A program made the position numbers and the translations under genes. Under the pieces are notes generated by a model, which saw only the letters and a program-made list of their open reading frames with translations, ran no database searches and was not told the origin of the DNA. From Fabrea salina (lineage: Eukaryota; Ciliophora; Heterotrichea; Heterotrichida; Fabreidae): a DNA stretch of 64,000 nucleotides. Every line of letters begins with the position of its first letter. Position 1 is the first letter of the stretch. Where the stretch lies: positions 248,001 through 312,000 of the forward strand of contig JALIHJ010000014.1 in assembly GCA_022984795.1 (NCBI GenBank), read 5' to 3'. Positions 1 to 64,000 of the stretch are shown here, piece by piece.

Positions 1-2308
1 AAAGTTCAGCAGCTTCCCAGTGACTCTTCCTTCTTTCTAAAACTTGGGCTCCTTTGTCGAGAGCCCACTGCACGTGGGAAAGGTCTTTTCCAGAAGCCAA
101 AATAATTCCTTTTAAAATGCTCGGAAAGTCTCCTTCTAGCAAAGAGTAGGTGTCTTTGCACAGAAGACTTTGGAAGTGAGCAGGGCATTGTTTGGGCGAA
201 GTGGGCTTTTTAGGGGCTTTGGGAGCTAGCAAGTTCACAGTGTCTACTGCTAGTTGCATAATGGAGTCTTGAGTGCGGGAACGCGAAAGAGACCTTCTTC
301 CTTCTACGCTTTTGATAAGAGGAGAAGGCTTAGGGGACTTCTCGTGCTTGACTTGTCTAGGAGGTGTTTTAGAAGGCACTTTGGACTTAGGAGTAAGTGG
401 AGACTTAGAGTAGTGGTAGTTAGGCAGGAACTCAGTTATCTTTTTGAGAGTTAAGTAGTAAAAACAGTTGTTGAGCAGTCTGCAGATCAAAAGGTGTCTT
501 TCAGCAGAGGACTCCGTGAAGAACTTAGACTTTAAGTTGCCAGGGAGTTTGTTAAGGATCTTTTTGGCTTTGGAACTGATACAGGTGTTTTCCTTCTTGT
601 GAGTGTAGAGTTGGTCATACGAGTAAATGAGTTCTTTAATGCTCACAGGAAAGTCTAGTATGCTGAAGTTGGAAAAGTTGTTAGAAATGTACAAAAGTTC
701 ATTGTCCATTGCTATTTCTTCACAAACAAACTTAGCACTGAAACCCACTGAACTCAGTAAGTTACCTTCAATGTCCCTCATTTCGTTTTGGTAAATAATA
801 GCTAACTTGCCACTAACTACTCCTAAGTCGTCTGCGGAACCTAACTTACTCAGTCCGCAACTAGTTACAGCGTACACGTTTCCACTAGACAACACAACAA
901 CTTTGTCGTAGCACTCTTCTAGCTTTTCAAGACGCACTTCGCTTTTAGCTATGAAGTGGAAAGCAAACTCAAGTTCTTCTTCTTGGCCTTCTTCACTAAG
1001 CACTTCTAAGCTGTGGACTCCGTTTTTGCTGATGTAAAGAAGTTCCCCCTTGCCTCCCCACTTCATGCCTATTATGCTTTGAGGAGTTTCGAGTTCGTAA
1101 CTAAAGATCTCTGTTTGGTCGTTGTGGTGGAGGTTCAGGATCTCCAAGGAGTTTTGGCCTGTGAGCAAAGCTAAGTACTCCCCTGTTTTACTGATGCACA
1201 TTTCGAGTACAGGATTCGTGAAGTTCTTGATTTTGGACACTTCTTGTTTAAGCACGTTGATTTCGTGCAAGCAGTTCCCCGAAATAGCGTATACTTTGTG
1301 AGTGTAGGCACACAAAAAGTCTATAGTTTCAGCGAAGTAAATGCGCTTAGTGAAGGTGTGGGCTTTCAAACTAAGCAAAGACAAGTACTGCTGACCAGAA
1401 ACCACCAAGTAAACTGAGTCCTTAATAAAAGTTGAACAGTAGTTTCCACAAGGCACGTTCAGGGCTTCCTGTGCAACCTGACTTAGTCTCCAAGGCTTGC
1501 GTAAGTAGTACAGGTTGAGAGTAGAACTTAAACTAACTATGTAAAAAAAGTTGTGTGTAAGACTCATGTTGCCTACACAGACCTTCCCCATTTCGTTGGT
1601 TTTTTCAGACTCAAAGAGTTTTTTGTGCCTGGGAAGTTCAGTGTTCTTTTTGGCCTTCCACAAAGAGATTCTGTGCTGTGAGTTAACAAACAAGTAGTTT
1701 GGTTGGTTAGTGAAGCAGTGTATGTGTAGTATGCTAGGTTCTTTGAAGCAGTGAACTAAGTGCTTTTGGCTTTTCTATTTAAAACTTACAATGTTGTAGA
1801 GTGAAACTCCTTTGTCTTGGACAACGTACACACAGTCCAGAAACCCATTAGCCCACTTTACAAAGCGCGGAGCTTCAATCTTCAAACGAGTCACAGAGTC
1901 CCCAACAACCCAAATTCCAGAACTGAATCCTACGAGGACTCTTCCTTGGTTCATTAAGTCTGCGTCTAAGTAGTCGCCTGATATTTCTACGTCCTTTTCT
2001 TTTATGAACAATCTGTCTTTGAAAAGCACTGCAAGACTGCCTACCCAGCACAAGTCTTTTACTTTGGAACTCCGGAGCAACTTAGGGGGCGACTTGAGGT
2101 TGCAGCTCCAAAGAGAGTCCCCGGCTAAGTACACTTCTTCATTGCCCCATACTATTCTTTTAACTCCGCGGAGTTTGACTTCACACACAATCTTCCAACT
2201 AAGCAAGTCAAACACTACCACTAGTTCAGGGAACCCTAAAGCTACTAACTGCTGCGGACCCAACTCTGCACACACTACTTCTTTCGTGCTTAGCCAGCCT
2301 GTTTCCAT
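1..2308 (-). CDS. Beta-propeller-like protein, partial (runs off left edge)
   Basis: The start is the ATG at 2308. Exon 1 (2308-1790) encodes 173 residues. A 15-base intron (1775-1789) follows, then exon 2 stays open for 591 codons to the left edge, so 764 residues are visible and the C-terminus is missing. The first ~600 residues are runs of short hydrophobic strands, often ending in W or aromatic residues, which suggests WD-like propeller blades. Residues about 620-680 are a Lys/Ser/Pro-rich linker with SR-type motifs, and the rest looks helical. I cannot name the family; WDR-type trafficking or cilia proteins share this plan. Without splicing, the frame would end at the TAG inside the intron. 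The next gene upstream, NEDD1, lies on the same strand and ends 17 bases from this start. Confidence 0.75.
1775..1789 (-). other. 15-base spliceosomal intron
   Basis: On the minus strand the intron reads GTAAGTTTTAAATAG. Removing it joins two long open frames in phase 0. If it is kept, its last three bases are an in-frame TAG. Confidence 0.85.
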
Positions 2309-2325
2309 TTCAATTTAAATTAGCA

Positions 2326-3916
2326 TTAGTAAGTGCTGTGACGAAGACGCATGTTTTCTTCTTTAAGTTCTTCAATTTGTTGCAGCAGTTGTGAGTTTTG
2401 GGTTGAGTACTCTTCTAGCATCGATTTCAGCTCAGCCTACTTACATCTCACCTGCTGAATGGTGAACTGCCGAATAACTTCAACGTGCAAGTTGTTGATG
2501 TTGTCACTCAGGGACAGAATTGCATCTTCTTGTCTGTCAAGTCTTCCTTGGATGAGGTTGATTTTCCCAGTTAGGTCTTCGGAGTTTTGTGCTGGTTGGG
2601 GAGTTTCTGTTTTGGGGGGTTCTTCTTTCCTGGGAAGGGTTTGTGACCTTTGTCTGGGGGGTTCTTTAGTTTCTTCAACAGTGTTTTCAGTTTCTTTTGA
2701 AAAGGATTCTTCAAGTAACTCTTTGGGTTGTTTAACTTCATTGGGTTCTTTAAGTTCATTGGACTCACTAGGTGTTTGAGGGGACTCAGAGGACTCAGGC
2801 TGTTCAGGCTTGGCTTCTTCCTGGCGTTGTTTCCTTTTGGCTTCAACTCTCATGCGGGCTTCTTGTTTGATTTCTTCAATGCTTCTGAAACGTTGCTGGG
2901 TAACGTTGTCTCTGCCTGGAAAATTGAGTGGGGAGTCCTTTACAGATATTGGTTTAAAGTTAGAAGGAGTCTTTTGAGGAGCTGCTCTGGACTCTGAGTT
3001 CCTAATCTTAGAAAACTCCACCCAGTTCACACTGGTGCTTTCGTGTCCGCGGAGCACAGCTTTGGTGTTGTTAATAGCTCTCAAATCGTAAATCTGGACA
3101 CTTCCATACAAAGTGCCCACTCCAATAGTGTGCCCGTCTCCATAAAAAGACAAGCAAGTTATTGGAGAGTCAGTTTCCATAGTTTTCACAGGCCGCTTTT
3201 CATGGATGTCGAAGAACTGGATCTTTTGGTCAAGTCCACTTGTGCAAAGCAGCATGTGATTAACTGCAGAAAAGGCAAGTCCTGTTACAGGGGAGTTGTG
3301 TGTAGTTGCAAAGTTGCACACTGAACTCCTTGAGTTGCAGTCCCAAACATACACTGAGCCATTTTCAGAAGCTGCACCTAAGTAGTGTCTTTTAAAAGGT
3401 GAGTAAGCAATCTTTTTAATCCCTCCTGAACCCCTATACTTAAAGTTAGCTACAGACACCCCTGTAAGCAGTGAGTGAAGAATTATCTCCCCACTCATAC
3501 TGCTACTTGCTAACTGTGAGTCTATGGCATTCCAAGCCACACAAGTCACAGCTTCAGTGTGGTCTGAAAAGTTCATAGTTGACTCTCTTTTGCGCAAGTC
3601 CCACACTCGCACAATTCCGTCTGTGTAAGCGCCTGCAATCAAGTCTGACTTAGAAGTGAAGGATAAACAGTTCACGGGGGAGCTTTCGTTGGAAGCCAAT
3701 ACTCCAAGTTTTTCAGCTGTTTCTGAGTGCGACAAGAAAATTTGGGAGTCTTCTCCTCCAGTTGCAATAACTCGGTTGTTGTGATTCCAAGTCACACACT
3801 TTACCTTTCCAGCGTGAGGCTGGAAGCGTGTGAGGGGGGCTGGGGACTCCAAGTCGTGAGTAAGTACTACCTGTGCTATTAGTTACCGTGCTGCAGGATG
3901 CTATGAAAGTTGACAT
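2326..3916 (-). CDS. NEDD1: NEDD1-like WD40 protein, gamma-tubulin ring recruiter
   Basis: Three exons (3916-3887, 3870-2452, 2436-2326) give 519 residues. NEDD1 brings gamma-tubulin complexes to centrosomes or basal bodies. Residues ~20-300 form WD40 repeats (for example VRVWDLRKRE and YVWDCNS). Residues ~320-450 are a charged Lys/Glu/Pro linker. The C-terminal ~65 residues are a coiled coil. The last exon supplies the segment ending EELKEENMRLRH, which matches the conserved LREENKRLR-type end of NEDD1 in animals, so splicing is needed to complete the family's gamma-tubulin-binding tail. The first ATG lies in a 10-codon exon; the long central frame itself has no suitable ATG at its start. 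In a ciliate this protein would act at the many basal bodies. Confidence 0.88.
2437..2451 (-). other. 15-base intron in NEDD1
   Basis: It reads GTGAGATGTAAGTAG on the minus strand. Removal joins the central frame to the conserved coiled-coil tail; retention ends the protein at the TAG inside it. The GTG start of the intron differs from the usual GTA. Confidence 0.85.
3871..3886 (-). other. 16-base intron in NEDD1
   Basis: It reads GTAACTAATAGCACAG on the minus strand. Removal links a 10-codon ATG exon (from 3916) to the WD40 frame. The frame continues upstream of the first recognisable WD residues, so an added N-terminal exon is needed. Exact borders could shift slightly. Confidence 0.7.
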
Positions 3917-3947
3917 TCTTAAATTACCGCTTATAAATTAATTAAAA

Positions 3948-5801
3948 CTAGTCTTTAGGTTTCTTTTTAAGCGACTCCCAGAAAAGCTTTTCTAGTCGGC
4001 CAAAAGGACACTCAACTAGCAAAAATATAGGCACTGCAACTAAAAAGCACAACAGCAGCACTGAAATAGCATCCTTGTAAATATTCAAATTAGATATGTA
4101 AACTCCCATTTTTTGTGACTTGTAAATAACCTCTGTAAGTGACAAGTGAATCAAGTACACACAAAAATTCAAGTTGGCAAAAGGGTTCCAAAAAGGCCAA
4201 GACAAAAACTGCCCTATAAAAGAGAAGTACCCCAGCACCAGGGGCAAAAACATCAGAGTTAGTGAAAAGCCCAAAAACAACCTGTTTAAACTCAGCCACG
4301 CCACGTTTTCGGATTTGGACCAGCTACTGAACTCAAAGTTGTCTCCAGGGTAACGATAAGCTGTGTACTGGATAAATATCAGAAAAGAAAAGCACCCAAG
4401 TCCAGCAAGAAACAAACCCACTCTGCACCAGAACTTTTCAAACAAGCCAGCTATCTTTAACGCAAAGGCATCGTAGGTTTCGCCTGTGTCAAGTTTCCTT
4501 TTGTAAGAGTACATAACAAACCCAGAAGCTAGTCCCAAAGCGTAAGGCCCCACTCTGCAGTAAGGCTTCACATAGTAGTAGTCCATTAAGTCTTTTTGGG
4601 ACTCACTCACCATAACTAAGTTTAAGTCATGCTGTTCAGCCACTCCCAAAGAACTAAAAACCATAACTAAATTCAAGGCAGCAATGCAGCCCCAGCCGAC
4701 CCACTTATTTACTTTCCCGTATAAGTACATCACTGGGAGAGACAGTATAAAGAACTGCATGTCGTTCGCAAGGTACCAACCTACGCCTATGCAGGAGTTC
4801 CTTCGGAAGTCAGGAACAAAGTTGTTTGTGTAAGTCAAGTTCGTCCACCAGTAGTCGTAGCAGTCATCATTTGACAAGTCTCCAGAGTACCACACTGGAC
4901 CTGAGCCTAGGTACTTCTGCAAAGACCAAAACAAAAACGTCACAAACAGAAACAAAGGAGTGATTCTTAAGAACCTATGCACTACTGGAACGAAGAACCC
5001 AGGAAAGCCCCTTGCATTCATTTCTTTAAGCATCAAATAGGACATCAAAAAGGCTGAAAGCCAAAAAAACACGTCCACAGCAAAAAAGGCTCCGTAAATG
5101 ATTGTAGAAGAAAACATCTCAACGTAGTCTGGAGTCTTCACAACGTTAGAGCACACAGAGTAAGCTAAGTACTGAATAGCTACGTGTCCCAAAATCACCC
5201 AGGAGATTGAAATCACCCTTATTCCGTTTAAACTGTCCAAAGAGTCCCTGGTGCCCCTTCCTGCAAACACCCTTTTGAAGTTACTCACTGCTGAGAAGCA
5301 CAAAAACACCTTCCAAATTCCCTTGTCAAACACTGTTTTGGTTCCACTTAAAGGCTCACTTGCCAGCTCAGCCACAGAACCAATAAGCACTAAAAGCCCC
5401 AAAAAACTAATGAAAGTCACCATAGCAACAGCTCCTCCAGAAAGACTCCCCCACTTTTCTCGGACCTCTTCTTGGCTGAAGTGCACTTCAAAACCAGCTT
5501 CTCCAGAAGCTAAGGAGTAGTAGTCTTCTTTGGAACAAGAACTTGGTCCGCAAAAAGAAAGCACTACCCAAGGTTGCCTTGACAACTCAAAAATAGTGTA
5601 CTTTGCTTCACTTAGCAAATTGCAATCTTCGTACCTGCCTAAGTCGTTTAAACTTTTTCCACTGTAAAAAAACATTTTAGAGTAAACACTATCTGACTGG
5701 AAGTCAGTTGCGTGGGACGCTATTTGGAGTAGGTCCAAGACGCACTGGGTGTAGTCCGCCTGAACAGCAACAACAGCCATTACTGCCAATAGTTTTTCCA
5801 T
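3948..5801 (-). CDS. NRF-6/acyltransferase-3 type membrane protein
   Basis: 617 residues from the ATG at 5801. A hydrophobic N-terminus (residues 1-16) looks like a signal peptide. It is followed by a Cys-containing extracellular NRF domain (residues ~17-115; CGPSSC near 95) and one membrane helix near 125-150. A long acyltransferase-3 region of about ten helices opens with LNGIRVISISWVILGH, where the His is the family's conserved catalytic candidate. Worm NRF-6 and relatives are thought to transfer acyl groups or move lipophilic molecules across membranes; the substrate here is unknown. Length and domain order match the animal family. It shares a 27-base divergent gap with the gene on the right. 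Confidence 0.85.
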   Translation of the reverse strand: MEKLLAVMAVVAVQADYTQCVLDLLQIASHATDFQSDSVYSKMFFYSGKSLNDLGRYEDCNLLSEAKYTIFELSRQPWVVLSFCGPSSCSKEDYYSLASGEAGFEVHFSQEEVREKWGSLSGGAVAMVTFISFLGLLVLIGSVAELASEPLSGTKTVFDKGIWKVFLCFSAVSNFKRVFAGRGTRDSLDSLNGIRVISISWVILGHVAIQYLAYSVCSNVVKTPDYVEMFSSTIIYGAFFAVDVFFWLSAFLMSYLMLKEMNARGFPGFFVPVVHRFLRITPLFLFVTFLFWSLQKYLGSGPVWYSGDLSNDDCYDYWWTNLTYTNNFVPDFRRNSCIGVGWYLANDMQFFILSLPVMYLYGKVNKWVGWGCIAALNLVMVFSSLGVAEQHDLNLVMVSESQKDLMDYYYVKPYCRVGPYALGLASGFVMYSYKRKLDTGETYDAFALKIAGLFEKFWCRVGLFLAGLGCFSFLIFIQYTAYRYPGDNFEFSSWSKSENVAWLSLNRLFLGFSLTLMFLPLVLGYFSFIGQFLSWPFWNPFANLNFCVYLIHLSLTEVIYKSQKMGVYISNLNIYKDAISVLLLCFLVAVPIFLLVECPFGRLEKLFWESLKKKPKD

Positions 5802-5828
5802 AATATGTTTTTTTGCATAATTTAAATT

Positions 5829-6491
5829 ATGAAAAATTCAAACGAGAACCTTCCTAGTGAGTCAGGCAGTCAAAACTCACACAGCATTAGTTTCTGCAGC
5901 GAACCTGAGTCTTTTCGGTTCCAAAGAGCACGTGGTCCTGAAATTAGAAGCATGTCTAGGTACCTAGAAGAGCGCCCAAAAGGACTAGCTAAGGCTAAGT
6001 TTTCTGAGAACTCGAAAGGCAGTTTTTCCATTGCACAGGACCAACCTCTCGACTTCAAGCCTGCCAAAAAGCTTTTCCCAGCATACAAACCCAGCGAACC
6101 GTCTGGAAAAGACTTTTCCAAAAAAGTCAGATCCCAGACTCCCATGCGCAACCCTATTTTGCAAAGCGACTCCTGCTTTGAAGAGAGCCAAAACACCCTT
6201 AGGAAGCAAGGAGTTTGTGCTCCCTCACCTCAGGTGCTTTACTCAAACAACCGGAAGTACTGCCTTCCATCAGAGTCTGGACATAAACAATACAGCTAGT
6301 AATTGGTATCCAGCTACAAAAGAAACTCAAGCAATGTGTTTTCAAGCAACCCTCCAGAAAGACCTTTACTCTCACACAAAAGACAAGTTGAAAACAAGCC
6401 AGTGTCTTCTGTAAACGAACTCCTTAAGTACAACTACCCCTCTCCAGCGACTTCGATCACTGATAAACCTACTAACGTCTCTTTCTTTTAA
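5829..6491 (+). CDS. Ser/Lys-rich protein of unknown function, two exons
   Basis: ATG at 5829; exons 5829-6298 and 6314-6491 give 215 residues. The 15-base intron makes the unspliced message end at TAG 6297-6299. The protein is rich in Ser, Asn, Lys and Pro, with no membrane helix, Cys pairs or known fold that I recognise, and is probably largely disordered. The stop is only 13 bases before the next start on the same strand, which encodes a coiled-coil protein. A cytoskeletal or cortical role is a guess from this neighbour only. Confidence 0.65.
6299..6313 (+). other. 15-base intron
   Basis: It reads GTAATTGGTATCCAG. Splicing changes AGC TAG TAA into AGC TAC TAC and opens a further 59 codons with the same Ser/Asn-rich composition as the first exon. 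Confidence 0.75.
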
Positions 6492-6504
6492 ATTGCAGTT
6501 AAAT

Positions 6505-7533
6505 ATGAAAAGAACAGGCAGGAAGAGATCCACCAGTGCCAAACGAAACTCTAGTAAATCCCAAATTCGTGACGATGAAGAAACTAACTTAGTCAAAATG
6601 CTGAGTCAAAGAGCTGGCAGTGACCGACAAATAATCCTAACTAAGGAACAGTACGAAGAAATGAGGGACGCCCAGCTCCAGTTAGAAGACGCCAAGTCCC
6701 GAGCTAAGGAAGCCGAAAGGGAACTTGCCCGAATCAAATACGACTACTCAGAACTCCAAGACTACAAAGAGAAACTAGAAGGAGAACTGGACTCCAAAGA
6801 GTTCCAAGAGTTCACTTTTAAATCCAGTCCTACTAACGACGAAAACTTCGACAAAGACGTAGTTAAACTAAGGGACTCCCTTAACGAAATAGAGAAAATA
6901 GTAAGTCACCGGTCTGCTGTTAGCCGAAAACAACTCCACAAAGTCAACAAAGTCCTTGTGTCCCACACCAAAATTCTGTTAGACGAGAAACTTTCCCACT
7001 TAGGCAAAAAAGAACTCATAAAAGGAATTAAAGAAATCAGTCACTGCGTGAACGCTGTGATGGACTTGCTTTCGGAGTCCCAAGAAAGCCCAAAAGAAGA
7101 CGGCAAAGAAGAAACTATTCTTAAGTACAGACAAGCACTCCAAAACATGTATGAACAAACCAAAAGTTTAAAAGACAGACTAAAAGACCTCGAATCCAGT
7201 GGAGGCCTTAAAAAAGTCATAGAGGACCAAGAAGCCAAAGTCCAAACTTTAGAGCAGGAAAAAGAAGTACTGCTTCAACACATTGCTTCTCTCCAAACTT
7301 CTTTAAGCGAGCAGTGCTCTGTGATAGAGCACCTAAAAGCAGTCATAGCTTCTATGTCGGGGTCTTCGCCTTCCCGTGAGACCAGAGTTCCTTCAGTGTC
7401 TTACTTGGAGTCTCCTCAAAAAGCCTACCAGCCTGACTACGAACAAGAAAAGCAACTCCAACACGAGATTTCTTCTCTGGACCAGGAAATCCAGGAACTC
7501 CAGAACTCACTCCAGCGAGCTTTGTCTAGGTAA
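6505..7533 (+). CDS. Coiled-coil protein
   Basis: 342 residues from the ATG at 6505. An in-frame TTG lies 12 bases earlier, but the ATG is preferred. The N-terminus is basic (MKRTGRKRSTSAKRNSS). Residues ~45-110, 200-275 and 305-342 have heptad-like Leu spacing with dense Glu/Lys, typical of long coiled coils. No enzyme motif is visible. Such proteins in ciliates often belong to basal bodies or cytoskeletal fibres, but nothing here proves that. Confidence 0.75.
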   Translation: MKRTGRKRSTSAKRNSSKSQIRDDEETNLVKMLSQRAGSDRQIILTKEQYEEMRDAQLQLEDAKSRAKEAERELARIKYDYSELQDYKEKLEGELDSKEFQEFTFKSSPTNDENFDKDVVKLRDSLNEIEKIVSHRSAVSRKQLHKVNKVLVSHTKILLDEKLSHLGKKELIKGIKEISHCVNAVMDLLSESQESPKEDGKEETILKYRQALQNMYEQTKSLKDRLKDLESSGGLKKVIEDQEAKVQTLEQEKEVLLQHIASLQTSLSEQCSVIEHLKAVIASMSGSSPSRETRVPSVSYLESPQKAYQPDYEQEKQLQHEISSLDQEIQELQNSLQRALSR

Positions 7534-7540
7534 TGTAGTA

Positions 7541-8095
7541 TTATTTAACTGTGTTAGTTCTTCCTCGGAACCTAGGAGAAGTAGGTCGCTCTGCAGGTTC
7601 AGAATTTCTGAAGTAAGGCGACTTAGGTCGCCTGGTGACTTTTATCTTAGGACTTTTGAACTTTAAGTCCTTTTGGTGTTTTTTAAAAACTTCTTTTACA
7701 GTTTCAAGGCTGCTTTTGTTAGGACTGGGGTCCAGCAAAGAACGAGTGTTTTTAGCAATTTCTATGATGTCCTTTTCGTTGTTTTTCCTTTCAGTAGAAA
7801 CAGGTCTGTGGTGCTTGGAAAAGATCATTTGGTCTTTTCGGTTAAGAAGTCGGCCTACGCTTTTGTACCTCTGCCACTCAGTTTCGACTGACTGGAGTTT
7901 TTTCCAAGTAGAGACTTCAGGGCTGCAGGACCTGTCTGTTTTCATTTTGGCCCTTTCTTTGTCCAGGGCTTTGATGTCCAGTTTAGGACTGTGACTTCCT
8001 CTGGCAGTTTTGTTGGAGTACTTAATGCTTAGGCAAGGCTTGAGTAGCAAAGGAGAAATAGGTCTGTGTTTAATTCTTGCAAGGTTAATTTTCAT
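7541..8095 (-). CDS. Basic protein of unknown function
   Basis: 184 residues from the ATG at 8095, ending TAA only 7 bases from the stop of the convergent coiled-coil gene. Very rich in Lys, Arg and Ser-Pro motifs (SPK, SPR, SPY). No helix long enough for a membrane and no recognisable domain. The Ser-Pro sites suggest phosphorylation; a microtubule- or nucleic-acid-bound protein is possible. Confidence 0.65.
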   Translation of the reverse strand: MKINLARIKHRPISPLLLKPCLSIKYSNKTARGSHSPKLDIKALDKERAKMKTDRSCSPEVSTWKKLQSVETEWQRYKSVGRLLNRKDQMIFSKHHRPVSTERKNNEKDIIEIAKNTRSLLDPSPNKSSLETVKEVFKKHQKDLKFKSPKIKVTRRPKSPYFRNSEPAERPTSPRFRGRTNTVK

Positions 8096-8171
8096 CTATA
8101 ACAATTAATATTACAGCAATGCTTCCAATTACTGAACCAAGTTAATTAACGAATAAGCAAACATAAATAAA

Positions 8172-9233
8172 ATGAACAGAGTCCCTAAAGAAAAGTCCAG
8201 CGAACTAACTAAAATCGAAAAAAGGTACGAAGCAGCCCACAAAAAAATCCAACAACAAAACTCAAGAAACCAAAACAAGTACCTCCGAGTCATACTCCAA
8301 AACTACAGCTCAGTAATTAATAAACCCCGACCTAAACCCGAACCAAAGCCAGTTTCTGAGTCTGAAGAAGAAGACACCCTTGAAGAAGCCCCTAAATTCG
8401 AAGTCACTTTCAGGGACTTATCTTCTAACTCCCAAATTAACCCAACGTCTAGAGAAAAGCAAAGGAAAGTTAGCCAAGCCACTCGACTTGTAGGCTCCAA
8501 CTACCCTGACATAGTGCACGACTACGCTGAAGGGAGAATATCTATGTCACAACTCAAACAGCGTTACTACTCACGTGTCAGAAACATCAACTACACATGC
8601 TTAGACGACTTAAAAGACTTACTTAAAAAAGATACTAACACTGCAAGTGTCAAAATAAGGAGTTGCATAAGGTCTAAGTTTGCCCAACAGTCTAAATCGC
8701 CCCAGAAGTCCGAGTCGCCTTCTTGGAACTCCAGCACAAAAGTCCCTGGCAGAACTTACATGCCCCTTAACGTGGTTTCGAACTACATAGACGCCAAGTC
8801 TGAAAACTCAAGTCTCAAAGAAAGAGCTAAGTCAGCTGGGCGTTCCAGAGAATGGCGTCCCTTCAGCAGAGTAGACTCTTCAGTGCTTTGTTACCATTCA
8901 AGACAAACTAGCTTCAACGAAAAACCTACCAAAAAAGTAAGACATATGCAGCCTTGCAACGTCAACTACGGAGGAAGACTTTCAGCCAAAGCCATGCACG
9001 ACATCCTCGTAGAAACTATTTTTCCCGAGAGAAAACCTCAACCTAGTCCTCTTAAACTCCCCAAAGAAGTTAAAGACGCTGTTAAGAACGCCCGCACCCG
9101 AGTCAAAGACCACAGAAGTACTTCAAGGGGCTCACGCCCCAATACTGCTGTGCTGCGTCAGAGGAAGAACCTGTCTTTTTCTGCTTTTGACGTCCAAGAC
9201 TCTATTTACATTCCAGACACCATTGGCAACTAA
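8172..9233 (+). CDS. Basic protein of unknown function
   Basis: 353 residues from the ATG at 8172. The N-terminal ~45 residues look like a Lys/Gln-rich helix; an acidic patch (SESEEEDTLEE) lies near 65. The middle and C-terminus are strongly basic and Ser-rich with several SP motifs. No family recognised. It stands alone between two AT-rich gaps of about 76 and 97 bases. Confidence 0.65.
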   Translation: MNRVPKEKSSELTKIEKRYEAAHKKIQQQNSRNQNKYLRVILQNYSSVINKPRPKPEPKPVSESEEEDTLEEAPKFEVTFRDLSSNSQINPTSREKQRKVSQATRLVGSNYPDIVHDYAEGRISMSQLKQRYYSRVRNINYTCLDDLKDLLKKDTNTASVKIRSCIRSKFAQQSKSPQKSESPSWNSSTKVPGRTYMPLNVVSNYIDAKSENSSLKERAKSAGRSREWRPFSRVDSSVLCYHSRQTSFNEKPTKKVRHMQPCNVNYGGRLSAKAMHDILVETIFPERKPQPSPLKLPKEVKDAVKNARTRVKDHRSTSRGSRPNTAVLRQRKNLSFSAFDVQDSIYIPDTIGN

Positions 9234-9330
9234 ATTCACCCTATTTAAGTGGCTAATAAATAAAGATGATGATATCCCAGCTCATTTGAGCGATGAAAAG
9301 AGTAATACCCATCTGAATTATTAACTTTAA

Positions 9331-10491
9331 ATGGACTCGCCTAAGAGCCAGTTGTATGTTTGCGGGTCTGGAGAGTGCGAGCAACTTGGGATCCCTGATA
9401 AGTACCTCACTAGAATCCCGCTTTGTGTCAACTTTGGAATCCCTGTAAGCAAAATAGCTTGCGGAGCCATGCACACACTAGTCCTAATTGACATCGGGGA
9501 GGTCTTTTCTTGGGGAACCAACGACGTAGGCGCACTTGGAAGAACTGGCCAAGAAAACGTTCCTGAAAAAATCCCGGGCTTAAGCGCCATAGAGTTCATC
9601 ACAGCAGGAGACTCACACTCAGTGGCACTGAGTCTTTCGGGAAAGCAACTCTATACCTGGGGCAGCTACAGAAACTCAGAAGGAGCCATGACGGCTGGAA
9701 ACCCAGTTCCTTTGGAGGTTTCCAGTCAGTTGGGCCGATTCAAGCAAATGACCCAAATTGTCAGCGGAGGCAACCATGCTTTAGTTTTGGCAGACGGGAA
9801 AGTTTTTGCTTGGGGAGACGCTGAGTTTGGCCAAATAGGACGTTTTCCAAGGTCTCGACACAGAATTAAGCATTCTTTGATGATCGAAAGTATGGGACTC
9901 AAAAGAATTCAAAGGGTGTTTTCGGGCGTGAACCACTCCTTTGCAATGGGAGTTGAAGGGAAAGTTTACGCCTGGGGACTCAACAACTGCGGGCAACTAG
10001 GCAACGGAACCACAGAAAATGCTTCAGTGCCTGAAGAGATCCCTGACTTGGAAGGACTTATGATTACTCAGATCGAAGGAGGCAACAACCACACAATAGC
10101 AGTTACTTTGGACGGGCTGGTGTACGGCTGGGGACTGAACGACTGCTACCAGTTAGGACTGAACAACACTAGGAACTTCTACACTCCCCAACTGTTGCCT
10201 TTATCAAATATTTCGCACGTGAGCTGCGGGTCTAACTTCACCTTGGCTTTGTCTAAGACCGAAAAGGTTTATTCCTGGGGACAGGGAGAAAACTATGTAC
10301 TTATGAACAAAAAGGAAGAAGACTTAAGCATGCCTTACATGGTGGCTTGGAGTGTAGGTAAAGGAATTCAGCAAGTGTGCGCTGGTTCCCAACACATAGT
10401 TCTTTTAGCCAACCCAGCGTTTATGGTGCTTAAACAGTCCAAAAAAAAAGACGGTGAACCTACCAAGAAAACTAAGTTAAGTGATCAGTAA
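9331..10491 (+). CDS. RCC1-repeat propeller protein
   Basis: 386 residues. At least six RCC1 blades carry the typical W-G signatures: SWGTNDVGALG, TWGSY, AWGDAEFGQIG, AWGLNNCGQLGNG, GWGLNDCYQLG and SWGQGENYV. These make a seven-bladed propeller. The C-terminal ~20 residues are Lys-rich (KQSKKKDGEPTKKTK) and could be a nuclear signal or a chromatin or membrane tether. RCC1 itself is a Ran exchange factor, but many RCC1-like proteins serve other GTPases or cilia, so the partner is not assigned. Confidence 0.88.
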   Translation: MDSPKSQLYVCGSGECEQLGIPDKYLTRIPLCVNFGIPVSKIACGAMHTLVLIDIGEVFSWGTNDVGALGRTGQENVPEKIPGLSAIEFITAGDSHSVALSLSGKQLYTWGSYRNSEGAMTAGNPVPLEVSSQLGRFKQMTQIVSGGNHALVLADGKVFAWGDAEFGQIGRFPRSRHRIKHSLMIESMGLKRIQRVFSGVNHSFAMGVEGKVYAWGLNNCGQLGNGTTENASVPEEIPDLEGLMITQIEGGNNHTIAVTLDGLVYGWGLNDCYQLGLNNTRNFYTPQLLPLSNISHVSCGSNFTLALSKTEKVYSWGQGENYVLMNKKEEDLSMPYMVAWSVGKGIQQVCAGSQHIVLLANPAFMVLKQSKKKDGEPTKKTKLSDQ

Positions 10492-10512
10492 CTGGTACTA
10501 TTTAATTTAACA

Positions 10513-13368
10513 CTACACAAAGCTTTCTTCAGGAATTAAGTACTCTCTGTTGAACACGGAGATCCTTAAGTCTTGCTTAGCTAAGAACTGTAAAGGCAGT
10601 TCTACAATGTGTCCTTTTATGGATGCAACGTTCGTTTGGTAAGCTTGTTTGTTTGCCTCTTCATTAAGAGATTTAATTTCGCTGATCTTTTGGATCTGAT
10701 TGTCTGGGTAGCACCTGAAAATGTGTCTGTACAACTGAGTGTTTAACTCAGCAGTAGTTTTGACTAGGTCCAAACAAGGCTTTGAAATGGGGTCTTTCAA
10801 AAACTCCAGGCTGCTAACTCCTAAGTGCTCTTTGAACAAGTTTACTCTTAACTCGTGCACGCACTTAGAAACCATTTTTTTTTTGCCTGCCAAAATGCTT
10901 TCGACTTTGTTAGAGTCGTTTATGACTACTCCGATTTCAGAGTCTCTGTACCCTAGCATGCTTCTGTCGTTGATGTTAGCTGAGCCTACAATGCACATGT
11001 CGTCGTCAATAATCATCATTTTCGAGTGCACATAAATGATTTCAGTAACTGGGTCATTAAGTTCTCCGTGGGTTCTCAAGCCGTAAAAAGAAACGTACTC
11101 AAAAGGATCCTGTATCAAGGGGCACTCTTCTAGTTGCTTCAGAAGAGAGTTCACTCCTCTGCTTATAGTTTGATACTCCCAATGCAACTGGACTCTTAGT
11201 ATAGCAGCAGAAGCTTCATCAACTGCTCCTTCGAAACCTGGAAGCAAGGGAAGAACCACCATTACGTGGAAGGGCTGGCATTCCTGGGCTGCCACTTTAA
11301 TTCTCTGCACTAGGGCCTGGACTACTTGGTTCTTGACTGCTTTTCCAGCTGTGGAAGATATGAAAAACTGGTTTTCGATGTAAATAAAGTGGTCGGCCCG
11401 GTCAATGAGTCTTAAGTAAGCAGAGTGGATAGAGTGTTCAGTGGACTCTAAACCCAAAGACCACAGTCCTGCACTCCGAACTAATTGGCATTCACAAGTT
11501 CCAGTTTTGCCTAGTTCTTGAAGTTTAGGCTGCAGTAAACTCAGTGTGTTTTCTTGCTGTTCTTTGGCTTCTTCAAGTTGTTCTTCAGCTTCTCTTTTGA
11601 GTTGTTTGGCTTCCCAGTCAAAACAAGGCTTGGAAATTATAGTTTCACTTTGTTCGTGAGGCACTTCTTCCAAAAGCACTGCGTTTGCCAAAGAGGAAGT
11701 GTTTTTAAGCATTTTCCTTTCAAGTTTTTCAACGTCAATGTGTTTGAACTTAGTAAGCACTGAAAGAGTAGGAAACACTTTGTCTGGGGAATTGATTATG
11801 GGGTCCTGCATTTCTAGTTTGGGATTCGACTTGCTTCTGCCTAGGTACTTTCTGTCTGCAAAGGGTTCTTTGAGTTCTTCCTTAAATGGGTTCTTAACTG
11901 GAGTTTGCACTCTGATAGGCTGAAGAAGTTCTTTGTCCTTCCAGTAAACTCCTGTGATGTCAGTCATCACGTGGTTCCAAAGCTCAATAAAGTGCAAAGC
12001 CACGTCCGAAGCCACTTTGCCTATCACCCTCACTGAAATATCGTGCCAAGGCATCCTTGGTATGGTTGCTCTGTCAAGTAAGTGCTTGTTCCAGTGCTTT
12101 ACGTTCCTAAAGTCTGCGATTCTGGCATTTGAGTAGTCTATGCCTAAGAAACACTGTGGAGACTCCAAGTCACTGAGTGGATGTGCAGAAGTATCCCATC
12201 TCCCCCAGCACAAGTCCAGTCCTCCTAAAAAGGCTACTTCTTGGTCTATGCACACTATTTTTTCGTGGTGAGACCACAAGAACTCCCCACCTACTACAGA
12301 ACGCTGGGGGTGCCTCATTACTTTTATGTTGGGGTTGCGTTTCTTAAGGGCTTTCTTTGTGTGGAGGGAGTTGATTGTCAGGGCAAAGCTAACTTCTTTG
12401 TAAAGGTGCACACACACTCTGACTCCCCTATCTGCAAGTTTGCCCAGCACTTCGAAGACTTGGGACTCAGGGTGTTGTTCAAAGGGCCGTTTCAAGTGCA
12501 TCTCAGGACTGAGCCACCAGTCCGAAATAAAAACCTCTCTTTTGCTGTGAGTGAGTGCTTCATAAACGTCTTTGAAGTACTCTTCTCCGTCTACATACAG
12601 CTTGACGTCGTTGTTTCGCCTAATGGGAAAAGAAGACTCGTAACGCAACTCAGCGTTGCTCCACTCGCTTTCGCGATAAGCGTCTAGAATAGCCCGGACC
12701 CACTCTTGCATCCTAAACTCGCTTCCAGCTCTGAACACAAAGTACCTTCTAGAAGTGATTATGCGAATGCCGTCTTCAAAGCCAGTGTCTTGGAGTCCGA
12801 AGAGAACCTCAAACCTTCCTTTGAACATAAGCACTTCGTGGAGGTTTTGTTTGGTGTTGCTGGAAGTGTACCCCACCATATCGTCCCTCACAATCATCCA
12901 CCTTTTTTGGAGTCTTCTGAAGTACTTAGAGCACTGGCACCAACGCAGTTCGTTCCCCACACGTCCTCCAGTCCTTTTGTAGACGTAACCTTCTTTGTGT
13001 TTCTTAGAAGTTCCTCTAAAAGAAATTGTGCTTATTTCCAGAAACTCCCAGAGAAAGACTGAAGAGTTAAGAGCTTGTATGCTTGTGAGGGCAATTAAGT
13101 ACTGCAGTAAGGCTTGGTGCTTGAGTTCGGCTTCAGCCTTTGCAAACTCATAGGTGCTTGGAAGCAAAGGAAGTTTGGAGTCAGACTTACGTAAGTTGTT
13201 GTGAAGGTTTTGGAAATCTTCGTAAGTTTTGGCTACTTCCCAGGTGTAGTGTTTGTGGTTCACAGTACTAAAGACTCTGAAGCTGTAAACTGCCTGACTA
13301 GGTGCTTGGGTTTCTTGGGTTGTTGCTGTACTTGACTTTTCTACTTTAAGGTTTAATTTGTTTTCCAT
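10513..13368 (-). CDS. Phospholipase D, PX-PH type
   Basis: 951 residues. It cleaves phosphatidylcholine to phosphatidic acid and choline. Order: PX domain (residues ~20-120), PH domain (~125-235), first catalytic HKD motif near 367 (HHEKIVCIDQ) and second near 779 (HSKMMIIDDDMCIVGSAN). Both have the H-x-K-x4-D residues of an active enzyme, and the conserved IYIENQFFI block precedes the second. A Lys/Glu-rich insert separates the two halves (~500-600). Length matches PLD1/PLDzeta. It acts on cytosolic membrane faces in trafficking. Its ATG is 19 bases from that of the divergent gene to the right. Confidence 0.93.
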   Translation of the reverse strand: MENKLNLKVEKSSTATTQETQAPSQAVYSFRVFSTVNHKHYTWEVAKTYEDFQNLHNNLRKSDSKLPLLPSTYEFAKAEAELKHQALLQYLIALTSIQALNSSVFLWEFLEISTISFRGTSKKHKEGYVYKRTGGRVGNELRWCQCSKYFRRLQKRWMIVRDDMVGYTSSNTKQNLHEVLMFKGRFEVLFGLQDTGFEDGIRIITSRRYFVFRAGSEFRMQEWVRAILDAYRESEWSNAELRYESSFPIRRNNDVKLYVDGEEYFKDVYEALTHSKREVFISDWWLSPEMHLKRPFEQHPESQVFEVLGKLADRGVRVCVHLYKEVSFALTINSLHTKKALKKRNPNIKVMRHPQRSVVGGEFLWSHHEKIVCIDQEVAFLGGLDLCWGRWDTSAHPLSDLESPQCFLGIDYSNARIADFRNVKHWNKHLLDRATIPRMPWHDISVRVIGKVASDVALHFIELWNHVMTDITGVYWKDKELLQPIRVQTPVKNPFKEELKEPFADRKYLGRSKSNPKLEMQDPIINSPDKVFPTLSVLTKFKHIDVEKLERKMLKNTSSLANAVLLEEVPHEQSETIISKPCFDWEAKQLKREAEEQLEEAKEQQENTLSLLQPKLQELGKTGTCECQLVRSAGLWSLGLESTEHSIHSAYLRLIDRADHFIYIENQFFISSTAGKAVKNQVVQALVQRIKVAAQECQPFHVMVVLPLLPGFEGAVDEASAAILRVQLHWEYQTISRGVNSLLKQLEECPLIQDPFEYVSFYGLRTHGELNDPVTEIIYVHSKMMIIDDDMCIVGSANINDRSMLGYRDSEIGVVINDSNKVESILAGKKKMVSKCVHELRVNLFKEHLGVSSLEFLKDPISKPCLDLVKTTAELNTQLYRHIFRCYPDNQIQKISEIKSLNEEANKQAYQTNVASIKGHIVELPLQFLAKQDLRISVFNREYLIPEESFV

Positions 13369-13387
13369 CGAGTATTTTCAAATTGTA
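13369..13387. promoter_or_regulatory. 19-base divergent gap that must hold both 5' leaders
   Basis: Only these 19 bases separate the ATG of the phospholipase D gene (13368, minus) from the ATG at 13388 (plus). Promoter elements for at least one gene must lie inside the neighbour's coding sequence or transcript. Confidence 0.5.
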
Positions 13388-16300
13388 ATGGAAAACCAAA
13401 ATCTTGCAGAAGATTTGTCAGAATACTTAATTGCTAAAGTACTAAGCACAACCCAAACAGAAACACTTTCCAATGAAACCAGGAGACAAGTAGCCAAAAC
13501 CATGCTTCTGAACAAGAACGTCCAACAAATCATCTCAGAAGCTGCTGAAAAGGTAACAACTATTCAGGTGCACCCCTTCTTGGGAAAAACCATCAAGAAG
13601 TTCAAACCCGTAAAGCGCAGAAGTGTCGACAACACTGAACTAGTAACTCCAAAGCCCAAAGAACACTCTTACCAAAGCTACCAAAGCCTTAAAAACCAAA
13701 TCAAAAACATTGAAAAAGCTTGCGACTCTTACTTTCAAAACCAAGACTTAGCTAAAGACACTGAACTCTACGCAGCCAAGTCCATCGTAGTTGAAGAACC
13801 CAACTACGAAAAACTAGTCGGCAAACTCCAAGAAATGAGTTCAGCGGCAGTTCCTTTTTTCGAAGACATCAAAGACATCAGTGTAAGTTTTACTCAGCTC
13901 GAAACCTGGAAACAAGGCAACCAAGCCGAAAAACTCCTAGCAAAAGAAAAACTCAAGGTACAAAGACAACTCTGCACCAGTCAAGAAAAGTCTTTTCGAA
14001 GACTCGCTTGGATTAAAGAAAAGTCCGGACTCAAAATATCCAACCTCGAAAAAAAAGTCCACGACTTAACTGAACAACTCGCTAACCAAACAAACCGCCA
14101 CTACATGGTTGTGGAGGACCTAAGGGCTTCTGCCAAAAGAAACCAAACCCAAGAAATCCAAACTGCTAACTACTTAAAAAGCCAGTTTGGCGTTAAGTCG
14201 CTTAAAGAAGCTTTTGAAAAACTCAAAAAAGCAGAAAAACAAAGAAAAAACACCGAAAAACAACTTGAAAACGAAAAAAAAGAAAACAAAAAACTCAAAA
14301 CTCAACTCTCCAACCTCAAAAGTTTCAATGAAAGCCTCAACAAAAAACTCTCCAAAAAGGACTCTGACCTCAACTGCTTGAAAAAGTGCACCAAGTCAGC
14401 TATAGAGAAACTCCAAATGAGTCCTAAAGACAAAAACCGCTTAGTGTTCTTACTTGAAGACTGTGACTACAAAGAACTCTACAAGCACCTAAACAAAGCT
14501 GAAGTCAAGCGCTCAGACTCCCGCAACCAAGTTACCAAAGAGTCCTCAAGCAACCACTCCAAAAGGAACAGCCAGTCCATAGTTATTAGAAGTTCTGAGT
14601 CAAGTGTCCAGAAACCAGTTAAGAAGCTCAGCTCAGTAGCTAACTCTTTTATTACCGAGCCTAAGTTCGAAGACACTTCAGAAGAAGAGGTGCTTAACAA
14701 ACCAGTTTACTCTAGTGTTTCGAGGTCTCACAGCAGAACCCAAAGACCTTCGCCTAACCTTATAAGGAAAAGCTTCGAGTACAAAAAAGCTATTTACATC
14801 CCTAAAGTAGAGGAAGAGCCAAGCAGTCCTTCTAAACCCAATTACTCAAAAAAACTCCAAGTCGAAGACTTTACTTGCTATCACTCTCAGTTAAAGGATA
14901 AACTTCTTTCTACAAATGCTCCAGTAAACATTTCAGCAGGGGCTAAGTCTGTTGAGTTTGCCAATAAAAAGCTTGAGTCAACTTCAAAACCTCCTAAACG
15001 TGCAGTTAGTCAAAAGACCAGTCATACTTTGCCTCAAAAGGAGTTTGAAGAGCCCACTAAGCCAGATGAGTCCCCTAACACCCTTGAACCTACCAGAGCC
15101 CTAAATCAACCTACCGAGTCACTTGAAGGCACCGAAGCTCTAAGTGGACTTCAGCTGCTTGAAGGCACTGGAACTTTAAGTGGGCATAGACAAAGCACTA
15201 ATTCCCTTGAACCTACTCAAACTCTAAACGAGTCTGTTCAAGCTACTAACTCCCTTGAGCCTACTCAAGCTCTAAACGAGTCTGTTCAAGCTACTAACTC
15301 CCTTGAGCCTACTCAAGCTCTAAATCAACCTTTTCAAGCTGAGTCGCTTGAACCTACTCAAGTATTTGATGGGTCTCTAGAGCCCACCAAGCCACCCAAA
15401 AAGCCTACTGAACCCCTAAAGGACTACAACAAACAAGAGCCACTATCATCCATAACAGTCAACCAGCAAGAAACCTCCAAAAACCAAAACAAGCAAAGGG
15501 TTGGTTCCAACCCAAACGAAGAAAGTCTTGCTTTCATGAGTCAAAAGTTCCCCGAAATTGAAAACATAGACCCTAGCCAACTCATGAACCTGCCCCTGAT
15601 TAAAAACGGCCAAAAACTAAAATTCAAAAACATCATAAGCAGCACTCTCCAGTACCTCGTGGCTTCAAACTACTGTTCCATTGACCAACTAGAATTTGAG
15701 TCAGCCCTTCAAAGAGCCAAGAAAACCAGGCACAGGTCAAGTCAGTCTTTTGAACTAGAAAAAAGCAAAAAACCCGACACCCGCCGGACAGACGCAACTT
15801 CTCCTGTGAACCAAAGAACCAAGCGGTCAGAACCTCCCTCACCTAGCCGAGTAAACAACTCTTTTAACTACTTCAAACGCGACGAAGTCTTCAACGGGTG
15901 GCGAACTAAAACTTTGAAGTTCTTTATTTTGGTTGAAAACTACTACTTAGAGGCCAAAACTTACGAAGCCAGCCTGCAAAAAGCCATGAAAAAACTACTT
16001 AAAACCAAACTCCGAGAAAACTGCCAAGACGAGATCTGCAGGTACTTAGGAAGTCTTAGAGACACCGCAAAAGAACTCCCAGCTGTCTGCGAAATGCTTT
16101 GTGAAAGGAAGAAGTACTTGCTTCTAGAAAGAGTTCTGAAAATACCTGGAAGCATGCCTTTTAAGTTCTGGAAAAACGAAAAAGTCAACCCTATGAACAA
16201 AATCAGGTGGAGTCGACTCAAAAGAGGCTTGTTCAAAAAACTAGGAGAAAACTTAGGCAGGAACCTCAAAGTCAAAGACCCCAAAACCGTGCTGTTCCAG

Positions 16301-16564
16301 CTAGGCACCTACATCAGCTACGTAGTTTCAAGCGCAACTAACAAGCACAAAAAAAGCATCCACTTAAGTCCTTGGAGCAGCCAGAAGTCAATTGAAAACA
16401 CTGAAGCCATTAAAAACCGCATTTCTAAGTACTCCAAAAAAGTTCCTGAAAAAATACTTCCTCCTCTGACATACAAAAGCAAGTCCAAAAACAGCTCTTT
16501 CAAGCTAAAAACTTCAACCAACAAAAGTTTCTCAGGAGAGCCGGGAGCATTGCCCCCAAAGTAA
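13388..16564 (+). CDS. Large coiled-coil protein with Thr/Pro tandem repeats
   Basis: 1058 residues from the ATG at 13388; an upstream in-frame TTG at 13358 is not used here because it overlaps the divergent gene. Residues ~190-350 are a dense coiled coil rich in Lys, Gln and Glu. Residues ~570-690 hold imperfect repeats around SLEPTQALNESVQATN, clearly visible in DNA at about 15080-15400. The C-terminal ~250 residues are again helical and basic. No catalytic motif. I do not recognise the family; centrosomal or cortical scaffold proteins share this layout. Confidence 0.75.
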   Translation: MENQNLAEDLSEYLIAKVLSTTQTETLSNETRRQVAKTMLLNKNVQQIISEAAEKVTTIQVHPFLGKTIKKFKPVKRRSVDNTELVTPKPKEHSYQSYQSLKNQIKNIEKACDSYFQNQDLAKDTELYAAKSIVVEEPNYEKLVGKLQEMSSAAVPFFEDIKDISVSFTQLETWKQGNQAEKLLAKEKLKVQRQLCTSQEKSFRRLAWIKEKSGLKISNLEKKVHDLTEQLANQTNRHYMVVEDLRASAKRNQTQEIQTANYLKSQFGVKSLKEAFEKLKKAEKQRKNTEKQLENEKKENKKLKTQLSNLKSFNESLNKKLSKKDSDLNCLKKCTKSAIEKLQMSPKDKNRLVFLLEDCDYKELYKHLNKAEVKRSDSRNQVTKESSSNHSKRNSQSIVIRSSESSVQKPVKKLSSVANSFITEPKFEDTSEEEVLNKPVYSSVSRSHSRTQRPSPNLIRKSFEYKKAIYIPKVEEEPSSPSKPNYSKKLQVEDFTCYHSQLKDKLLSTNAPVNISAGAKSVEFANKKLESTSKPPKRAVSQKTSHTLPQKEFEEPTKPDESPNTLEPTRALNQPTESLEGTEALSGLQLLEGTGTLSGHRQSTNSLEPTQTLNESVQATNSLEPTQALNESVQATNSLEPTQALNQPFQAESLEPTQVFDGSLEPTKPPKKPTEPLKDYNKQEPLSSITVNQQETSKNQNKQRVGSNPNEESLAFMSQKFPEIENIDPSQLMNLPLIKNGQKLKFKNIISSTLQYLVASNYCSIDQLEFESALQRAKKTRHRSSQSFELEKSKKPDTRRTDATSPVNQRTKRSEPPSPSRVNNSFNYFKRDEVFNGWRTKTLKFFILVENYYLEAKTYEASLQKAMKKLLKTKLRENCQDEICRYLGSLRDTAKELPAVCEMLCERKKYLLLERVLKIPGSMPFKFWKNEKVNPMNKIRWSRLKRGLFKKLGENLGRNLKVKDPKTVLFQLGTYISYVVSSATNKHKKSIHLSPWSSQKSIENTEAIKNRISKYSKKVPEKILPPLTYKSKSKNSSFKLKTSTNKSFSGEPGALPPK

Positions 16565-16568
16565 ATAT

Positions 16569-17258
16569 TTAAATTACAATTTCGCTGTTGCAAGTAGTAG
16601 GAGTGACTCTTCGACTGCTTTTCTGGAGAATTTTTCTATGGCTGAAGACTCCTTTTTCGTTAGCTTTGAACTTCCAAGGAGCTCTGCTGTAAGCTTTGGG
16701 TTCGTTAAAGAAGTTAGGAGCTAAAAGCTTAGTGTCTTGCTGGGCCACACTGATGCTTCTTCTTTTGGTTTTTTTAAGTGAAGAGTTGGACCTAAAGGGC
16801 ACTTTCACAGGCTTCAGTGCGTTGTGGCTGATCTGAGGCAGCATAGAAGACTCGAACTGGTAAGGGGTAGAAGTAATGAGGGTGTTTTGGTTCCAGTTGC
16901 CCACTTTGGAAAAACTGCTGTTGCTTTCTTCGGAAGGAGTTTGTCTGAGTTTCTTGTACCAGTCTATGAGGATGGGGTTGTCGAATTCTATATGCTGCAT
17001 GATTCCACTAACTTCTTGGTCGGACTTTTTGTTTTGTTCTCTTTCAGTGAAGTTACACTGAATGCCTTCACTGACTTTGGGAACGTTAGGCTTGTTGGAA
17101 GTAGAGTACTTTGACTTCACTTTACTGGAAACAAGGTTTGAGTGCATCTTAGAGAGTTTTCTGCTGTCTTTCAAGATGTCCTGGATTACTGATTTGGACT
17201 TTTGGTGGCCGCGGGAGCAGTAAGCAACACAAAGTTCTTTGTAAGTTTTGTCACTCAT
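16569..17258 (-). CDS. Ser/Lys-rich protein of unknown function
   Basis: 229 residues from the ATG at 17258. It begins with a short Cys-containing helical stretch (MSDKTYKELCVAYCSRGHQK), then becomes Ser, Lys and Asn rich. A conserved-looking patch IEFDNPILIDWYKKLRQTP sits near residue 95. No known domain. Its stop lies four bases from the stop of the convergent 1058-residue gene, so their 3' ends must overlap. Confidence 0.6.
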   Translation of the reverse strand: MSDKTYKELCVAYCSRGHQKSKSVIQDILKDSRKLSKMHSNLVSSKVKSKYSTSNKPNVPKVSEGIQCNFTEREQNKKSDQEVSGIMQHIEFDNPILIDWYKKLRQTPSEESNSSFSKVGNWNQNTLITSTPYQFESSMLPQISHNALKPVKVPFRSNSSLKKTKRRSISVAQQDTKLLAPNFFNEPKAYSRAPWKFKANEKGVFSHRKILQKSSRRVTPTTCNSEIVI

Positions 17259-17298
17259 TTTAATTTAACAAGTGTTTAAGTTTACTATAAATTCCAAA

Positions 17299-17586
17299 AT
17301 GGTGCGTATAATTGATGGAAAAATAGTATCTGACGAAGAAGCCAGAACTCTGCAACTAAACAGAAACCAAACTAACTTTGAAGTCCAAAGAGCTTACAAG
17401 TTGTTTCCTTCTACTCAAAAGAAGTTTGGAGTCCTTTCAAACTCTTTGCTTTTAGCAGGCTTTGAAGTAGAGGTCTTTTGGCTCTTTGTACTGGGGATCT
17501 CTGCATTTTGTTTCGGGTTCAAAGGCATGCTTCTTATTGGTTTTCTAAGTGTGCTTTTCCAATACAACCAAACTAGGAATGTGTAA
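17299..17586 (+). CDS. FAM241-like small membrane protein (DUF4605 type)
   Basis: 95 residues from the ATG at 17299; a GTG 27 bases earlier is ignored. The N-terminus MVRIIDGKIVSDEE resembles the MVRILANGEIVQDDD start of animal FAM241B. The end carries two close hydrophobic helices (residues ~50-85; GFKGMLLIGFLSVLF) as in that family. FAM241 proteins sit in ER or lysosome-related membranes with unclear roles. The resemblance is from memory and short, so the assignment is moderate. The next gene starts 8 bases after its stop. Confidence 0.6.
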   Translation: MVRIIDGKIVSDEEARTLQLNRNQTNFEVQRAYKLFPSTQKKFGVLSNSLLLAGFEVEVFWLFVLGISAFCFGFKGMLLIGFLSVLFQYNQTRNV

Positions 17587-17594
17587 ATAATAAT

Positions 17595-18710
17595 ATGGGA
17601 AACACTCCTGAAGCTTCAGCCAACAGAAGACTTGGCATAAGTTTAACCAGCCAAGTCATCGGGAACTCTTTGTTGCCTTACCAACAAAGAACTAAGGTCC
17701 TCCTTGCAACTGTGGTTTTTCCTGAGTCAATTCACTCCCAACTTTACCAGATCCTTTTAGTCACTCAGCGCTCAGTGGAACTTTACTGCTTGATAGAAGG
17801 CCAAAAACACAACACCCGGTACATTCCAAAACCCAACACCAAAATCAAAGCAGCTTTGCACTCACGCGAAAGCATCCGGGGGAATGCACTCATCCTTTAC
17901 GAAAGTGATGGGTGCATTAATGTAATTGATGTCTACACTTTGAGAATACTGCACTCTGTCAACTCCCAAACTCAAGACATGCTTTGCATGATTTCAGCTG
18001 CCCCCGAATTACTTTATGTAGGCCATGGATCTGGAGTCATCAAGGCATGGCACATCTCAGGTGAGGTTCCTATGCATGAATTCAATGCCCCTGGAGAAGT
18101 GCCCCCTGTGGTTAGTTTAAGTTACTCCCACAAGCACAGAGTATTGATCTCAGGGCACGAAGGAGAGGGACCTTTAAGGATCTACTCCACAAACGCCCTA
18201 GGAAATTCAGAGCCTAGTTTGCTTTGGGGACTTCAGGGGACTGCTGACCAGCTCTTAGTTGTTGAGGAAAAAAGCTTTTTAGTCGCTTTGTGTCGCAAGT
18301 TCAACAGAATCCACGTTTGGGACTTTTTAACACAGACTGACTTGATTAGTTTCGAAATACCTCAACTAGGCGAAACCAAAGAGTTAGGCATTCAGCTAGA
18401 AATAATAGAATTGAAACAAAACAAAGACGTTTTGCTGGTAGGCCTAGACGACGGCTGTGTGTTAGTGAGTGAACTTGAACTAGACACTGAAAACTTGTCA
18501 CTGACTTGGACTCCTCAGAAAAAAATAAGCCCTAAACTCAACCAAGAAATCTACGAAGAAGTGTGTGGAGTCTCCTTTTTAGGGTTCAACCCCCACTTAG
18601 ACTTGCTGCTTATTGGCAACTTAGCTTCTAGCTTAACGGTAGTGTCTAACTTTTTGTATGATAGCTCACATATTGACTTATTCACAAGTAAAGAAGTGCC
18701 TAATAATTAA
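17595..18710 (+). CDS. WD40-like propeller protein
   Basis: 371 residues. Blades are visible as strand runs ending in W or aromatics (GVIKAWHISG, RIHVWDFLTQTD), with glycine-Asp turns between. It fills most of one seven-bladed propeller with little else. No family assigned. It starts 8 bases after the FAM241-like gene and ends 6 bases from the convergent dehydrogenase gene. Confidence 0.65.
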   Translation: MGNTPEASANRRLGISLTSQVIGNSLLPYQQRTKVLLATVVFPESIHSQLYQILLVTQRSVELYCLIEGQKHNTRYIPKPNTKIKAALHSRESIRGNALILYESDGCINVIDVYTLRILHSVNSQTQDMLCMISAAPELLYVGHGSGVIKAWHISGEVPMHEFNAPGEVPPVVSLSYSHKHRVLISGHEGEGPLRIYSTNALGNSEPSLLWGLQGTADQLLVVEEKSFLVALCRKFNRIHVWDFLTQTDLISFEIPQLGETKELGIQLEIIELKQNKDVLLVGLDDGCVLVSELELDTENLSLTWTPQKKISPKLNQEIYEEVCGVSFLGFNPHLDLLLIGNLASSLTVVSNFLYDSSHIDLFTSKEVPNN

Positions 18711-18716
18711 GGATAC

Positions 18717-19937
18717 TTAAAGATTTACCACTGCACAGTGGATTACGTCAGGGTTTCCATTAAACCCAGCAGCAATGCTTTCCAAAGCAGCCTTGTCACC
18801 ACACTGCACGTTCACTGAAGCAGAAAAAGAAGCAGAGTCCCTGAAAACTTTGTTTTCCACCTCAAGTACTTTGCAGTTGGAATCTTTGAGTTGACTCAGC
18901 AAAGCAGCAAACGCGCCTTCTCTGCCGAAGTGCCTCATGATCACTGAAAACTGGGCTTGGGTTTGCTTCTGAAGGTTCACTAGGTTCCCCAAGTCAACAG
19001 TTCTGGTAGAGTTGTACTTAAGGATGATCCTCAAAGCTTCTTGTCCAATGGCGTTTTCAGATTGTTTGGTAGATGCTCCGATGTGGTGGGTAGCGTACAC
19101 TCGTGGGTGTTGTCCCAAAGCAGAGACGAAGTCAGCTTCTTTGCCAGCAGGTTCTCCTTGGAGTACGTCACAAGCGTACCACATGTTGGGTCTTTGTTCC
19201 AAACACTGCAGAAGTTCTTCTTCGTTAGTAAGGTCTCCTCTAGCTGTGTTGAGAATCACCACGTTTTCTTTGCACAAAGAAACGAACTTGGAGTTAATCA
19301 TGCCTTTGGTAGAAGGAGTTGAAGGCACGTGGAAAGTCAAGATGTCACTTTCTCTAGCTACTTCTTCAGGAGTGGCGAAGTACTGAATGTTCAAGGCTGC
19401 AGCTTGTTCAGGTGTCACAAAGGGGTCAGTTCCACACACCTCCATGTCAAAGCTTAGAGCACGCTTAGCAACTTCTCTGCCAATAGCTCCCAAACCAATT
19501 ATCCCTAGTTTGCGGCCTTTGATTCCCAAAGACTCAGTGAACTTGCCTTTAGCCCACTTGCCTTGCTTGATGAGGTTGACACCTTCAGCAATTCTTCTGT
19601 CCACACACAGAATGTGTCCCATGACTAGCTCTGCCACAGCAACTGAATTCTTGCCAGGGCAGTTGGCTACGTAAATTCCTCGGTTACTAGCTTCTGAGAT
19701 GTCGATGTTGTCGACTCCAGCACCAGCTCTGATGATCACTTCCAAAGGAGGGCATGCTTGAATAATGTCAGCTGTCACTTTGGTAGAACGCACCACTAAG
19801 ACTTGGGGAACTTCGCTAGCCAAAGCTTCTTTGAGTGAGTCTCCTGCGAGTTGGTGATTATAAACCACCTCGACTCCAGCTGACTTCATTTCTTCAATTG
19901 CTGCTCCGCTGAAAAGGTCGGCGATCAAGACTTTCAT
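18717..19937 (-). CDS. D-3-phosphoglycerate dehydrogenase
   Basis: 406 residues. It oxidises 3-phosphoglycerate with NAD to start serine synthesis in the cytosol. The Rossmann motif GLGAIGREVAKRA lies near 150. The catalytic set is complete: Arg in NTARGD (~233), Glu in GEPAGKE (~262) and His in THHIGAST (~281). The signature HVPSTPSTKGMIN is also present. The last ~80 residues resemble a regulatory ACT-like region (MRHFGREGAFAALL). Length fits the short form of the family. No mitochondrial leader is visible. Confidence 0.92.
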   Translation of the reverse strand: MKVLIADLFSGAAIEEMKSAGVEVVYNHQLAGDSLKEALASEVPQVLVVRSTKVTADIIQACPPLEVIIRAGAGVDNIDISEASNRGIYVANCPGKNSVAVAELVMGHILCVDRRIAEGVNLIKQGKWAKGKFTESLGIKGRKLGIIGLGAIGREVAKRALSFDMEVCGTDPFVTPEQAAALNIQYFATPEEVARESDILTFHVPSTPSTKGMINSKFVSLCKENVVILNTARGDLTNEEELLQCLEQRPNMWYACDVLQGEPAGKEADFVSALGQHPRVYATHHIGASTKQSENAIGQEALRIILKYNSTRTVDLGNLVNLQKQTQAQFSVIMRHFGREGAFAALLSQLKDSNCKVLEVENKVFRDSASFSASVNVQCGDKAALESIAAGFNGNPDVIHCAVVNL

Positions 19938-19996
19938 TTTATAGCTCTTTGGAACTTCTAGATTTTAAGGAGACAAATGGTTACTAATTAGTACAC

Positions 19997-20839
19997 TTAA
20001 AAGTTGTTTGTGGGAAAGGAACCTTGGTAGATGTTTCTGATTGTTCTGACTCTGTTGATTCGGATAGCTTTGACTTTTCTGGTCTTTTTAAAAGGAGACC
20101 TGGATCTTTCTTCTTTGAGTTTTTCTTGGGAGTTAATGACTCTTTCAAACTTCTTTTCAGGGGTAAACGAACCTCCTAGGACCTTGCTTAGTTTAGGAGG
20201 AGAGGCGTTCAACCTAGGCAAAACACTGGAAGTAATTGTTTTTGGTTCTATGAATTGTTGCTTAGGTTTGGGAAGGGGTTCTTTTTGTATGTTTTGGTTT
20301 ATGGTTTTTGACTTCTTTATGGGGTCGTGACTGCTGCTTTTTAAGCACTCTTGAGCTTCTTGTTTTTTGCTTTCAATCAGTTCTCTGGGTTTCCTTATGA
20401 AGAACTTAGAGTTGCGGTAAGAGGGCCTTTTAAAACTCCTTCTGACTTTGGAACTTGACCTACTGGTTCTGTTGCTTCTAGAAATGATGGGTTCTTCGGG
20501 TAGTTTAAAGTACTCTTCGTATTTGATAGTTAAGTTGTTTTTCAAATCTAGAACGGTCCCGTCTAAGTTGTCCCTTGCAATATAAGTGTTTTTAGAGGGC
20601 TTTACAACTCCGTCGATGTTTTTTCTTTGGAGTTTTCTGTATGTAAATTACTACTCAGCAGCACTTTGGAGGTCCAAAAACATGGCTTTGGCTCTTTGTT
20701 CCTCAGGGTTAATGTTAGTTTCGTGAGTTTCAGTTTTGTACTCAAGTACTTCAACCCTTGGGCTGAACTTTACTCTTTCAGCCCCTGTCTGATCAAACTC
20801 AGCTATCAAGACGTAGTTCGAAGCAACGCTTAAAGCCAT
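19997..20839 (-). CDS. Basic protein of unknown function, two exons
   Basis: The second exon (20636-19997) is open for over 200 codons yet contains no ATG, so it needs an upstream exon. A short ATG frame at 20839 (MALSVASNYVLIAEF) ends at TAG 20653-20651. Removing an 18-base GT-AG segment (20637-20654) joins them in frame to give 274 residues. The N-terminal part may be globular; the rest is Lys/Arg/Ser rich with Ser-Pro motifs. No known family. The start lies 8 bases after the RSPH3 stop on the same strand. The alternative is a 62-residue protein plus an unrelated gene. Confidence 0.6.
20637..20654 (-). other. Putative 18-base intron
   Basis: It reads GTAGTAATTTACATACAG on the minus strand. 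The usual 15-base version (starting at the inner GTAATTT) would create TAA at the junction, so only the 18-base choice keeps the frame open. It is longer than the other introns here. Confidence 0.5.
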
Positions 20840-20847
20840 TCCAATTA

Positions 20848-22791
20848 TTAGTAAATATGATATTCAAAGACATGAAGATCTCCATACTTGTTCAGTAGTT
20901 GGGTTTCTAACTGCTTCACTTTGCCGTAAAACACACTCTGGACCTCTTCTAAGGACCCCAGTTCTTCAGTAGACAAGTTGCCAGCCCAAGTGCACAGTTC
21001 TTCTCTGAAGTACTCCTGGGCAACCCTGTTCAGCACAAAAGCTGCGACTCTTTCAGTTCTAGGAACTGTCATTAGGTCTTTGTCTGGAGTTGTTTCGCTT
21101 TCGTCTTCTTGGGGAACTATTATAGCCACTGCTTGGGGCTGGGGGGGTTCTTCTTCCCAGTCCAGTCCTTCCAAAACAAACTTCTCTCTCAGAGTGTTGG
21201 GCGTGTCTTCGTCAGGGTCAGGGGCAGTCATTAGAGAAAACAAAGCGTTCATTACTTGGCCAAACAGTGCAGTTCTTAAGTTCAAGGTTTCTGGGTTCTG
21301 CCAAAGCATCGTGACCGTTGTGAAAGGAACTAGGTTTTCTGGGTTAGTGAGGAACTCCTTGAAGGGTTCTTCTGACTCTTCTGGGAACTCTTGAAAGGTT
21401 TCTTGGGTGATTTCTAACTTTTGGTATAACTCCTCAAGTTTAGTTTTGTTGACATTTTTGTATACAAACTTAGGGGCCTTCATTTTCTTGGCGTAGTCTT
21501 CTAGTAGCTTTTTAATGGTTTCAGGAGTTAGTTCTTTCCCAGAGGCTTCTTCAATACTTGCCAGCATTAACAAGAACTCTCCAAACTGCCCTCCAGGTGT
21601 AGCTAGTGCGTTCTGGGTGTTTCTGGTGTCTGAGTCTTCTATGACTTGGGAAGAAACTCCTTCTACAGGTTTTGCAGAGTTAACTATTTCTTCTTCAATG
21701 AGTTCTTTGAGTTCTTGCTTTTCCTGTTCAGCTTTCCTTTGGGCCCTTAGTTCGGCTCTTTTGCGTTTGCGTTCTTCTGTTTCTTTTTGTTGCTTAATTT
21801 CAGCTAGTCTTATTTCTTCTTTACGGGAACTCTCTGCGTGCAGGGCTTCTTTGTGTTGTTGAAGGAGTTCTTTGTAAGCTGAGTTAACTAGTTGCTGGAT
21901 CTTGTTTTGGACTTGGGTTTCTAGGTCTTCGTAGTTAGAAGCCTGTTTCAGTAGGTAAGGAAGCATTTGGTCTTGGAGTGAAGTAACTGAAGGGTCTGCG
22001 TAAGTTCCTAGGTTTTCAAGGTCTCTCAGGGACCTTGTTGCTATTCCTTGCAAAAACCTTTTTGAAACTATTCTGCACACGAACTTTTGGTGCGCTAGGC
22101 GCATTTGATCACGCCTAGTAGCAGCTTGCAAGTCACGCCGCGTAGCTTCTTCCTGGCGTCGGTTGTCTTGGTTTTCCAGACGTTGGATTTCTAGGAGTTC
22201 AGCATTTCTAATTTGTTCGAAGTTGCGTTTGTGCTTAAGTATGTTTTGGTGGTTGGCTTCTTCACTGACTTCGACACTGGCTTGCTCGATGCTTTTGGCC
22301 ACCAGCACTTCCAGAATGGGGTCAACTTCCATGTCGAAGTCAAACAACTCGCCATCTTCGACTTGGGTGAACTGGTCAGTGCCCTCTTCTGGAGGGACGT
22401 AAACAGGAGTGGGGGGCTTGTCAATGAAGAACTCGCCCTGGGTGAGGTTGCTTGTTCCAGGATCAGGTAAGTCTAAGTACTCTACTTGAGGTTCTTGTTC
22501 TTGGGGACTTTCTTCTTGGGAGTCGCTTTCAGACTCTTCTTCTTGTTGGAAGTGTTTTTTTTCTTCTTGTCTGATTTTTCTGGACCTTTCAAGTTTCTTT
22601 TGGTGTTTCATCTCTTGTTTGGTGGAGGCGGGTACGATCATGACGGCATAAGTGTTTCCTCTGACAACTCTTCTGTCGAACATGATGTTTTGTGAGGGAG
22701 GCACTTCTTCTGTGTCTCGGTAGTTGCTTTGCCTCTCAAGGATAGTTCTGGGAGCCGCTGAAAATTGGTAGTCGCCTGTGCTAATTGCCAT
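20848..22791 (-). CDS. RSPH3: Radial spoke protein 3 (RSPH3/RSP3)
   Basis: 647 residues. RSP3 forms the dimeric core of axonemal radial spokes and anchors protein kinase A. The hallmark MFDRRVVRGNTYAVMIVP lies near residues 37-55. It is followed by a Lys/Arg/Gln coiled coil and, near 200-320, the amphipathic helical region expected to bind RIIa-type dimers. Residues ~285-360 carry a long charged helix (ELLQQHKEAL, RKRKRAELRAQRK). The C-terminal third is acidic and Pro/Gln rich, longer than in animals. Required for ciliary beating. Confidence 0.9.
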   Translation of the reverse strand: MAISTGDYQFSAAPRTILERQSNYRDTEEVPPSQNIMFDRRVVRGNTYAVMIVPASTKQEMKHQKKLERSRKIRQEEKKHFQQEEESESDSQEESPQEQEPQVEYLDLPDPGTSNLTQGEFFIDKPPTPVYVPPEEGTDQFTQVEDGELFDFDMEVDPILEVLVAKSIEQASVEVSEEANHQNILKHKRNFEQIRNAELLEIQRLENQDNRRQEEATRRDLQAATRRDQMRLAHQKFVCRIVSKRFLQGIATRSLRDLENLGTYADPSVTSLQDQMLPYLLKQASNYEDLETQVQNKIQQLVNSAYKELLQQHKEALHAESSRKEEIRLAEIKQQKETEERKRKRAELRAQRKAEQEKQELKELIEEEIVNSAKPVEGVSSQVIEDSDTRNTQNALATPGGQFGEFLLMLASIEEASGKELTPETIKKLLEDYAKKMKAPKFVYKNVNKTKLEELYQKLEITQETFQEFPEESEEPFKEFLTNPENLVPFTTVTMLWQNPETLNLRTALFGQVMNALFSLMTAPDPDEDTPNTLREKFVLEGLDWEEEPPQPQAVAIIVPQEDESETTPDKDLMTVPRTERVAAFVLNRVAQEYFREELCTWAGNLSTEELGSLEEVQSVFYGKVKQLETQLLNKYGDLHVFEYHIY

Positions 22792-22826
22792 AACTGCTTC
22801 TTATTTTGAACTAAGTGTTCTTATAA

Positions 22827-23612
22827 ATGGAATCTAAAAGACTCTCCAAACAAGAAAAGAAAAAACTCAAGTACGAAAAAGTACGTGAGTCCCGCAAAAA
22901 ACAAAGGAAGAGACTCAGAGATGCCCAAAAAGAAAAAAGAAGGGAAATGCTTGCTGCCATGACTGACGAGCAAAGGGCTGAGTTCGTCAAAAAGGAACGA
23001 GAAGAAAAAAACCTACTTGAAACTGAGTACTTGCGTGCTAGTCAGCAAGGCACTCCTATTGTAGTGGACTTCAGCCACTCACAGATGATGTCTGAACAAG
23101 AACAAACCTCACTAGTCAGTCAAATCAGACAGGCCACTGGTTTTCTACGCAAAAGACCAAACCAGTTCTACCAGTTACTATGCTGCTCTGTACCACCAAG
23201 TATCAAAGAACAGTACTTGAAGTACGCCAGCGAAAAGTGGATGGTCAAGATAAAGGACACAGACCTAGAAGGAGTAGAAGAAATCGCACACAAAAATGTA
23301 ATCATGTTGTCACCCGACTCTGCAGACCCCCTTGGAGAACTTGACTTAGAAAACTCTGTTTACGTAATAGGTGGAATAGTGGACCGAACTATTAAGTCAC
23401 AGATCACTCTTGAACAGGCCATGAAGAAGAACCTCACAGCACGCAGACTTCCTATTCAAGAAGAGTTTGGAAGTAACGTTAAGTTTGTGCTCAACGTCAA
23501 CACAGTAATTGAGCTGCTGCAAATCAAAGCTGAAGGAAGGACTTGGAGAGAAACCTTTTTAGAAGGAATTCCTAAACGGTACCTTAAACAAAGAGGCATT
23601 ATTCCAGAGTAG
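22827..23612 (+). CDS. TRM10: tRNA (guanine-9-N1)-methyltransferase, TRM10 family
   Basis: 261 residues. It methylates position 9 of tRNA using SAM. The N-terminus is a Lys/Arg-rich tRNA-binding helix (residues 1-70). The SPOUT domain follows, with VVDFSHSQMM near 75, LSPDSADPLGELD near 160 (the Asp-rich active site), YVIGGIVDRTIK near 178, ARRLPIQEEF near 205 and the knot LNVNTVIELL near 220. All match cytosolic TRMT10A. The stop codon is directly followed by the stop of the convergent gene with no base between. Confidence 0.93.
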   Translation: MESKRLSKQEKKKLKYEKVRESRKKQRKRLRDAQKEKRREMLAAMTDEQRAEFVKKEREEKNLLETEYLRASQQGTPIVVDFSHSQMMSEQEQTSLVSQIRQATGFLRKRPNQFYQLLCCSVPPSIKEQYLKYASEKWMVKIKDTDLEGVEEIAHKNVIMLSPDSADPLGELDLENSVYVIGGIVDRTIKSQITLEQAMKKNLTARRLPIQEEFGSNVKFVLNVNTVIELLQIKAEGRTWRETFLEGIPKRYLKQRGIIPE

Positions 23613-24983
23613 TTAAAGTAATTTAAACAACAAGTGCCTGAGTTCCAAAGACTTAAACAAAGTGTAGTAAGATATTTCAGAGTCAAACTGTAGATTTCTG
23701 ATAAGTTCAAAGTCGCTTTGGTAGTGTTCTTCTCTGATAACTTTTTGTTGGGAAGGAGTTTTGACAGTAACTACAATAGAGTCAGTAATAGTGTTGTGGG
23801 AAAGTAACACAGTTGTGTCTTTTCCTAGTTTTTCAATGCAGCCTCTGAACTTTTCAATGTCATACTCTCCGTAGTAAGTCTGAACTAGGGTAGGTTCAAA
23901 AGAGGGTTGATTTTTGATTTTTTTTTCTTCAAAGAACTTCCCAGCAAACCACTTTTTGATCATAGAAATGCCTCCAACCCACATTAGTTTCTTTTTTTGG
24001 TTCTTAACTACAATCATTAGTTTCTTCTGGAGAACGCTTTTTAATTCAGCTTGCTTTTTGGAAGAACTCAGTTCTAACAGAGACTGAGTGCCTAGTCTAG
24101 TTTTATCAACTTCCACTGTTAGTTGTTCTTGGCTGATTTGGGGTTCTTTAACTGAAATCAAAAACCCCTGGTCTTTTTCTTCAATGTGCAAACTCACATA
24201 AGGTAAATTAGAACCCTCAAGAGTAGCTATTAAACTTAAAAAGCTTAGACCGTGTTCTTTGTCGTAACACAGAGTCATTCGTGAGTTTTCAGAAGTGAAG
24301 TAAAAGTAAGGCATCACATCCCAATGCACAACATGCTTCAAAAACCTTCCCCCTAAAACTGCTTCCTGCACACTGATTCCTACTTCTTCCAACTCAAACT
24401 CAAACACTTCGCACGTGTTGAAGGGGTGGAAGTGTATTGTCCAGTTTTTGAGTTGCTTGTCTGCTTTGATGTAAGCCAAACACACTACTCCCGAAACTTC
24501 TGCACAGTACTCGAATTCTATAGGTTTTGTTTCAGTTTCAAAAGCTTCTTCTTTCAGGGTGGGCTGGACTTGCTGCAGGTTATTGATGGCTTCGATCCCA
24601 GAAGCTAGTTTCTGGAACATTGCTTTTTCTTCCTGGATGCTTGATTGGGCTTCTTTAGCTTTGTTTTCGAGTTTAGAAGACAGTTCAAGCATCTTGTGGA
24701 GTCTTGCACTTATAGAGAGTTTGTGTTCAAATTTGTCTTCGTAAGATATGAGTTCTTTGATTACGTTGAGGCGTTCACTCAGTAGTTTTTTTATTTCAAA
24801 GTTGATTTCAGGCTCAGTTTCAGGGGTTTCTTCTTTGGTTTTGTGTTCATTTGTAGAAACAGGCACTACTGAAGGAGTTCTTGACTGGACTGGGAACTGT
24901 TTGCAGAAAAGAGGCTTGATTTGGTTCCTCATAATGCCTTTTTGGTAGTCAGACGGGTTCCTTTTGTGAAACGAAGGGTTCAT
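23613..24983 (-). CDS. Protein of unknown function with coiled coil
   Basis: 456 residues from the ATG at 24983. Residues ~65-145 form a Lys/Glu/Leu coiled coil. Residues ~155-290 alternate hydrophobic and polar residues as in a beta-rich domain with several Trp and Tyr (LKNWTIHFHPF, HWDVMPYFYF). The remainder contains a Lys-rich helix. I do not recognise the fold. It shares an 18-base divergent gap with the mitochondrial carrier gene. Confidence 0.65.
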   Translation of the reverse strand: MNPSFHKRNPSDYQKGIMRNQIKPLFCKQFPVQSRTPSVVPVSTNEHKTKEETPETEPEINFEIKKLLSERLNVIKELISYEDKFEHKLSISARLHKMLELSSKLENKAKEAQSSIQEEKAMFQKLASGIEAINNLQQVQPTLKEEAFETETKPIEFEYCAEVSGVVCLAYIKADKQLKNWTIHFHPFNTCEVFEFELEEVGISVQEAVLGGRFLKHVVHWDVMPYFYFTSENSRMTLCYDKEHGLSFLSLIATLEGSNLPYVSLHIEEKDQGFLISVKEPQISQEQLTVEVDKTRLGTQSLLELSSSKKQAELKSVLQKKLMIVVKNQKKKLMWVGGISMIKKWFAGKFFEEKKIKNQPSFEPTLVQTYYGEYDIEKFRGCIEKLGKDTTVLLSHNTITDSIVVTVKTPSQQKVIREEHYQSDFELIRNLQFDSEISYYTLFKSLELRHLLFKLL

Positions 24984-25001
24984 TACAGACTTATAATATT
25001 C

Positions 25002-25932
25002 ATGGAAAAAAGGGACTCTTGGGCAAAGATGTACTTGCGGGTTTTTGGAGCAGGTGGAGTTGCCACTGCAGTTACCAAGACCTGCCTTGCTCCTCTAGAA
25101 CGTGCCAAACTACTTTTGCAAACACAAAGAATTTCAAAGACACCTGAACAAGAGCAGTACCGCACACTGAGGGAATACTTGTTAAAAGTGCCCAAACAAG
25201 AAGGCTGGGTTGCTTACTGGAGAGGAAACCCAGCTTCTATTTTCAAGCTCTGTTCCTTCTTCTTTAACTAAATTCTGGATGCATTTCCGCATCAGGAACT
25301 ACGTAGTGTCTCCAGAAACAAACTACTCAACTTCAGAAAAGTTCACTAGAGAGCTAGCAGCTAGTGCTCTGTCAGGTAGTGTTTCTATGCTTGCGTGCTA
25401 TCCTTTTGACCTAGCTAGGACCCGTGTAGGCTGTGAAGTCACTAAGAAGGAAGCTAGCAGGGTTTATTTAGGATTCATGGACTGCTTGTCCAAAACTATG
25501 CGTGACCAAGGCATCAAAGGAATGTACAAGGGCTTTGTTTTTTCTTTAGGAACTCAAGTGCCCTACATGGCACTTGTAATGACTCTGTATGACGAGATTT
25601 TGAAAGTGCAACAAGACCCTAACTCCCAACATGCTAGTCTTGCACAAGTTCACCCAATACTTCAGTACTTTTCTGCCGGAAGTACTGCTGCTATAGTAGC
25701 CCAAGCAATCCTTTACCCAGCTGACACCATTAGAAGGCGACTCCAAGTTAGTGGAGCTAGAGGGCACTACGAAGGCTACTTAAATGCGTTCCACGTAGTT
25801 AGCAATACTTTGAGCCATGAAGGTATTGCTGGGTTCTACAGAGGGTGCCTAGTAAACGTTTTAAGGGCTTTTCCTGGTGTAGCAATACAACTAGCAGTTT
25901 ACCAACGGCTTACAGAAAATAGACACCACTAA
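25002..25932 (+). CDS. Mitochondrial carrier protein, reading frame broken once
   Basis: The start is the ATG at 25002. The three carrier signatures are present: CLAPLERAKLLLQ, CYPFDLARTRV and LYPADTIRRRLQ, each followed by a G-x-Y-x-G helix, so the gene is a full three-repeat inner-membrane carrier of about 309 residues. However, the frame changes after WRGNPASIFKL: the next conserved words VPSSLTKFWMHF are in the +1 frame, one extra T at about 25251. This could be a sequence error, a programmed frameshift, or early decay; the rest is intact. A 16-base GT-AG splice would also restore the frame but would delete the conserved WRGN motif. It resembles ADP/ATP and SLC25A42-type carriers; the substrate is not assigned. 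Confidence 0.75.
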
Positions 25933-25971
25933 GAGTGCTAAAGCTAAGATTTCTAATGAACTAATACGTAA

Positions 25972-27084
25972 ATGGAAGGCGAAGACATCCAGGGAATAGT
26001 GATAGACACAGGTTCAGGACTTTGCAAGGCAGGCTTTTCAGGAGATGACGCACCTAGGGCAGTGCTTCCTACCTACGTCGGCAGAACTAGAATGCCCGCG
26101 GCTCAAGGTGCTTCCGACCAACGCGACTACTACGTCGGAGAAGAAGCCAGGAGTAAATGCGACTTACTCAACCTCAAGAAACCAGTTGAGAGGTCACAAA
26201 TTACTGACTGGGAAGACATTGAAAAGGTGTGGCACCACACCCTATTCATGGAACTCAGAATAGTTCCTGACAACCACCCTTTGCTGCTAACTGAACCCCC
26301 CAACAACCCCAAACTCTCCAGAGAAAAGATCACCCAAATAATGTTTGAGTCTTTTAACATCCCTGCCTTCTACCTTGCCAACCAAGCCGTTTTGAGTCTT
26401 TACGCCACAGGAAGGACTAGTGGAGTTGCCATAGACTCAGGAGAAGGCTCTACCTTTGCAGTGCCCATTTACGAAGGCTACGCTTTGCCCTACGCAATTA
26501 AGTCCATGGGGGTTTCAGGAGCAGACCTCACAGAAAAGCTCCAAGGAATGCTTAAAGCCAGAGGTCACTCCTTGAACTCCCCTGCGTCCAAAGAACTTGT
26601 GCGTGACATCAAAGAAAAACTCTGCTACGTAGCAATGGAACCTGGGGAAGAACTTAACTCTTCAAGTTTGGAAAAAAACTACGAACTTCCTGACGGGACA
26701 AGTGTGACTTTGGACCAGGAAAGGTTCCAGTGCCCTGAAGAGTACTTCAACCCCTCTTCTCCGGAGCTTGAAGGCATACACACCACCATACACAGAGCCA
26801 TTAACAAAAGCGACGTTGAAATCAGAAAGGAACTTTTCAACAACCTAGTGCTTACGGGGGGCTCCACTTTGTTCCCAGGGTTCACTGAAAGGATCGTTAA
26901 AGAAATGACTGGAATTGCAGGCGCCAACACAAAAGTCAAGGTGGTGGCTCCGTCCGAAAGACTTTACTCAGTTTGGATTGGAGGGTCGGTCTTAGCTGCC
27001 CTGTCTACTTTCCAACAAATGTGGATCACAAAGGCTGAGTTCGACGAAGCCGGTCCTACAATCGTCAACAGAAAGTGTTTTTAA
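25972..27084 (+). CDS. Divergent actin / actin-like protein
   Basis: 370 residues, close to the 375 of actin. The start IVIDTGSGLCKAGFSGDDAPRA, the middle LSLYATGRTSGVAIDSG, the GGSTLFPGF loop and the RKCF end are actin hallmarks. Differences: conventional actin's GVTHTVPIYEGYALPHAI reads GSTFAVPIYEGYALPYAI, so His161, which helps ATP hydrolysis, is Phe; the D-loop and sensor regions also differ. It may bind ATP but hydrolyse it poorly. Either a divergent ciliate actin or an actin-related protein. Its stop codon overlaps that of TAPT1. Confidence 0.88.
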   Translation: MEGEDIQGIVIDTGSGLCKAGFSGDDAPRAVLPTYVGRTRMPAAQGASDQRDYYVGEEARSKCDLLNLKKPVERSQITDWEDIEKVWHHTLFMELRIVPDNHPLLLTEPPNNPKLSREKITQIMFESFNIPAFYLANQAVLSLYATGRTSGVAIDSGEGSTFAVPIYEGYALPYAIKSMGVSGADLTEKLQGMLKARGHSLNSPASKELVRDIKEKLCYVAMEPGEELNSSSLEKNYELPDGTSVTLDQERFQCPEEYFNPSSPELEGIHTTIHRAINKSDVEIRKELFNNLVLTGGSTLFPGFTERIVKEMTGIAGANTKVKVVAPSERLYSVWIGGSVLAALSTFQQMWITKAEFDEAGPTIVNRKCF

Positions 27085-28184
27085 AAAATATATAAAATTA
27101 AGATAGAAAGCAACAGTGACTTAACTAAGTAAACAGCTGAAAACAACAAAGCTGCATCTAAAAACTGCAACGAAGAAACTATCAAAAACCCAAACACCCT
27201 AAGCAGCATGCACGAGTGAGGCATAGCTGTGAACCTGTAAGCAAGTGTCACAGAACAGGCTGGGTCTATTGGGTTGTTGGTGTTTTCGTTCCATTCCACG
27301 TGTATTTGCTTGGACTGACTCAGCAAAAAACTCTGCTTCATGTTGATTGAAATAAAGTCTGCGTAGGAACTTGTAGGAAGGTTGTTGAAAAACAAAATAA
27401 AGTAGTGCTTGATCCAGTCTATGCAAATTGAACTCCCGAAAATTAACAAGCACCCAGTTACTAAGTGTCCTAAACTCTGACTGCCTATTATCACTGACTT
27501 GGCCAAAGCAGTCATCAAGTATATAAAAAGTTGCAGTCTCTCTATGAAGTCGTTGCACAGAATCCTAAACAAACCCTGTTTGTCTGTCTTTTTGAAAACT
27601 GTAATTTTAAGTTCCACAAAAGAAGAAGTTATCACTATCAACAACAAAGTAGAAAAACTCGAGTTCAAAGCCACTTCAAAAACAGTCAAAGCCAAACTCA
27701 AGTGGAAGGAATGCATAACTAAGTACACTAAACACACTCCGAAGTTCAAAACCCTAACTCTGAGTCTGCACTCTCCAAAGAGTCGTTCAATCGACCTTTT
27801 TCCAAAAGACATCAGAAGTTGGTCAGCAACTCCCAGCATGTTGTAAACAGCACTTAGTTTCACAAAGTCTTGTTCTTTCAGGTCGTGGTAGAGTCTTGAA
27901 ACCGAGTACAGGTAACAAAGCACCAAAGTGGCTAGTCCTAAAAGACAAATCCTCAGTAAGTTCCTCAGTTGAGGAAAAAGCACTGTTTTGAGAGGCAAGC
28001 AAATGAGTGTGTAGAGCAGTGAGTTCATACACAAAAGGAACCCTGTCCAAATAGCTTTTTCCACGTGGTATACGACTGTAACTATTTCTGAGTAAAGTGC
28101 TAGGTTAGAAACTGCATTTGGAGTTTCACAGTCTTCAAAGTCTGTGTAAAGGGCTTTTTTGAGAGTAAGCACTTTTCCTTTCAT
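27081..28184 (-). CDS. TAPT1: TAPT1/DUF747 multi-pass membrane protein
   Basis: 367 residues. The family-defining words are present: YNMLGVADQLLMSFGK near 113, SSFVELKITVFKKTDKQGLF near 190, ERLQLFIYLM near 215 and DWIKHYFILFFNNL near 255, within about six to eight membrane helices. TAPT1 proteins are ER or basal-body membrane proteins linked to cilium formation in animals. The N-terminus is short compared with animals, which lack a shared start. Its stop overlaps that of the actin gene; its ATG is six bases from that of the next gene. Confidence 0.88.
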   Translation of the reverse strand: MKGKVLTLKKALYTDFEDCETPNAVSNLALYSEIVTVVYHVEKAIWTGFLLCMNSLLYTLICLPLKTVLFPQLRNLLRICLLGLATLVLCYLYSVSRLYHDLKEQDFVKLSAVYNMLGVADQLLMSFGKRSIERLFGECRLRVRVLNFGVCLVYLVMHSFHLSLALTVFEVALNSSFSTLLLIVITSSFVELKITVFKKTDKQGLFRILCNDFIERLQLFIYLMTALAKSVIIGSQSLGHLVTGCLLIFGSSICIDWIKHYFILFFNNLPTSSYADFISINMKQSFLLSQSKQIHVEWNENTNNPIDPACSVTLAYRFTAMPHSCMLLRVFGFLIVSSLQFLDAALLFSAVYLVKSLLLSILILYIF

Positions 28185-28190
28185 TTATAA
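28185..28190. promoter_or_regulatory. Six-base divergent intergenic gap
   Basis: The ATG of TAPT1 (28184, minus) and of the LRR gene (28191, plus) are separated by six bases, making CATTTATAAATG. Each gene's promoter and leader must overlap the other's coding region, unless one true start lies further in. Confidence 0.5.
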
Positions 28191-31100
28191 ATGCACGGAC
28201 TTATTGATAACCTTAAGTTGTTAGGGATCTGCTTCAGTTTGCTCACTAAGGTTGCTAACTTAGTTCATAGGCCGTACTGGTACTCTGCACTGGAGTTTTT
28301 GGCCTACTTGGTGGTGATTATTTACTTTGGTGTAAAGGTTAAGAAAAAGCTAGTTTGGATGGGTTCTCCTTTTTTGTCCTTGATGTGCTTAATGGGAGTA
28401 GTTCCTCTGGCTTCAGCTTACAGGACTGAGTTAAAGCCTTACAAGAAGGAAATTTGGTGGAGCTTCTACATACTGGAGTTCTTCTTCTATTCGATTCCTG
28501 TTACTATTAATTTGGCTGTTGACTTTAACTTGTTTTTGTTTACTCTTAACTTAAGTTTGCTTTTGAAAGACTACGGAGTGCTGATTTTTAACTTTTACTA
28601 CCAGCACTCTCCAGAAGTCTTTTCTGAAAAGGCCCTGAAAATCAAACCGATATCTAAACTCAACAAAACAGACACTATTAAGTTCTTTAGTTTACTTTTT
28701 TCTGTTTTAGATGAAATAACAGACATCATCTACTTTGCAAGTGCTGAATTTTACTCAGATGAACTTAAGTACTCCTGCTTGTTTTTCATACTCTTGAATC
28801 CCACTGTTTTTGCATTACTCACAGCTAGTTTCGGAACCAAAGTTTGCTTTAAATCCCCCAAAAAGCACAAAGGAATTGCTTTGATTTTAGGTGCACCTTT
28901 CATAGCTGCTCTGTTCGAAACCAAATTAATAGGTTTAGGACAGGTTTTTGACCACAACTTAAGCAGTTATAAAAACCACATTTGGTACGCTTTAATAATT
29001 TCTGAAAACCTTGGAGAGTCAATTCCCCAAATAATAATCCAAGGCATCAACAACACTGAGAATGGGAATTGGGGCAGTTGGATTTCAGTATTGAGTTATG
29101 CGTTTTCAATTGCAAGTGTTGTAAAGGACATTATTTGCATTGCTTACTGCATAATCAAAAAGATTTCAGTGGCTCCTTCTTATTGCACTCAAACAGAGTG
29201 GAAGTCGTTCTGGGACATAATTAAGATACTCAAAGAAAAAACACTTAAACTAGACCAAGTCGACTTAGAGAACTATTTAATAGGCGACCAAGAAGCTATT
29301 GCCATTGCTGGTGTTCTTGAGCTCACTCAGGTGACTAAGTTGGACTTAGCTCACAAGTCCATTAATCAAGAAGGCTGCAAAGCCATAGTAGAGGTTATTC
29401 CCAAAACGAGACTGACTTATTTAAACCTAAAAACAAACAAAGTAGGCGAAGAGGTTGGGTGCTTACTTGCAAGTTCTTTACCAGACAGCCAAATTAGGGA
29501 ATTGTGCCTTTCGCAGTGTTCAGTTGGTAACTCCTTTGCTCAAAGAATTGGTTCTATTTTGCCTAGGTGTCAACTGGAGTCACTTGACCTCAGTTACAAC
29601 AACATTTCCAAAACTGGAGCAGAATGTATTGCAGCCGGACTCATTAAGTTAAGCAGTTTAGACCTATCAGGTAACTTTTTGTGCGATTCTGGAGCAGAAA
29701 CTTTGGGGGAGGTTTTGAAAAGCTCTGGGTTAAAAGTCCTCAAACTCAACAGTTGTGGAATCAGAGTCAAGGGCTTGCTTTCAATAAGCAACGGACTTTT
29801 AGGGTCAGAACTGCAGATTTTGGAACTTGGAAACAACTTTGTGGACTTTGAAGAGGAAAAGGCAATTTTGCTTCTACTGAACAGTTCGCATCTGAGCTTT
29901 GACACCTTAGAAAAGAACTGCCCTGAAAACGACCTTTCTGATAGTTTACTTGAAACCAACTCTTCCAACTTGAGCATCCACTTAAAACTTTCTGGAAAAC
30001 TTTTGGGGTACCAAGCTGTTTTGGGGTGGGGCAACTTACTGCCTAAAGTAAAAATAGTTTCATTGGACCTAAGTCAAAATGCTATTGAAGAAGAAGGAGC
30101 CCTTGTACTTGCCAGTAACTTAGCCAACTGCTTTTTAAGAGACTTAAAACTCAGAGAAAACAACATAGGAACTAGGGGTTGGACAGCTCTGGCCCAGTCC
30201 TTGAAAGTTTCTTCTCTGAAAAGCCTTGATGTTTCAAATAACTCCATTGAAAGACAAGCTATTACAGAGTTACTAAAATCTATCCCTGAGTCTAGTGTTA
30301 CAGAGCTGAACTTAAGTTCCAACTCAATCAAAAAAGTCCTAGGCACTAGGATTGCAAGTGCACTAGGCAACTTAGAAAGCTTAAACCTGTCAGATAACGT
30401 CCTAGGAAACAGTGGTGCTCAGGAAATAGCTAAAGCCCTTCCTAACTCCAAACTAAAAACACTTAACCTTTCGGGAAACAGACTAGGCAACGAAGCAATG
30501 GAATCCTTATCAAGAAACTTGTCTATGCTAACTCAACTAGACGTTAGCAAAAACCAAATTACTCAAGCAGGAGCTATTGACCTGCTAAAAGCTCTTCCTT
30601 TTTCTGAAGTGGTTTCTTTAAATCTAAGCCAAAACCTCTTGGGCGATTTTATCTCTGGAGAAATCCAAGACAGCAAACTTACTAAAATCAACCTCAGTAG
30701 AACTGGAATAGGCGACAACTCAGCAGTGGCCTTGCTCAAAGCTAACCCTTTCCTCGAGTCAGTAAACATGAACGAAAACAGAATCACTCAAAGGATATTT
30801 GAAGAAGTTGACTTCACGAAACTCAAAAAGATCAAACTAGAGCACAACAAAATCAGAACACTGGATACTTCTGTATTCCTAGACTCTGGCTTAGAGCACC
30901 TAAACTTAGGACAGAACCCTATAGATCCAGAACTCAGAAGTTCTATTTTAGAAACTAAACTAAGCCTTAAAGTCCTCAATCTAGACCAGAGCTCAGGTCA
31001 ACTCCCGAACTCTCTTAGCTTTTCAAGTATAGACTCCACTATAGAGTCCATTTATTTGCGATCCAACTTCTTAAATGATCAATTAGTTAAGCACCTCAAC

Positions 31101-32093
31101 TCTTTAAACCTCAAAGTACTTGACCTGCAAGACAACAACATCGGACCCAAAGCAGCTTTTTGGATTGCCCAGACTCTAAGAAGAACCCCAATTAGGTCAC
31201 TTAACCTAAACCAGAACCAAATTTCAAATGACGGGGCCTATTCACTTGCAAATGCTCTTGCTTTTTCGCATCTAGAAGAACTCAAACTCAAAGCTAACCA
31301 AATTTACTTGCAGGGCTGCGTCAAGCTTTTAACAGCCCTAACTAAATCCCAACTCACCCACCTAGACTTAAGTCAAAACTCACTGAGCAGTGAAGTAGGC
31401 AAAACACTCACTAAAGTGCTTCCTAAAAGTTACCTAAGGTCTCTGAACCTGAGTTGGACTTCCATAGACTTAGAGGGCGCTAAAGGGATTGCTGAAGCAC
31501 TTCCAGACTCTCCACTCCAAAGCCTCTACTTAAAAGGCAACTACTTATGCGACAGAGGAACCAAAGTAATTGCTGAGGCAATTCCACTGTCCTGTTTAAC
31601 TCTACTTAACCTTGCAAACAACGATATCACTGCTGAAGGAGCTGTTAGCTTAGTCAGTAACTCGGGAAAACTTACTTGGCTGAGTCTCAAGTCCAACAAA
31701 ATTAAGTTGACGCAAAAAATAGCAAGTGAAGTACTTAACTCCAAGCTAAAAAGCCTTTGTTTGTATGGAAACTCCATCAGAAATAAGGGAGCTTCTTTGA
31801 TTGCAAAGGTTCTGCCAGATTCCAAGTTAACTGAACTGGACCTTCAAGCCAACAAAATAAAAGACCAAGGAGCCATAGCTCTAGCACTTGCTCTTCCCAA
31901 GTCCAAACTAAGATCCCTAAACCTAGCTGACAACCAAATAGGCAACTCTGGCAGCAGGGCTTTGTCCAGCTCCCTCGACGCTTCCTTGTTAACTTCTTTG
32001 AGTTTCCAAAACAACCAACTCACTAAAGAAACAGCCTGCAGAATCTTAGAAGTACTTCCCTATACAACTCTTGACCCAGCAAGTATGGTTTAA
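28191..32093 (+). CDS. Membrane protein with large C-terminal LRR array
   Basis: 1300 residues. The first ~360 contain about eight membrane helices, with a conserved-looking ENLGESIPQIIIQ motif near 285 similar to XK-related proteins. Then come roughly 30 ribonuclease-inhibitor type leucine-rich repeats (27-28 residues, consensus LxxLxLxxNxIxxxGAxxLAxxL), ending near 1295. The horseshoe should bind a protein or lipid ligand on one side of the membrane. I know no standard family with this pairing. Overall identity between repeats is low, so the array is old, unlike the LRR gene at 59 kb. Start choice: ATG 28191 is the first in frame. Confidence 0.8.
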   Translation: MHGLIDNLKLLGICFSLLTKVANLVHRPYWYSALEFLAYLVVIIYFGVKVKKKLVWMGSPFLSLMCLMGVVPLASAYRTELKPYKKEIWWSFYILEFFFYSIPVTINLAVDFNLFLFTLNLSLLLKDYGVLIFNFYYQHSPEVFSEKALKIKPISKLNKTDTIKFFSLLFSVLDEITDIIYFASAEFYSDELKYSCLFFILLNPTVFALLTASFGTKVCFKSPKKHKGIALILGAPFIAALFETKLIGLGQVFDHNLSSYKNHIWYALIISENLGESIPQIIIQGINNTENGNWGSWISVLSYAFSIASVVKDIICIAYCIIKKISVAPSYCTQTEWKSFWDIIKILKEKTLKLDQVDLENYLIGDQEAIAIAGVLELTQVTKLDLAHKSINQEGCKAIVEVIPKTRLTYLNLKTNKVGEEVGCLLASSLPDSQIRELCLSQCSVGNSFAQRIGSILPRCQLESLDLSYNNISKTGAECIAAGLIKLSSLDLSGNFLCDSGAETLGEVLKSSGLKVLKLNSCGIRVKGLLSISNGLLGSELQILELGNNFVDFEEEKAILLLLNSSHLSFDTLEKNCPENDLSDSLLETNSSNLSIHLKLSGKLLGYQAVLGWGNLLPKVKIVSLDLSQNAIEEEGALVLASNLANCFLRDLKLRENNIGTRGWTALAQSLKVSSLKSLDVSNNSIERQAITELLKSIPESSVTELNLSSNSIKKVLGTRIASALGNLESLNLSDNVLGNSGAQEIAKALPNSKLKTLNLSGNRLGNEAMESLSRNLSMLTQLDVSKNQITQAGAIDLLKALPFSEVVSLNLSQNLLGDFISGEIQDSKLTKINLSRTGIGDNSAVALLKANPFLESVNMNENRITQRIFEEVDFTKLKKIKLEHNKIRTLDTSVFLDSGLEHLNLGQNPIDPELRSSILETKLSLKVLNLDQSSGQLPNSLSFSSIDSTIESIYLRSNFLNDQLVKHLNSLNLKVLDLQDNNIGPKAAFWIAQTLRRTPIRSLNLNQNQISNDGAYSLANALAFSHLEELKLKANQIYLQGCVKLLTALTKSQLTHLDLSQNSLSSEVGKTLTKVLPKSYLRSLNLSWTSIDLEGAKGIAEALPDSPLQSLYLKGNYLCDRGTKVIAEAIPLSCLTLLNLANNDITAEGAVSLVSNSGKLTWLSLKSNKIKLTQKIASEVLNSKLKSLCLYGNSIRNKGASLIAKVLPDSKLTELDLQANKIKDQGAIALALALPKSKLRSLNLADNQIGNSGSRALSSSLDASLLTSLSFQNNQLTKETACRILEVLPYTTLDPASMV

Positions 32094-32103
32094 GTTTAAA
32101 TTA

Positions 32104-32475
32104 ATGCAGGAAGCTAGTCCTATAACTCCTGAAGCAATATCTAGAGTCCAAACAGGCCAGAGAAGGGACTCCAGTCTTAGTTTTGGAAGTCACTACTCAG
32201 CAAGAGTCCTCAGAGTAGTTACTGACGAGTGGCGTTCAGACAAACTCATAATGCCAGAAGTGCCTGTGCGCCAAAACGAACTTCCGCAGGACGAGAACGA
32301 CCAAGCATTTAAGCCTGAGTCAGAGAACTCCTGGACTGACCTTTCAGTTAACGAAATGGTCAACTTAGCCAACCTTTCGCTAGAAGACCGCGAGAAGTCA
32401 GACCAAAACGACATCAACATTTTTGGCTTTTACCTAGACAACAGGTTTTACAGTCCTAACTCTTCAATCATCTAA
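32104..32475 (+). CDS. Small acidic protein of unknown function
   Basis: 123 residues from the ATG at 32104; an upstream in-frame TTG overlaps the LRR gene end and is ignored. Rich in Ser, Glu and Asp (SENSWTDLSVNEMVNLA). No membrane helix or known domain. It starts 10 bases after the LRR gene stop and ends one base from the convergent stop. Codon use resembles neighbours, so probably real. Confidence 0.5.
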   Translation: MQEASPITPEAISRVQTGQRRDSSLSFGSHYSARVLRVVTDEWRSDKLIMPEVPVRQNELPQDENDQAFKPESENSWTDLSVNEMVNLANLSLEDREKSDQNDINIFGFYLDNRFYSPNSSII

Positions 32476-32476
32476 C

Positions 32477-33295
32477 TTACACATTAACACTTCGTTTTTC
32501 TTCAACAATACTGTTGATCTTCTTCTTGGCAATGTAAGAAACGTAGAAAACAGCACCTAAAGCCAAAACAGAACCCCCAATGATGAAACCCAGCTCAAGA
32601 GCTCCTCCTTGAGTTTCTCCTTGAGCTGCCTCAGAAATGGAACCCAGTGCTGTTCCAAAGTAAGCATAAGCCAAAGTGCCTGGCAACATCCCTACAGACC
32701 CCAAGGAGTAGTCTTTGAACTTAACTGAAGTGATTCCCATAAAGTAATTGAACAAGTTAAACGGAATAATTGGGGACAACCTCAGCAAAGTCACTAGTTT
32801 AAAGCCTTCTTGATGGATTGCGTCTTCAATTGCTGTAAGTTTAGGGTACTTCTGGATACGTGCTCTTAAGCTTCCTCTAAACACGTACCTTCCCAAAAGC
32901 ATTGCTAAGACAGACCCCACGCTCGCACCTACAAACACAACTGCTGTAGCAATTGTCAGCCCCAAGCCAAGCCCATAAACTTTGCTGTACACAAAACCTG
33001 CCCCGAGGGTCAAAATGAGTCCTGGCACAAAAAGGACTGTTGCTACTATGTACACTCCCACAAACACCAACATTCCTCCAAAGGAATTGTCTTCAAGCCA
33101 CTCCAAGAAGCTGGCTAACCAATTGCCTACTCTTTGGTTTTCTATGACTATGAATATCACTAACCCCACCAGAATGAGTGCAAACAAACCCATTCGCACT
33201 CTGTTAAGGATCTTATCTTTCCTGGAACTTTTAGACTCTTGACTATCTTGTTCTTCTCTGACTGGGCTTTCTTGAATTTTCTGTTCCTCAGCCAT
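32477..33295 (-). CDS. TVP38/TMEM64 (DedA-related) membrane protein
   Basis: 272 residues. A disordered N-terminus (1-30) precedes a first helix (MGLFALILVGLVIFIVIE). The SNARE-associated/VTT domain then shows VPGLILTLGAGFVY near 85, GASVGSVLAMLLGRYVFR near 120, LVTLLRLSPIIPFNLFNYFM near 165 and GMLPGTLAYAYFG near 205. These hold the amphipathic re-entrant loops and the Arg-Pro pair of the family. Members act in ER/Golgi membranes as lipid scramblases or transporters. Complete length. Confidence 0.92.
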   Translation of the reverse strand: MAEEQKIQESPVREEQDSQESKSSRKDKILNRVRMGLFALILVGLVIFIVIENQRVGNWLASFLEWLEDNSFGGMLVFVGVYIVATVLFVPGLILTLGAGFVYSKVYGLGLGLTIATAVVFVGASVGSVLAMLLGRYVFRGSLRARIQKYPKLTAIEDAIHQEGFKLVTLLRLSPIIPFNLFNYFMGITSVKFKDYSLGSVGMLPGTLAYAYFGTALGSISEAAQGETQGGALELGFIIGGSVLALGAVFYVSYIAKKKINSIVEEKRSVNV

Positions 33296-33362
33296 TAAAT
33301 CTGCTTTTTATTGTTTAATTTGAAACTTAAACTTGGAGTAACTAAAGTATTAATAAGTATAA

Positions 33363-34775
33363 ATGGCGGTAGCAAGCGGTCAAGAACCAGTTGTGAATGC
33401 AATGAAGCAAATACTACAAAAAGGTGGAAGTGCAGCTGACGCTATAGTAGCAGGCATGACTTCTCTGTGGGCAGTGAATCCAATACTCCTGAGTGCCACA
33501 GGTGCAGGCTACTTCATGGTGAATGACGGATCAGGGACTTTTGTAGTTGACGCAATGGCTTCTCACCCCTTCCGCAACCGCGATAGAGACGGTCCAATTA
33601 CTTTGGAGATTGGAATGGGCAATGCCCACCAGACTTTTCATTTTGGGAAAAGTGTGTCAGCGCCTAGTTGTTTGCTCAAAGCTTTGATATTTCTGCACCA
33701 AAAGTACGGAAAGCTTCCCTGGAAAAGTTTGTTCGACCCAGTGATCCAGATTCTGGAAGAAGGAGTTGAAATCAACGACTACAGGAAATTGCTGATTGGC
33801 ATTTTTGAGTCAGTGATAGACGAGTTCCCAACTTTCAAAAAGCTCTACAGCAAAGAAAACGGAGAGTTACTGGGACTAGGCGACAGAATGCACAACCCCA
33901 AACTTCTGGAGTTCTTTAAAAAACTCTCTGAAACACCCGACCACAATATTTTGCGGGAGTGCTACCAAGAAATAGAACTTGACTTCGAAGATATTGACTT
34001 CCAAATACTCGAACCTCTGAAAATCCAGTTCGGGGGAAAAGAAGTTCTTCTGGTGCCTCCTCCAAACGCAGGAGGCATACTTGTAGCCCACTCGCTTCAG
34101 GAACTTGAGGAACAGTTGTCTGAAGGAGACTCTGAACACCTCCGTCAAGAACTCATTATGAAAACCCTTGAAAAAACAATGACCCTCAGGCGCGAACGCG
34201 TTGACGGTAACTTGTACGATGGAACTATCACAGAAAGCATTTTGGGAAACACAGAACACTTCTCAGTAGTAGACAATTACGGACTTGCAATAAGTGCAAC
34301 AGCCAGCAACGGCACAGGAAGTGCAATTGTTTGCAAGAACAGCGGCATTCTGATGAACAACCTTTTGGGAGAAGACGACCTGAACCCTAAAGGGTTTTTG
34401 CGCGAAGAACCTGGAAGGAGACTACCTAGCATGATGACTCCTTGTATGGTATTGGAAGAGGGCCGTCTTGCTTATTTAGTAGGCAGCTCTGGTTCTGAAC
34501 GCATTCGTGCTTCAATTGTGAACGTGTTAGTTAACTTGATAGTTGACAAAATGTCAGTGGACGAAGCTGTTGAAAAGCGCCGAATCCACTTTGACGGCGA
34601 AAAGCACCACATTGAAACTGAAGTAAGTGAAGACTTAAAAGAAGCCATAGGAAAAGAAATCCGGGTTTGGAACAGAAGTTTCTTTTTTGGAGGATGCCAC
34701 GTAGTTGGGTCTTGTGAGAACTCTTGGAAGGCTAAAGGAGACCCTCGCAGAGACGGACAGCATTTTGTTCTGTAA
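33363..34775 (+). CDS. Gamma-glutamyltransferase family protein
   Basis: 470 residues. The enzyme moves gamma-glutamyl groups from glutathione and matures by self-cleavage before a Thr. That Thr is visible in GNTEHFSVVDNYG (~300). It is followed by the substrate-binding GILMNN, and later LPSMMTPCMVL and VGSSGSERIR, all family hallmarks. GGSAADAIVAGM near 25 is the usual N-terminal block. There is no signal peptide and the chain is shorter than secreted forms, so it may be cytosolic, as in some bacterial-type members. Confidence 0.85.
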   Translation: MAVASGQEPVVNAMKQILQKGGSAADAIVAGMTSLWAVNPILLSATGAGYFMVNDGSGTFVVDAMASHPFRNRDRDGPITLEIGMGNAHQTFHFGKSVSAPSCLLKALIFLHQKYGKLPWKSLFDPVIQILEEGVEINDYRKLLIGIFESVIDEFPTFKKLYSKENGELLGLGDRMHNPKLLEFFKKLSETPDHNILRECYQEIELDFEDIDFQILEPLKIQFGGKEVLLVPPPNAGGILVAHSLQELEEQLSEGDSEHLRQELIMKTLEKTMTLRRERVDGNLYDGTITESILGNTEHFSVVDNYGLAISATASNGTGSAIVCKNSGILMNNLLGEDDLNPKGFLREEPGRRLPSMMTPCMVLEEGRLAYLVGSSGSERIRASIVNVLVNLIVDKMSVDEAVEKRRIHFDGEKHHIETEVSEDLKEAIGKEIRVWNRSFFFGGCHVVGSCENSWKAKGDPRRDGQHFVL

Positions 34776-34795
34776 GTATAAAATTGTGGATTACT

Positions 34796-35302
34796 TTAAG
34801 TTTGGTTTAAAGTACCGCGGGGTCTTCTGGTTCTGAACCTGTTGGGACGAGAACCTCTTTGTGAACCTCTAGTGCCTCTGGTGCCCCTGGTGCCTCTTGG
34901 ACGGGTGCCTTCAGGTCTGACGGGGTTTTTGAGTTCTTCAAGTGGTTTTTCTTCTACTTCGCTTTCTGGGAGAGGGACTAAATAGCCTGGAGCACTTGTG
35001 TCTTTGGGAGTTTTGCCGCAAATAGCCAAAAGGAGGGGAATGCGTTTGGTAGATTTGGACTCTCCCTGGGTGGTCTCTATCATTTCCATCCGCCACTCTA
35101 CGTGAAGCCCCTTAATTCTTCTTCTGAGGACGTCTACGCTGTTGATCAGGTTGACTGTTGCTAGTTTTACGCCCCGCAAAGTGACTTCAGGGAGGTTCTG
35201 TTGCAGGAGCATTTCGGAGGCCCTGGCTACGATATTGCCCACTCTGGACATTGAAGAGATCCTTATTTCGTCGTTCTTTGCTGAGTCGTTTGCCTGGCTC
35301 AT
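34796..35302 (-). CDS. Alba-domain nucleic-acid-binding protein
   Basis: 168 residues. Residues ~12-100 are an Alba domain, with IRISSMSRVGNIVARASEML and VKLATVNLINSVDVLRRR the typical strand-helix words. The C-terminus (~125-168) is an RG-rich tail with GTRGTRGTRG repeats. Eukaryotic Alba proteins bind RNA or DNA; this tail resembles those of the Mdp2/Rpp20 and plant or protist Alba-RGG types. Acts in nucleus or cytoplasm. Confidence 0.88.
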   Translation of the reverse strand: MSQANDSAKNDEIRISSMSRVGNIVARASEMLLQQNLPEVTLRGVKLATVNLINSVDVLRRRIKGLHVEWRMEMIETTQGESKSTKRIPLLLAICGKTPKDTSAPGYLVPLPESEVEEKPLEELKNPVRPEGTRPRGTRGTRGTRGSQRGSRPNRFRTRRPRGTLNQT

Positions 35303-35400
35303 CCCCTATTTAATGGATTCTTATGGAGTTTTCTATGGTTTTTAAGTGTTTGGCCAGTTTCGGCTTTATTCCTTCAATTAAATGTCCTACACTATTTACA

Positions 35401-35820
35401 TTAGTGGGCCCTAGGTTTCTTGGGAGTGGAAGTGGCCTTTTTGGTGGGGGTTCTTCTTAGGTAGTTGGAAGTTCTTCTTCTGCGTTTGTAGCCTCTTTGG
35501 GCAGGAGCAGGGTTTCCTTCGTCGTCATAGTACCTGCCTTCGTGTTCGTACTCTTCCATTTGGCGGTGGTAGCGCTCGAGTTCTTTGTCTTGTTGCAGGA
35601 AGTAAGGTTCTCTTTCTTCGTCGCTCAGTTCGTTCCACCTCTGGGCCATTTTCCTGACTACTTCGGATCCAGCCCACTCTGGATGCTTTTTGAGGAAGTT
35701 GGGTCTTTGGTCCAGCGTGTAAAGAATATACGCTGTCAAAGGCCTTTTGGGAGGCGGAAATTCGTAGTTTGTGTTTTCGTTGTCTGAGTCTTGAGTCTTT
35801 TGGTCTCTTTTTGATGCCAT
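35401..35820 (-). CDS. HMG-box protein
   Basis: 139 residues with a single HMG box at ~22-95: PPPKRPLTAYILYTLDQRP, then WAGSEVVRKMAQRWNELS and EREPYFLQQDKELERY. This box bends DNA without sequence choice. The tail is basic and Thr/Lys-rich (RRRRTSNYLRRTPTKK). It fits a chromatin architectural protein. Starts 8 bases after the stop of the channel gene on the same strand. Confidence 0.92.
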   Translation of the reverse strand: MASKRDQKTQDSDNENTNYEFPPPKRPLTAYILYTLDQRPNFLKKHPEWAGSEVVRKMAQRWNELSDEEREPYFLQQDKELERYHRQMEEYEHEGRYYDDEGNPAPAQRGYKRRRRTSNYLRRTPTKKATSTPKKPRAH

Positions 35821-35828
35821 TTATTACA

Positions 35829-38800
35829 TTAGAGTTCTAAGTAGTCTTGGGGAGTCCCTTGTTGTTTGCTGAGACTTTCAAAGGCAATTGTGGATATGTT
35901 TTTAACTTCTTCAACTAACTCTCTTATTCCCAGTTTCATTTGCTCGATTTGTTGGGCGTTTTGGTCCATTTCTTCGACAACGCGTTCAAGAGCCTTGATG
36001 TTTTCTTTGGAGTCTTGGTTCATCTTTTCAGCGATTTGGTTGATGTCTTTTTTCATCTCTTGTTTGACTTCTTGGGAACTCGACTTGAACTCAGCTATTT
36101 CCTTGGAAAGTTGGGTGATTTTTTCTTTGATTTCTGCTACTTTGCCTCCCCACTCGTCAGTTTCTTCTTCACTGAGTTCTTTGGCAAACACCTGCAGGTA
36201 CTTCTGTTGGTCCTTGTTGCGGTTCCAGAAAAACAAGTACTCTACTTCCAAAATGAGGTCAATCATTACTTTTCGGTTGTCACTTACTCTGTTCTCCATC
36301 ACTCTGTCAAGGGTGTCTCCCATAATCGAAATGATCAAGTTCAGCATTATTATCGGGTTTATCACTGTTGCCAAAAAGAAGTAAACCAGTTCTAGTGTCC
36401 CCATTTCGTTCGCGTCAAAGTCCCCCAAGTTTATTAAGTAAGAAGCCTTTAACAAACCCCAAAAACCTTCTAAGTCTCCGTAAACGCACTTAAACACCAG
36501 TCCAAACCCCACAGTGCTGTACAGCAACAAAAGTGAAAAGGACCGAACGTCCTTGAATGTTGCCACTAGTAAGTTAAATATAAATATCATCCCGGGAACC
36601 AGTCTGAAGTAAAATATTCCCCTAATTAACGAAACAAACACTAAAAAACTCAGTAGTTCAACCCAAACTTCTCCCTGAGCCCACATTTGAATTGCCAAAA
36701 CTGAGCAGCAGAGAGACCGTGTTAAGTCTATGTAGTTGACTAAGTCTTTCCAGTAGTACTCTAAAGACATCGACATTTGGTAGAATTCATACAAAAAGAG
36801 TATCATGTTAAGTACAAACACTAAGTTCAGCAAAATAAAGTCCTTTGCTCCGTTAACTACGAAAATTGAGAGCAAAACTAAGTAAGCCAAGTAAATAGAA
36901 CCTTCAAGCAACAAAATACTCCTTACCTTTTCGAACTTGTAGTCTAGGTAGGTTTGGACAAGTTTAGCAGCATAGAAGTTATTTGGGCAGTTGTCTAAAC
37001 TCTGAAGGAACTCTATGCTTTTTCTAGACCCAATCACGAAAGGAAGCTTCACTAAACTCCCGTAAAGGCATATAGGCACTTCTTTAGTCCCTGAACTGTA
37101 ACTAGACTCAAGGTCTTCTAACTCTGGGTGGATCTTTTCCGAAAAGTACCTGTGGGGCAGTTTGGTTTTACTCGAGCACGTGAGTTGTCTTTTAAGGTCC
37201 ACTTTGAAAAACAACTTTTGATAAAGCTGACTGAGTTTGCCGTACCCACTGTTGTTTAGTTCAACTAAGGAGTTTTCAATGATCCAAATGTCCTTGTAAC
37301 CCCTTTTAAGAATCCCTTCCAAAATGACTTCAATTATGTTGTCAAAACCCCTTTTCAAAGCAATTGACAAAGGAGTAGTTGTCTCCTCCACAAAAGGCAC
37401 TCCGTTTTCTAGGGCCTTGCTTAGGTAGTTTCCAAAGTTGTGGTAAGCTGCAAAGTGCAAAGAGTTGTGTGCTACAAGGTTTCCAGAAGTTTTGTTTGAA
37501 ACTACAGCTTCAAACTGTTTTTTGTAGTCAGCAAGAGTAAACATGCTCCCAGTAATTCTTTTCATAGAAGAAGGCAGTGCAAAGATGTGTGCATTTTGTT
37601 TCTCTAGAATTGCTATTTTCTCTTGACTGCGTGTGCTTTTAGATTGGAGGTCCCAAAGTTTCCAAGCGTCTTTTAAAATGGAAAAAGAATACAAGTTACT
37701 TTCTAGGTAGTCCGAAATGTGTCCTTCGTCATACTCCTGGATTATTTTTCCGTTTGAAACGTCAAACAAAACAAAGTTAAACCCGTCAGTAGCAACTAAG
37801 CAACTGTCGTTTTCACTCACTTTCAGCAAAGACAAGTACCTAAGGTTAGACTTAAACGCCTGACAGTGCCTAGGCAACTTTTTATTTGAAATGTCGTACT
37901 TCTCTATAGTTCCGTCAACTCTCCCTGTGAACAAAGCATTCATTTCTGAGTCTGCCGCTAAAAAGTGAATGTCTAAACCCTTTTCCAGGTACTTTATCAG
38001 ACTTAAGTCAGAGCAACTTCTTATTTCAAAGCCGTACTCAACTCCACAAACAATGTACCTTTCGTCAGCTGCAAGGTCAAACACTTCGTACTTGCTGCTT
38101 TTTTCTAGTTTTTCGTTAGTTTCTAAGTCCAACTTAGTGATTTTTTTCTTAGAAGAGTAAAAAAGAAAAGTACCTTTATAACTTACAGCAACAGACCTTA
38201 CTGGACCATCTGCTTCCAGTTCCTTTTTCTTAGTTTCCTTTTCTAAGTCCCAAATAACTATGTTCCCAAGCAAGTTGTCGTAAACCAAGGTTTTCGCTTC
38301 TTTTAAATAAATGCACTTTTTGAGGTCTTTGCAAAGCATAGTGTGTCCTAGTTTCCACTTCCTCAAGTAAGCCTCTTCGTCAGACCCAAACTCCAAGGAG
38401 TAAAAGTTGTTTAGCTTCTCAGGCACTAGTACCTGGATCTGCCGGTCAGAACCATTCAGAACCTCTACTTTGTTTTCTTTGTGCAAGTCCCACAGTCTTA
38501 TGGACTTGTCGAAAGAGTTCGAAATCAAGAGTTTGTTGCTCAGCAAAAACTCCAGTCCATTCACGTTGCTTCTGTGTCCCACAAGAACTTTCCATTTCTG
38601 CCAAGAACCTTCTGACTGCTTCCACAAGTGTATGCTTCCGCCTCTCCCCGAAGCTGCTAGTAGCTTTCCAGACAAGCGCACACATAAAACCTCTTCAAGT
38701 TCACGTGCCAATTCTACCTTTTCAAGGGTTTCTAAGCTCAGTGCCACTACACTTCCTTCGACAGTGCCAACAACTACTTCTTTCAAGTCAGCACTTATGT

Positions 38801-39353
38801 CAACTGCCCAGATCCTTTCCTTTAGTTTTTGGATAGTTTTTTGTTCGTAACTTTCTAAGTCCCACTCCTTCACACACCCATCGTAAGAAACTGAAAACAT
38901 CACTTTGGAACTCACGGGAATTTTAAGCATGGTCACCCATATTTCATGTCCTTCAATCAAAAGCACCACTTCTAAAGTCTCGATGTCGTAGCACTTAATT
39001 TGGCCGTTCGCAAGTCCTGCGTAGAGTTGCTTGTTCTGTTCTTCTAAAGCCAAGCACATGATCCCACTATTTTCTTCAATTACTTTGAGTTGTTCAGTGT
39101 CCTCAAGACTCAATGAAGCCAACTTTCCTTCACTACTACCTGCGAAAACCCACTTTTCGTCGTTCGTAATTACACAGCAGTTTAATTCAACCAACGGCAG
39201 TTTAATTTCATAAGGTGCTAAGTTCTGCTCGATCTCAGTCTGTGCCAAGACTGTGTCTAACTCCTCACAAACTTCTTCGCCTCCTTTGCTTATGAAGTTA
39301 GTGTCTGAGCTTTCAGAAAAGTCAAGAGGCAAAACAGAATCACTCCTCACCAT
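35829..39353 (-). CDS. WD40-ankyrin-TRP-like ion channel fusion
   Basis: 1174 residues. Residues ~45-580 are WD40-like blades, enough for about two propellers (for example SIRLWDLHKENKVE and VIWDLEKETKK). Residues ~610-720 contain ankyrin-like helical repeats (LHFAAYHNFGNYL). Six membrane helices lie at ~820-1030; the pore loop between the last two ends LINLGDFD, and S6 is followed by a charged coiled coil (~1060-1165). The S1-S6 pattern fits TRP-type cation channels. Combining a soluble propeller array with a channel is unusual; the propellers may sense a ligand or anchor the channel. Confidence 0.8.
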   Translation of the reverse strand: MVRSDSVLPLDFSESSDTNFISKGGEEVCEELDTVLAQTEIEQNLAPYEIKLPLVELNCCVITNDEKWVFAGSSEGKLASLSLEDTEQLKVIEENSGIMCLALEEQNKQLYAGLANGQIKCYDIETLEVVLLIEGHEIWVTMLKIPVSSKVMFSVSYDGCVKEWDLESYEQKTIQKLKERIWAVDISADLKEVVVGTVEGSVVALSLETLEKVELARELEEVLCVRLSGKLLAASGRGGSIHLWKQSEGSWQKWKVLVGHRSNVNGLEFLLSNKLLISNSFDKSIRLWDLHKENKVEVLNGSDRQIQVLVPEKLNNFYSLEFGSDEEAYLRKWKLGHTMLCKDLKKCIYLKEAKTLVYDNLLGNIVIWDLEKETKKKELEADGPVRSVAVSYKGTFLFYSSKKKITKLDLETNEKLEKSSKYEVFDLAADERYIVCGVEYGFEIRSCSDLSLIKYLEKGLDIHFLAADSEMNALFTGRVDGTIEKYDISNKKLPRHCQAFKSNLRYLSLLKVSENDSCLVATDGFNFVLFDVSNGKIIQEYDEGHISDYLESNLYSFSILKDAWKLWDLQSKSTRSQEKIAILEKQNAHIFALPSSMKRITGSMFTLADYKKQFEAVVSNKTSGNLVAHNSLHFAAYHNFGNYLSKALENGVPFVEETTTPLSIALKRGFDNIIEVILEGILKRGYKDIWIIENSLVELNNSGYGKLSQLYQKLFFKVDLKRQLTCSSKTKLPHRYFSEKIHPELEDLESSYSSGTKEVPICLYGSLVKLPFVIGSRKSIEFLQSLDNCPNNFYAAKLVQTYLDYKFEKVRSILLLEGSIYLAYLVLLSIFVVNGAKDFILLNLVFVLNMILFLYEFYQMSMSLEYYWKDLVNYIDLTRSLCCSVLAIQMWAQGEVWVELLSFLVFVSLIRGIFYFRLVPGMIFIFNLLVATFKDVRSFSLLLLYSTVGFGLVFKCVYGDLEGFWGLLKASYLINLGDFDANEMGTLELVYFFLATVINPIIMLNLIISIMGDTLDRVMENRVSDNRKVMIDLILEVEYLFFWNRNKDQQKYLQVFAKELSEEETDEWGGKVAEIKEKITQLSKEIAEFKSSSQEVKQEMKKDINQIAEKMNQDSKENIKALERVVEEMDQNAQQIEQMKLGIRELVEEVKNISTIAFESLSKQQGTPQDYLEL

Positions 39354-39385
39354 TATAAAGTCTAACTTTAATTAGCATAATTCAA

Positions 39386-41615
39386 ATGAAAACTAAAATA
39401 AAACTCTTGATTCAGAAAGGAAAAAGTTTAGGAGGCACTGAAGCCCAAAGCATGGAAGGCTTCATAAACAACTTGTGCGCAAGCGAAGCTGACAAGTGCC
39501 CCAGTCCTTCTGAAGAAAGCCCCTCCAACCCCATACACTCCATAGTAGTTGTGGGCTTCGACCACAAAAAAGGCAGCATTGTTGAGTACCAGTACCCCTC
39601 TGACGCCCAAGAGTTCCCTATTCTACCTTACCTGAGTCTTCCTGACTCAGTCCACAACGAGTCCCACGACTTTTTGTACTTCACACTCCAAAGTGGCGGA
39701 CAATACCTTTACTGCGTAAGTTGTTTCCGACAAGTCAGGAACTCCAAACAAGCCCAAAGCCTAGAACGCAACTGCGTACAAAAGGCTGTAGTAGTTGTTT
39801 CCCGCCTGCCTTATCTGGGACTGATAGCTTCGAGAATGCAAGCAACTACCGAAGTTTACTTTGAACAAGAAAACTTTGAAAACACCCAGATACTTAAAGA
39901 CATGTACGAGTCTCTGCAAAGTAGTTTCGAAAACACTCACTCCAGCCAACTCAACACTGGCTTTTCAACTAGGAAACTTTTGATGACTCTTAAAGAAAAC
40001 CTAATGGTTCTGTTTAAACTGTTACTGCTTGAAGCCAAAGTTATAGTCTTTTCCAAGAAGCCAAGCAACCTCAGTTGTGCTATTTGGAGTCTTTTGTCCC
40101 TTTACCCAGGACAACTTTGCTTCGGAAGCAAACACTTCCGGAGTTACTTAGGAAGACTAGGCACCTACGGTCTGCCTTTGGAGTTGTTCCACAGCAACTG
40201 TGAGTTGCACCCTTACTTCTCCATATTCCAGTTAGAAGAAATGCAGGCCAAAGGGTACTTAATGGGATGCACCAACGAAATGATTGTGCAGCACCCTAAA
40301 TCTGAACCCCACGCCATTTTGGACTTGGACTCTTCTAGCTTAACAGTTCTGCTCACTAAGCAAGAGCAAAAGGCCCTTAAACTTTCAAAGCATGAAAAGC
40401 TCTTCATCAAAAACTTAGTTAGAGTAAGTTCCAATCAGAAAACTGATAAAACTTTCCACTCCAGTGAAAGTTGGTTTGGGTCTGAAAACTTAGAGTGGGA
40501 AGGAAGCAACGAACACATTAAAACAGAGTTCCACAACTTCCTCAAAGAGATTCTTTCCAACCTAGCTTTGCTGAAACTCAAGTTTTTAGGCGACACTGAC
40601 TACAAAGAAGCAATTCCTTCCGACAGCGAAACAGAAGAACAAACAAACAACTACCTCCACCTCGACCCCAAACTAGGTAAGTTCAGGAAGTACAAAAAGT
40701 TCACCAAAGGTTTTAAAAAAGAATTCTTGATTAAGTGGTCCTACACCAGCAACTTCAAAGTCTGGGCTAGAAAACATCCCAAAGTTTTAGGAGTGCTTTC
40801 GCCACTAGCTGGTAACTTACACTCAGGTCCAGTCCAAAAAGTCAGGGTGATTTACGAAAACGGAGAAACTTACACAGGCTCGATGCAAAACGGAAAAAGG
40901 CAAGGAATAGGTGTCTTGACAGACAGAGAAGGCAATAAGTACGAAGGTGAGTGGCAAGACAACATGGTATGTGTCTATTAAGAGATGGGGCTTAGGAACC
41001 TTAACAAGCTCTGAAGGAGTCTATGACGGAGAGTGGGTCCAAGACCTGAAGCACGGCAACGGCCGCCAAATTTTGGGACAAAAGCAGTACTCCGGAGGGT
41101 TCAGGCAGGGAAAGTACGAAGGATTTGGAGTGCTTGTAGACGAAGAAGGCGGGATCTACGAAGGCGACTGGAAAATGGGACTCCAAAACGGAATGGGTCA
41201 CTGGCACAGCCCAGAAGGGACAGTTTACAGAGGCGAGTTTTTGGATGGGGAGTTCCATGGCCAAGGCCAGTTGATTCTGCCCAACGGAGAAACTTATGTA
41301 GGACACTTCCAGAAGGGAAAAAAGCACGGTTTGGGAGAATACTTTTACGAAGACGGAGAAATCTATAAAGGAATGTTTTACGATGACAACAAACACGGCA
41401 GAGGAACTATAATTAAGGAAGACGGGTCTGAAATCACAGCAGTTTTTAAAAGAGGAGAAGTGAGTTTGGGTTCTTGCTGTGTGGACTACAAAGATGGGAA
41501 AAAGTACCAAGGAGCTTTGGACAAGCAACTGAGACCTCATGGAAAAGGAGTGATGACTCTGAAGTCAGGAAGCATAATTCCGAGTTTTTGGGAGCATGGA
41601 AATCAGAAGGTTTAA
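39386..41615 (+). CDS. AVL9-type DENN protein fused to MORN repeats
   Basis: Exons 39386-40966 and 40983-41615 give 737 residues. Residues ~48-340 match the AVL9 DENN domain: VVVGFDHKKGSIVEYQYPS, LPDSVHNESHDFLYFTL, VSCFRQV and the Leu-rich LFKLLLLEAKVIVFSKK. AVL9 works in Golgi-to-surface transport. From ~485 to the end are about nine MORN repeats (YTGSMQNGKRQGIGV, YEGDWKMGLQNGMGH), usually membrane- or cytoskeleton-binding. The 16-base intron sits inside the MORN array, so the fusion depends on splicing. I know of no animal or yeast AVL9 with MORN repeats. Confidence 0.85.
40967..40982 (+). other. 16-base intron inside the MORN array
   Basis: It reads GTATGTGTCTATTAAG. Removal joins DNM to RWGLGTL in phase 0 and completes a MORN repeat; retention hits TAA within it. 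Confidence 0.85.
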
Positions 41616-42304
41616 GTTTTAAATGGCAAGTTATCTACTAACTCGTTGACTCTTTTGATTTTTTCAGCGTAATTCCTGGAAGGGGAGCTTAGAACGATTC
41701 TTTTGGAGACACTTAAGTTAGAACTCTTGGTGTTGTTAAGGCTCTCTTGGTCTTTTCCATGGTTTTTGGCTCTGATCATTTGGGACTTAAATTCTTCAAA
41801 GGTTTTGGGCATTTTTCTGCTTTTGAGTTTGATCTTAGGTTTGGGGGTTTGTGATATGTGCTGGCTGATATCCGCTTGGAGGTCACAGATTTCAGGCTTG
41901 GACTTTTCCTGGCGCAAGTTTCTAAAGTGGTTGTAACTGATTGAAGGAAGGGCGTTTTGTGACTTGTTGACCTTTTTAGTTTGTTTGGACTGAGCAAAAT
42001 TTCCCTGGAGTCTTTTTATTCTGAAGTCAGGAGTTAGTTTTTTGAGTCTTCTATTAGGACTCTCGCCCTGTTTGGTTTTTTCGTCTAAAAAGTCGTAAAT
42101 AAACTTAGGCAGGTTTTGTTCTCTTGGTTTTTTCGACCTAACCAACTTGAACTTAGGCTTTTCTGTCAACTCCTGGTTGGACTTTGCGTAACTGATATTA
42201 AGACAAGAAGTTTTCTCGATTTCAACAATTGGGGATTGGAGTTTCTTGATCCTTGCAGGCGTAACAGCGAAGTAGTTGCTTTTGGGCAACTTGTCTGGAA
42301 TCAT
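41612..42304 (-). CDS. Basic protein of unknown function
   Basis: 230 residues from the ATG at 42304, five bases after the stop of the kinase gene on the same strand. Very rich in Lys, Arg and Ser, with short conserved-looking words (KFIYDFLDEKT, FEEFKSQMIRAK). Probably disordered. No known domain. Its stop overlaps that of the AVL9-MORN gene by sharing TTAA. Confidence 0.6.
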   Translation of the reverse strand: MIPDKLPKSNYFAVTPARIKKLQSPIVEIEKTSCLNISYAKSNQELTEKPKFKLVRSKKPREQNLPKFIYDFLDEKTKQGESPNRRLKKLTPDFRIKRLQGNFAQSKQTKKVNKSQNALPSISYNHFRNLRQEKSKPEICDLQADISQHISQTPKPKIKLKSRKMPKTFEEFKSQMIRAKNHGKDQESLNNTKSSNLSVSKRIVLSSPSRNYAEKIKRVNELVDNLPFKT

Positions 42305-42309
42305 CTTTA

Positions 42310-45300
42310 TTAAGTTGGAGGGTTAGGGTTCTTAATTGAAGGAGTGAAAGTAGAAACATACGAAACTTTGGGCTTCACCATGCGGGAACCTTGCTGCTGC
42401 ACCAAAAGTGGAAGTTTGATCCGCGAAAGCACTGGAACACTTTGGCCTCCCGACATGATTCCTTCCCATTCGCCACTTACGTTCACGTTCATTAAGTAGG
42501 CTACTCGTGACTCGTCGTTAGAAATCGCAAACATCCACAAACTGCACACTTTGCACCTGTAAAGTGCCCACTGGTCAATTCCACTCCTCCAGGGTCTTTT
42601 TTCAACCACCCGGAACAACTCTGCGTTTGCGTCTAGGTTGAAAGAACTCAGTATAACTTGTTCGTGTGCTTTGTCTTCGTTGAAAGGGCCTATCAAAAAG
42701 TCGTCCCTTTCAGCAAAGCCCCAGTTCAGGGAGTTCCAAGAAAGCGAGTGCAAGTCCTTTAGTTGGGAAATAAAGTCACCACACCCTGGAGAAGGACACT
42801 CTGCCGTGTCTACGTTTCTGAACTGCCTTGAACAGTTGCAACTCCTAGTCACTTGGTACTTGGGGTCAGCCAGGTGCCTTTTGAGAATTATTGTGCAGCT
42901 CCCACACAAACACTGGTAACGTGGGTAGCGTCCTAGGTAGTCTTTGATCTTTCTTTGCTGCAGAGTCCAAATAGACAACTTCGTCAGGGACTCTAAAGGA
43001 ACGTCAACGAACAAAACTTGGGACTTAACTAAACTCCAAGCTTCGAAAAAGGAAGTGTTAAAAATCTCACTCAGGCAAACTAACAAGCACTCAATAATCC
43101 AAAGTTTTTCGTTTTCCACAAAAAGAACTCTTCCGTTTGCTAAGTGAGCAGACCGCAAAAAGTCCATAACTCCTGGGAGACTCTGCAAAGGAGCTGGTCC
43201 TACCATAGTGTGCTGGAATATCTTAAGTGCTGAATCTTCCAGCCCTGCATGGACTACATGTGTAATTCCTAACTTCATCAACTGCAAAGTGTTTTGTTTA
43301 AAGAACTCCTGTGAACACAAGTACAAGTCATGGGTGATTCTGAGCAGTGAAGGTCTGGGAGACTTAATTCTGTTCCCAGAAATACCCGACCTAAGGTTCA
43401 CACAAACTTCCAGCACCTGCTCTAGCTCGCTGAAGCTCCTGAGTTGGTGAGCTGAAGGTGGTCTTCTTGAAACCGAAGGAGCAGAAACCAAAAGTGCGTG
43501 TATATGCTCAAACCTGTTCAGTGCACTGTCAATGGTGGGTCTGTGTCTAGGGTCCCTCATAAGCATGTACTTGAGGAAGTCTACCAAGTAAACGTTTCCA
43601 TTCAGTTTTTCTAGGTTTTCTTCCTTTAAAAGTTCTTCTTTGTAGGAAGTGCACCTGATGTAAAAGACCACCCAGTCTTGGTGGTAAAACAAAAACTCGC
43701 CTGTCAAGAGTTCATACAGAAGACACCCCAAAGACCAAATGTCCGAAGCCCTAGTAGTTCCTACTTTGCGTCTTCTGTCGAACTTGTCGTTGTCCTTCCT
43801 AGCTGCACGTGTTAAGTCAAGCATCTCAGGGGACTTTATGTACTCAGTTCCTTTGTTCCTCAAACAAGTCTCGTCTTCAGAATTAATGAACATTCTGCAC
43901 TCTCCAAAGTCACCAATGGTTATCTGGCACTCTTCTATGGGGTCTTCCAGAAACACGTTGTCGCACTTAAGGTCGTAGTGAGTAACGTTGTTTTTGTGGA
44001 TTATTTTCACGGCCTTCAGAATTTCTCTGTAAACAGTCAAAAACTTTGGCAAGTGCTCCTCAAGTGAACCCGAAAGTTGTTCTCTCCACTGTTTAAGACT
44101 GATCGGGTACCTCTTCATGACAATGTAGTAGTCATTTTCATCAACTCCGTAGTCAAACAAGTCAGTGACTCCTTTTTCAAGCCTGAACTCTTCCAAACAA
44201 GTAATTTCTGTAAAGATGTCGTGCAACACACACCTGTCGTAAATCGTTTTGGGAACCGACATCTTTTTAACAGCCACTGCAGGGGGGTCTGGGAGTCCTG
44301 TTTTGCACTCGTACACAGTTCCGTAGGCCCCTGTGGCTATTTTGTGCCAGGAAGAGTATATTGAAGGGTCGAAAAAGTGGGAAGCTAGGAGTTTCAGGAG
44401 TCTTTGACCTGCCAAAGGCGGAACGATGTGGGTAATTAGCTTCTGGAGTTTGGGCAGAATGTGCTGGTTGGAGGGGTGGTTAAGGTGGTAGTGCAGCAAA
44501 AACAGAACATTAGGAATTCCGTTGTTAATGGGGTACTGGGAGCAGTAAAGTTCTTCAAGTGTGCCCCTCGTAGGCGTGAGTAGCAAACAAAATATAAGTC
44601 CGAGCATGCAGGTTTGGAGTTCTTCGTCACTGTATATCTCTCGCTGGCGTCTTTGTTGTTCGTAAAACTCCTTTTCCTTGCATATCTCTTGGGACTCCAC
44701 TAAGTCCTTTTTGTCGGGGTTGGGTTTGTCAAGGGCTAGGTGGAACTTGCTGGTTCCGTCCAGTGACTTTTGGATTCGGGTGAGTCCGTAGGTTTTTTGG
44801 GGTTCTTTAACCATGGCCTTCACGAATTCTTGCTTTTCCATTTCCTTTTTGTCGGGGTCTTGGGACAACAAGTTGATTTTAAGTGCAGGAATGGAGGGTT
44901 TTTTGGTTTGCTCTTCCAACTTAGGCATGTTTAGTTTGGGAACTGGGTTGCCTGCACTTGGGGGAGGGACCTTAACTTCTTCTTTCTGAAACTTCTGGGT
45001 GATTTTTTTCTTTTCAGCTTTGTGCATTCTTATGAACTTTTCCCTCCTTAAAGTAATATCGTACTCCAAGTCTATTTCGCGGGTGAGGAACTCCAGTATT
45101 CTGAACTGAAAGAACTTCCTGGTCACGTCTGGAGTTCTGTTGCGTGCATAGGCAAACAAAGCCTTTAGGTGGATCTTGGAAAGCAACAAACAAGACTTCA
45201 AGTAAGCAGAAGGCTGGGGACTTTCAAGTGAACTGCCACTTTTGCCAGTAGTGGCGTTTAGTTTGTAGTCTTCCTTTTTGCTGAAGGGTTGGTTGTTACT

Positions 45301-48015
45301 GTAGAGTTTCAAAAAAGAAATGTAGTGCATACGGATATAGTACAAGGCAAACTCTTCGTTGCGGAAACAAGTGAACCTGGGAGAAAACCAAAAAAGATTT
45401 ATCAGGAGTTCCAGGATTGCCCTTGTGATGTGCATGTACCTAGGAGGGGGCGAGTAGGGGTGCAGTTTGGAAGACTTAATTTCTGGGTTGTGCTTTTGCA
45501 AGTACTTAGGTATGACACCGTAGCTAGGCGACAACAACCAAACCAGTCCGTTGAGGACTCTGCACACACACTCCTTCCAGTTCTTTTGGTTGGGGTTCAG
45601 TTCAGAGGACTTTTTTTCAAGTTGGATTTCGTTAACTATTTTCCTGCAAAAAATAGCAATTGCGTTGAAGTACTTGACTACAGACCTGGCTTCTTGTCTG
45701 ACACTTTCTCCAATCACACTCGCAGCAAAAGTCCTCACAGTTTCGTTCCAAGTGTCGTTTGCCACGAACACGTCAGACAACAGTTTGTAAGCCTCTGTAG
45801 TGTGGCTTTGGAGAAGCAACTGTGAAACCACTGAAAGCAAACTAGCAAACACCTGGCGGTTAGGTGCAGGGTTTTGGCCATTTGAAGGCGGACACGAACT
45901 CCACTCCATCATTTCTATGAGTCGTTTTTTAGTAGAAAGTAAGTTTTCAAACATCAAGTCTACTGCCTGGAAAAATGTTACTCGACTTGCACATGCTCTC
46001 AGGTACTTGGAAAGCACCTTCAAAACCTCGTTTTCTAGTTCGAAAAGCCTTGTTCCTGAAAAGTTTTCTTGGGCCCAAGTTAGTCTTCGTTGGAGTCTGA
46101 ACATAGCTAAGTCAGACTTTTTTCTGAGTTTTTCTTTTGGGAGGTCTTGCCAAGCAATTCCCTGAACCCAAAAAGGACTTTCTTTCGGCAAAGCTTCTTC
46201 CACCAACATGCTGAACCCTAAACTGCAGTTGGGGGACCTTTTAGGCGACTCATTAGTGAAAGTTCCAATCAAAAAGGGACTGCTGTAGGGAGTAACTGCT
46301 GCTTTGTGTATGCTTTCAGTGTGCTGTGCAAAGAAGTTCAGTATTGTGAAAATAGCTTTGTGTTCAGGAATGAGGAGTTCCTTTGACTTGACAATCTTGT
46401 AGAAAGCTAACTCCAACTCAGAACTATCGTCTGCAAAAGGCACTGAGTAGTTAAGTGAGTTTTGGGAAGACTGCTTCTGGGCGTAAGCCCCTCGAGGACT
46501 CATTCCGGGAACAGTGTTAGAAGGCACTACTTCTGCTTCTTCTTTGAGTTGTTGGAGGTTTTCTTGTTCATCGTTTTCGTGTTTGTCTTCTCCAGAGCAC
46601 CCTAGTTCTTCTTCGAAGATTTCAGTTTCGTCGTCACTGAACTCTGCGTTTTCTTGGGCCTTCATTGACAGAATGGCTTGTTGTCCACTGAACTCTTCTG
46701 AAAGGATGTGTCCAACCAAAATGTTTTGTGGCGACCTTACAAACTGGAGTTCAAAGGGATCATACATCTGGAGGAGGTGGTTCACTAAAGTAAGGAGTGC
46801 AGCTCTTAGTTTGTGGAAGTGAGTGTGAGGTTTTCTGTTGGTCTTTTCGGCTCTTTTGACTTCAGAAAGGGAGTTAGAGCGTTGTCTGAGTTTGTGTTTG
46901 AGTTTTTTGTCTGGGTTTTGGGAGCTCTTTTCTAAGTCGTTTGTTGGAAAAACTGTTCGTTTAGCTGCTTTTTCTAATTCAGAGTCCCTTTTTTGGGCCA
47001 AAAGAGCTGTTAAGTCAGCAGTTAAACAGGCTTCCCCCAGCTGCATTGCTAGGTTGTACATTACTTTTGAAGGAGGGACTACCTCGTTCATGTTGGTGCT
47101 TTCTTCTGCAATGAAGGAACTCTCGAAGTCAAAAACTTGGGAAGCGTTGTTGAGTTTGGGGAAGGGACTTGCATTCACAGGCGTTTGGTCTCCCCATGAA
47201 CCTGAAAACCCTGAAAACCTCGACCGGTAAGAAGCAGACTTGTCCCGGAAAGAGTCTTCTTGTGGCAAGTTCAGAACTGGAACCACAGGAGACCTAGGCC
47301 TGGACTCCTCAACCCTTTCGCGTGCAGCGCGGCGCAAAGCACGTGAAGAAACTGTGTGTCCGTAAAGCATAGGAAGTTCCAGCATGAAACTCTCTCCTTC
47401 CGAAACTATTGACTTGTTCAAAGTGGTTCGGTACTCTGGAGGAGCGTTGGGAATCGAAGGAGACCTGAGGAAAGGACCCGAGTAAGAATTCTTGCGATTG
47501 TGAAGTGGCTTTGAAGGGGCAGAGTTACTTGTAGGCTGCATGGGGTTTCCGCATATGGATTCTAGTTGTGCTACGCAAATACTAAGCACTTCCATTTCCT
47601 TAGCGGTGAAGCGGACTTGTTCGGAGTTGCCGACAAGTCTTATTAAAAGTAAGTACAAACTAGTGCACACAGGGTGTTCTTCCAGGTGCTGCATGCAAAC
47701 TTCCACTACTCTTTCGGCAGCCACTTCGCTTTTGTAGCACAGCTTGACCAAAATAATAGCTATTCTGTCGAGCAAAACCTCTTCGAAAGTTTTGTTTTCG
47801 AGTTTGGAGAGTTTGGCAGACCGGGAAGTTTTAGTGAAGGTTTCGCAGGACAAGGGAATTAGTTTGTCGATGAGTTGTTCTATGAAAATTGGAAGACTGT
47901 GCCTTTCTATTATGAATTCGTTCAATTCGTTCTGTATTGCCCCAAGTGTGTGAAGAAGGGTTTCACTGAATTCTTCATGACCTGAAAGCTGGTCTAAAAG
48001 AGTAACGCGGTCCAT
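42310..48015 (-). CDS. Giant protein kinase with phosphatase-like and Cys-rich C-terminus
   Basis: 1901 residues, the largest gene here. Residues ~1-1180 are mostly helical or disordered with no known domain. The kinase domain spans ~1225-1500: glycine loop ATGAYGTVYEC, Lys in AVAVKKM, catalytic loop HYDLKCDN (Tyr replaces the usual Arg), DFGECRMF, and SPEML in place of APE. Near 1535-1655 lies a dual-specificity-phosphatase-like domain (LYLCSQEF, KLGITHVVHAG) whose Cys-x5-Arg site is absent (VLFVENEKLWIIECLL), so probably dead. Residues ~1690-1745 have many Cys (CLCGSC, SCNCSRQ), likely zinc-bound. Looks like a TKL-type signalling scaffold. Confidence 0.8.
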   Translation of the reverse strand: MDRVTLLDQLSGHEEFSETLLHTLGAIQNELNEFIIERHSLPIFIEQLIDKLIPLSCETFTKTSRSAKLSKLENKTFEEVLLDRIAIILVKLCYKSEVAAERVVEVCMQHLEEHPVCTSLYLLLIRLVGNSEQVRFTAKEMEVLSICVAQLESICGNPMQPTSNSAPSKPLHNRKNSYSGPFLRSPSIPNAPPEYRTTLNKSIVSEGESFMLELPMLYGHTVSSRALRRAARERVEESRPRSPVVPVLNLPQEDSFRDKSASYRSRFSGFSGSWGDQTPVNASPFPKLNNASQVFDFESSFIAEESTNMNEVVPPSKVMYNLAMQLGEACLTADLTALLAQKRDSELEKAAKRTVFPTNDLEKSSQNPDKKLKHKLRQRSNSLSEVKRAEKTNRKPHTHFHKLRAALLTLVNHLLQMYDPFELQFVRSPQNILVGHILSEEFSGQQAILSMKAQENAEFSDDETEIFEEELGCSGEDKHENDEQENLQQLKEEAEVVPSNTVPGMSPRGAYAQKQSSQNSLNYSVPFADDSSELELAFYKIVKSKELLIPEHKAIFTILNFFAQHTESIHKAAVTPYSSPFLIGTFTNESPKRSPNCSLGFSMLVEEALPKESPFWVQGIAWQDLPKEKLRKKSDLAMFRLQRRLTWAQENFSGTRLFELENEVLKVLSKYLRACASRVTFFQAVDLMFENLLSTKKRLIEMMEWSSCPPSNGQNPAPNRQVFASLLSVVSQLLLQSHTTEAYKLLSDVFVANDTWNETVRTFAASVIGESVRQEARSVVKYFNAIAIFCRKIVNEIQLEKKSSELNPNQKNWKECVCRVLNGLVWLLSPSYGVIPKYLQKHNPEIKSSKLHPYSPPPRYMHITRAILELLINLFWFSPRFTCFRNEEFALYYIRMHYISFLKLYSNNQPFSKKEDYKLNATTGKSGSSLESPQPSAYLKSCLLLSKIHLKALFAYARNRTPDVTRKFFQFRILEFLTREIDLEYDITLRREKFIRMHKAEKKKITQKFQKEEVKVPPPSAGNPVPKLNMPKLEEQTKKPSIPALKINLLSQDPDKKEMEKQEFVKAMVKEPQKTYGLTRIQKSLDGTSKFHLALDKPNPDKKDLVESQEICKEKEFYEQQRRQREIYSDEELQTCMLGLIFCLLLTPTRGTLEELYCSQYPINNGIPNVLFLLHYHLNHPSNQHILPKLQKLITHIVPPLAGQRLLKLLASHFFDPSIYSSWHKIATGAYGTVYECKTGLPDPPAVAVKKMSVPKTIYDRCVLHDIFTEITCLEEFRLEKGVTDLFDYGVDENDYYIVMKRYPISLKQWREQLSGSLEEHLPKFLTVYREILKAVKIIHKNNVTHYDLKCDNVFLEDPIEECQITIGDFGECRMFINSEDETCLRNKGTEYIKSPEMLDLTRAARKDNDKFDRRRKVGTTRASDIWSLGCLLYELLTGEFLFYHQDWVVFYIRCTSYKEELLKEENLEKLNGNVYLVDFLKYMLMRDPRHRPTIDSALNRFEHIHALLVSAPSVSRRPPSAHQLRSFSELEQVLEVCVNLRSGISGNRIKSPRPSLLRITHDLYLCSQEFFKQNTLQLMKLGITHVVHAGLEDSALKIFQHTMVGPAPLQSLPGVMDFLRSAHLANGRVLFVENEKLWIIECLLVCLSEIFNTSFFEAWSLVKSQVLFVDVPLESLTKLSIWTLQQRKIKDYLGRYPRYQCLCGSCTIILKRHLADPKYQVTRSCNCSRQFRNVDTAECPSPGCGDFISQLKDLHSLSWNSLNWGFAERDDFLIGPFNEDKAHEQVILSSFNLDANAELFRVVEKRPWRSGIDQWALYRCKVCSLWMFAISNDESRVAYLMNVNVSGEWEGIMSGGQSVPVLSRIKLPLLVQQQGSRMVKPKVSYVSTFTPSIKNPNPPT

Positions 48016-48101
48016 TTTATATTACAGTTTAAATAGCACTGAAGAATTCAGTTTGTTGACCAAACTTCCATTTTTCGAATAATAAAGCGTTAAGAATAAG
48101 A

Positions 48102-49451
48102 ATGTAAAATTCAATTAGGTCTAAGCACTCCCACGAAAGAAAGTCTACCAAACCCAAGTCAATTGGAGCTTATGCAATCATGAAAAGCATTGGACAAGGA
48201 ACTTTCGGCAAAGTCAAACTAGGAATTCACACCTTAACTGGTGAAAAAGTCGCAGTTAAAATTTTAGAAAAAGAAAAAATCTGCGACGTCGCAGACGTAG
48301 AAAGGGTCTCCCGAGAGATCCACATCCTGAAACTCATAAGACACCCCAACATCATCCAACTTTACGAGGTAATTCCCAAGCAGATCATAGAAACTCCCAC
48401 TAAAATCTACTTAATCATGGAATACGCTAGCGGTGGTGAACTCTTCGATTACATAGTAGAGAAAACCCGACTCCCCGAAGAAGAAGCCTGTAAGTTCTAC
48501 CAGCAAATTTGTTCGGGAATCGAATACATCCACAAACTCAAAATAGTCCACCGTGACTTAAAGCCTGAGAACTTGTTGCTTGACAACAAAAAGAACATTA
48601 AAATAGTGGACTTCGGCCTAAGTAACATCTATACAAACGAAGAGTTCTTAAAAACAGCTTGTGGAAGTCCTTGTTACGCTGCACCAGAAATGATAGCAGG
48701 GAAAAACTACGACGGACTCAAAGCTGACATATGGAGTTCGGGGGTAATTCTTTTTGCCATGAGTTGTGGGTACTTGCCCTTCGAGGACGAAAACACTTCT
48801 AAGTTGTACAAAAAAATACTTGCAGGGGACTACAAGTGCCCCAAGTTTATTTCAGACGAACTCAGGGAGTTGATTCAGAAAATCCTAGAAACTGACCCTG
48901 AAAAAAGACTCTCCATCCCCGAAATAAGACAACACACTTGGGTCAAGCAAGTCCAAATCGACACTAGACCTGGCATACTCACGGGCTACGACACCATACT
49001 TGTTGACAAAAACATCTTGGCCAAGCTCCTCAACTACGGGGACTTCGACCTGAACTACGCCCAAAAGTGCATTGAAGCAAATAAGCACAACCATATCACT
49101 ACTTTGTATAACTTACTTCTAAAAAAGCACTTGCTAGAAGGTGGCAAGTCTATAGCCGACTACACTGAACTGAAGTTGCAACCCCAACCTCCACCCCAGG
49201 AAAAAAAGCCTGGAACCTTCCAACGCAAGCACTTTAGCCGGCCTGACAGCACAGGAGGTTCGATGTCGCGTGAAATACTCCGCAAAAACTCTCCCTCTCC
49301 AAACAAGATGAGGAGGTACCGAGTGTCAAGACGCACCCCCAAACCTCCTTCACGGAAAAGTCAAGAACCCAATAAGCAACCCACTAAGCCCAGTCCCAAA
49401 GCTGGAAAGTCAGTAGACCCTCGGTTCAGAAGGAATTATAAATTCAAGTAA
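48102..49451 (+). CDS. SNF1/AMPK-type protein kinase with a split start codon
   Basis: 444 residues. The kinase domain (~18-275) is complete: GQGTFGKVKLG, VAVKIL, HRDLKPENLL, DFGLSN, T-loop FLKTACGSPCYAAPE (site for an LKB1-like activator) and DIWSSGVILFAM. A following UBA-like segment (LAKLLNYGDFDLNYAQ) resembles the autoinhibitory part of AMPK relatives. The tail is Pro/Ser/Lys-rich. The only upstream ATG is made when the intron at 48104-48118 is removed: exon 1 ends in AT and exon 2 begins with G. Unspliced RNA reads ATGTAA and encodes nothing. A later ATG at 48180 would start inside the first strand of the domain. Confidence 0.85.
48104..48118 (+). other. 15-base intron that interrupts the start codon
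   Basis: It reads GTAAAATTCAATTAG. The splice joins AT to G, building the ATG and opening MSKHSHERKSTKPK, which runs into the kinase domain. The upstream frame before the split has no ATG before a stop. Confidence 0.75.
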
Positions 49452-49454
49452 CTG

Positions 49455-51425
49455 TTAATTTATGAGTTCATCTAACATAAGGCTTTCCTGTTCTTCAAGT
49501 TGCACTATCATTTCGGAGTAGTTTTTTTCCTCTCCCGAACTTCCTTCACTGAGTTCAACTACTTTTTCTGAAGAGTCAAGGGAATTCCTCGAAGGAACTT
49601 CTAGTTCTTCCACAAAGTCCAGAGGGCCCAGGTTCTCTTCAAAGTCGTTAGGGTTGTCAGTTTCTATTTCTTCAGTTAAAGACACTTCAACGTTGTCTTC
49701 GAAACTAATGAATCTAGGTTCAATTGGGTTAGCTACTTCGTGCAGTAAGTCCAGTTCTTCTTTTTTGAAAATCTTGAGTTTTCCACTTAAAAGGTTCACA
49801 AAGTTCTTCCTAGTGAGCACTTCTTTGTACTTGCAGCTTGAAAGGTGCTCTGCTGCAATATTTTCTACTAAAGACTCCAAAGTAGACAACTTGTACAAAA
49901 ACCCAACCCCTTTCAGAAGGATCACACATGTCACTCCCATGCAGTACTTGTGCAACTCGCACTCACTTACTTCAATGAACTCTTTGAGCTTTGCAGCAAC
50001 TGAAGTGATTCTGTTTGTGATTCTTTTGTTTCCCTTGACCAGCACAACCAACCACACTTGCAAACACCTTTTGTACAACTTTAAACTTTTCTGGTCAAAG
50101 TACTTCAGTTGTCTTCCCATGCACTTCAGTAGCTGAACATTTAAGTTCACTAACAAGTTCTTTTTGCAACTAAATGAACTCTTGATTTGACTCAAAAAAA
50201 AAGCAAGGGCTTTCAGCAACTGGTTGAAGTTGTCTTGGTTTAGGTTCCTCAGAATTTCGTGGCAAGTTTCTAGTAAGCTGTAGTGGAAACTCGAGTTAGA
50301 AGACTCAAGCTTTGATGCCAGGCTTTCTTTAACTAAGTTCAGGCATTTTTTGTGCTCTTTTGTAAAGTTTTCGCTGAAAACTAAGCGTTTGAACAAAGAG
50401 TGAGTGCTTTGAAAACTAGCTTTGCAACTCCATTCACTTAAAAGTTCCCGACAAAGAGACTTAGACTCCCAACCTAAAGTCAAGAGTAGAACCTCTTTAA
50501 AGTGGTCTTTGTAGAAGCAACTGTTGATAGAGTCGCTTGAACTTTCCTTAACTACTTCAATTACACACTTCACTACATACTGAACTTCCGTTTGTCTGGT
50601 TTCTTTGCTTAAGTAATTCACAATGCTTTTAACTACTTCGTTGAAAAACAAAGCTTTTTTGGCTTCTTTGGTTGATGAAATTACTTGGAATGCTTTAGGG
50701 GTTCCTTGGTTCCAAAGCTTTTTTTCGTGGATAAAGTGAACTACTTGGTTGATGAAGTCACTTGCAGATCTGGAAGTTGAAGCCATGAACTTTGAAAATG
50801 TTTTTAAAACACAAACCTCCTCTTGGACTTCGTTGAAATTCTTTAGGAATGCCCTGTTAAGTGCAATGCTAACAGCATTCTTCCACTCAATGCTCGACTT
50901 GAGTATTTGATGCCTCAAAGCAAAACTGAGGTTACTCAGAAGTAGAACCTCATCTTTTTGAAACTCCTTTCCAACTGAATGGGTTAAGCGTTTGAAAATT
51001 TCTTCAAGCAAACTTGAGGCAGAGTCTGGGTAGCTGAGAGTTGCTTTGTTCAAAACTTTAATTGTAGTAGGTCTTAGCTCCTCTAAGTCATCACGCAAAA
51101 GAACCCAATAGCTCACTTCGTAACTTATCACTGCAAACTCAGAACTCCTTTCCAGGAGGTTCGAAACTGCAATGAGTGTAGTAAGTACTGTGTCCATATC
51201 AGTTCTTCCCATGCTTTCTTTAAAAGCTTGACGGTAGTGCTTCTTGATTTCGTCTATGCACGGCTTAATTGCAGACTGCCTGTCTTTTAAGTAGGAATTT
51301 AACTTTTTTGCCTGGGCTTTGGAGTAATTCTCGCCAGAGTGCTTGTACAAAAGTTCAATTCTGTCATATATTGTTAAGTTTCTTCGGCAGGGTCTGCAAA
51401 CCCACTTGCAGCAGTAAGCTCCCAT
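49455..51425 (-). CDS. EFR3-like armadillo/HEAT protein
   Basis: 656 residues from the ATG at 51425; the in-frame TTG at 51452 is ignored. The start MGAYCCKWVCRPCRR is Cys-rich, like the palmitoylated tip of EFR3, which anchors PI4-kinase complexes at the plasma membrane. A helical array then follows to ~560 (for example YLKDRQSAIKPCIDEI, RTDMDTVLTTLIAVSNLL), resembling the EFR3 block YLAERL...RSGYVLIAMEALDQLL in spacing. The tail is acidic. The match is by eye and moderate; other HEAT proteins are possible. Its stop is three bases from the convergent kinase stop. Confidence 0.5.
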   Translation of the reverse strand: MGAYCCKWVCRPCRRNLTIYDRIELLYKHSGENYSKAQAKKLNSYLKDRQSAIKPCIDEIKKHYRQAFKESMGRTDMDTVLTTLIAVSNLLERSSEFAVISYEVSYWVLLRDDLEELRPTTIKVLNKATLSYPDSASSLLEEIFKRLTHSVGKEFQKDEVLLLSNLSFALRHQILKSSIEWKNAVSIALNRAFLKNFNEVQEEVCVLKTFSKFMASTSRSASDFINQVVHFIHEKKLWNQGTPKAFQVISSTKEAKKALFFNEVVKSIVNYLSKETRQTEVQYVVKCVIEVVKESSSDSINSCFYKDHFKEVLLLTLGWESKSLCRELLSEWSCKASFQSTHSLFKRLVFSENFTKEHKKCLNLVKESLASKLESSNSSFHYSLLETCHEILRNLNQDNFNQLLKALAFFLSQIKSSFSCKKNLLVNLNVQLLKCMGRQLKYFDQKSLKLYKRCLQVWLVVLVKGNKRITNRITSVAAKLKEFIEVSECELHKYCMGVTCVILLKGVGFLYKLSTLESLVENIAAEHLSSCKYKEVLTRKNFVNLLSGKLKIFKKEELDLLHEVANPIEPRFISFEDNVEVSLTEEIETDNPNDFEENLGPLDFVEELEVPSRNSLDSSEKVVELSEGSSGEEKNYSEMIVQLEEQESLMLDELIN

Positions 51426-51460
51426 TATAGTAATTAATAAACACTTAAACAATAATTAAT

Positions 51461-52798
51461 ATGAGTGAAAAGCAGGATAGTCAAAAAAGTGTAAAGCAGA
51501 TCATTGCAGGAGTGTCGACAGTAGCTGCAGGACTCCTCATGAACTTGGTAAGTCCTACCTAGATTGCAGGCAATGTAGCAAACTGGGGCATGCTGTACCC
51601 CTACATTGCTTCTTACCTCAAGTCCCACGACCCCAGTGTGACATTTTCAGAAGTTTTCAATGCCCAAGCATTTTCACTCCTACTGGAGAACTTAGGAGTT
51701 GTGTCAGCCCCCCATCTAGCTACACACCTTGGGGTAAGAACTACCCTTCTCATCGGAGGACTTTTATGTGCTATCGGCTACGGATTCTGCAGCTTTGTCA
51801 CAAACGCAGGGCTTCTTGTAGCAATATATTCCATTTTCTTCGGAGTTGGTTCGGGTATGATCACTATAACAACTTTCTGGCCAGCTTGGGACCACTTTCC
51901 CAACAACAGGGGCAAAGTCACTGGTTTCATTATGTCTGGCTACAGTTTAGCTACTATTGTGTTCGGGCTAATGTTTACTTTCATAGTAAATCCCAAGAAT
52001 GTGGTTCCTTACCGAAGCGGAAACGACGTGAACTTTGGAGAAGAAGTCAACTCAACTGTTCCGTATGGAATGCTAGCCATTGGCTTTACTTTTGCAGTTG
52101 TTACTTTGGTGGCTATATTCATGATCAGGCCTACCAACGTCCATTCACAAACTTCAATGTCTTCGCCCCCTGGCAAGTTCCCACTTGCTAAAGTTTTGGG
52201 TTCTCTGAGGTTTTGGAACTTATTTGGAGTGGGCTACACTGTGTTTTTCTTTTGGTACTTCTTTGCTGGAGTTTACAAGTCTTACGGACTCAAAACTATA
52301 GGAGACGACCACTTCCTCTCCTACATCGGTTCTGTGTCGGGGATTTGTGCAGGAATCGGAAGGATTTTTTGGCCTTGGTTTTTGGACATATTCAAGTTTC
52401 GGGCAGTTCTCACAGTCACCATGGCATTACAGGGAATGCTCTGTTTGTCCCTGCACTTCATTTCTGGCAGCAAACTTTTGTACGGTTTAGCTGTTCCTGC
52501 TATTTTCTTCTGCACCTCTGCTCAGTACCCAAGTTTGGCTGTTGAAACTGGAAAAATCTACACAGTCTTTAGTTCCCAGGTGTGGCCTTTGCTCTTTTTC
52601 GGAGTCACTTTGGCTTCTGCAAGTGCTATTTTGCTCAAATACGTCGCAGAAATCATAGGCTATCTGTACATCTTTGTTTTGGCTGCTTTTGTAATTGGAA
52701 TTAGCATTTTGCTTTTGTGGATTCTGAACGACGAGCCTGTTGTTTGGGAAGAAAAACCCTCCATTGAAGAGTTAGAAGAACCCTTACTCAAGATATAA
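51461..52798 (+). CDS. MFS transporter, oxalate/formate-antiporter-like
   Basis: 440 residues from the ATG at 51461; exons 51461-51547 and 51563-52798. Twelve membrane helices are apparent. Spliced helix 1 reads MNLIAGNVANWGMLYPYIAS, typical of the OFA/monocarboxylate group. Later GSGMITITTFWPAWDHFPNN and RGKVTGFIMSG carry the family's loop between helices 4 and 5. The substrate is not known; related proteins move monocarboxylates across the plasma membrane. Without splicing the frame ends at TAG 51560-51562 after 33 codons. Confidence 0.85.
51548..51562 (+). other. 15-base intron in the MFS gene
   Basis: It reads GTAAGTCCTACCTAG and lies between Leu29 and Ile30 of helix 1. Its last three bases are an in-frame TAG if retained. 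Confidence 0.88.
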
Positions 52799-52857
52799 AT
52801 AACTGTTAATAGAGAGGTTAGCGTTAAGGTGTAGTTTGGAACTACTAAGGCAGTGTC

Positions 52858-55800
52858 CTATTCCAACCGCAAGTCAGTGAGTTTCTGCAAATACCTTTTG
52901 TGTGCTTTGCGTTTTCTGTTAACAACTTCGAGCCAAGTAACAACTAGCTTGTCCAAGAGAAAAGAGACTGCAGCATAAGACAAGCACAAAAACAAAATAG
53001 CCACTCTGAAGAAAAACGGGAACTCCTTGACTTCTTCAATCTCCCTCAAAATTGAGGGCTGCCACAGTATGCTTGAAAGAGTCCAAATCATCAGTACTGA
53101 AAAGGTGGAAATCAAGCAGATGTTGGTGTAAGCAGGTTTCTTCCAGGGCTTGCCGATAGAAAATACCATGCATATGGACTGGTACTGAAACCACCCTACA
53201 ATAAATATGAAAGAGTTCTCCCAAGAATACAAAAAGTCCTCTATAGACTCACCTGGTTTGTACACTCTTGGAGAGAAAAACTCCATCTGTGTAAGTGTCA
53301 AGTACCCAAAAACCAAAGTCAGAATAGCCAAAAGCGACTGGCCAATTACAGAAGTCAAAACTGGCACTGAAATCAGTGAAGCTGTAGGTTGGCGTTTGCT
53401 GAGTTTAGGGTATGGCTTTGTTCTACTCATGAAAACTGCCAAGGGAAGAATAGTGAACAAGTCTATAATCAAAAACTGCGGGTCACTTAAGTTCGAACTC
53501 AGGATGTAAAGCATTGTTACCTGAAAAAACTGGACCATTGAGTACAGAGCCATAAACTTAAAGCACTGCAGGGAGGTAGTGAGTGCACACCTTCCTTCTT
53601 TCAAAACTTCCAAAACGCACGAAATCTCCCCTGTTCTAGAGTTGAAAGGAGCTGCTATTGAAGTTTCAGACTCAGACAAAGAAATCCCTATATCCGCAGC
53701 TTTAAGAGCCCCACAGTCGTTTGCTCCGTCACCACACATTCCCACTAAGAAGTTGTGTTCCTGCATCAACTCGACTAGTGTAGTTTTTTGTTCAGGAGAC
53801 ATTCTGGCATAAACTTGGCACTTTTCGAGACACACTCTGAGAGGCACTACATTCCTTATGTTGCCCCACTTGTAAGCTTTGTAAATATTTGTAAAAGCTG
53901 GCCCGGTCAACGCAATGTCGTACTTAGTTTCAAACCCCAAAGTACTCCAGGGGGCTTCTACTTCTTGGTTGTTTTTAGTCCAAACTACTTTTCCTCCCTT
54001 TAGGTCGCCTATGTATAATTCGTTTCTTATCATGCCTACTTCCTTTCCCACAGAGACTCCGGTTAGTATGGCGTCCCCTGTTGCCATGATGGTCCTTATG
54101 CCTGCTCCGTGGAGTTCTTCCAGAGTCTCTGCAGTGTTGTGTTTAAGTTTGTTCCTTAGAACTACTAGTCCCAAAAAACTCAACTCTCCTTCTTCTGCTT
54201 CTTCCAAAGTCACTGATTTTACTTGCTCCCAGTTCATTTTAGGCAAGTGCTTCATTGCGCATGCCAGAACTCTGTATCCACACCTGGTGTACTCCTTTAT
54301 GTGTTCCTTTGCATTTTTGGGAACATCACAGCACTTCTCCAGAACCACTTCAGGTGCCCCCTTTTCAAAAAACACTATGTTTTCAAACAGGTTGTTTTTA
54401 ACTAAAACACCCATTCTCTGTCTTTGGGACGAAAAGTGGAAAATGCGCAAAGTATCTATGTGAGAAATAGTCCTTTCAATAAAGTCCACTTCTGGGTTTG
54501 TTAAAACAGCTTTTGTGTTTAAAGAAGAAGCTTCTTCGTAAAGCCACCCTGTGTTGTTAAATATCTCCAGTTCCTGGGGGTCTCCAATGACTCTCCCAGA
54601 TAACTTGCTTAGAGAGTGGCAGCAAGCCATGCACTGTTCAAGTAGAAAAGACCCTGCTTTTTTAGAGTCTTTTGACAGTTCACTCAAACTGTTGTAGGAA
54701 CTCTGGACTCCCAAAAGTTCCATTCCATCTTCTGTGAGGGTCCCAGTTTTGTCAAAACAACAAACTCCTATTTTGCCTGCAACGTTTACTCTTGGAGGAG
54801 ATATGCAAAAAACCTGTTTGCTTTTTAGTCTGTTGATAGCAAAGGCTGTTCCTATAGTCATTGCAGCTGGCAGGGCAGGTGGAACAGTAACTGTAATCAA
54901 GTCCAGTGACTGGTCTATCATTTCTAAGAAAGGAACTCCAATGTGTAGTTGCCATGGAAGCGAAAGTCCAAACCCAACCACTGACAAAATAGCCAGCACT
55001 CCTATAAACTTCATGCTGTCGCTGTAAAACTTGAATTTACTAGGCTTGGGGTAAAGAATAGACCGTACTAGTTTCCCTTTCATTGTGGTGAACCCCGTCC
55101 TTATGACTAATGCTGTAACTCTTTCACTTCCAAAGTTTTTGGTCTGCAGAACCTTCGTTCCTTGGTAAACAAGTGACTTCTTGTCTGTTTCTATGTCAAA
55201 CACACTTTGTGTGTGTGCCAGGTGGTCCTTTAGCACAGGCACTGACTCTCCAGTGAGCATTCCTTCTTCCACTATACAACTTCCACTAAGTAAAATAGCA
55301 TCACAGGGCATTTTGTCGCCTTCTGGAATCTCAATGACATCTCCGGGAACCAACTCAACACTTTCTGTAAGTTCCCAAACTCCTTGTCTCAAAGCCTTAA
55401 CTTTAGTTTTGAAAAAAGCCATTTCGTTAAGGTCCTTGATGTTCTTGTTTGTTTGGTAGAGAGAAGACACCAGGGACACTATTGTAATCAGCAGTATTGA
55501 GTAGGCGTAGTAAGTGTACCCGTCGGAAAACCACAAAATGCAGCTTCCTATCTGAAAGATGTAAAATGGGTGCAGCATTTCTTCCAGAAACAGTTTTCCT
55601 ACTCCTTTCTTCGGAACTCTAATCTCGCAATTCCCAAAAATTTCCTTATTGTTTGCAATTTCATCTGCTGACTGCATTCCCTGGGAGTACTTCCGTATGA
55701 TTTCGGAGTGAGGTACTTTTATGTCGAAGTATATAGGTCTGTAAGTATTCTCCCGGTAGTAGTAAGGCAGTTGGTGGTACTCAAATGTCGGAATAAGTCC

Positions 55801-56124
55801 AAAGTCCCTAGTGTTTTTGGTTTTTGTCAAAACAAGTTCTGTATAGTTCTCAGACTTGACTAGCAAGTGAGTTGCTTCTTCAGGAGCCGCTCCTTTGTAC
55901 CTCAAGCGCAGATGTAGTTTTAAGAACCAAAAGTCTAGCAAATAGAGTATTCCGCACGTCACAATGGACCCTGTCCAAAACAATATTGCTTTGTGCTTCG
56001 AGTGCTTGAATGCCTTTATTTCTTGAATGAAAGACTCTTCCTCTGCGTCTCTGTGTGTAATGATGTTGGGAGTTCTTCTCTTTTCTAAAAGAGGAGACTT
56101 AAGTCCATTACTTTTCCCGAACAT
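52858..56124 (-). CDS. P5B-type ATPase (ATP13A family)
   Basis: 1088 residues. P5B pumps move polyamines out of lysosome-type organelles. Features: two hydrophobic segments near 45-70, the A-domain GMLTGESVPVLKD near 290, the P5-specific PPALPAAMTIGTAFAINRLK in helix 4 (~415), phosphorylation site DKTGTLTEDG near 452, hinge GDGANDCGALKAADIGIS near 795, and six C-terminal helices. PPALP rather than PEGL marks P5B. Length is typical. It is followed on the right by the first copy of a dispersed repeat. Confidence 0.93.
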   Translation of the reverse strand: MFGKSNGLKSPLLEKRRTPNIITHRDAEEESFIQEIKAFKHSKHKAILFWTGSIVTCGILYLLDFWFLKLHLRLRYKGAAPEEATHLLVKSENYTELVLTKTKNTRDFGLIPTFEYHQLPYYYRENTYRPIYFDIKVPHSEIIRKYSQGMQSADEIANNKEIFGNCEIRVPKKGVGKLFLEEMLHPFYIFQIGSCILWFSDGYTYYAYSILLITIVSLVSSLYQTNKNIKDLNEMAFFKTKVKALRQGVWELTESVELVPGDVIEIPEGDKMPCDAILLSGSCIVEEGMLTGESVPVLKDHLAHTQSVFDIETDKKSLVYQGTKVLQTKNFGSERVTALVIRTGFTTMKGKLVRSILYPKPSKFKFYSDSMKFIGVLAILSVVGFGLSLPWQLHIGVPFLEMIDQSLDLITVTVPPALPAAMTIGTAFAINRLKSKQVFCISPPRVNVAGKIGVCCFDKTGTLTEDGMELLGVQSSYNSLSELSKDSKKAGSFLLEQCMACCHSLSKLSGRVIGDPQELEIFNNTGWLYEEASSLNTKAVLTNPEVDFIERTISHIDTLRIFHFSSQRQRMGVLVKNNLFENIVFFEKGAPEVVLEKCCDVPKNAKEHIKEYTRCGYRVLACAMKHLPKMNWEQVKSVTLEEAEEGELSFLGLVVLRNKLKHNTAETLEELHGAGIRTIMATGDAILTGVSVGKEVGMIRNELYIGDLKGGKVVWTKNNQEVEAPWSTLGFETKYDIALTGPAFTNIYKAYKWGNIRNVVPLRVCLEKCQVYARMSPEQKTTLVELMQEHNFLVGMCGDGANDCGALKAADIGISLSESETSIAAPFNSRTGEISCVLEVLKEGRCALTTSLQCFKFMALYSMVQFFQVTMLYILSSNLSDPQFLIIDLFTILPLAVFMSRTKPYPKLSKRQPTASLISVPVLTSVIGQSLLAILTLVFGYLTLTQMEFFSPRVYKPGESIEDFLYSWENSFIFIVGWFQYQSICMVFSIGKPWKKPAYTNICLISTFSVLMIWTLSSILWQPSILREIEEVKEFPFFFRVAILFLCLSYAAVSFLLDKLVVTWLEVVNRKRKAHKRYLQKLTDLRLE

Positions 56125-56172
56125 AATGATTATAAACCTCTTACATTTAGTTAATTTCTTTTAGTTTACCTT

Positions 56173-56236
56173 TAAAGTTCTCGAATGATTTTCAGAGGCC
56201 AATTGGCCTGAATGCATAAATAAAGTTCTCGAGTGA
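56173..56236. repeat. Imperfect 16-base direct repeats around a 14-base palindrome
   Basis: The 16-base words at 56173-56188 and 56221-56236 share core AAAGTTCTCGA and differ at one base. Between them lies the perfect palindrome AGGCCAATTGGCCT (56196-56209). The second copy touches the start of the dispersed repeat. A footprint or excision remnant is possible. Confidence 0.55.
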
Positions 56237-56440
56237 CAGAGAAATCAAGAATTACGTCAACATCATCGTCAAGACCAGAAAAACCTACAAGAAGAAACAG
56301 AACAAGAAAACGAAACAACGACACCTTCAACTCAAGAAGAAAGACAAAAAAGGAAAAGAACAGAAGACCACAAACTAACAAAAAACACAAGAAAACCCAC
56401 CCAGTAGAGGCCTAGGCGACTTGAACTACCTCAAATAAAT
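56235..56440 (+). mobile_element. Dispersed repeat, copy 1 (LINE-like 3' fragment)
   Basis: About 206 bases closely match 62051-62260 on the same strand. The better copy reads as a coding tail rich in Glu/Lys/Arg, then TAG and CTCAAATAAAT. This copy is degraded by at least one indel in that frame and ends with AAATAAATTAAAT. The tail runs into the stop codon of the next gene. No target duplication is obvious here. The full element is not in the window. Confidence 0.6.
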
Positions 56441-57477
56441 TAAATTAAGTCAACTGACCACACGGCATAAGTATGGCCTTTTAGTTCTTGAGTCTGTTGC
56501 CCTGTAGAGAGGTCCCAAACTCTCACTGACTTGTCTGCATTGTTACCTCCAGATATCAAGTACCTGTCATCACTTGATAGCTTGATTGAAAGTATTTGTC
56601 CAGTGTGTCGTCTGAGTACTTGAGTAGTTTCTCCAGAAGTGAGACTCCACACTCTGATGGTTTCATCATAACTTCCTGAGACTGCAAACTGCTCGTCACT
56701 TGAAATAGCAACTGAGCAGACAGGACCACCATGTCCTTGAAGGACTCTAATCAGGTCTCCAGAAGTAAGACTCCACACTCTAACAGTGGAGTCACCACTC
56801 CCGGAGACAATGTATTGGTCACTTCTGGAAATGGCCACTGATAATACACCACGACTATGGCCTTCAAGGACTCTAATCACTTCTCCAGTAGTTAGACTCC
56901 ACACCCTAAGTGTATTGTCATCACTTCCAGAGACAATGAATTGGTCCTTGCTAGAAATGGCCACTGACCTAACCCAATTACTATGGCCTTTAAGTACTCG
57001 AGTGGTTAGTCCAGAAGCTAGACTCCACACTCTAAGTGTTTTGTCATAACTCCCCGACACAGCCCGTTCGCCATCACTAGAAATGGCCACAGAAAATACT
57101 GAATTACTATGCCCCTTGAGTACTTGGGTTACTTGCCCAGTAGCTAGATTCCACACTCGAATGGTGCAATCATCACTAGCAGACACTAGTATCCCTTTCT
57201 TCAGAGACACAGCAACTGACCAGACACCTCCAGCATGGCCTTCAAGAACCTTAGTCTGTCTGAATGCAGGCTTCAGTACTTCAGAGTGGAAGGAGGCTTC
57301 ATAGAATTGCTTGTTGACTCTTGCAATTCCGATAACCTCCTCAGAACTCAAGAACTTAACCACCTCGAGAATAGGTCTTAAATTACCTACTCCTCTAAAC
57401 GTGAATAGTTTCTTTGATTCCCTCCAAAGTCTGACAGTCTTATCGTGACTTCCACTCACAATCAGCCTAGGTTCCAT
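56440..57477 (-). CDS. WD40 protein with near-identical repeats and an F-box-like segment
   Basis: 345 residues from the ATG at 57477. One WD motif opens the chain (SGSHDKTVRLWRES). Residues ~32-75 resemble an F-box (ILEVVKFLSSEEVIGIARVN). Six or seven 42-residue WD repeats then follow, nearly identical in protein and DNA (126-base period; for example TIRVWSLTSGETTQVL and TVRVWSLTSGDLIRVL). The propeller is complete or nearly so. High identity implies recent repeat duplication or conversion. An F-box-WD protein would recruit targets to ubiquitin ligases, but the F-box call is weak. Its stop lies at the tail of the dispersed repeat. Confidence 0.75.
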   Translation of the reverse strand: MEPRLIVSGSHDKTVRLWRESKKLFTFRGVGNLRPILEVVKFLSSEEVIGIARVNKQFYEASFHSEVLKPAFRQTKVLEGHAGGVWSVAVSLKKGILVSASDDCTIRVWNLATGQVTQVLKGHSNSVFSVAISSDGERAVSGSYDKTLRVWSLASGLTTRVLKGHSNWVRSVAISSKDQFIVSGSDDNTLRVWSLTTGEVIRVLEGHSRGVLSVAISRSDQYIVSGSGDSTVRVWSLTSGDLIRVLQGHGGPVCSVAISSDEQFAVSGSYDETIRVWSLTSGETTQVLRRHTGQILSIKLSSDDRYLISGGNNADKSVRVWDLSTGQQTQELKGHTYAVWSVDLI

Positions 57478-57608
57478 TTATCAGGTAGTACCAGAAAAGA
57501 CAAAAACTTTAGAGGAACTAGAATCAGTTCTTACAAAGGTTAAGTTTTAACTAGTTTATTGGGAGTCCAATCTTGCTTTGGTTACTAGTTATCAAAGAAT
57601 TATTTTGA

Positions 57609-58723
57609 ATTAAGAACTGCAAAAAACTCGAAGAAACTCTGGATATCAGTAACTCTGAAAAAGCTGTGACACTGTGCAATTTAGACTCTCTTTACGAAGC
57701 CACTAAAAAGTACTCAGACTCTGAAAGGATGTACTTGGAGTGTGTACAAACTCTTAAAAAGGACCCTAAAAGCTTGGAACTGACTTGGACATACATGAAG
57801 CTAGGGGACTTAATGAACTGCCAAAGCATGTTCCAGCAAGCAGAAACTTACTTTCTCAAGTGCAAGAACACAGTTGAAAGCATTGTAGTTCACAAAAACG
57901 AAGACTTAGCAAGCACTTACTACACAGCCTAGGAGCCTTTTACTTAGACTCAGAAAACCTAGAAAAGCCACTTAAGTTCTTACTTAAAGCCAAGGCATTC
58001 CACAAATTCCAGAAACCAGAACACAAAGTCACCATAGTCAGAAGCCTAGGCAAGTTACACTCTAAGAAAAAAGATTTTAAGTCAGCTGAAAACCTTTACT
58101 TGGAGTTTTTGGGGGAGATTAAGGAGTACCCAGATCTAATTGCACAAATTCACTACGAACTAGGCTGTGTTTACTGCGAGCAAAACAAACTCCAAGAAGC
58201 AGAGACTGCCCTCAGCAAGGCAGCAACTTCCAAAGAACTCCTAAGAAGCATTTATTACGAGCTGTCAAAGGTCTATTCCAGTTCAGGCCAAAAAGCTAAG
58301 GCTGAACACTATTTGTTGCAGTTTGAAGAAATCGAAGAAAAGCAGTCTCCCAAGTCCATCAACTTAGCTGAAACTTACTATGCTTTAGGAGAACTCTATA
58401 CACAGAGTCTCAAGTACAGAGATGCTGAGTTAATGCTGCTTAGTTGTCTGGAAATAGAACAACAAGTTTACGCAGAGTACAACGAAAGCATTGCAAGGAC
58501 CTTTTACTCCTTAGGCGAACTCTACTACTTCATGGAGAAATACAAGGCATCTTCAGATTACTTTACTAAGTACTCAGTTGCTATGAAGTGCGTTCCTAAC
58601 AAAGACATTGCAGAACTTAAACGCAAGTACAGGTATATTCACGAGAACTTCCGTCAAGTAGGTTGGCACTCAATAACCAAACAGTGGGTTTCTAAAATCA
58701 AAGCACTCCATAAAAGTAACTAA
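57609..58723 (+). pseudogene. TPR-repeat gene, no clear start, one frame break
   Basis: TPR-like helices are visible throughout (EATKKYSDSERMYLECV, HYELGCVYCEQNKLQEAETA, YYALGELYTQSLKYRDAELM). The frame opens after a TGA at 57606-57608 with no ATG before a conserved region. It breaks at about 57928, where the next frame continues the TPR sequence (LGAFYLDSENLEKPLKFLL). The 3' part (58100 on) is intact and ends in TAA. So this is a 5'-truncated TPR protein gene with one indel, or a sequence error plus a missed first exon. Confidence 0.6.
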
Positions 58724-58733
58724 GGGGCTAAAT

Positions 58734-59164
58734 ATGCTGGACTCTGAGATAACTACTTATCTTTCCAAGTACTCTGTTGTTTCTATTCCTTTGATGTCTT
58801 TGGCTTTCAACGTGCCTCAGAAGTTAGTGGCTTCAAGGGTCTTGAAACTCATCAACCAGAATGACTACATACAGATAGTGGTGGTCTACAGCAAAAACAC
58901 TGTTAAAATTCTTCCTAGAAAAAAACCAAAAGCTCTACACTGTACGCACTTGTAAAGGACCCTCAGGACATCAGGTGCTTGTACTGGCTAGAAACATTTG
59001 AGAAAAGGACTATTTGGGACCAAAGCACCTTGTTTTTGCCCCCCTCTACAATTAAGCCCCTTACCCAAAAGCCTAGAAGAACCCAGAAGAAGCTACCTGA
59101 GTTCTTTTCGAAGACTCCAAAACTGACTTTTGAAAGAATATATTGCCTTGAAGACATTTTCTAA
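58734..59164 (+). pseudogene. Winged-helix (PCI-like) fragment with a frame break
   Basis: An ATG frame at 58734 encodes LSKYSVVSIPLMSLAFNV and LVASRVLKLINQNDYIQIVV, like the winged helix at the end of PCI proteins. It stops in TAA after 73 codons. The next frame continues plausibly (ALVKDPQDIRCLYWLE) to 59164, implying one indel near 58935. I found no 15-16 base intron that restores phase. It may be part of the neighbouring TPR gene or a separate small gene. Confidence 0.45.
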
Positions 59165-59180
59165 CTATAAGAAAGTTAAT

Positions 59181-60340
59181 ATGGACCACTCGTGTGAGAA
59201 TAGTCAGTCCAGTGACTGCAGACAAGCTAGGAAGGAGCATGATGGAAAATTCCAGCAATTCTTGAATTACCCTGAGTCAGTTAGTTCTCTGAAAGTAGAA
59301 CCAGGAGCAGAGTTTGAGGCGCTGGTGGGTGTACTGCCTCATTCGAGTCTTAATGAACTGGATTTGGAAGGTAATGAAATAGGCGACGAGAGAGCAAAGG
59401 AATTAGTTAATGCTTTGCCTAATTCCCAACTCACTACACTGCATTTGGGAGGTAATAAATTAACCGAAGAGGGAGCTGTGGCACTAGCTAATGCTTTGCC
59501 TAGTTCCCAACTCACTAAACTATATTTGCGACGTAATGTAATAGGTGACGAGGGAACTGTGGCATTAGCTAGTGCTTTGCCCAATTGCCAACTCACTGAA
59601 CTCGAATTGGAAAAGAATGAAATAGACACAGAAGGAACTGTGGCATTAGCTAGTGCTTTGTCTAATTCCCAACTCATTAAACTGAATTTGGGAGGTAATG
59701 GAATAGGCGATGAGGGAGTTGTGGCACTAGCTAATGCTTTGCCCAATTCCCAACTCACTACACTGCATTTGGAAGATAATGAAATAGGTGAAGAAGGAGC
59801 TGTAGCACTAGCTAGTACCTTACCTAATTCTCAACTCACTGAACTGCATTTGGGAGGTAATGGAATAGGCACAGAGGGAGCGAAAGCACTGGCTAGTACC
59901 TTCCTAACACCCAACTCACTACACTGCATTTGGGGGGTAATGGAATAGGTGATGAAGGAGCGAAGGCACTGGCTAGTACCTTACCTAATTCCCGACTCAG
60001 TACACTGGAATTAGAAGATAATGAAATAGGTAATGAGGGAGCTGTGGCATTAGCTAGTACCTTACCTAATTCTCAACTCACTGAACTGCATTTGGGAGGT
60101 AATGGAATAGGTACAGAGGGAGCGAAAGCACTGGCTAGTACCTTGCCTAACACCCAACTCACTACACTGCATTTGGGGGGTAATGGAATAGGTGATGAAG
60201 GAGCGAAGGCACTGGCTAGTGCTTTGCCTAACACCCGACTCACTAAACTATATTTGAAGATCAATCAGATAGGCGACGAGGGAGCCAAGACACTAAAGGA
60301 AGCTGAATCCAAACTCCCTGATCTTAGAATCTTCTTTTAA
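59181..60340 (+). CDS. LRR protein of near-identical 81-base repeats, one frame break
   Basis: Start is the ATG at 59181 (MDHSCENSQSSDC). About twelve 27-residue LRRs follow (for example SQLTTLHLGGNKLTEEGAV, SQLTELHLGGNGIGTEGAK), nearly identical in DNA. Units ~6-8 and ~9-11 form a second-order 243-base duplication. One base is missing near 59902 (CTTCCTAAC here, CTTGCCTAAC in the sister unit), so the frame breaks and resumes in the next frame from 59930 to a TAA at 60340. This may be decay or a sequence error in a repeat. T-ending codons are more common than in the left 56 kb. Function unknown; NLR-type or allorecognition LRRs look alike. Confidence 0.65.
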
Positions 60341-60445
60341 TAAACCAATAATAACTCTGAGACCTAGACTCTGCTACAAGCTGAACTGAGTGCTATGCAG
60401 ATCACACTCTATGCACTCACAAATTCTAGTATTACAAGAATTATC

Positions 60446-62011
<1,566 letters not shown>

Positions 62012-62281
62012 ATATCTAAACTAATAACAGCAAAACAAAAACAAAAATTAGACAGAGAAATCAAAAACTACGTTAACATCATCATTAAGACCAGAAGAAC
62101 CCCACAAGAAGAAACAGAACAAGAAAAAGAAGCAACAACACCCCCAACTCAAGAAGAAACGCGAAAAAGGAAAAGAACCGAAGACCAAAAATCAACGAAA
62201 AGACACAAGAAAAACCCACCCAGCAGAGGCGTAGGCGGCTTGAACTAGCTCAAATAAATAAATAAATATCTAAACTAATAA
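62012..62281 (+). mobile_element. Dispersed repeat, copy 2, flanked by a 16-base direct repeat
   Basis: ATATCTAAACTAATAA occurs at 62012-62027 and again at 62266-62281, bracketing 238 bases. Inside, 62051-62260 matches copy 1. Its frame encodes DREIKNYVNIIIKTRR, a Glu/Thr-rich run, then RKRKRTEDQ and KRHKKNPPSRG, ending in TAG, then CTCAAATAAATAAATAAAT. A coding 3' end, an AAAT tail and a long target duplication are what a 5'-truncated LINE insertion leaves. A retained internal eliminated sequence flanked by pointers is the alternative. Confidence 0.65.
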
Positions 62282-62489
62282 ACCAGATTGTGATGTGCAT
62301 GAGTTTGTGTTCAACTGTAAGAATCAACAAGTCAGCAAGTAACCAAGTGTTCATGAAGCACGATGTCTTGTTCAGAACTCTATAGTCAAACAGATCTAAG
62401 GTTTACTGAGTTCCTATCAAAGGATTGACTCTGGAAGATTACTTACTACCTTAAGGGTTCTGGCTTCCCTCGTGTAGTATGTCACCATC
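62282..62489. other. Gene-free stretch
   Basis: About 200 bases of mixed sequence after the repeat, with no ORF, RNA gene or repeat seen. Confidence 0.5.
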
Positions 62490-62885
62490 CGGCCCCCTTC
62501 CTCCCACCATTTCCCGCTCATACTCTATTGCTACTCCCGTACTATCACCTATAACCTTACTTTTCAAGTTTACTTACCTTCAGTCTTTTGTGTTTTTTAA
62601 AGGATGCCCCCCCCCTAACCTCTTTACTCCATCCAACCCCTTCCCCCCAATTTAAATTAAAAAAATATTTTCTCGAGTCTCCCCCATTTTTTAAAAAATC
62701 AGCTCACACATTTATACCTCCCCCATAAAATCTCCCACCACCACCCATTTTTCCTTCACTTTTTTTCCTTTTCTATTTTGGGTCTTGCCCCTAGATTTGT
62801 TCCCCCCTCAAACTTCTAAACCCCTAAAACAAATACTCACAAAATTTTAAGCTAATAAAATTTTTTTCTAAACTTAAGCAACCTA
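62490..62885. other. G-poor polypyrimidine tract
   Basis: Nearly 400 bases are dominated by C and T on the plus strand (runs such as CCCCCCCCC, TTTTTTTCTAAAC) with very few G. There is no coding frame. Strong strand asymmetry like this is absent elsewhere in the window. It precedes the ATPase gene. Confidence 0.65.
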
Positions 62886-62894
62886 AGGGTTTAA

Positions 62895-64000
62895 TTTTCT
62901 GGAGAGTTGAAGCTCTACAAGGGCAATTGGGAGCTAGTCAGCAAAGGCGACCCAATTGCCCTCATCGGAAACCAAACTCTAAGAGCCGAATCTTCTGGGC
63001 TCATAGTCAGCCGACTTTCCCAAGAAGGTTCCTTGGCAACCGAAGGGACTCAAATCTACCGGTTGTTCGACTTCATGTCTTGGGCCAAAGTGCTCCTCTA
63101 CATTTCTTCGCCTTTAGTTACGCTTTACCTAGTTCAAACAGAACTAGAACTCAGGCACCCTAGAAGCACTTCTAGAAAAATCAAAGAGACTCTGACTCAG
63201 CCCAAGCCAGCACCTAGAGTTAAAGGCCCCTTGATTGAAAACCCTGAACTTACTCGAGAGTGGATCAACCACCTTGAAAGCCCCATTGAGAGAGGAGTGG
63301 ACGTGGTCTACGGACCCAAAGGCATAGGCAAGTCTACCTTTATGGAGAGACTTTGCCATGTGCTTAGCAACCCTCAAGTTCTCAAGAAGTACTCTGATAC
63401 CGAGACCCAGTTCGTTTCTTTTTACCTGGACTTGGAAGCCAGAAAAGACACTCTATGGAAGAACTTATATTCCAGACTGGGAGTTAAGGGGTACTCAACC
63501 AACGACGAAGTTCTGTTTGAAGAGTGCCTAGAAGAACTGGTTAAGGAGCACAAAAAACCCGTTCTAATCTTTGACAACGTCCAGCATATTCTACTTGAAG
63601 TCGATAACTACTCAGAAGGTGCCAACTTCATCAGAAAGCTTATACTCAACTTTAGTGCAAAGGGATTAGCCAAAGTGATTCTGGTAAGCAGTGACCAACA
63701 CCTTCCGAGCCGAATTGGATCCCTCAGTACGATTGATAAAAGATGTGATGTCAAGAGTTTCCCATTCAGTTATCAAGAAGGAGAAGAAGCCATAAACTGG
63801 ATGAAACAACTAGCAGAAATGGATAGCAGGTCGGTGACAGACGAAGACCTGCAGTTGTTCCTGAAGTACCATGGCTCACTCAGAGAGTTTAAGGACTTCT
63901 GCTCCAACTACAAAGACATAAGTTTGAGGGAGTACCTAGTAAGGACTATCAAACAGGATGTGCGAACTATTTCGCTGAAAAAAGATGAACTTGATTCAAG
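62895..64000 (+). CDS. STAND/AAA-type P-loop ATPase, partial (runs off right edge)
   Basis: The frame is open from 62895 to the right edge (368 codons). The first 55 residues resemble a biotinyl/lipoyl-like barrel (SKGDPIALIG, SSGLIVSRLSQEG) but start without an ATG, so an upstream exon or start is missing, or ATG 63075 is used. A membrane helix follows (AKVLLYISSPLVTLYLV). Then come a Walker A motif GPKGIGKST (~63309-63335), Walker B PVLIFDN (~63562) and a sensor-like SSDQHLPSRIG. The pattern fits STAND ATPases used as signal switches. Membrane anchoring is unusual for them. Confidence 0.65.

Follow-up and report, generated by a model that had tools for sequence, protein, structure and literature searches.

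Within the 64,000-nucleotide stretch of Fabrea salina DNA analysed here (hereafter, the window), the plus strand at 48102-48119 reads ATGTAAAATTCAATTAGG, that is, AT (48102-48103), GTAAAATTCAATTAG (48104-48118) and G (48119), at the 5' end of a protein kinase gene. The features of this locus are as follows.

48102..48103, plus strand: bases 1 and 2 (AT) of the split start codon, with A at -3 (48099)
48104..48118, plus strand: putative 15-nt spliceosomal intron GTAAAATTCAATTAG, phase 2, with A at position 10
48105-48107, plus strand: in-frame TAA, present if the intron is retained
48119, plus strand: base 3 (G) of the split start codon, as read from the sequence
48120..49448, plus strand: remaining kinase coding sequence, 443 further codons, with the stop codon TAA at 49449-49451
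48162..48179, plus strand: codons for IGAYAI, which resembles IGNYQI of Snf1 in alignments and is lost if translation starts at 48180
48180..48182, plus strand: internal in-frame ATG, a possible fallback start, aligned with the V of yeast Snf1 (IVK)

Excision of 48104-48118 in silico generates ATG TCT AAG and a protein of 444 aa (MSKHSHERKSTKPKSIGAYAIMKSIGQGTFGKV...), whereas retention leaves the frame unchanged and gives ATG TAA. The first-pass annotation had proposed a 15-base intron inside the kinase start codon, and the sequence and coordinates that it gave are exact; the spliced and unspliced readings that it contrasted were both reproduced, the spliced frame being that of a 444-residue SNF1/AMPK-like kinase. 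The neighbouring minus-strand gene has its first in-frame ATG at 48015, so 86 bases lie between the two starts.

The Pfam Pkinase domain covers residues 19-276 of the spliced product (E 7.3e-80). Among the 60 best of 2,783 matches to solved structures, the kinase domain was closest to AMPK-alpha/Snf1: AMPK alpha-1 (308.1 bits), AMPK alpha-2, Ssp2 of fission yeast (296.3) and yeast Snf1 (290.7) preceded BRSK2 (268.5), SIK3, MARK and others. The C-terminal adenylate-sensor or beta-gamma binding domain was absent among the 11 Pfam families matched up to E = 1, all of them kinase-like, although the filters may drop weak matches. Since the adenylate-sensor domain of AMPK alpha was not found, SNF1/AMPK-related is the safe name for this protein, rather than AMPK alpha. 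In NCBIfam, 19 prokaryotic kinase-type families were matched and none reached the cut-off. No orthologous locus was found in viral_contigs (6 pattern matches, no relative) or genome_contigs, viral and prokaryotic collections in which only close relatives are within reach; the sole relative among the 80 pattern matches in genome_contigs, 32 residues of kinase sequence on a contig from Patescibacteria (L001), was set aside.

The putative intron has GT...AG ends, a terminal TAG, an A at position 10 and an AU-rich composition (12 of 15 bases A or T, 80% A+U), and thus the characters of the class of 15- or 16-nt introns. In Stentor coeruleus, 8,173 of the 8,806 annotated introns (92.81%) are reported to be 15 nt long, with the branch A at base 10 in 8,005 of these 8,173; the introns are about 76% A+U, are biased towards the 5' end of genes and are carried by 18.14% of genes (PMC9505925). 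The kinase intron is like these reported introns in its 15-nt length, GT...AG ends, A10, AU richness and 5' bias, and it is like the 15/16-nt introns reported for Blepharisma stoltei in length (PMC9942806). Introns of this kind fit a heterotrich origin of the DNA. The G+C content of the window is 42.5%, as compared with a reported A+T content of 66% for B. stoltei (PMC9942806). Position 5 is an A in the kinase intron and a G in both other 15-nt introns of the window, a point against a split-start intron. Moving the excision by one base in the 3' direction produces an identical RNA, but only the unshifted reading has canonical GT...AG ends. A search for alternative kinase introns of 14-20 nt, retaining those that gave an in-frame ATG and that also were 15-16 nt long or had a branch-type A at -6, returned none besides 48104-48118.

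We estimated how often such a pattern would arise by chance. The strict form (AT-GTA-N6-A-NN-TAG-G), which was based on the published Stentor introns and on introns in the window, and was partly set after this site had been seen, occurs once on both strands of the whole window, at the kinase site. The mirror form (A-GTA-N6-A-NN-TAG-TG) also occurs once in the window, at 47648, antisense within the neighbouring gene, and is probably a chance occurrence; strings of this kind therefore do occur by chance, which argues against a split-start intron. The looser pattern was counted 3 times (AT/G, 15 nt), 8 times (A/TG, 15 nt), 0 times (AT/G, 16 nt) and 9 times (A/TG, 16 nt) in the window. In 20,000 dinucleotide shuffles of 48015-48119, with 48120-48179 held fixed, an in-frame split ATG appeared once with the strict pattern and 18 times with the loose one, and an intron-dependent ATG of any kind 21 and 211 times, respectively; a plain in-frame ATG was present in about 17% of shuffles. 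As the strict pattern was partly set after the kinase site had been seen, its shuffle figure flatters the claim. Nevertheless, the frequency obtained with the loose pattern (18/20,000) remains small.

The window probably holds five tiny introns besides that of the kinase gene. A strict scan for 15/16-nt introns, requiring an upstream ATG and at least 100 open codons downstream, yielded four candidates: 1775-1789 (minus), 48104-48118 (plus), 51548-51562 (plus) and 59808-59823 (minus). The first and third of these are internal introns; the last, which lies antisense to another ORF, was rejected as probably due to chance. Three more, 40967-40982, 3871-3886 and 20637-20654, came from laxer scans and inspection by eye.

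1775..1789, minus strand: probable 15-nt intron GTAAGTTTTAAATAG, 173 codons into a gene, judged from the reading frame alone
51548..51562, plus strand: probable 15-nt intron GTAAGTCCTACCTAG, 29 codons into an MFS transporter gene (reading frame and Pfam)
40967..40982, plus strand: probable 16-nt intron GTATGTGTCTATTAAG, within a MORN repeat of an Avl9/DENN-MORN gene, with A at position 11
3871..3886, minus strand: probable 16-nt intron GTAACTAATAGCACAG, 10 codons into a WD40 gene, with A at position 10, not 11
20637..20654, minus strand: possible 18-nt intron GTAGTAATTTACATACAG, after 61 codons, of atypical length and the least certain (reading frame)

Excision of 40967-40982 restores the MORN repeat (EGEWQDNMRWGLGT), and a Pfam search with the first 272 residues of the gene containing 1775-1789 gave no family above the cut-off. 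A 15-nt reading inside the 18-nt candidate at 20637-20654 leaves an in-frame stop. Including the kinase intron, three of the six probable introns interrupt the first 29 codons or follow them immediately. Introns with a stop codon or a frame shift are picked up preferentially by these scans, so the rate of stop-containing introns is not derivable from this set.

Several other regions of the window are irregular. A TPR-like gene (by eye) at 57609-58720 seems to change frame near 57930, and no early ATG is present in its first part; the break may reflect decay of the gene, an error in the sequence or a missed intron. The ORF at 58734-59161, which begins at ATG 58734, has an apparent frame shift (by eye) in an A run near 58918, likely to be a homopolymer indel or a sign of a pseudogene. 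A gene at 59181-60340 resembles leucine-rich repeats by eye, with very similar units and a frame break near 59900. The regions 56240-56420 and 62050-62260, similar to each other by eye, flank a gene-poor region and are possibly repeat copies. Neither a tRNA scan with the bacterial code nor a search of Rfam at gathering scores gave a match within the window.

The lack of an in-frame ATG upstream of the kinase domain, as claimed in the first-pass annotation, is strictly true: between 47991 and 48260, the plus strand contains just three ATGs, at 48102, 48172 and 48180, of which that at 48172 is out of frame, and the interval from the preceding stop to 48180 has no plain in-frame ATG. However, ATG 48180 precedes the glycine loop and is just three residues past the start of the Pfam domain, and the statement that translation of the kinase is wholly dependent on splicing is too strong, because a shortened kinase could be produced from this codon. 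It is the full-length kinase that would require splicing, given a 15-base intron inside its start codon.

The reading in which the intron is an ordinary one, standard in its features, located in phase 2 of the initiator codon of the SNF1/AMPK-related kinase and probably removed constitutively, is the one that we consider very likely. If transcription begins in the 86-base gap, splicing would join AT to G and thereby create the first AUG of the mRNA, from which the ribosome would translate the full kinase. An RNA retaining the intron would present AUG-UAA, which does not lead to the full-length protein, followed by the in-frame AUG at 48180, from which a shortened kinase would be possible in principle. 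The ATG TAA reading needs no special cause, since every GTAA intron in phase 2 yields TAA at once.

It is unlikely, albeit not negligibly so, that there is no functional intron at this site and that translation starts at ATG 48180, giving a kinase of 423 residues without the first part of the first strand of the kinase domain. This ATG is in frame and retains the glycine loop, being only three residues into the Pfam domain. Its context was compared with that of 32 ORFs of at least 150 codons from the window, in which at most 37 codons separate the first ATG, taken as the predicted start, from the preceding stop, a set that includes 48180 itself. At -3, 14 of these ORFs carry A, 11 carry T, 6 carry G and 1 carries C. 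The base at -3 of ATG 48180 is A, and the AAA that follows this ATG is typical of the window (12/32, 21/32 and 17/32 ORFs at +4 to +6). The split ATG is preceded by A at -3 and -1, with a G at -2 (3/32 ORFs), and once spliced is followed by TCT, with T at +4 in 1/32, C at +5 in 3/32 and T at +6 in 4/32 ORFs. These counts are a point for a start at 48180 and speak against the split start.

The residues encoded upstream of 48180 argue the other way. In the alignment of the kinase (SIGAYAIMKSIGQGTFGKVKL) with Snf1 (HIGNYQIVKTLGEGSFGKVKL), IGAYAIMK faces IGNYQIVK, with the glycine loop making up most of the short match; the motif IG.Y.I precedes ATG 48180, the methionine of which occupies the position of a valine in Snf1. 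Queries starting at 48120 rather than 48180 gained about 5 to 9 bits against AMPK/Snf1 chains (4red, 308.1 vs 301; 2fh9, 290.4 vs 281.8; 3h4j, 296.3 vs 287.3; 7jhg, 304.6 vs 299.7), as compared with about 3 bits for MELK (4cqg, 262.2 vs 259.2). The Snf1-like residues upstream of 48180 therefore indicate that translation should begin upstream of this codon, where no plain ATG exists. The mean codon score of the 20 codons 48120-48179 equals that of the rest of the ORF (0.22 in both), which is weak evidence against a start at 48180, since 48030-48101 reaches 0.22 as well in a non-kinase frame; with 20 codons, the score is a poor discriminator of coding and non-coding sequence and was not relied upon.

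Published data on other ciliates bear on how the ordinary intron that we favour would behave. Of 26,123 introns measured in Paramecium bursaria, more than 87% are reported to have a retention below 0.1 in all samples, a point for constitutive removal, with low-GC and gene-end introns spliced best; however, introns of 15-22 nt are less well spliced than those of 23-26 nt (PMC12862383), which counts against the split-start intron. Short 3n introns are described as enriched in in-frame stops in most of the ciliates studied, a feature seen as a guard against retention, but the ultra-short introns of Tetrahymena go the opposite way (PMC5014332), and this exception is likewise a point against.

The on/off control suggested in the first-pass annotation has no positive evidence in its favour. 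According to this explanation, to which we give very little credence, state-dependent retention of the intron would turn kinase output on or off at the start codon, with the retained AUG-UAA blocking scanning or triggering decay. The retained RNA would contain AUGUAA, and an AUGUAA in the 5' leader of the plant NIP5;1 mRNA is reported to stall ribosomes and trigger boron-dependent mRNA decay (PMC11915504); differential retention also exists for some ciliate introns, 992 of them in P. bursaria. The unspliced kinase RNA would be like that of Arabidopsis NIP5;1 in having AUGUAA ahead of the coding region. However, the AUGUAA of NIP5;1 is described as part of the mRNA leader (PMC11915504), whereas that of the kinase would go by splicing, and stalling on it is only putative. 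Moreover, the intron features are typical of the ordinary tiny class, TAA follows automatically from GTAA in phase 2, and there is no unusual RNA structure around the site: the predicted fold of 48050-48200 was not more stable than shuffles (z = +0.92, with 171 of 200 shuffles reaching an equal or better fold). It is highly improbable that condition-dependent retention makes the kinase alternate between translation in full and an "off" state with an AUG-UAA RNA, in which a shortened kinase might be made from 48180.

Least credible, to the point of being almost dismissed, is that splicing is unneeded because TAA is read as an amino acid or because translation initiates at a non-AUG codon, such as ATT 48162; ATT 48114 and ATC 48177 are also in frame. 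In Condylostoma, all three stop codons are recoded. Some ciliates do recode stops, with UGA reported as tryptophan in Blepharisma (PMC9942806), but in the window 9 of 43 chosen ORFs had a same-frame open neighbour of at least 40 codons across one stop, a test not fully independent because the 43 ORFs were themselves chosen stop to stop, and among these neighbours a coding score above 0.1 was found only at the intron-containing 1775 pair. Stop-codon reassignment in the window was therefore not supported by this same-frame neighbour test.

As to the use of stop codons in general, 41 of the 43 chosen stop-to-stop ORFs have a complete stop (TAA 32, TAG 9, TGA 0), some of these ends being intron stops or frame breaks rather than true ends of genes. 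The frequency of TGG, with 225 among 19,203 codons, is ordinary. This genome may avoid TGA as a stop.

Introns disrupting the start codon, in phase 1 or 2 of codon 1, were described as relatively rare by Nielsen and Wernersson in 2006 (PMC1626468). If real, the kinase intron, with its AT/G split in phase 2, belongs with these cases, being like them inside the initiator codon; they come from vertebrate, arthropod, fungal and plant genes, and the kinase intron differs in being 15 nt long. Our literature search found nothing on split or interrupted start codons beyond this study, which is weak evidence given that the wording varies. As far as these sources go, both parts are known, namely start-codon introns (PMC1626468) and the tiny introns of heterotrichs (PMC9505925, PMC9942806), and what would be new is their combination.

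Regulated retention, if true, would make this site a very compact translational switch. If the intron is spliced as we infer from the DNA, the locus would be a clean case of a full-length start codon existing only after the splicing of a 15-nt intron, and gene finders that need an intact ATG would miss or truncate this kinase gene.
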